From a virus: 20,056 nucleotides of DNA. Where the stretch lies: positions 1 through 20,056 of IMG/VR virus record IMGVR_UViG_3300042879_003360; one strand, given 5' to 3'. The notes beneath the pieces were generated by a model, which saw nothing but the letters and a program-made list of their open reading frames with translations, was not told where the DNA came from and did no database searches. Made by a program: the position numbers and the translations under genes. This document shows positions 1 to 20,056 of the stretch, piece after piece (within the stretch, counting starts at the first letter, position 1; each line of letters opens with the position of its first letter).

Positions 1-257
1 TCGCTGCTTTTGAACGAGGTGTTCTTCGTCTGGTTCCCGGCTGTGCTGGTCATCAAGGGCGCTTCGACGCTCTGGTCTCTTTTGCGTACAACGCAGGGCT
101 AGGGAATCTTCAACGCAGCCAGATCCGCATGAAGGCAAACCGTGATGACATCGAAGGTGCCGCAGATGCATTCATGCAATGGACGAAGGCTGGCGGCAAA
201 GAACTCCCGGGTCTTGTCAAGCGGCGCAGGGACGAGCGTGCGCTGTTTCTAAGGTAG
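1..257 (+). CDS. Phage endolysin, GH24 lysozyme family (3' part only)
   Basis: This is the last 84 codons of a muramidase-type endolysin that cleaves peptidoglycan for host lysis; the reading frame starts at base 3 and the gene begins left of the window. What is seen is the C-terminal lobe typical of RrrD/T4-type phage lysozymes: the FDALVSFAYNAG helix, the GNLQRS turn, and the W-x-KAGGK-x-LPGLVKRR-x-ERALFL ending, which is the usual C-terminus of these proteins. The N-terminal catalytic Glu and the GYGH region are outside the window, so activity cannot be judged. It is the end of a + strand lysis module. Its stop lies only about 10 bases from the stop of the convergent minus-strand operon, and no terminator hairpin separates them. 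Confidence 0.93.
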   Translation, partial: AAFERGVLRLVPGCAGHQGRFDALVSFAYNAGLGNLQRSQIRMKANRDDIEGAADAFMQWTKAGGKELPGLVKRRRDERALFLR

Positions 258-266
258 ACCACGCCG

Positions 267-452
267 CTATTTCAACACCAAGTCGGCCACCAGCACCGTA
301 ACAACGATTGCCGTCAGGGCAAGCCAGACCCAGAACGCTTCGGGGAGCGTTTCCGGGTCTTCGGCTCCAAGCTCTGTGCAGGCTTCCGCCGGGTCGAGAG
401 GCCCGTGCTCACCAGGCGCTCGTGAGTCGTGAACCGATGCAGATTCGCGCAT
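267..452 (-). CDS. Small C-terminally anchored membrane protein (61 aa), overlapping the zinc-ribbon gene
   Basis: The ATG at 452 is preceded by a near-perfect Shine-Dalgarno (ACGGAGGT, five bases before the start), the best start in this frame although the frame is open further upstream. The 61-residue product has an acidic soluble N-terminus and a single hydrophobic segment at its very end (FWVWLALTAIVVTVLVADLVLK region), so it looks like a tail-anchored inner-membrane protein. Most of it overlaps, in another frame, the zinc-ribbon gene at 314-532. It is the last gene of the long leftward early operon and is adjacent to the endolysin gene on the other strand. A holin or spanin role is not supported: it lies in the early operon, on the opposite strand. 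Function unknown. Confidence 0.6.
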   Translation of the reverse strand: MRESASVHDSRAPGEHGPLDPAEACTELGAEDPETLPEAFWVWLALTAIVVTVLVADLVLK

Positions 453-532
453 TCGTACCTCCGTCTGGTGTGTGCCATCTCTCGGTGCGTTTCCAGCACT
501 CCTGCCCACTTACCGCACAGTGGGCAGTTCAC
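314..532 (-). CDS. NrdR-like zinc-ribbon protein (72 aa)
   Basis: The N-terminus (MNCPLCGKW...RRRYECANLHRFTTHE) has the pattern of the zinc ribbon of NrdR, the bacterial repressor of ribonucleotide reductase genes: CPxCG near residues 3-7, an Arg-rich strand, then C-x3-H with RFTT at residues 28-36. Phages often carry such stand-alone ribbons, without the ATP-cone of NrdR. Cys 3, Cys 6, Cys 28 and His 32 are the candidate zinc ligands; the fourth usual Cys is replaced. Residues 45-72 are basic and low in complexity. The start is GTG at 532, with a weak GAGG upstream, 23 bases inside the end of the preceding gene, so translation is probably coupled. A DNA-binding role is inferred from the fold only. 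Confidence 0.75.
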   Translation of the reverse strand: MNCPLCGKWAGVLETHREMAHTRRRYECANLHRFTTHERLVSTGLSTRRKPAQSLEPKTRKRSPKRSGSGLP

Positions 533-725
533 GGTGCGCCTCGGTCATGCGGATAAGCCTGCGGGCATCGCTTTCCATCAGGCCCGGGATCTTGGCCTCG
601 AACCAAATGCGGCCAACCTCGTCATCCGTCAGCCGGCGGCGCAGGCGCTCGTTCTCAACGATCAACGCGCGCATCTGCTGGTGCAGGTCGGAGCAAATGC
701 GGTCGTGGGTTTCGACGGTGATCAT
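510..725 (-). CDS. Hypothetical phage protein, 71 aa, coiled-coil N-half
   Basis: The ATG at 725 overlaps the stop of the upstream gene (ATGA), and a GAGGG sequence lies about eight bases upstream. The protein is charged and mostly helical, with a likely short coiled coil (LHQQMRALIVENERLRRRL) in residues 14-32. The second half, GRIWFEAKIPGLMESDARRLIRMTEAH, is a compact amphipathic stretch. No enzymatic motif, signal peptide or membrane segment is visible. I do not recognise a named family. Its position in an unbroken chain of overlapping leftward genes makes it a real gene. Confidence 0.7.
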   Translation of the reverse strand: MITVETHDRICSDLHQQMRALIVENERLRRRLTDDEVGRIWFEAKIPGLMESDARRLIRMTEAHRELPTVR

Positions 726-1018
726 GGTGTTGCGCCCTCAATGAAGCGGGCGATGCACCCGCCGTAGTTGGTGTTCGGGTGGTCTACGTCAAACTGACGG
801 GCGATCTGGGCGCAGCGGTGACGTTCGGCCTCCACGCCCCGCCTTCGTGCCGCACACAGCGGCTTGTCGCACATTGCACTGCAGGTATGCAGCTGCTCCT
901 CTTGGCGTTTGCGATCTGCCGCCAGCAACATGTACGCAAACCGCTGGAAGTGCGCTTCGTCGCCCCAGTGCTGGCCTGCAGTTTCGTGCATCATGGTGGC
1001 GATGTCGTTGTCCTTCAT
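722..1018 (-). CDS. Hypothetical phage protein, 98 aa
   Basis: The start chosen is ATG at 1018 (MKDNDIATMMHE), because AAGGAG sits six to seven bases upstream; the frame is open further but has no better start. The protein is Cys/His/Met-rich (CSAMCDKPLC around residues 47-56). Near the end it has AERHRCAQIARQF, which resembles the EREACAKVC motif of the next two upstream genes, so the three may be diverged relatives. The Cys pairs could bind a metal, but this is inference. The stop overlaps the next start by ATGA, and the start overlaps the stop of the preceding gene by four bases. No function can be assigned. Confidence 0.75.
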   Translation of the reverse strand: MKDNDIATMMHETAGQHWGDEAHFQRFAYMLLAADRKRQEEQLHTCSAMCDKPLCAARRRGVEAERHRCAQIARQFDVDHPNTNYGGCIARFIEGATP

Positions 1019-1236
1019 GTCTTGCTCCTTGCACGGATGGCGGCGGTTGCGATTCCTGCTTGCGCCCAGCCGTGCGTGCTCCATTCTTGCTCACACACCT
1101 TCGCGCAGGCTTCGCGCTCGGCCGCCACCGCCTCTGCCACCGCTTTCTCTAGCAGGTCTTTGTAGGCCAACTCAACAGCCTTTTCAAACATGCGAGTGGT
1201 GTCTTGCACAAATTCTTTGTAGGTTACGATGGGCAT
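1015..1236 (-). CDS. Small phage protein of the EREACAxxC / AxIRARxKT type (73 aa)
   Basis: The start is ATG at 1236, with AAAGGG upstream; the longer open frame has no good start. The protein is helical, with an Ala/Glu-rich centre (EKAVAEAVAAEREACAKVC) and the ending AAIRARSKT. The EREACA..C ... AAxIRAR arrangement is very common in small phage proteins of unknown function. The gene at 1392-1655 ends almost identically (IRARNKT), so the two are paralogues. The 155 bases upstream (1237-1391) hold no gene; they are AT-richer than the surroundings and contain an imperfect hairpin (GTTGCGGAC...GTCC...GCAAC) and a weak promoter-like pair, so this gene may be partly independently expressed. Confidence 0.75.
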   Translation of the reverse strand: MPIVTYKEFVQDTTRMFEKAVELAYKDLLEKAVAEAVAAEREACAKVCEQEWSTHGWAQAGIATAAIRARSKT

Positions 1237-1391
1237 GTCTTGGCCCTTTCGACCAATATATTGCTGTGAAGTGGTTGCAAATTCGGACAAAGACCGTCCG
1301 CAACCGGCAACTTGCCATTGTTGATTTATAAGCCCATGAGTTTGATGATTGCACAGTGGCTGATAACTCAAGGCTTTGAGGATTGATTCGC

Positions 1392-1655
1392 TCACGTTTT
1401 GTTTCTCGCTCTGATCTCCGCAGCACACCGCTGCGCAATCCCTTCAATGCTTGCGTGCTGGTCGCAGATGTCGGCACACGCCTCACGCTCCATCAACAGC
1501 CCCTCCGCAATCTGCGTTCCGAGGTGGTCAAGCAGGTCTTCGACGGTATCTCCATGCCCGGTGGCGTAGCCCATGCTGCGCATCCAGTGGGCGACTTTTT
1601 CGCGTTGGGCTGCGGCGACGATGGCGGCGAAGCGTTCTAGGTCTTCTTTGGTCAT
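1392..1655 (-). CDS. Small phage protein of the EREACAxxC / AxIRARxKT type (87 aa), paralogue
   Basis: Strong translation start: AGGAGG lies six bases before ATG 1655, and the ATG overlaps the stop of the 27-codon gene just upstream. An N-terminal helical part (MTKEDLERFAAIVAAAQREK) leads to MEREACADIC at residues 55-64 and the ending CAAEIRARNKT. The second half matches the layout of the gene at 1015-1236, pointing to duplication followed by divergence. Two conserved Cys and acidic neighbours could bind metal, but no activity is known for this family. No membrane segment or signal peptide. Confidence 0.8.
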   Translation of the reverse strand: MTKEDLERFAAIVAAAQREKVAHWMRSMGYATGHGDTVEDLLDHLGTQIAEGLLMEREACADICDQHASIEGIAQRCAAEIRARNKT

Positions 1656-1735
1656 GTCTTCCTCCTAAGCCACCGCCACAGCGGCAACAGTGCTAGTCCG
1701 TTGACGAAACCGCGCAGAAAGGCGCGGAGTTTCAT
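1652..1735 (-). CDS. Arg-rich membrane-like microprotein, 27 aa
   Basis: Short frame (MKLRAFLRGFVNG, then LALLPLWRWLRRKT) with a GAGGGG Shine-Dalgarno upstream. Both ends are locked into the operon: its ATG overlaps the stop of the 1732-2193 gene (ATGA), and its TGA overlaps the next ATG. Random open frames seldom show coupling on both sides, which is the main reason to accept it. The sequence is an amphipathic or hydrophobic helix flanked by Arg/Lys, as expected of a peptide that inserts in or lies on the inner membrane. Function unknown. Confidence 0.6.
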   Translation of the reverse strand: MKLRAFLRGFVNGLALLPLWRWLRRKT

Positions 1736-2193
1736 GCTTGCCCCTCTGCTTTGGCGATGGCTGCGCGAACGCATTCCGACAACTGTTGTTGTGACATCTG
1801 CACCGACAGGGGGTTGACGATGCTTTGCCGTATCAACTTCAGCGCCTTCAGCAGTTCCGGCTCGCGGCGGGGTGGGTTGCTCTTGATCTTTTGCAGCAGG
1901 GCCACCCGCTCCATGTCCCAGCCCTTCTGTTTCTCAGCCATCGTGCGGTTTGCAATGCCGTCGCACTGCGCGGCGTGATGCAGTTGGACTTCAATCATCC
2001 CGTCGATTAGTTGAAGCTCTCGATCTGTCCACGCCACCGGCTCCTGCTCCTGCTCCTGCTGCGCCAGCGCGGCGCGGAGGGCGGTGATGGCAACCTCAAA
2101 CTGGGCGTACAGCGTGTCGCTATGCGTCGTGTCTCTCAATTTTTCCAACGCCTCCAGCGCCTTCTGCATTACGGCTCGTTCCTGGTCATTCAT
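1732..2193 (-). CDS. Phage protein with ALRAALAQQEQEQEPVAW segment (153 aa)
   Basis: The start at ATG 2193 has GGAGAA eight bases upstream and overlaps the stop of the preceding gene. Three parts are visible: an N-terminal helical segment (MNDQERAVMQKALEALEKL) ending in ITALRAALAQQEQEQEPVAW near residues 35-56; a middle helical part with HHAAQCDGIAN; and a Gln/Ala-rich C-terminal helix (MSQQQLSECVRAAIAKAEGQA). The first part is shared with the neighbouring gene at 2190-2546, including a 63-base identical DNA block. The 'ALREALAQ...EPVAW' element recurs in many phage proteins of unknown role; here it looks like a mobile or duplicated N-terminal module fused to different tails. Confidence 0.78.
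   Translation of the reverse strand: MNDQERAVMQKALEALEKLRDTTHSDTLYAQFEVAITALRAALAQQEQEQEPVAWTDRELQLIDGMIEVQLHHAAQCDGIANRTMAEKQKGWDMERVALLQKIKSNPPRREPELLKALKLIRQSIVNPLSVQMSQQQLSECVRAAIAKAEGQA
2029..2091. repeat. 63-bp perfect direct repeat, copy 1
   Basis: Identical to 2391-2453, base for base, by direct comparison. It encodes the AITALRAALAQQEQEQEPVAW part of the 1732-2193 gene and includes a CTCCTG trinucleotide-like run. Identity at DNA level, not only in protein, indicates recent duplication or ongoing gene conversion. Confidence 0.95.
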
Positions 2194-2546
2194 GAGTTCT
2201 TCTCCTTCAGCTTGGCCTGGACGGCGCGGGCAACGGCACGTCCGAAGTGCATTTTTTCTTGATCTACCGCCCACCGTATGGCAGCGTCGCGCTCCTCCTC
2301 GCTCAACGACTGCCACTCGCGGCGCGATCGCACTTTTCTGCGCTGTAGGCTTCGTTGCTCGCCCAGCCATGCAATCGACCCCTTGTCTACCCACGCCACC
2401 GGCTCCTGCTCCTGCTCCTGCTGCGCCAGCGCGGCGCGGAGGGCGGTGATGGCCTTATTGCCTGCTTTTGGCAAACTTATGTAGTGGTGCTCAATGTGCT
2501 CCAACGCCTCCAACGCCTGCTGGGCGGCTTCGCGCAGGGCACTCAT
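2190..2546 (-). CDS. Phage protein with ALRAALAQQEQEQEPVAW segment (118 aa), paralogue
   Basis: The start at ATG 2546 follows GGGGGGATGAA; the preceding gene ends four bases inside. The N-terminal helical module (MSALREAAQQALEALEHIEHHY) leads through ITALRAALAQQEQEQEPVAW into a different C-terminal part with SRREWQSLSEEERDAAIRWAVDQEK and a basic end. The N-terminal module is shared with the 1732-2193 product; the tails are unrelated. The tail resembles no family I can name. No catalytic motif or membrane segment. Confidence 0.78.
   Translation of the reverse strand: MSALREAAQQALEALEHIEHHYISLPKAGNKAITALRAALAQQEQEQEPVAWVDKGSIAWLGEQRSLQRRKVRSRREWQSLSEEERDAAIRWAVDQEKMHFGRAVARAVQAKLKEKNS
2391..2453. 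repeat. 63-bp perfect direct repeat, copy 2
   Basis: Same sequence and orientation as 2029-2091, lying 362 bases further along, inside the 2190-2546 gene. Recombination between the copies would fuse the two genes in frame, deleting one hybrid's worth of sequence. Confidence 0.95.
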
Positions 2547-2764
2547 TTCATCCCCCCCGCCATAGCCAGAATCACAGCGACCGCGCACGCCACCGCAGCC
2601 ACTGCCGGCAGCCACGTATCCAGCGCCGACTCCTCGGTATGCGGCGGCTCCCAGTACGCCCGCGCGGGGCAGACTCGGCCCTGTTCGCACCCGCCGTGGC
2701 AGCAGCGCTGCATCGGCTCGACGTCGGGGTCAAGCGCCTGGCGAATTTCCGTCTCGGTGTTCAT
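2543..2764 (-). CDS. Small Cys-containing, C-terminally membrane-anchored protein (73 aa)
   Basis: The start is ATG 2764 with GAGGAAA upstream, overlapping the HTH gene's stop (ATGA). Residues 20-33 hold a Cys-rich patch (MQRCCHGGCEQGRVC) that could bind a metal. The last 20 or so residues (LPAVAAVACAVAVILAMAGGMK region) form one hydrophobic segment, suggesting a tail-anchored membrane protein with a small cytoplasmic head. Family not recognised. It sits between the HTH regulator and the paralogous ALRAALAQ proteins of the early operon. Confidence 0.7.
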   Translation of the reverse strand: MNTETEIRQALDPDVEPMQRCCHGGCEQGRVCPARAYWEPPHTEESALDTWLPAVAAVACAVAVILAMAGGMK

Positions 2765-2946
2765 ACGCGTTTCCTCATCTCGTACTCGACAACGTCTTCC
2801 AGTCGGTACACGATCCGCGCCCGGGTTCCTTCCCCGAGGCGAACGTGTGCCGGCCCCTTGCGCAAACGCCGCCACTCGGCCAGCGTGCGGGCAGTGATCC
2901 CCCACCGCTTGGCCAGTTCAACAGGCGTCAGAGGCGCCGAGTTCAT
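2761..2946 (-). CDS. AlpA/MerR-type helix-turn-helix DNA-binding protein (61 aa)
   Basis: A single small winged-helix domain: TPVELAKRWGITARTLAEWRRLRKGP is the helix-turn-helix, followed by RIVYRLEDVVEYEMRKR, the wing and last helix typical of excisionase/AlpA-type proteins ('HTH_17'). The protein consists of little else, as is usual for Xis-like architectural or regulatory proteins. Overlaps of four bases at both ends tie it to RecT upstream and the membrane protein downstream. With no integrase in view, a regulatory role is as likely as a directionality factor. Confidence 0.85.
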   Translation of the reverse strand: MNSAPLTPVELAKRWGITARTLAEWRRLRKGPAHVRLGEGTRARIVYRLEDVVEYEMRKRV

Positions 2947-3701
2947 AGCGCACCATCCCCGGCTTCTGCGGCGGCAGGTGCCGGCACTGGCGCCGGCTCC
3001 GACTCGGCGCGGATCTGATTGGCGCGAGCTTGGGCCGCGGCGATGGCCTCCTTGCGGTCATCTGCCGGCAGGCTGCGCATCATCGGCCGCACCAGTTCCA
3101 AGCCTTCCAGCGTGGCCGTCATGGCGATCTGCTCCAGCACAGCATCCAACGTAACGGCGGGGGCGGGCGGTGCGGGCGGTGCGATCTCGTCCACGGGGCC
3201 CATGTCGCGCATGCGGACGGGTTCGCGGGGCTCCATGTCGCTGACTTCCTCGGGTGTGTAGGTGCCGACAGTCACGCCAGGGTAGACCGTTCGGATGCCT
3301 TCACTGATACACCTGGCGCGCAGCATGGCGCGTGGATATTGATTCCATGTCGGGTTTTTAGTCAACCCTGCGCGCTTGGCCATCTCAATCGTCCAGTCAA
3401 TCTCAACACTGCCGCCTTGGGCATGCGAGAACTCGCCGGCCACGCGCTGGTCAGTCATTGACGTCCACTTGACCTTGCCACCAGCAGCTTGGAACCTAGC
3501 CAGCATGGCGTCGGCCTTGAGCGCAGGTCGGCCTTGAATGATGTGGTACTCCTGCACGGCCTTGGCGGGATGCAGTCCCTCGGCCTCGCAGATTGCCATC
3601 AGCGCGATGGCCTGATCTCTGGTGCGAACACCAAAAAGGCCAGACTTGCAGAAAGCGTCTGCAAGATGAAGTTGCTGTTCAAATGGAACGATGTTGCTCA
3701 T
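2943..3701 (-). CDS. recT: RecT-family single-strand annealing protein (252 aa)
   Basis: The start is ATG 3701 with AGGAAA seven bases upstream, overlapping the HNH gene's stop. The core (residues about 35-165) reads ALMAICEAEGLHPAKAVQEY...GRPALKADAMLARFQAAGG...AKRAGLTKNPTWNQYPRAMLRARCISEGIR...PGV, the pattern of RecT-family proteins that coat 3' single strands and anneal them to complementary DNA. The C-terminal 80 residues are Pro/Ala-rich and probably disordered. With the YqaJ-type exonuclease 0.7 kb upstream in the same operon it forms a two-component recombination system of the RecE/RecT type: the nuclease makes single strands and this protein pairs them. An HNH gene now separates the partners. 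Confidence 0.88.
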   Translation of the reverse strand: MSNIVPFEQQLHLADAFCKSGLFGVRTRDQAIALMAICEAEGLHPAKAVQEYHIIQGRPALKADAMLARFQAAGGKVKWTSMTDQRVAGEFSHAQGGSVEIDWTIEMAKRAGLTKNPTWNQYPRAMLRARCISEGIRTVYPGVTVGTYTPEEVSDMEPREPVRMRDMGPVDEIAPPAPPAPAVTLDAVLEQIAMTATLEGLELVRPMMRSLPADDRKEAIAAAQARANQIRAESEPAPVPAPAAAEAGDGAL

Positions 3702-4150
3702 GATGATTTCCTGTTTTTGAGGTTCCAGCGTTTGGATGCTTCGTTGGCGCAACTATGGCAAATGCGGCGGCCAAATAAATTGAGTCCAGAATACAAATGC
3801 CCACGCGGGCAAAATGCTCTGATTCTTGCCGGGCATTTGTGTCTTCCCTTCTTCACCATGTCCTTGGAGTTATCGGAATGACTCCCGACAAAAAGATGCG
3901 CAGGGTTGACACACAATCTCACGTCACATGAATGCAAGACACACATGCCCTCGCCTATCTGGCCGCGAAATGCCAAAAAAGACGCCCTATGGGCTGATAT
4001 GTCTTTGTTGCCAACGCGAAGTTTTCCATATCCAGAACTCCCGCAGCTTTTGGCCCAGAGCCAGCATCCAGTCATTGGTTCTGGGGAAATTCCGTCTGCA
4101 AGACGGCGCCGCAGACTTTCCAGTTGATCAGCAGAAAATTGTTGCGCCAT
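3698..4150 (-). CDS. Free-standing HNH endonuclease with C-terminal zinc ribbon (150 aa)
   Basis: Two modules are visible. Residues about 28-90 are an HNH_3-type fold: CWLWAKSCGSSGYGKLRV, then AHRASFLAFRG with His 54, VLHSCDVRLCVNPAHLFVGS with His 73, Asn 82 and His 85. Residues about 106-142 are a short ribbon (CPRGHLYSG...CHSCANEASKRW) common in homing-type HNH enzymes of phages. All expected catalytic residues are present. The gene is clearly less GC-rich than its neighbours and lies between the exonuclease-side genes and recT, so it was probably acquired later; yet it starts with a strong GGAGGA site and its stop overlaps the recT ATG, so it is fully fitted into the operon. It probably nicks or cuts related phage DNA lacking it. 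Confidence 0.9.
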   Translation of the reverse strand: MAQQFSADQLESLRRRLADGISPEPMTGCWLWAKSCGSSGYGKLRVGNKDISAHRASFLAFRGQIGEGMCVLHSCDVRLCVNPAHLFVGSHSDNSKDMVKKGRHKCPARIRAFCPRGHLYSGLNLFGRRICHSCANEASKRWNLKNRKSS

Positions 4151-4163
4151 CTTTTCCTCCAGA

Positions 4164-4427
4164 TCAGATTGCTCCCGCCCCCGCCTTCTGCGGCTGCGGG
4201 CGCGGCGGCATCGCCTTCACGTCCTCGATCGCGATGCCCTCGATACCGCACTGCATGAGCTCCTCCGGCGTCGGAATCCGGGCCTCAACCGTCTCTGGGC
4301 GGATGTGCCTGATGGCGGTGTTCTTGTGCGGCGCGCGGATCAGGCGCTTCTGGTTGCCCACGGTCACCAGGAAAACGTGGGACTTGCTCTCCCGCTTCTT
4401 GCGGGGCTTCTTCTCGACTTCGCTCAC
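4164..4427 (-). CDS. Small basic phage protein (87 aa) next to the exonuclease
   Basis: The ATG at 4427 overlaps the exonuclease stop by four bases. A Lys/Arg-rich N-terminus (EKKPRKKRESK) precedes a compact segment FLVTVGNQKRLIRAPHKNTAIRHI that looks like a beta-hairpin plus helix, then acidic and Pro-rich stretches. Similar small proteins occur in phage recombination operons, but I know of no assigned function. The basic start and its place beside exonuclease and RecT make nucleic-acid contact possible; that is inference. Confidence 0.75.
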   Translation of the reverse strand: MSEVEKKPRKKRESKSHVFLVTVGNQKRLIRAPHKNTAIRHIRPETVEARIPTPEELMQCGIEGIAIEDVKAMPPRPQPQKAGAGAI

Positions 4428-5065
4428 TTTGCAATCCTCTCAGACGCGAGACGCTTCAGCGCCTCGACTTGGTTGCCGACCTGCTCCAGAAAAGAAGTGA
4501 CCTCGGCCTGCAGGTCGGCGATGAAGCCGGGGTCACGGTTGATGCGCTGCACATAGAGCTGAAGCTCTGGCGGCATGCGCGGGTCGAACGAGATGAAATC
4601 GCACCAGTCGCGGCCGGTGATCCACAGCTGGCCCTGTACCTGCGCCATGTGTTCTGCCGGCATGCCGCTGGTCAGCGTTTCAATGTGGTTGCGGGAATTG
4701 AACGGGCACTTAATCTCAATCAGCCCGTCCCAGTCCACCAGGCCGTCAGGGCTGCAGCCCGCCTGCAGCGTATCGTGCTGGACAAACCCGACGTCCTCCA
4801 CGATCACGCCACGCAGGGACTGGTACGCGCGGCGGGCTTCGTCTTCCTGCTCGCGGCCCCACGACATGGCGGCCGTGTCCAGCCGCTGTGCCGGCTCGCC
4901 GGTCAGGCGCTCGACTACCAAGTCCGCGGCGTAGTCGTCCCGGACCGAGAGGTAGCCCTTGCCGTCTTTTCGCTTGGCGATGACGTCTTTGAACCTGCTG
5001 GCCGTTGCCTTTCCGGCCCGGGCGCGGAACCAGTCGGCGGTGCGTTGTTCGAGGTCGGCGGTCAT
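4424..5065 (-). CDS. YqaJ/lambda-exonuclease-family recombination nuclease (213 aa)
   Basis: A PD-(D/E)XK nuclease of the viral recombinase type. QRTADWFRARAGKATASRF near the start is the family's N-terminal signature; GCSPDGLVDWDGLIEIKCP gives the active site with Asp 107, Glu 117 and Lys 119; QVQGQLW around residues 142-148 is the conserved Gln-containing helix. The usual length is about 200-230 residues, so it appears complete. It should degrade the 5' strand of duplex ends, leaving 3' tails for the RecT protein encoded downstream. The start ATG 5065 overlaps the stop of the upstream gene. The C-terminal 30 residues form a likely helix (LEQVGNQVEALKRLASERI). Confidence 0.92.
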   Translation of the reverse strand: MTADLEQRTADWFRARAGKATASRFKDVIAKRKDGKGYLSVRDDYAADLVVERLTGEPAQRLDTAAMSWGREQEDEARRAYQSLRGVIVEDVGFVQHDTLQAGCSPDGLVDWDGLIEIKCPFNSRNHIETLTSGMPAEHMAQVQGQLWITGRDWCDFISFDPRMPPELQLYVQRINRDPGFIADLQAEVTSFLEQVGNQVEALKRLASERIAK

Positions 5066-5385
5066 GCCTTCACCCCATACGCCCGAAACGGCAGGTCAAC
5101 GTACTCGCCGCAGATGTCCATGGCCACAACCAAGCGGATCGCCTGCAGCGCGGTGGGGGCAACGGCCTCAATCCACGGCCAATCGGGCGACGCCTCGTCG
5201 CTCAGGATGCGGGCTACCCAGTGGGCAGCCTCGTCCTCTAGCTCAGCGTAGTGCTCGACCGCGATCTTGTGCGTGTCCATCATCGGCCCGACCACGGCCC
5301 ACGAGCCGTAGTCTTTCGGGCCGATCAGGGCCGTCAGGATGACCCACACTTCTCCGTCGGAAAGGTCTGCGGTGGGCTTACGCAT
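5062..5385 (-). CDS. Hypothetical phage protein, 107 aa
   Basis: The start ATG 5385 is chosen because GAGGAG lies about eight bases upstream and it overlaps the preceding stop by a few bases; the longer open frame is out-of-gene sequence. The protein is acidic and Trp-containing: DLSDGEVWVILTALIG, DEAAHWVARILSDE, and a closing ALQAIRLVVAMDICGEYVDLP stretch. The closing part is faintly like the end of NinX/DUF2591 phage proteins, but this is too weak for a call. No catalytic motif, signal or membrane segment is seen. Confidence 0.72.
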   Translation of the reverse strand: MRKPTADLSDGEVWVILTALIGPKDYGSWAVVGPMMDTHKIAVEHYAELEDEAAHWVARILSDEASPDWPWIEAVAPTALQAIRLVVAMDICGEYVDLPFRAYGVKA

Positions 5386-5575
5386 GGGGGCGCTCCTCGT
5401 CAATGATGCTGATCTGTTCGGGCTTGCTGTCGTCGGCCGGGAACAGCGCGATCTTCGTCTCTCGGCCGTCAGCGTCGGTGACGACGATGTTTCTCCAGGT
5501 GCACCTGTCAATGCTGTAGTGCTTTTCGGCGCGCACGCTGACGATCTGATGCATGTGAATTGTGGTCGTGGCCAT
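5378..5575 (-). CDS. Hypothetical phage protein, 65 aa
   Basis: The ATG at 5575 has GGGAGA upstream and lies two bases after the stop of the first operon gene. The sequence looks like a small beta-rich domain (IVSVRAEKHYSI, WRNIVVTDADGRETKIALFPAD) with an acidic end. It resembles no family I can name. Accepted because of a good ribosome site and tight spacing on both sides. Confidence 0.7.
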   Translation of the reverse strand: MATTTIHMHQIVSVRAEKHYSIDRCTWRNIVVTDADGRETKIALFPADDSKPEQISIIDEERPHA

Positions 5576-5577
5576 GT

Positions 5578-5973
5578 TCAGATCTCCCAGTCATACGGAT
5601 CAGAATCGGGCTCGCTAGACGCAAACATCGCGTCCGCGATCTGCTGAACGCGGTGCTCGTTGTGCGCCAAGAAGCGCGACTGCAGCTCGAACCGAGCCGC
5701 GTCGGCCTGCGCGCGGGTGCCGGCAAACAGGCATGCCAGCAGGACGTCGGCGTGAGCCGAAGCCATGTCCTCCTCGCGGACGTTCACGACATCGAACGCC
5801 GCACCCTCGCGGGCAGTCGAGACAATTGAGAACCACAGTTGCCAGTCCGCAGGGCAGGCCAGCAGGTGGTCGCGGGCTTCCGTTTCGTGCGGGTGGTCGT
5901 TGTAGTATGGCGACCCCGGCGCGTTCACGGCCGCGCCCCAGGTCTGTACGTCACCGAATCCGGGAAAGTCCAT
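5578..5973 (-). CDS. Hypothetical phage protein, first gene of the left early operon (131 aa)
   Basis: The start ATG 5973 has a strong AAGGAG seven bases upstream and lies about 25 bases after the predicted transcription start of the leftward promoter at 6005-6033. The protein is acidic and helical: MDFPGFGDVQTWGAAVNAPG, a middle part LLACPADWQLWFSIV, and a C-terminal helix pair ARFELQSRFLAHNEHRVQQIADAMF. First genes of early operons often encode host-takeover proteins; here that is only a positional inference. No motif recognised. Confidence 0.75.
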   Translation of the reverse strand: MDFPGFGDVQTWGAAVNAPGSPYYNDHPHETEARDHLLACPADWQLWFSIVSTAREGAAFDVVNVREEDMASAHADVLLACLFAGTRAQADAARFELQSRFLAHNEHRVQQIADAMFASSEPDSDPYDWEI

Positions 5974-6004
5974 CGCGTCACTCCTTTTTGTTGATGGTGT
6001 TGCC

Positions 6005-6033
6005 ATTCTGCGATGGTGTCGGCGCAATGTCAA
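6005..6033 (-). promoter_or_regulatory. Leftward sigma-70-type early promoter
   Basis: On the minus strand, TTGACA (6033-6028, a perfect -35) is followed by exactly 17 bases and CAGAAT (6010-6005, four of six matches to the -10). Transcription would start near 5998, 25 bases before the first leftward gene. It is the strongest promoter in the window by consensus and drives the long left early operon. Confidence 0.8.
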
Positions 6034-6083
6034 GTAACCCCACGCAAACACATGCAGGCTCTGTCTAGGTGTTTTCCCGGGTG

Positions 6084-6113
6084 TTGCGTGCCGGGGATGA
6101 GATGGTGCAGAAT
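6084..6113 (+). promoter_or_regulatory. Rightward promoter of the Cro-like gene, likely giving a leaderless transcript
   Basis: TTGCGT (6084-6089), an 18-base spacer and CAGAAT (6108-6113). The -10 box ends only six bases before the ATG at 6120, so the transcript would begin at or next to the A of the start codon. No Shine-Dalgarno precedes this ATG, which agrees. Weaker match than the leftward promoter. Confidence 0.5.
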
Positions 6114-6119
6114 CGCAAC

Positions 6120-6338
6120 ATGAACACCAAACGAGCGGGGCCGGCCGCTGAAATCATCCGGCAACTTGGTGGCGTGCGGGCTACGGCTCGTCTGCTGAAC
6201 GTGCATCCGTCCACCGTCACGCGGTGGGTTGAGGGGCGGGGCTGGATCCCGGCGCGCTACGGCGCGGCGGTGCTTGCTGCGGCGCGAGAGCGCGGGTTGC
6301 CGATCACGGCTGAGACGCTGTTGGAGCCTGCAGCATGA
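6120..6338 (+). CDS. Cro-like HTH regulator, carph-isopro type (72 aa)
   Basis: A single helix-turn-helix domain: AAEIIRQLGGVRATARLLNVHPSTVTRWVEGRG, then IPARYGAAVLAAARERGLPITAETLL. The 'G-x-R-A-x-A-R-x-L-x-V-x-x-S-T-V' helix pair followed by 'IPARY..AVLAAARERG' is the pattern of the small Cro-like proteins called carph-isopro. It has no cleavage/dimerisation domain like CI. The frame is open from 6069, but ATG 6120 is chosen because domain similarity starts there and a promoter -10 box ends at 6113. It opens the right early operon and probably binds the inverted repeat in its own control region, setting the balance between the two operons. Confidence 0.85.
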   Translation: MNTKRAGPAAEIIRQLGGVRATARLLNVHPSTVTRWVEGRGWIPARYGAAVLAAARERGLPITAETLLEPAA

Positions 6339-6877
6339 TGCCCCCGTATCCCATTCCTAGTTACCTGTCGAAGGTGTGGGAGTCGCGCACCGAGGAGGAG
6401 GGCGACTGCCTGATCTGGCGCGGCGTGTATGCCAACAGCACGACGCCGGCCGTGTTCGTCAGCAAGCTCTCCAATCCCAAGTACATGACCGTGCGGCGCG
6501 TGTTGCTGGAAGCCCAGCGCGGCAAGCCTCTGCCGGCAAACCTGTTTGCCACCACGTCATGTGGGAATTCGCGGTGTGTGGCGCCTGCGCATGTGCGGCC
6601 TGGCACCGTGAGCGGCATCGCTCGGGCTGCGGTGGCTCGCGGTGCGTGGGATAACCCTTTGCGCGCCGAGAAGATCGCCCGCGCCAAGCAGGCGCAATCG
6701 CCCCTGACATGGGAGGACGTCGAGAGGATCCGAGCGGCGAAGTCTGCGGCTATCGCTGCAAAAGAGACCGGAGGCAAGGTCAGCAAATCGACCTGCGCCC
6801 TGATTCGTGCCGGCAAGCGCTGGCGAGTGAAGCCCGCGGATCCGTGGGCGGCGGCTATGTGGAGGTTGGCGGCATGA
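6335..6877 (+). CDS. HNH-fold protein with apparently lost catalytic His (180 aa)
   Basis: Residues about 20-90 follow the HNH_3 layout: CLIWRGVYANSTTPAVFV, VRRVLLEAQRGKPLPANLF, TTSCGNSRCVAPAHVRPGT. But where active enzymes have 'HR' the sequence has 'RR', and where they have 'LHxCDN' it has 'TTSCGN'; only the last CVxPxH part is kept. So this looks like a degenerate HNH domain, perhaps a DNA-binding protein. The C-terminal half (TWEDVERIRAAKSAAIAAKETGGKVSKSTCALIRAGKRWR) looks like a separate HTH-like DNA-contacting domain, as in the NUMOD-type tails of HNH proteins. Start overlaps the preceding TGA; GGAG lies upstream. Second gene of the right early operon. Confidence 0.75.
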   Translation: MMPPYPIPSYLSKVWESRTEEEGDCLIWRGVYANSTTPAVFVSKLSNPKYMTVRRVLLEAQRGKPLPANLFATTSCGNSRCVAPAHVRPGTVSGIARAAVARGAWDNPLRAEKIARAKQAQSPLTWEDVERIRAAKSAAIAAKETGGKVSKSTCALIRAGKRWRVKPADPWAAAMWRLAA

Positions 6878-7161
6878 GCGGTGGAAGCATGAATTACATC
6901 TACTCCAAGCTGGAGTACGAAGCGACTTTTACCGCAGACACGCCCGAGCGGCGAGCGTTTGCGCAGCACTTGAAGCTGGTGGCCAAAGCCCTGCACGATA
7001 TTGAGTGGGTTGATTCTGGCGACTACGGCCCGGGCGACGAGAACAAGGCGATCCGCGATTGCCTAGGTGATGCGGTGATGTTGGCCACGGTGCTGGAGAT
7101 GGCGAAGGAGGCGGTGGCCACGTTGCAGGCGGAAATTGCGCGACTGGAGGGTCCAAAATGA
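6874..7161 (+). CDS. Hypothetical phage protein, 95 aa
   Basis: ATG 6874 overlaps the preceding stop (ATGA) and has GGAGG eight bases upstream; an alternative ATG at 6889 with a weaker site would remove five residues. The sequence has an N-terminal NYIYSKLEYEATFTADTPERRAFAQHLKLVAKALHDIEWVDSGDYGPGDE part and a C-terminal helix (LEMAKEAVATLQAEIARLEG) that may be coiled coil. It resembles phage early proteins without known function. No catalytic residues stand out. Confidence 0.75.
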   Translation: MSGGSMNYIYSKLEYEATFTADTPERRAFAQHLKLVAKALHDIEWVDSGDYGPGDENKAIRDCLGDAVMLATVLEMAKEAVATLQAEIARLEGPK

Positions 7162-7646
7162 GGGGCCGAAAAACCCTGCGCGAGGTCATGCAAGATCACC
7201 AGCGCAGCGAGGACACTCTCGCCGCCATCTGGGGCAAGCCGCGGCGCGAACTGCCGATCCCGGCGGCTCCGAAGACGCGGGCCAAGCGCAACCCTTCGCC
7301 GGCAGAGCAGCGCGAGCCGAGCGAGGCGGACATTCTGAAGGCGGTCATGTCGCTGTTGAAGCGTCACCCGAAGGTAGCGCAGTGCTGGCGGCAGAACTCG
7401 GGGACGTTTCAAGAGCGCAACCGGGACGGGTCTGTGCGGTACATCCGCGCCAACACTCAGCGCGGTATGAGCGACATCATGGGCGTACTGAGCGACGGGC
7501 GGACGCTGGCCGTCGAGGTCAAGTCGCGCACCGGGCGCATGAGGCCCGGGCAGGAGGAATTCCTGCAGACGATCCGCAGCGCTGGCGGCGTGGCGGGCGT
7601 GTGCCGCAGTGTGGACGATGCCGTCAGGCTGTTGGAGGGAACATGA
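7158..7646 (+). CDS. VRR-NUC domain nuclease (162 aa)
   Basis: The C-terminal 110 residues are a VRR-NUC type PD-(D/E)XK nuclease: SEADILKAVMSLLKRH with Glu 57, RGMSDIMGVLSDGRTLAVEVKSRTGR with Asp 106, Glu 120 and Lys 122, then PGQEEFLQTIRSAGGVAGVCRSVDDA with the usual Gln. The first 50 residues are basic and probably flexible. Phage enzymes of this type are thought to cut structured or branched DNA, such as recombination or packaging intermediates, often in genomes that lack RusA. GGAGGG precedes the ATG, which overlaps the previous stop. All catalytic residues are present. Confidence 0.92.
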   Translation: MRGRKTLREVMQDHQRSEDTLAAIWGKPRRELPIPAAPKTRAKRNPSPAEQREPSEADILKAVMSLLKRHPKVAQCWRQNSGTFQERNRDGSVRYIRANTQRGMSDIMGVLSDGRTLAVEVKSRTGRMRPGQEEFLQTIRSAGGVAGVCRSVDDAVRLLEGT

Positions 7647-8059
7647 GGGGGCGAGCGCTATCGCATTACGGGAAGCTGAACGTTGCCAATCTCAACAGAG
7701 AGGCATATCAAATCTGGTTGACGCGGAATGATGAACTGCCAGATTTGGAACCCGCTCCGACGCCTTGGCAAGACGAAAAAAACGAATTTCAGCAGCTGAT
7801 GATGCGTGATCTAGCTCAGAAGTTGCTGGACTCTCTTAATTTGAACGAATCCCAACGGTTTGTGTTGATGCATCGCATTCTGGACGACTGGAAGCTGAGA
7901 GAAGTGGCGCAGGAGCTCAATGTGACGTTGGAAAGAGTTCGGCAGATTGAGAATGAGATATTGCGCAAGCTGCGTCGATCATTCCGCGAAATCACCGGGG
8001 TTGACTGCTATTACTGGCATATGTCGGCGGCAATATCATTCGGGCTGGGAAACGCATGA
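7643..8059 (+). CDS. Sigma-70 region-4-only protein (138 aa)
   Basis: Residues about 60-113 match sigma factor region 4: LLDSLNLNESQRFVLMHRILDDWKLREVAQELNVTLERVRQIENEILRKLRR. The TLERVRQIENEILRKLRR helix closely follows the 'TRERIRQIEAKALRKLR' helix of RpoD, which reads the -35 element. Regions 1-3 are absent; residues 1-55 resemble nothing I know. Phage proteins with only region 4 may bind the RNA polymerase beta-flap and act as activators or appropriators. The gene is visibly richer in A/T than the neighbours, suggesting separate ancestry. TTGGAGGGAAC precedes the start, which overlaps the previous TGA. It is a good candidate for switching on late genes; that is inference. Confidence 0.82.
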   Translation: MRGRALSHYGKLNVANLNREAYQIWLTRNDELPDLEPAPTPWQDEKNEFQQLMMRDLAQKLLDSLNLNESQRFVLMHRILDDWKLREVAQELNVTLERVRQIENEILRKLRRSFREITGVDCYYWHMSAAISFGLGNA

Positions 8060-8556
8060 CCCGTAAACGCAGCACCTACCGCCCCCGAGGCGTCAACCCC
8101 ACAGCCCACCTTGTGGCCATCGCAGGCGCCGCCCTACTCAGCCGCGACGACCGCACAGTGTGGGCGCTTCAGATGTACGACGCCCTCGACGCCGTGGCCC
8201 GGGGCAAAGCCCAGCGCCAGCACTGGGGCGTGATCTTCGACGCCGTCAACTTGGCCGAGGAACTCACCCGCATGGGCCTAGCGGCAGACCCTGACGGCAT
8301 CATCAGCGGCGCGCAGGAGGCCTGCGCAGAAATCGTGCGCCGGCAGCAGGCTACGGGCGCGCGCGCAGTGCGGGCCGGGGAACTGGCTGCGCTGCGGTGC
8401 CTGGAAGCCGCCATGATTGACATCCTGGCGGCCGTCACGCACTCGGAGCGGTTCCGCGCCGAGGAGCGGATCCGGGCTCGCGCCGCGACGGCGCGGGCTG
8501 GCGGAATTGCTGGGGCGCAGGTTATCGATGCTGGTTTCCTGGAGACGAAGCAATGA
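8056..8556 (+). CDS. Hypothetical phage protein, 166 aa
   Basis: The ATG overlaps the preceding stop by four bases. The N-terminus is strongly basic (MTRKRSTYRPRGVNP), followed by an all-helical body: HLVAIAGAALLSRDD, MYDALDAVARGKAQRQHWGVIFDAVNLAEEL, GAQEACAEIVRRQQATGARAVRAGELAALRCLEAAM. Proteins starting 'RKRSTYRPRGV' are common in phage early regions of proteobacteria; I know no established function. The basic N-terminus suggests nucleic-acid contact. No membrane segment. Confidence 0.82.
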   Translation: MTRKRSTYRPRGVNPTAHLVAIAGAALLSRDDRTVWALQMYDALDAVARGKAQRQHWGVIFDAVNLAEELTRMGLAADPDGIISGAQEACAEIVRRQQATGARAVRAGELAALRCLEAAMIDILAAVTHSERFRAEERIRARAATARAGGIAGAQVIDAGFLETKQ

Positions 8557-9155
8557 GAGTCCTTGTAGCCTGCGAATACAGCGGCGCGGTGCGTGACGCT
8601 TTCCGAGCGCGCGGGCACGACGCGATGTCGTGCGATCTGCTGCCGACAGATGCGCCGGGGCCACACTATCAGGGTGACGTGCGAGATGTACTGGGCGATG
8701 GCTGGGATCTGATGATTGCGCATCCGCCGTGTACGTATTTGAGCGTAAGCGGCATGCATTGGACGCGGCGTGGTTTGCGAGATCCGAAGTTGACCGAGGA
8801 CGCGCTGGCGTTCGTGCGCTTGCTGATGGATGCGCCAATCCCGCGCATCGCCATCGAGAACCCGGTGAGCATCATCAGCAGCAGGCTTCGCAAGCCCGAG
8901 CAGATTGTCCAGCCGTGGCAGTTTGGGCACGATGCCAGTAAGAAAACTTGCCTGTGGCTCGTGGGCCTGCCGCCACTGCGGCCGACGCGAGTCATTGAGC
9001 CACGCCTTGTTAACGGCCGCCAGCGCTGGGGCAATCAGACCGACAGCGGGCAGAACCGACTGAGCCCGAGCCCGGATCGCTGGAAAATCCGCAGCGCCAC
9101 CTTCCCCGGCATAGCGGCCGCAATGGCCGACCAGTGGGGCGCCTCCGCCCCCTAA
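8553..9155 (+). CDS. DNA cytosine methyltransferase-like protein, short form (200 aa)
   Basis: The N-terminus MRVLVACEYSGAVRDAFRARG is the SAM-binding motif I of a cytosine-type methyltransferase; CDLLP follows as the acidic motif II region; HPPCTYLS at 57-64 is the catalytic PPC motif; IAIENPVS near 99-106 is the ENV-like motif. The end (QPWQFGHDASKKTCLWL, RWGNQTDSG, SPDRWKIRSATFPGIAAAMADQW) is characteristic of a phage-specific family. At 200 residues it lacks most of the target-recognition region of true C5 enzymes of 300 or more. No restriction partner is encoded nearby, so a role in protecting or marking phage DNA is plausible. GGAG precedes the ATG. Confidence 0.85.
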   Translation: MRVLVACEYSGAVRDAFRARGHDAMSCDLLPTDAPGPHYQGDVRDVLGDGWDLMIAHPPCTYLSVSGMHWTRRGLRDPKLTEDALAFVRLLMDAPIPRIAIENPVSIISSRLRKPEQIVQPWQFGHDASKKTCLWLVGLPPLRPTRVIEPRLVNGRQRWGNQTDSGQNRLSPSPDRWKIRSATFPGIAAAMADQWGASAP

Positions 9156-9213
9156 CCACTTCCCGTCACACAACAAACGCGGCAAACTAGCCGCCCTTCG
9201 AGGAGCCCCACCG

Positions 9214-11562
9214 ATGCTAGATTTCCGAGGCCTAGCCGACCGCCTGCTGGCCGATGCCGAAACGCACGTAACCCGCTGGCTGCCCGAGGGCAAGCGACGC
9301 GGCAACGAATACAAAATCGGCTCACTGGCCGGCGAACCTGGCGAGTCAATGTCCATCAACCTGCGCACCGGCCGGTGGGCAGATTTCGCCAGCGGCGAGC
9401 GGGGCGGCGACCTGATCGACCTCTATGCCGCTATCCACCATATCGAACTCGCCGAGGCCTACCGCGAGCTCGACGGGGATCGCAGCGTGGCCGTCAGCGC
9501 ACCGCCCCGCCGCGAGGCGCCGAAACGCTCGGTGATCACGCCTGTGCCGGCAGAGTCTGCGGACTGCGACTGCGTCCACCCGGACTACGGGCCGCCTGTG
9601 CGGACGTGGTGCTATCAGGACGGCAATGGCGACGTTCTCGGCTACGTGGCCCGCTACGAGCCCAAGGGCGCCCGCAAGCAAATCGTGCCGTGGACCTTCA
9701 CCGCTGACGGCTGGGGCCGCGGTTCGTGGCCTGCGCCGCGTCCGCTGTACCGCCTGCATGACCTGGAGGCCCGGCCCGACGACCCGGTGCTGATCGTCGA
9801 GGGCGAGAAAGCCGCGGACGCCGCAGCTGCGTGGGCGGATCCGTACAGCGTCGTCTCCTGGCCCGGTGGCTCACAGGCCCTGCATCTCGCAGACTGGCGC
9901 CCAGTGTTCGGCCGGCAGATCCTGCTGTGGCCCGACGCCGACGACGCGGGCCGCATCGCCATGCTGCGCCTGGCCGAGATACTGCGCCCGCACTGCACCG
10001 TCATCAAAATCATCAACCCTACGGGCCAGCCTGACGGCTGGGACGCGGCCGACGCGGACTTCCGCACCTGGACCGAGGCGCGAGCCTGGCTGCTGCCCCG
10101 GGTGTCGCTGCTGGACGCTCCGCCTCCGCCGCCTGCGCCACCGCCGGCACCGAAGCCGCGGCCGGCACAGCAGCCGGCAGGCGAGAAAACCGCAGAGCAG
10201 GCCGTCAATGACCGCGATGCGTCCTCACTGCAGCCGTCGGACTGGTTTTCCCGGTACGCCTACGTGATCGCGGACGACTCTTTTTTCGACCTCGTTGAGC
10301 GAAGCGAGATCGGACGCAACGCTTTTAACGCGCTTTACCGGCACGTTCGCTGCAATTCGATACATTCTCAGTCATCGGGGGCGGCCCGCAGGATTGAGGC
10401 GTCCGTCAGCTTTGACGAGAACCGCCACGCGATGAACGCCAAAATTATCAGCGGCGTGACCTACGCTCCCGGCCGCACTGTGCTGGTCGAGCACGTCGGG
10501 CAAGCCTACGGGAACAAGTGGCGTGACGGCCGGCCTGAGATCAAGGACGCGGGCGACCCCGGCCCGTGGCTGGCGCACGTCGAGAAACTCGTCCCCGAGG
10601 CCGAGGAACGGAATCACATGCTGGACGCTTTCGCGTATAAGGTTCAGAACCCCGGCGTGAAAATAAACCACGCACTGCTCATCGGCGGGGTGCCTGGTGC
10701 CGGCAAAGACAGCATGATCGCGCCGCTCCTCTACGCCATCGGAGGCCAGACAAAACAGAATTGCGTGTCAGTGGATCCGTCGGAACTGTCGCAGCCGTGG
10801 GGGTATTACCTCGAAAACGAGGTAGTTATCTTTAACGAACTGCGTCAGTCTGAGGCTACCGATAGGCGAGCGCTGGAAAACAAATTGAAGCCCATACTCG
10901 CGGCGCCCCCTGAGTTACTGACCGTTCAGCGCAAGAACGCCCACCATATACAGGTGGTGAATCAGGCGCTTGTGCTGGCCATGACAAACTACCGCGACGC
11001 TATCGCTATTCCGAGCGACGACCGCCGATGGTTCGTCATCTGGACTCACGCGCAGCGCATGGAGGAATCTGAATCCCGCGCGCTGTGGGCCTGGTTCAAT
11101 GCTGGCGGCCTGGAGGCCGGCGCGCGCTACCTGCGCGAGCGGGACGTGTCGCGCTTCCAGCCTGGCGCCACGCCGCCGTGGACGCCGGCAAAGCAGATCA
11201 TGGTGTCCAGCACGCGCTCGCACACTGAGTCGTGGATCATCGACCGCATCGAAAAGCGCGTTGAGGAATTCCGGTGGGGCGTGATTTCCGGCCCGTGGGC
11301 GCTCATGGTGGACCGCCTGCAGACCCATGCCCCGCCGTCAGTGCGCTTGACTCAGCAGGCCCTGCAGCACGCGCTCGCTGAGGCCGGCTGGCTGGACTGG
11401 GGCATGTGCAAATCGAGGTTGAATCCGAGCTCGCGGCACGTCTTCGCGGCGCCGGACTGGCGCGGCAGCAAATCCGAGGCGCGCGACCTGTGCGAGACGC
11501 ACTTCGGAGCGAACCGCAGCGCCAGCGTTCACGAATTCCGCAAGGCAGCCGGCGGGGAATAA
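9214..11562 (+). CDS. Primase-helicase: Toprim primase domain plus SF3/DUF5906-type helicase (782 aa)
   Basis: A replication enzyme in three parts. Residues 1-90 resemble the start of phage primases (WLPEGKRRGNEYKIG...INLRTGRWADFASGERGGDLIDLYA). Residues about 190-265 are a Toprim domain: VLIVEGEKAADA with the catalytic Glu, then ILLWPDADDAGR with the Asp pair. A Pro/Ala-rich linker follows at 302-322. Residues about 480-610 are the helicase: LLIGGVPGAGKDSMI is Walker A, VVIFNELRQ Walker B, and VLAMTNYRDAIAIPSDDRRWFVIW is the sensor/arginine region of D5/DUF5906-type proteins. It should both prime and unwind at the phage origin. GAGGAG lies eight bases before ATG 9214; a small inverted repeat (9179-9194) lies in the 58-base gap before it. 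It ends the right early operon. Confidence 0.93.
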   Translation: MLDFRGLADRLLADAETHVTRWLPEGKRRGNEYKIGSLAGEPGESMSINLRTGRWADFASGERGGDLIDLYAAIHHIELAEAYRELDGDRSVAVSAPPRREAPKRSVITPVPAESADCDCVHPDYGPPVRTWCYQDGNGDVLGYVARYEPKGARKQIVPWTFTADGWGRGSWPAPRPLYRLHDLEARPDDPVLIVEGEKAADAAAAWADPYSVVSWPGGSQALHLADWRPVFGRQILLWPDADDAGRIAMLRLAEILRPHCTVIKIINPTGQPDGWDAADADFRTWTEARAWLLPRVSLLDAPPPPPAPPPAPKPRPAQQPAGEKTAEQAVNDRDASSLQPSDWFSRYAYVIADDSFFDLVERSEIGRNAFNALYRHVRCNSIHSQSSGAARRIEASVSFDENRHAMNAKIISGVTYAPGRTVLVEHVGQAYGNKWRDGRPEIKDAGDPGPWLAHVEKLVPEAEERNHMLDAFAYKVQNPGVKINHALLIGGVPGAGKDSMIAPLLYAIGGQTKQNCVSVDPSELSQPWGYYLENEVVIFNELRQSEATDRRALENKLKPILAAPPELLTVQRKNAHHIQVVNQALVLAMTNYRDAIAIPSDDRRWFVIWTHAQRMEESESRALWAWFNAGGLEAGARYLRERDVSRFQPGATPPWTPAKQIMVSSTRSHTESWIIDRIEKRVEEFRWGVISGPWALMVDRLQTHAPPSVRLTQQALQHALAEAGWLDWGMCKSRLNPSSRHVFAAPDWRGSKSEARDLCETHFGANRSASVHEFRKAAGGE

Positions 11563-11595
11563 AAAAAGCCCCCGGAGATTGCTCAATCCGGGGGC
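11561..11595 (-). terminator. Intrinsic terminator of the short leftward operon
   Basis: GCCCCCGGA (11568-11576) and TCCGGGGGC (11587-11595) form a nine-base-pair stem with a ten-base loop. On the minus strand the stem is followed directly by seven T (A-run 11561-11567), so it is a textbook terminator for leftward transcription. On the + strand no T-run follows, but the strong hairpin lies just after the primase stop and may also slow converging transcription. Confidence 0.88.
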
Positions 11596-11651
11596 GTAAG
11601 CCGGGGCTAACCGGCACAGGAGGAGACGCGTTCCGATGCAACGCGGCTCAA

Positions 11652-11714
11652 TTATAGGTCCAGCGCGAGCGCGACGGCAAGCGCCACCACGATAGCCAGC
11701 AGGGCAACGATCAT
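11652..11714 (-). CDS. Hydrophobic microprotein, 20 aa
   Basis: MIVALLAIVVALAVALALDL: essentially one membrane helix with an acidic C-terminus. GGAG lies nine bases before the ATG, and the ATG overlaps the stop of the 49-residue gene upstream (ATGA), so translation would be coupled. It is the last gene before the terminator. The open frame is longer (from 11867) but that part is the shadow of other genes. Possible roles are a regulator of a membrane protein or an envelope-stress peptide; nothing is established. Confidence 0.5.
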   Translation of the reverse strand: MIVALLAIVVALAVALALDL

Positions 11715-11860
11715 TGGCGGCGCTCCACATGCTGGGCCAGCAGCCAGCGCGGCCCGAGGCGGCGCAGAGCTTGCACCCAGGCCCGCAGGTTGCGCCGGTC
11801 CAGGCGGGTATTGCCCGTGTTCCACAGGCGGCGGCCGAGGGTGAGCATCTTGGTTTTCAT
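11711..11860 (-). CDS. Small basic phage protein, 49 aa
   Basis: An open frame starting ATG 11860 with GAGGTG six bases upstream. The sequence begins MKTKMLTLGRRLWNTGN and ends RRLGPRWLLAQHVERRQ, with LDRRNLRAWVQALRRLGPRW in the middle. The 'RRNLRAW...A...LGPRWLL' pattern occurs in other small phage proteins of unknown role. It overlaps the DUF3310 stop at its start and the 20-residue gene at its end, both by four bases, which strongly supports it. Very basic; it may bind nucleic acid or a membrane surface. Confidence 0.72.
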   Translation of the reverse strand: MKTKMLTLGRRLWNTGNTRLDRRNLRAWVQALRRLGPRWLLAQHVERRQ

Positions 11861-12168
11861 GCGTCACCTCGCAGTTCGCGCCGTACGCGGTTGAAGAAGG
11901 CTTCCCGCTGCCTTATGTACTGCTCGACGTCTGGCGCGTTCGAGGGCTGGTATTGGGCTGCGGTCAGCTTTTCACGCCTCTGAATCTCACGCTCGATGTA
12001 CCAAACGGCCTTGCGCAGATCTTCAATTGCGTCGTTTTTGAGGTCGGCACGCCATAGGTATTTAATGGCGTTGCCTACACAGAAGTTCATGTGCTCAGCA
12101 ATGTCTATCGCTTCCACGCCGCTCGGGTGTGCGTTGTAGTGCGGCGGATGATTGACGGGGTCGGACAT
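11857..12168 (-). CDS. DUF3310 / SaV-like protein (103 aa)
   Basis: The N-terminal VNHPPHYNAHPSGVEAIDIAEHMNFCVGNAIKYLWRADLKNDAIEDLRKAVWYIEREI is the DUF3310 domain, often labelled 'nucleotide kinase' in phage annotation although it has no P-loop and no proven activity. The His/Glu/Asp cluster (HPPHY, EAID, EH) resembles metal-binding nucleotide-processing folds. The remaining 40 residues are helical and charged. GAGGAG lies about eight bases before ATG 12168. A hairpin (12187-12209) ends just upstream. Family assignment is sure; function is not. Confidence 0.93.
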   Translation of the reverse strand: MSDPVNHPPHYNAHPSGVEAIDIAEHMNFCVGNAIKYLWRADLKNDAIEDLRKAVWYIEREIQRREKLTAAQYQPSNAPDVEQYIRQREAFFNRVRRELRGDA

Positions 12169-12177
12169 CGGCTCTCC

Positions 12178-12336
12178 TCAAAACAGCGCCGGCTCAGCAT
12201 CGGCCGGCGGGGGGTTATAACGGCCCACAGGGCGCGCGCAAGGCGGCAGGCTGGGGTAGTCCAGCAGCGCGGGCGGGAACGGCCACAGCGGCCCGCGTAG
12301 GGGCTCTGCGGGGGTGTTAGGGGCGACGGGCTGCAT
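12178..12336 (-). CDS. Pro-rich small protein, 52 aa (tentative)
   Basis: An open frame from ATG 12336 that overlaps the end of the 12317-12601 gene by 20 bases and ends nine bases before the DUF3310 start. It is very rich in Pro (MQPVAPNTPAEPLRGP, then LWPFPPALLDYPSLPPC and NPPPADAEPALF) and has aromatic residues, as seen in some phage peptides that bind host proteins. Only a weak GGCGGG is available as a ribosome site. It would fill the only unexplained 150-base gap in this operon, but a random GC-rich frame could look similar, so confidence is low to moderate. Confidence 0.42.
   Translation of the reverse strand: MQPVAPNTPAEPLRGPLWPFPPALLDYPSLPPCARPVGRYNPPPADAEPALF
12187..12209 (-). other. 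Intercistronic hairpin before the DUF3310 gene
   Basis: CGCCGGC (12187-12193) pairs with GCCGGCG (12203-12209) around a nine-base loop. On the minus strand it ends about ten bases before the DUF3310 ribosome site. It may shape translation or mRNA stability. Confidence 0.45.
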
Positions 12337-12601
12337 CGATACCCGCCAGATAGGCATGCATGCGATTCAGAAGATCGCGCGCCGGGATGTGACCGGTGTG
12401 CAAGGGCGACGACACGCCGCCGCCGTCAGTCACCATGCGATGCAGAGCGAAGCCGCCATAGGCTCGGCTCAGGTGATAGTTTCCGATTTGCGCGCGGTTT
12501 TTGCCGTCAGCGTCGCGGACGTAAGGCTCTGCGGGCGAGCCGGTCTCGCGGTTCAGACGGTCGATTACGGCTTGCAGCTGGGCTACGGTGATACGGGTCA
12601 T
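12317..12601 (-). CDS. Conserved phage protein, YHLSRAYGG...HRMVTDGGGV family (94 aa)
   Basis: I recognise the pattern VIDRLNRETGSPAEPY..., IGNYHLSRAYGGFALHRM, GGGVSSP, HIPARDLLNRMHAYLAGI as a small family found in many phages of proteobacteria, always of unknown function. The length of 94 residues is normal for it. CAGGAGAACGACG gives a strong ribosome site before ATG 12601. The protein is compact, with no membrane segment; its conserved His and Gly may mark a ligand site. A conserved hairpin (12619-12635) lies 18 bases upstream. Confidence 0.85.
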   Translation of the reverse strand: MTRITVAQLQAVIDRLNRETGSPAEPYVRDADGKNRAQIGNYHLSRAYGGFALHRMVTDGGGVSSPLHTGHIPARDLLNRMHAYLAGIDAARRP

Positions 12602-12618
12602 CGTCGTTCTCCTGTGTC

Positions 12619-12656
12619 TGCGCCACCGTGGCGCATCCCAGAACCCCCGACGGGGG
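12619..12656 (-). other. Two intercistronic inverted repeats before the 12317-12601 gene
   Basis: TGCGCCAC-C-GTGGCGCA (12619-12635) is a perfect 8+8 inverted repeat with one central base. CCCCC-GAC-GGGGG (12644-12656) follows on the upstream side. Both lie in the 68-base gap between two genes. Neither has a T-run, so they are not classical terminators; a processing, attenuation or protein-binding role is possible. Confidence 0.5.
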
Positions 12657-12669
12657 CTCGGCGGATGCG

Positions 12670-12855
12670 TCAGTCTTCGACGATCTCAGCGTGCAGCGTG
12701 TCACCGACCCACGCCGTCTCGGTCACGCGCGCGCGGCGCGATGCCGCCAGATCGGTAAGCTCGGCCAGCGCATCGGGGGCGGATCGCTCGATCCAGTCCA
12801 GGACGTCGGCATCGGGGCCGGGGGCGGATTGGACGCGGATGCTCAGGTATTGCAT
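12670..12855 (-). CDS. Hypothetical phage protein, 61 aa
   Basis: ATG 12855 follows AAGGAG with a seven-to-eight-base gap. The sequence looks like a small alpha/beta domain: QYLSIRVQSAPGPDADVLDWIE, then APDALAELTDLAASRRARVTE and the closing strand TLHAEIVED. It is acidic. No family recognised. Twelve bases separate it from the microprotein gene upstream. Confidence 0.72.
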   Translation of the reverse strand: MQYLSIRVQSAPGPDADVLDWIERSAPDALAELTDLAASRRARVTETAWVGDTLHAEIVED

Positions 12856-12867
12856 GGCGGGGGCTCC

Positions 12868-12957
12868 TTACAGCCCGAGCGCCACCAGAGCGCCCAGGGC
12901 GAGGCCAAACGCGCAGGCAAACGCCACGCAGGCGGGGGTCAGGGGGGTGTCGTGCAT
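12868..12957 (-). CDS. Hydrophobic microprotein, 29 aa
   Basis: MHDTPLTPACVAFACAFGLALGALVALGL: a short polar start, then one Ala/Leu/Gly-rich membrane helix. CAGGAGAAAGACG before the ATG is an excellent ribosome site, almost the same as that of the 12317-12601 gene. The stop lies 12 bases before the next ATG. A hairpin (12982-13001) stands upstream. The ribosome site and operon position support it; function unknown. Confidence 0.58.
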   Translation of the reverse strand: MHDTPLTPACVAFACAFGLALGALVALGL

Positions 12958-12981
12958 CGTCTTTCTCCTGTCGTCTCGTTT

Positions 12982-13001
12982 CCGGCCCGAGGACGGGCCG
13001 G
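12982..13001 (-). other. Intercistronic hairpin CCGGCCCG-AGGA-CGGGCCGG
   Basis: A perfect eight-base-pair stem with a four-base loop in the 56-base gap between the 72-residue and 29-residue genes. Very stable, with no T-run downstream on the minus strand, so it is more likely an mRNA-stability or partial attenuation element than a terminator. Confidence 0.55.
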
Positions 13002-13013
13002 GGTCGGGGTCAG

Positions 13014-13232
13014 TCAGCGATCAGACCAAAACAGCTCCCACGCCAAGCTCGGGCGCTGCACTTCAATATATCGGCCACGCTCGCGGCTGTAACCGTCACA
13101 CAGCGCAAGCGCCATCCCTGCCTCGCGCTCTGCACGCGCGGCGCTCTGAGCCTGCAATACCCGCAGAACATCGTCTCCGTACAAAGTTACGCCAGCATCC
13201 TTACGCTGGGTCGGGGTCTTCGTCGTCGTCAT
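13014..13232 (-). CDS. Hypothetical phage protein, 72 aa, first gene of the short leftward operon
   Basis: ATG 13232 has AGGAGT about nine bases upstream and lies about 90 bases after the predicted transcription start of the promoter at 13328-13355. N-terminal MTTTKTPTQRKDAGVTLYGDDVLRVLQAQSAARAEREAGMALALCDGYSRERGRYIEVQ; it ends AWELFWSDR. Mostly helical and charged. Not recognised. Confidence 0.72.
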   Translation of the reverse strand: MTTTKTPTQRKDAGVTLYGDDVLRVLQAQSAARAEREAGMALALCDGYSRERGRYIEVQRPSLAWELFWSDR

Positions 13233-13327
13233 CGGGGTCTACTCCTGTCAGTGGCCAGGCTGTCGGCACTCTGTCGGCGCCGGTCCGCCCGGGGGAGGCA
13301 GCACGCCCTTCGCGCTGCCAGAACCGC

Positions 13328-13355
13328 AGTCTAGCACAGTCTGGGAGCGATGCAA
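13328..13355 (-). promoter_or_regulatory. Leftward promoter of the short operon, extended -10
   Basis: On the minus strand: TTGCAT (-35, 13355-13350), a 16-base spacer, then TAGACT (-10, 13333-13328) preceded by TGC, an extended -10. Transcription would begin near 13321, giving a leader of about 90 bases before the first gene. It lies inside the spurious 86-codon frame at 13201-13461. Confidence 0.65.
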
Positions 13356-13623
13356 GCACTTTTTCGCAGAGATAACGCGGGCCACGTTCGCGCGCGCTGA
13401 GATATTTACGAGACACAGGGCCATAACGCCTCACGCGGCGTCTATCGTCGCTTTCTGCCATCAGACTGACGGAGTCTGCGTTTTGTGGTAAAAACGTTCG
13501 GGGGCTCTCCCCGACCGGTCAGACCGTTCAGAAGCTGTGGCAGCGTGTTTTTCCCTATGGGTGGTAGTGGTGGTAGTGCTTGCTATTTGGGGGTAAGAGG
13601 ACGGTAATTAGGGGTGCAATGTT

Positions 13624-13646
13624 GTGGCAATTGCCACCACTATACA
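13624..13646 (+). promoter_or_regulatory. Perfect 14-bp palindrome abutting a TATACA -10-like box
   Basis: GTGGCAATTGCCAC (13624-13637) is a perfect dyad; TATACA (13641-13646) starts four bases later, and no good -35 is present. This placement, with a dyad where the -35 should be, is what an activator-dependent or repressed promoter can look like. Half-sites GTGGCAG (13537) and TGCCAC (13651, 13687) recur around it. Function inferred. Confidence 0.4.
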
Positions 13647-14119
13647 CAACTGCCACGGAAGCGCGCTTTCGCAACGTTTTCCAGACTGCCACGAGTGACA
13701 CACGCAGTCCGCGAGGGGTCGGAAGCTGCCGCTGCGACGCTCGCGCAGGCGTAACGCGACGCGATTAACACGCGCCGGAGGATCGCTAGTCTGCGCTGCG
13801 CCGAGCGCTGAGACTGCGGTAGATCACGACCAGGACGAGCCGAACCTGATGCCGGCATGGCGCCGCGGGCGCGCCGCTTGGCGGGCAGCGTGAAACTTTG
13901 TTACGTAACTGAAGCGGCACGCCGGGACCTGCGGCAGCGGCTCGCCCGGGCCAGGAGCTGGGCGCCCGAACCGTCAGTGTGCTGATGATCAGTGTGCGGA
14001 GGGGGGGGAGTTGGGTGCGGCGGAGACCCCCCGGCCAGGGCCCGCGCTAGGCGCCAAAGTGTATGGAGCCCCCGCCCAAAATTTTTTTCCCGAGCCCCAC
14101 ACCATTCCCGCAACACATG

Positions 14120-14132
14120 TAATATCTCGCCC
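14120..14132 (+). promoter_or_regulatory. -10-like box immediately before the small terminase start
   Basis: TAATAT (14120-14125) ends seven bases before ATG 14133. No Shine-Dalgarno precedes the ATG, so a transcript starting here would be leaderless. No convincing -35 is seen 17 bases upstream, so it would need an activator. Confidence 0.35.
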
Positions 14133-14738
14133 ATGTTCCGAGACCTCCCCCTAGCGCCGAGAGAGCTGAAGGCCACGCCTGACGTGTTGGAGCGCATATA
14201 CCAGGCGTCGAAGCTGGGATTGCGCGGCGACAGTTTGGCGTTAAGGGCTTCGCTGCTGCCGGCAGAGTTTGCGCGGCTGAAGCTGATGGACCCGATGGCG
14301 GAGATGGCGGAGTTGAAGGGCCGGGCTGATGCTGAGGGCGACCTGGCGGTCGTGCTGATGGATGCGGCGCAGGCTGGGGACGCGAAGGTGGCGTTGGAGG
14401 TGTTGAAGCACCGGCACGACTGGGTGGCGAAGCAGAGTGTGCAGGTGGACGTGAATTCGCAGATCAGTGTGGTGGCGGCGCTGGAGGCTGCGAACGGGCG
14501 GTTGCAGCGTGGGCTGGCGGTGGAGGTGGAGGATGCGATACCCGTGGAAAGAATAGGCGCCGCCGTTCCGGTGGTGTTAGCTGCCGGTGAACGGACTGCG
14601 GCAGTAACGGCGGCGCCGCCCCCGTCGGAGCGACGCGCTGGTAAGATAGCCGCGCCGGCTCAGGAAGGCGGTATTGCGCCCGCTGGGTTTGCGCCGAAGG
14701 CGAAGGAGTACGAGTATGCCGAACGCTCTGATGTTTAA
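14133..14738 (+). CDS. Small terminase subunit candidate (201 aa)
   Basis: Start ATG 14133: the first Met from which the sequence looks like protein of this module. N-terminal DVLERIYQASKLGLRGDSLALRASLLPAEFARL is a helix-turn-helix of the kind seen in small terminase proteins that recognise the packaging site. GRADAEGDLAVVLMDAAQAGDAKVALEVLKHRHDWV follows, matching the central oligomerisation region of several phage small terminases ('GDAKAA...L...W'). The last 70 residues are Ala/Pro-rich. It stands at the head of the packaging module, two genes before the large terminase. No ribosome site is visible. The assignment rests on layout and position; it could also be another DNA-binding packaging factor. 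Confidence 0.7.
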   Translation: MFRDLPLAPRELKATPDVLERIYQASKLGLRGDSLALRASLLPAEFARLKLMDPMAEMAELKGRADAEGDLAVVLMDAAQAGDAKVALEVLKHRHDWVAKQSVQVDVNSQISVVAALEAANGRLQRGLAVEVEDAIPVERIGAAVPVVLAAGERTAAVTAAPPPSERRAGKIAAPAQEGGIAPAGFAPKAKEYEYAERSDV

Positions 14739-15357
14739 TGGTGCCGCAGGCGTTGGTGCCGCAGGCGCCGAGGATATGGCCGCTGCCCCGATGCCGCGTT
14801 ACCGCTGGACGGGCCCGATGCCCGACAGGCCGGTGGTGAACGGGCGGTCGGTAGTGACGGCGGAGGAGCTGGCGGATTTTCGGCGGCAATTTGGGGCCGA
14901 TAAGACGCTGCGGGATTTGCTGAATGCTGACAAGGCGCTGGTGCGGCGCGGAACGCCGTCGGTGATGGACCCCCGGGCGCGGGGGATGCAGGGTGCGAAC
15001 GTAGCGCCGGGAATGCCTGGGGTAATCCCGGGTGGTGGCGCGGGGCCGGCGGCGCAGGGTCGGATTCCTGGCGAGGTTGAGCGCAATGTGATGAATGCGC
15101 TGATGGCGTTGGGCCCGATAATGGGCGGGGTGCCGCGAACGGCGAATGCGATGGGTATGGTCGGCCGTCGGCCGGGGCCGGGCGATTGGAGGAGTAATCC
15201 GCCGCCTGGCGCGGATCCGGCTCGGTGGAGTGAGATTGTTCGGCAGATTGAACAGGCGTATCCGATGACGGCGCCGAGGCCTGCGGAGGTGTATTTGCAG
15301 GGCGCGCCGACGATGATGCGGGCGGCGCCGCGGCCGTTGGCTGGGGTAACGCGCTGA
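14716..15357 (+). CDS. Hypothetical Gly/Ala/Pro-rich protein between the terminase genes (213 aa)
   Basis: ATG 14716 has AAGGAG seven bases upstream and overlaps the end of the preceding gene by 23 bases. The sequence alternates a Gly/Ala-rich start (MFNGAAGVGAAGAEDMAAAP), a helical charged part (TAEELADFRRQFGADKTLRDLLNADKALVRR), a Gly/Met/Pro-rich low-complexity centre, and an end with PARWSEIVRQIEQAYPMTAPRPAEVYL. No known domain recognised. Its place between small and large terminase suggests a packaging or head-assembly accessory; this is position only. Confidence 0.72.
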   Translation: MPNALMFNGAAGVGAAGAEDMAAAPMPRYRWTGPMPDRPVVNGRSVVTAEELADFRRQFGADKTLRDLLNADKALVRRGTPSVMDPRARGMQGANVAPGMPGVIPGGGAGPAAQGRIPGEVERNVMNALMALGPIMGGVPRTANAMGMVGRRPGPGDWRSNPPPGADPARWSEIVRQIEQAYPMTAPRPAEVYLQGAPTMMRAAPRPLAGVTR

Positions 15358-16883
15358 TGCAGAAACCGATATACACCGCGGGTGAGGAGCAGGCGCTGAT
15401 GACGCGCCTGTGGGAGCCGCGTATTCGGGACGACCCCGAGGCGTTTGTGTTGCTGGCGTTTCCGTGGGGGCAGCCGAACACGCCGTTGGCGGCGTTTGAC
15501 GGGCCGCGGCGGTGGCAGCGACGGGTGTTGCGGATGATGAGAGATCACATCGCGGCGAACCGTGGGCAGTTGGAGATGGACACCCTGCGGGCGGCTGTTT
15601 CCAGCGGGCGCGGGATCGGGAAGTCGGCGCTGGTGAGCTGGTTGATTTTGTGGATGCTCACGACGCGGATCGGCAGCACGGTGATGGTCAGCGCGAACAG
15701 TGAAGCGCAGCTGCGAGGCGTGACGTGGGGTGAGCTCACAAAATGGTCGGCGATGCTGATCAATTCGCACTGGTGGGAAATTAGCGCGACGAAGCTCATG
15801 CCGGCGCAGTGGCTCACGCAGATCGTTGAGCGGGATTTGAAGAAGGGCACCCGTTACTGGGCGGCCGAGGGCCGGCTGTGGAGCGAGGAAAACCCGGACG
15901 CGTATGCCGGCACTCACAACATGGACGGGATGATGCTGATATTCGACGAGGCGTCGGGTATCCCGGATCCGATCTGGGCGGTGGGCGCGGGGTTTTTCAC
16001 GGAGAACATTCTGGACAGGTATTGGCTGGCGTTCTCGAACCCGCGGCGCAATGAAGGGTATTTTTTTGAGTGTTTCCACGCCAAGCGGGACTTCTGGAAG
16101 AACATCCAGATTGATGCCCGCAGCGTTGAGGGCACGGACCAGCGCGTTTACCAGCAGATCATTGACGAGTACGGCGAGGACTCGCGCGAGGCGCGGGTTG
16201 AGGTGTACGGGGAGTTTCCTGCTGCCGGCGAAGACCAGTTTATTACGCCGCGACTGGTGGACGACGCGGTCAAGCGGCCGGCGTACAAGGATCCCACGGC
16301 GCCGATTGTGTTGGGCGTGGACCCCGCGCGCAGTGGCGCGGACTCGACCGTGATCGTGGCCCGTCAGGGGCGTGATCTGGTGGCCATTCGACGGTATCGT
16401 GGCGACGACACGATGACCGTGGTGGGGCACGTCATCGAAGCCATTGAGGAGTTTCAGCCTGCGCTGACGGTGATTGACGAGGGCGGGCTGGGATACGGGA
16501 TTTTGGACCGCCTGACGGAGCAGCGGTACAAGGTGCGCGGCGTGAATTTTGGCTGGAAGGCCAAGGCCAGCGTGATGTGGGGCAACAAGCGCGCCGAACT
16601 GTGGGGCGCGCTGCGCGACTGGCTGAAATCGGCTCATGTGCCGGCAGACAGGCAGTTGAAGGCCGACCTGACGGGGCCGAAAACGAAGCCCAACAGCAGC
16701 GGCACGGTGTATTTGGAGTCGAAGAAAGACATGAAGGCCCGTGGCCTGGCGTCGCCGGACGCTGCCGACGCGCTGGCATGCACATTTGCTTTCCCTTTGG
16801 CCCACAGGGAGTACAATGCCAAGGAGCAGCGCCGCTCGATCAGTGATCGCGGCGTCGTTTCGGCGGGTTGGATGGCTCACTGA
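15357..16883 (+). CDS. terL: Large terminase subunit (508 aa)
   Basis: The packaging motor and nuclease. Residues 83-90 SGRGIGKS are the Walker A of the ATPase; MLIFDEAS at 193-200 is Walker B with the catalytic Glu; SANSEAQ near 112-118 and AFSNP at about 225-229 fit the following motifs. The C-terminal nuclease has the RNase H-like fold: LGVDPARSGADST (Asp 322), LTVIDEGGLGYGILDRL, and SPDAADALACTF near the end, giving three acidic active-site positions. The length is normal for a complete large terminase. The ATG overlaps the previous TGA (TGATG). It threads DNA into the prohead through the portal encoded 0.6 kb downstream. Confidence 0.96.
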   Translation: MQKPIYTAGEEQALMTRLWEPRIRDDPEAFVLLAFPWGQPNTPLAAFDGPRRWQRRVLRMMRDHIAANRGQLEMDTLRAAVSSGRGIGKSALVSWLILWMLTTRIGSTVMVSANSEAQLRGVTWGELTKWSAMLINSHWWEISATKLMPAQWLTQIVERDLKKGTRYWAAEGRLWSEENPDAYAGTHNMDGMMLIFDEASGIPDPIWAVGAGFFTENILDRYWLAFSNPRRNEGYFFECFHAKRDFWKNIQIDARSVEGTDQRVYQQIIDEYGEDSREARVEVYGEFPAAGEDQFITPRLVDDAVKRPAYKDPTAPIVLGVDPARSGADSTVIVARQGRDLVAIRRYRGDDTMTVVGHVIEAIEEFQPALTVIDEGGLGYGILDRLTEQRYKVRGVNFGWKAKASVMWGNKRAELWGALRDWLKSAHVPADRQLKADLTGPKTKPNSSGTVYLESKKDMKARGLASPDAADALACTFAFPLAHREYNAKEQRRSISDRGVVSAGWMAH

Positions 16884-16901
16884 GGGCCTCCGGGAGCGGT
16901 G

Positions 16902-17159
16902 ATGGCGAAGAAATCCGTGTCTCTGAGCGTCGGTCGGGGCGAGAAATTGCCCACGTCGCAGGGCGCGGGCCTGACGGCCAAGGGGCGCGAGCGCTATAAC
17001 CGCGAAACGGGGTCGAATCTCAAGGCGCCTGCGCCAAATCCGAAGACTGAGGCGGATAAGGGCCGAAAAGCGTCATTTTGCGCCCGAATGGGCGGCGTGG
17101 CCGCGAAGGCCAAGGACGGCGAGCGGGCCAAAGCCGCCATGAAACGCTGGAAGTGCTGA
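16902..17159 (+). CDS. DUF6321-type small basic protein (85 aa)
   Basis: ATG 16902 has GGGAG five bases upstream; a GTG at 16899 is the alternative. The sequence GLTAKGRERYNRETGSNLKAPAPNP, KASFCARMGGVAAKAKDGERAKAAMKRWKC follows the DUF6321 pattern found in many phages next to the terminase and portal genes; conserved SFCARM and the final RWKC stand out. Strongly basic (Lys/Arg-rich), with two Cys. Function unknown; a DNA-linked role in packaging is plausible. Confidence 0.87.
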   Translation: MAKKSVSLSVGRGEKLPTSQGAGLTAKGRERYNRETGSNLKAPAPNPKTEADKGRKASFCARMGGVAAKAKDGERAKAAMKRWKC

Positions 17160-17161
17160 CC

Positions 17162-17329
17162 ATGCCCCAGAAAAAACCCGGCGACCCCGGCCTCTACGCG
17201 GCAATCCACGCCAAGCGCGAGCGCATTGCTGCCGGCAGCGGCGAAAAGATGCGCAAACCGGGCTCGGCCGGCGCGCCGACAGCCAAGGCGTTTCGTGAGT
17301 CGGCCAAGACGGCAAAGAAGGGGAAATGA
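17162..17329 (+). CDS. Small basic phage protein (55 aa)
   Basis: ATG 17162, two bases after the DUF6321 gene's stop, with GGAAG upstream. The sequence LYAAIHAKRERIAAGSGEKMRKPGSAGAPTAKAFRESAKTAKK is a recognisable type in this gene neighbourhood of phages ('AKRERIAAGSGEKMRKPGxxGAPT'). Highly basic and probably mostly unstructured alone. Second of three small basic genes between large terminase and portal. Confidence 0.82.
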   Translation: MPQKKPGDPGLYAAIHAKRERIAAGSGEKMRKPGSAGAPTAKAFRESAKTAKKGK

Positions 17330-17330
17330 C

Positions 17331-17480
17331 ATGCCTCTGGTGAAATCAGCGTCTTCTGCCGCGTTTCGCAAAAACGTGAAGGCTGAAATGCAGGCCGGCA
17401 AGCCCCAGAAACAGGCGTTGGCCGTGGCGTACAGTGTCAAACGCGAGGCGCAAAAGCCCGCGTCTGCGAAGAAGAAGTAA
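17331..17480 (+). CDS. Small basic phage protein, PQKQALAVAYSVKR type (49 aa)
   Basis: ATG 17331 is one base after the preceding TGA, and the stop overlaps the portal ATG. The sequence MPLVKSASSAAFRKNVKAEM, then QAGKPQKQALAVAYSVKREAQ is a widely found short phage protein ('KPQKQALAIAYSVKRxA'). Basic, predicted helical. Third of the small basic set; its translation would be coupled to that of the portal. Confidence 0.87.
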   Translation: MPLVKSASSAAFRKNVKAEMQAGKPQKQALAVAYSVKREAQKPASAKKK

Positions 17481-19657
17481 TGGCTTCGTACAACCGCACC
17501 TCCGACCCCACCGGCATTGCCGGGGCCCGCGTGGCTGCTGCTGGCGGCAAGCAGGACGCGGATTTTCTGGCCGAGATGCGTCAGCGCATGACAATGGCGC
17601 AGGCTGCGGTGTCGAATTCTCGACAAAACGAGCTGGACGATTTGAAGTTCTATGCCGGCAGTTCGGACAATTCGTGGCAGTGGCCGCAGGACGTGCTGGC
17701 TACCCGCGGCAGCGTGCAGGGCCAGACGATCAATGCCAGGCCGTGCCTGACGATCAACAAGCTGCCGCAGCACGTCAAGTCGGTCACCAACGACCAGCGC
17801 CAGAACCGCCCCAGCGGCAAGATCATTCCTGCGGACGACAAGGCCGATCCGGAAGTCGCGGAGATTTTCGACGGCATCGTTCGGCACATCGAGTACATGT
17901 CCGACGCGGACGTCGCTTACGACACCGCCTGCGAGAACCAGGTGACGTTTGGCGAGGGCTACATCCGCATCCTGACGGAGTATTGCGACCCGGACACGTT
18001 TGACCAGGACATCCGCATCGGGCGCATCCGCAATTCGTTCAGCGTGTACATGGACCCGCTGATTCAAGATCCGTGCGGTGCTGATGCGCAGTTCTGTTTC
18101 ATCACGCAGGATCTGACGAAGAAAGAATACGAGCGCCTGTACCCCAAGGCCGCGCCGGTTTCGACTCTGTTGTCGTACAGCGTGGGCGACTCGACGTCGG
18201 GGTACTGGCTGAACGAGAACATGGTGCGGATTGCGGAGTACTTCTACATTGAGAAGGAACTCAAGACGCTGCACCTGTACCCCGGTGGCATGACGGCGTT
18301 TGAAGACTCTCCAGAGGACCGGCAGATGCGTGCTATGGGCCTAATGCCCATGCGCAGCCGGCAGGCCGAGCAGCAGCGCGTGAAGTGGTGCAAGACCAAC
18401 GGGTACGAAATCCTCGAGGAGCGCGACTGGGCCGGCAAGTGGATCCCGGTGGTGCGCGTTGTCGGCAACGAGTTTGAGGTGGACGGCGAGATCCACATCA
18501 GCGGCTTGGTCAGGAATGCCAAGGACGCCCAGCGGATGTACAACTACTGGGTGTCGCAGGAAGCCGAGATGCTGGCGCTGGCGCCCAAAGCCCCGTTCAT
18601 TGGGTACGGCGGCCAGTTTGAGGGCTATGAGCACCAGTGGAAGACCGCCAACACGACCAACTGGCCGTATCTGGAGGTGAACCCTGACGCTACTGACGGC
18701 GCTGGCAACTCGTTCCCGCTGCCGCAGCGTGCGCAGCCGCCGATGGCCCAGCAGGGCCTGATCGCTGCCAAGATGGGCGCCTCGGACGATCTAAAGGCCA
18801 CCACGGGGCAGTACGACAGCAGCCTGGGCGCGACGAGCAACGAGCGCAGCGGCCGAGCCATTCTGGCCCGCGAGAAGCAGTCCGACACCGGCACTTATCA
18901 CTACGTGGACAACCTGGCCCGTGCGGTGCGCTACGTCACGCGGCAGATCGTGGATCTGATCCCGAAGATCTACGACACGCAACGCATCGCCCGGATCATC
19001 GGCGTGGACGGCCAGACCAAGATGGCGCGTTTGGACCCGATGCAGCCCGAGCCGGTGCGTGAGGTCAAAGACCAGTCGGGCGTAGTCATCGCCAAGATCT
19101 ACAACCCCGGCGTCGGCAAGTACGACGTCGTGGTCACCACGGGTCCGTCGTACCTGACCAAGCGGCAAGAGGCGATGGACGCTATGTCGCAGATCCTGCA
19201 GGGCTCGCCGCAGTTGTGGGCCGTGGCCGGCGACCTGTTCGTCAAGAACATGGACTGGCCGGGCGCCGACGAGCTTGCTGAGCGCCTGCGCAAGACCATT
19301 GACCCGAAGCTGCTGCAGGATCAGGAAGACCCGGCGCTGCAGGCGGCGAACCAGCAGATCCAAGTGCTGACGCAGGAACTGCAGGGCATGATGCAGATGC
19401 TCCAACGCGTGAACCAGTCGATGGAAGCGCAGGAGTTGAAGATCAAGGAGTACGACTCCGAGACGAAGCGCCTGAGCGTGGTGCAGGCCGGCATGAGGCC
19501 CGAGCAGATCCAGGAAATGGTCATTCAGACCATGCGCGATATCATGGCGGTGGGTGATCTGCAGGCTGCGCAGCGCCAGTTTATGCCGATGGCCCCGGCT
19601 TCGCCTGGCGGCATGCTGGGTGCGCCGCAAACGATGCCCGAAGGAGCCCCGGTATGA
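17480..19657 (+). CDS. Portal protein, P22 type (725 aa)
   Basis: Forms the dodecameric ring at one vertex of the head through which DNA enters and leaves. VTNDQRQNRPSGK near residues 103-115, DVAYDTACENQVTFGEGYIRI near 140-160, SVYMDPLIQDPCGADAQFCF near 188-207, and TTGQYDSSLGATSNERSGRAI near 440-460 match the P22-like portal family; the length of 725 equals that of P22 gp1. Residues about 610-665 (LQAANQQIQVLTQEL..MQMLQRVNQSMEAQELKIKEYD) form a long coiled coil, the barrel of P22 portals. The Met-rich C-terminus ends in low complexity. Its ATG overlaps the previous stop (TAATG). A P22-type portal goes with a short-tailed (podovirus) particle. Confidence 0.94.
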   Translation: MASYNRTSDPTGIAGARVAAAGGKQDADFLAEMRQRMTMAQAAVSNSRQNELDDLKFYAGSSDNSWQWPQDVLATRGSVQGQTINARPCLTINKLPQHVKSVTNDQRQNRPSGKIIPADDKADPEVAEIFDGIVRHIEYMSDADVAYDTACENQVTFGEGYIRILTEYCDPDTFDQDIRIGRIRNSFSVYMDPLIQDPCGADAQFCFITQDLTKKEYERLYPKAAPVSTLLSYSVGDSTSGYWLNENMVRIAEYFYIEKELKTLHLYPGGMTAFEDSPEDRQMRAMGLMPMRSRQAEQQRVKWCKTNGYEILEERDWAGKWIPVVRVVGNEFEVDGEIHISGLVRNAKDAQRMYNYWVSQEAEMLALAPKAPFIGYGGQFEGYEHQWKTANTTNWPYLEVNPDATDGAGNSFPLPQRAQPPMAQQGLIAAKMGASDDLKATTGQYDSSLGATSNERSGRAILAREKQSDTGTYHYVDNLARAVRYVTRQIVDLIPKIYDTQRIARIIGVDGQTKMARLDPMQPEPVREVKDQSGVVIAKIYNPGVGKYDVVVTTGPSYLTKRQEAMDAMSQILQGSPQLWAVAGDLFVKNMDWPGADELAERLRKTIDPKLLQDQEDPALQAANQQIQVLTQELQGMMQMLQRVNQSMEAQELKIKEYDSETKRLSVVQAGMRPEQIQEMVIQTMRDIMAVGDLQAAQRQFMPMAPASPGGMLGAPQTMPEGAPV

Positions 19658-20016
19658 GTTGCGAGACGTTTATCGGCCACCTGTTTCTCGCGCGGGATGT
19701 GGCGCATTCTGCGCACCTGAACACGCGCTCATACGCCAAGCACGTTGCGCTAAACGCGTTCTATGACGGCATCATTGACCTGGCGGATAAGTTCGCCGAG
19801 GCGTATCAGGGCCGGCACGGGCTGATCGGGCCGATTGAGTTGCAGCAGGCCACCAAGACCAACAGCGTGCTGGAGTTCTTGCAGGACTCGCTGAAGACGC
19901 TGGAAGACACGCGCTACGACGTCTGCGACAAGACCGACACGCCGCTGCAGAACATCATTGACGAGATTGTCGGGCTGTATCTAAGCACCCTGTACAAGCT
20001 CAAATTCTTGGCCTGA
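19654..20016 (+). CDS. DUF5856-like protein (120 aa)
   Basis: ATG 19654 has AAGGAG seven bases upstream and overlaps the portal stop. The all-helical sequence FLARDVAHSAHLNTRSYAKHVALNAFYDGIIDLADKFAEAYQGRHG, then LEFLQDSLKTLEDTRYDVCDKTDTPLQNIIDEIVGLYLSTLYKLKFL, is the DUF5856 pattern, a four-helix, ferritin/Dps-like bundle found between portal and head genes in many phages. The H...H...E/D pattern could bind metal. Function is not established; probably a head-region accessory. Confidence 0.85.
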   Translation: MSCETFIGHLFLARDVAHSAHLNTRSYAKHVALNAFYDGIIDLADKFAEAYQGRHGLIGPIELQQATKTNSVLEFLQDSLKTLEDTRYDVCDKTDTPLQNIIDEIVGLYLSTLYKLKFLA

Positions 20017-20035
20017 CGGCCCGAAAGGACACCCC

Positions 20036-20056
20036 GTGGAACTGCTCAAGCCTCTT
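20036..20056 (+). CDS. Start of the next head-module gene (partial)
   Basis: GTG at 20036 is preceded by GAAAGGA with a six-base gap and opens VELLKPL before the window ends. Position after the portal suggests a scaffold, capsid or head-accessory protein. Too short to identify. Confidence 0.5.

Follow-up and report, generated by a model that had tools for sequence, protein, structure and literature searches.

Why does a podovirus keep a long stretch without genes directly in front of its terminase genes? We addressed this question in a 20-kb IMG/VR viral contig of a freshwater-type (lake) podovirus, analysed as a single window of 20,056 nt. Positions 13462-14132 (671 bases) form a gap without a supported gene, which separates a leftward unit from the rightward late operon. 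The gap is bounded on the left by the start of the minus-strand ORF 13201-13461 and on the right by the ATG of terS at 14133 on the plus strand. An earlier note had described this block as gene-free, palindrome-rich and kept for a reason, and had proposed a late control region, a packaging site, a replication origin or a non-coding RNA; the absence of a supported gene was borne out. Packaging sites are hard to find from sequence and are known for few phages, and a 2022 review (PMC9611059) judged DNA recognition by small terminases to be both unclear and a matter of controversy. Here we consider it moderately probable that the right third of the gap is a pac-type packaging recognition site combined with a leaderless late promoter.

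Genomic setting of the gap

The coordinates of the features discussed below are collected in Table 1. TerL of the window is 71% identical to that of phage DSL-LC05 and 67% identical to that of MW202483, and TerL and the portal protein are of the epsilon15/P22 kind. TerS gave no match in Pfam or PHROG. Its N-terminal region is predicted to be helical with a helix-turn-helix-like stretch, and a fold search against the PDB returned weak matches to the Sf6 and PaP3 TerS proteins, none of which was significant. BLASTN with positions 13000-16500 matched terL only, and the closest matches in the cellular genome collection were phage-like contigs, most of them binned with Rhodoferax, beta- and gammaproteobacteria. 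The minus-strand ORF at the left boundary encodes 86 aa and has an acidic tail, DDDDEDPDPA, at its end; a short stretch of low-complexity DNA inside it (~13209-13252) was matched in more distant relatives too.

Table 1. Features in and around the gap upstream of terS; positions are those of the window.
Feature	Position	Strand	Basis or remark
Left two thirds of the gap, intergenic	13462..13950	.	~70-97% invariant per 30 nt in most places among five close relatives
Terminator-like stem-loop followed by a T-rich tail, directly before the start of the leftward ORF	13498..13514	-	Terminator scan
15-bp imperfect-palindrome repeat in two copies (TCAGTGTGCTGATGA / TCAGTGTGCGGAGGG)	13974..14003	+	2-4 copies in relatives
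Run of eight G adjoining the element	14001..14008	+	G-tracts recur here in relatives
Conserved 65-nt element, candidate pac-type terminase recognition site	14023..14087	+	Profile HMM match, E 2e-15
-10 hexamer TAATAT, predicted late promoter	14120..14125	+	7 nt before the terS ATG
TerS (201 aa)	14133..14738	+	Position and neighbours; predicted leaderless
Terminase large subunit (TerL), context	15357..16883	+	
P22-like portal protein, context	17480..19657	+	PF16510, E 5e-175

Coding capacity and RNA structure of the gap

Short ORFs (38-77 aa) are present in the gap, and several of them are kept in near relatives, as might be expected if the block coded for a small protein or for a structured regulatory RNA. 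However, codon position 2 varied at least as much as position 3 among five close relatives in all of these ORFs except one. This exceptional frame, of 77 aa on the minus strand, had 11/3/14 changes by codon position, a weak coding-type bias; it overlaps the conserved element described below, and its full length is not preserved in every close relative. A conserved coding frame in relatives, which the earlier note had named as grounds for abandoning its view, was not found. With regard to RNA, 13462-14132 contained no tRNA and matched no Rfam family at the gathering threshold, and RNAalifold of the 65-nt element gave 2 pairs at -0.6 kcal/mol with neither a compensatory change nor a consensus structure. 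The element thus lacked the conserved structure with covariation that would mark a structured non-coding RNA, and the suggestion of a non-coding RNA was not upheld. A small protein or structured RNA is, in our judgement, exceedingly improbable.

A 65-nt element is conserved upstream of terS

Relatives with near-identical terminases matched the whole block at ~87-91% or better, and more distant relatives (TerS roughly 60-80% identical) matched only from about 13949-14000 onward. The comparison that the earlier note had proposed therefore revealed strong conservation in the right third of the block, not the lack of any conservation that would have spoken against it. The claim that the block is kept for a reason is strongly borne out at about 13972-14132, and for the remainder only among close relatives.

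We defined an element of about 65 nt by reading the 240-nt stretches before terS in some 70 loci and then iterating profile HMM searches. Across the family, the element combines a tract of G or C residues with AGGGCC, a middle part that varies, a box resembling GGTCAAAAACGGAGGGG, and AAATTTTTT. The copy in the window is made up of G/C tracts, AGGGCC, a AAAGTGTATGGAGCCCCCGC box, and a AAAATTTTTT tract, and includes AAATTTTTTT. In 168 of the 177 related loci in which a TerS start is present, the element was located upstream of TerS in unchanged orientation; of the nine loci without it, five or more start at or beyond its position. There is one copy in the window and one in each of nine of ten near-full-length genomes, with none found in the tenth. 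Weak, correctly placed versions were detected in DSL-LC05 and MW202483 (E 0.0065 and 0.001, respectively).

Three diverged element patterns, derived from known copies so that the result concerns specificity and not independent discovery, were compared with 2.9 million viral contigs and matched 117. The pattern was situated just upstream of the window's TerS family in 113 of these (42/45, 36/37, and 35/35 contigs per pattern, each with the match followed closely by a same-strand ORF of the TerS family), and one of the four exceptional contigs is cut off 99 nt past the motif start. Searches of epsilon15-like prophages whose TerL is 36-40% identical, and of a small sample of more distant phages with a P22 portal, did not detect the element, and BLASTN against 50,697 phage records gave no meaningful match. 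Loci having the element without this TerS, or the reverse, were too few to separate the two.

The gap between the element and the terS start ranged from about 18 to 520 nt across loci, and some loci carry additional genes there: HNH-type (HNH_3) homing-endonuclease ORFs in L065, L216, L248, and L161 (MW202483), a Mom-like ORF in L028, and a PqqA peptide gene in L091, L099, L105, and L106. The inserted HNH and Mom-like genes each have their own -10-N6/7-ATG start. Because the gap varies and genes lie within it, the element looks like a separate DNA element. Its distance to the -10 hexamer described below also varied, between about 6 and more than 100 nt with no fixed phase, which argues against a fixed promoter box. 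The PqqA peptide has 23 aa (MWT[TK]PAATEMRFGFEVTMYVMNK; PF08042, E 6e-11 and 3e-10) and is encoded at 4379-4450 in L091 (L262 identical), 3278-3349 in L099, 975-1046 in L105, and 209-280 in L106. Lake Baikal has yielded one PqqA-encoding virus, with methylotrophs as its presumed hosts (PMC7678222).

Repeats and G-tracts adjoin the element

The G-run (8 G) and direct repeats that had been reported for the block are present. One direct-repeat pair, TCAGTGTGCTGA / TCAGTGTGCGGA at 13974 and 13989 with a spacing of 15, is genuine, because relatives have 2-4 copies in the same place at multiples of 15 bp. The unit TCAGTGTGCTGATGA occurs at 13974, and the second copy at 13989 differs by 3 mismatches; arrays in relatives reach four copies, with spacings of 15, 30, 45, or 60. 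These arrays are lineage-specific, with 15-bp units in the window and a 20-bp palindrome, GTTAGTGAGTGCTCACTAAC, elsewhere, and they are replaced wholesale between lineages while the element is unchanged. The palindrome richness claimed for the block was not convincingly confirmed: at arm lengths of 5-6 nt, perfect inverted repeats were only ~1.8-2 times as frequent as expected from dinucleotide shuffles (p 0.03 and 0.06), and those with arms of at least 7 nt were not enriched over shuffles in the block.

In closely similar elements, the box GAGGGGTC (L214, L238) is exchanged for its exact reverse complement GACCCCTC (L175, L050). The box is positioned about 40-120 nt upstream of terS, and the element sequence preceding it is identical. 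The G4 tract is found as GAGGGGTC or GACCCCTC, and under the tentative shape-based proposal given below, the strand that bears the G residues would seem not to matter.

A -10 hexamer recurs at the terS start codon

The best -10-like hexamer was placed at -12 or -13 from the terS ATG in 69 of 96 non-redundant leaders. TANNNT occurred at that offset in at least 21 of 34 TerS lineages, compared with 3.5% at other offsets and 2 of 82 TerL starts, and as the lineages are related, a binomial p is only indicative. Several remaining lineages have TATAAC or TATAAA in the same place; in the L205, L228, and L238 group, the best -10 lies at -32/-33 and would leave the mRNA with a short leader. The -35 region is poor in the window and good in some relatives (TTGACA in L105), and a sigma-70 consensus scan of the block found no promoter.

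The Shine-Dalgarno score of terS (2/6) was the poorest among the 22 ORF starts tested in the window. Its start codon is well supported, because the TerS N-terminus is conserved directly after it. The arrangement TAATAT-N7-ATG thus places the -10 hexamer for transcription to start at the start codon, without a Shine-Dalgarno sequence, and from it we infer that the late mRNA of terS is leaderless. Recurrence of the hexamer 6-7 nt from the terS ATG across lineages supports the late control region among the options of the earlier note. Such a predicted leaderless start of a late operon across lineages is an unusual and testable arrangement; the abstracts of candidate papers contained nothing on point about leaderless terS mRNA.

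The left two thirds of the gap are conserved among close relatives only

The segment 13462-13950 had no match in more distant relatives, and the signals for starting the leftward unit probably lie in it. The terminator-like stem-loop listed in Table 1 for the minus strand could conceivably be an attenuator, a weak possibility given that 2 terminator-like sites were found in the block compared with 0.9 expected in shuffles. The other stem-loop of this type is at 13462-13478 on the plus strand, near the leftward ORF start.

Proposed packaging role of the element and its alternatives

A pac site is expected in or next to terS, where the element was located in the loci and at the distances given above. 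Its place, orientation, rarity in the genome, and tie to the window's TerS family, seen as co-occurrence, argue for the pac-type reading, as do the P22/epsilon15-type TerL and portal, the scattered contig ends, and the precedent of SPP1. The ends of 20 near-full-length contigs were scattered, including inside terS and terL, and none of the 20 ended in the element. Direct end overlaps of 22-127 nt were present in ten of them, although circular assembly alone does not prove permutation. Contig breaks in the 200 nt before terS were ~3 times as frequent as average and scattered, at positions that differ between contigs; this excess may reflect imprecise pac cutting or simple assembly trouble. Among the options raised earlier, a packaging site is the best-supported reading of the conserved element, its packaging role being a prediction.

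If this is correct, the right third of the gap would serve as a compact control region for packaging and late transcription. The segment 14023-14087, with its G-tracts, AT-tract, and adjacent palindromic repeats, would be the cis-acting terminase site. The TerS/TerL terminase would recognize viral concatemers at the element, probably in part via DNA shape, and make its first cut there. The promoter, with its -10 hexamer at -13, would initiate late-operon transcription at the A of the terS ATG or at a neighbouring base, and terS would be translated from a leaderless mRNA. In this scheme we infer four steps: TerS binding, the first cut, headful packaging, and the transcription start. A broader proposal, that the whole family shares a packaging signal read largely by DNA shape, with an operon that opens with a conserved leaderless terS mRNA, is put forward only tentatively, and we would not expect it to hold in full.

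Part of the evidence would also fit a transcriptional role, in which a transcription factor of phage or host origin binds the element and controls the late promoter, the palindromic repeats act as operators, and packaging is not involved. The element adjoins the late promoter, the repeat arrays resemble operators, and the -10-N6/7-ATG of the inserted HNH-type and Mom-like genes near the element means that promoter and element stay neighbours. However, the variable, unphased distance to the -10, the wholesale swapping of repeats between lineages around a constant element, and the presence of at most one copy per genome checked, though other operons exist, make this role rather unlikely. A cos site, where terminase would make one exact cut to yield cohesive ends, would likewise be expected immediately upstream of terS, as in lambda, and would agree with the G/C-rich core and the enrichment of contig breaks within 200 nt upstream of terS. 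Fixed genome ends, judged indirectly from assemblies, were not observed: 0/20 contigs end in the element, the ten that close on themselves do so at scattered places, including inside terS and terL, and the breaks near terS vary from contig to contig. We regard a cos site as improbable.

A replication origin, with the repeats as initiator-binding iterons, would agree with the regular 15-bp spacing of the arrays beside an AT-tract and with the switch in transcription direction at the block. The extremes of GC skew, however, were at differing places relative to the element in complete genomes, not consistently at it, and the element is tied to terS rather than to the primase/helicase gene. The origin proposed in the earlier note did not find support, and we consider it very improbable. 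The pac-type reading thus remains the one we prefer: the element is a widely conserved cis element that likely functions in packaging and is likely joined to a leaderless late promoter.

Comparison with known systems

The cI mRNA of lambda transcribed from PRM is leaderless; its ATG lacks a Shine-Dalgarno sequence and follows a -10 hexamer at a distance of 6-7 nt. The terS start shares these features, but its leaderless mRNA is a predicted one, belongs to the first gene of a late packaging operon, and recurs across lineages. Lambda cos (cosN/cosB) is located just upstream of terS with repeats nearby, like the element, but fixed ends were not seen in our full-length contigs.

The window resembles P22 in its portal type and in having headful-type relatives; the pac of P22 is a 22-bp sequence inside the terS gene (PMC9611059), whereas the element is outside terS. 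In SPP1, DNA preceding terS forms part of the pac region, which may be chosen for its bendability (PMC4737164). SPP1/SF6 pac (pacL, pacC, pacR) is similar in lying before and around the terS start and in having repeats; it includes a TerS-protected stretch, and its DNA was proposed to be selected by conformation (PMC4737164). It differs in sequence and belongs to another phage group, and no counterpart of the strongly conserved 65-nt element is known. DSL-LC05, of the proposed family Luchaoviridae (PMC10611076), has the same gene order as the window and a recognizable element before terS, but its TerS was undetected by tblastn with the window TerS; a text search of its description returned no mention of packaging (PMC10611076).

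The 65-nt element spans a large, mostly uncultured group of freshwater podoviruses and offers many natural variants for questions of TerS-DNA recognition. It likely belongs among the terminase recognition sites, with an unusual predicted promoter attached to it.
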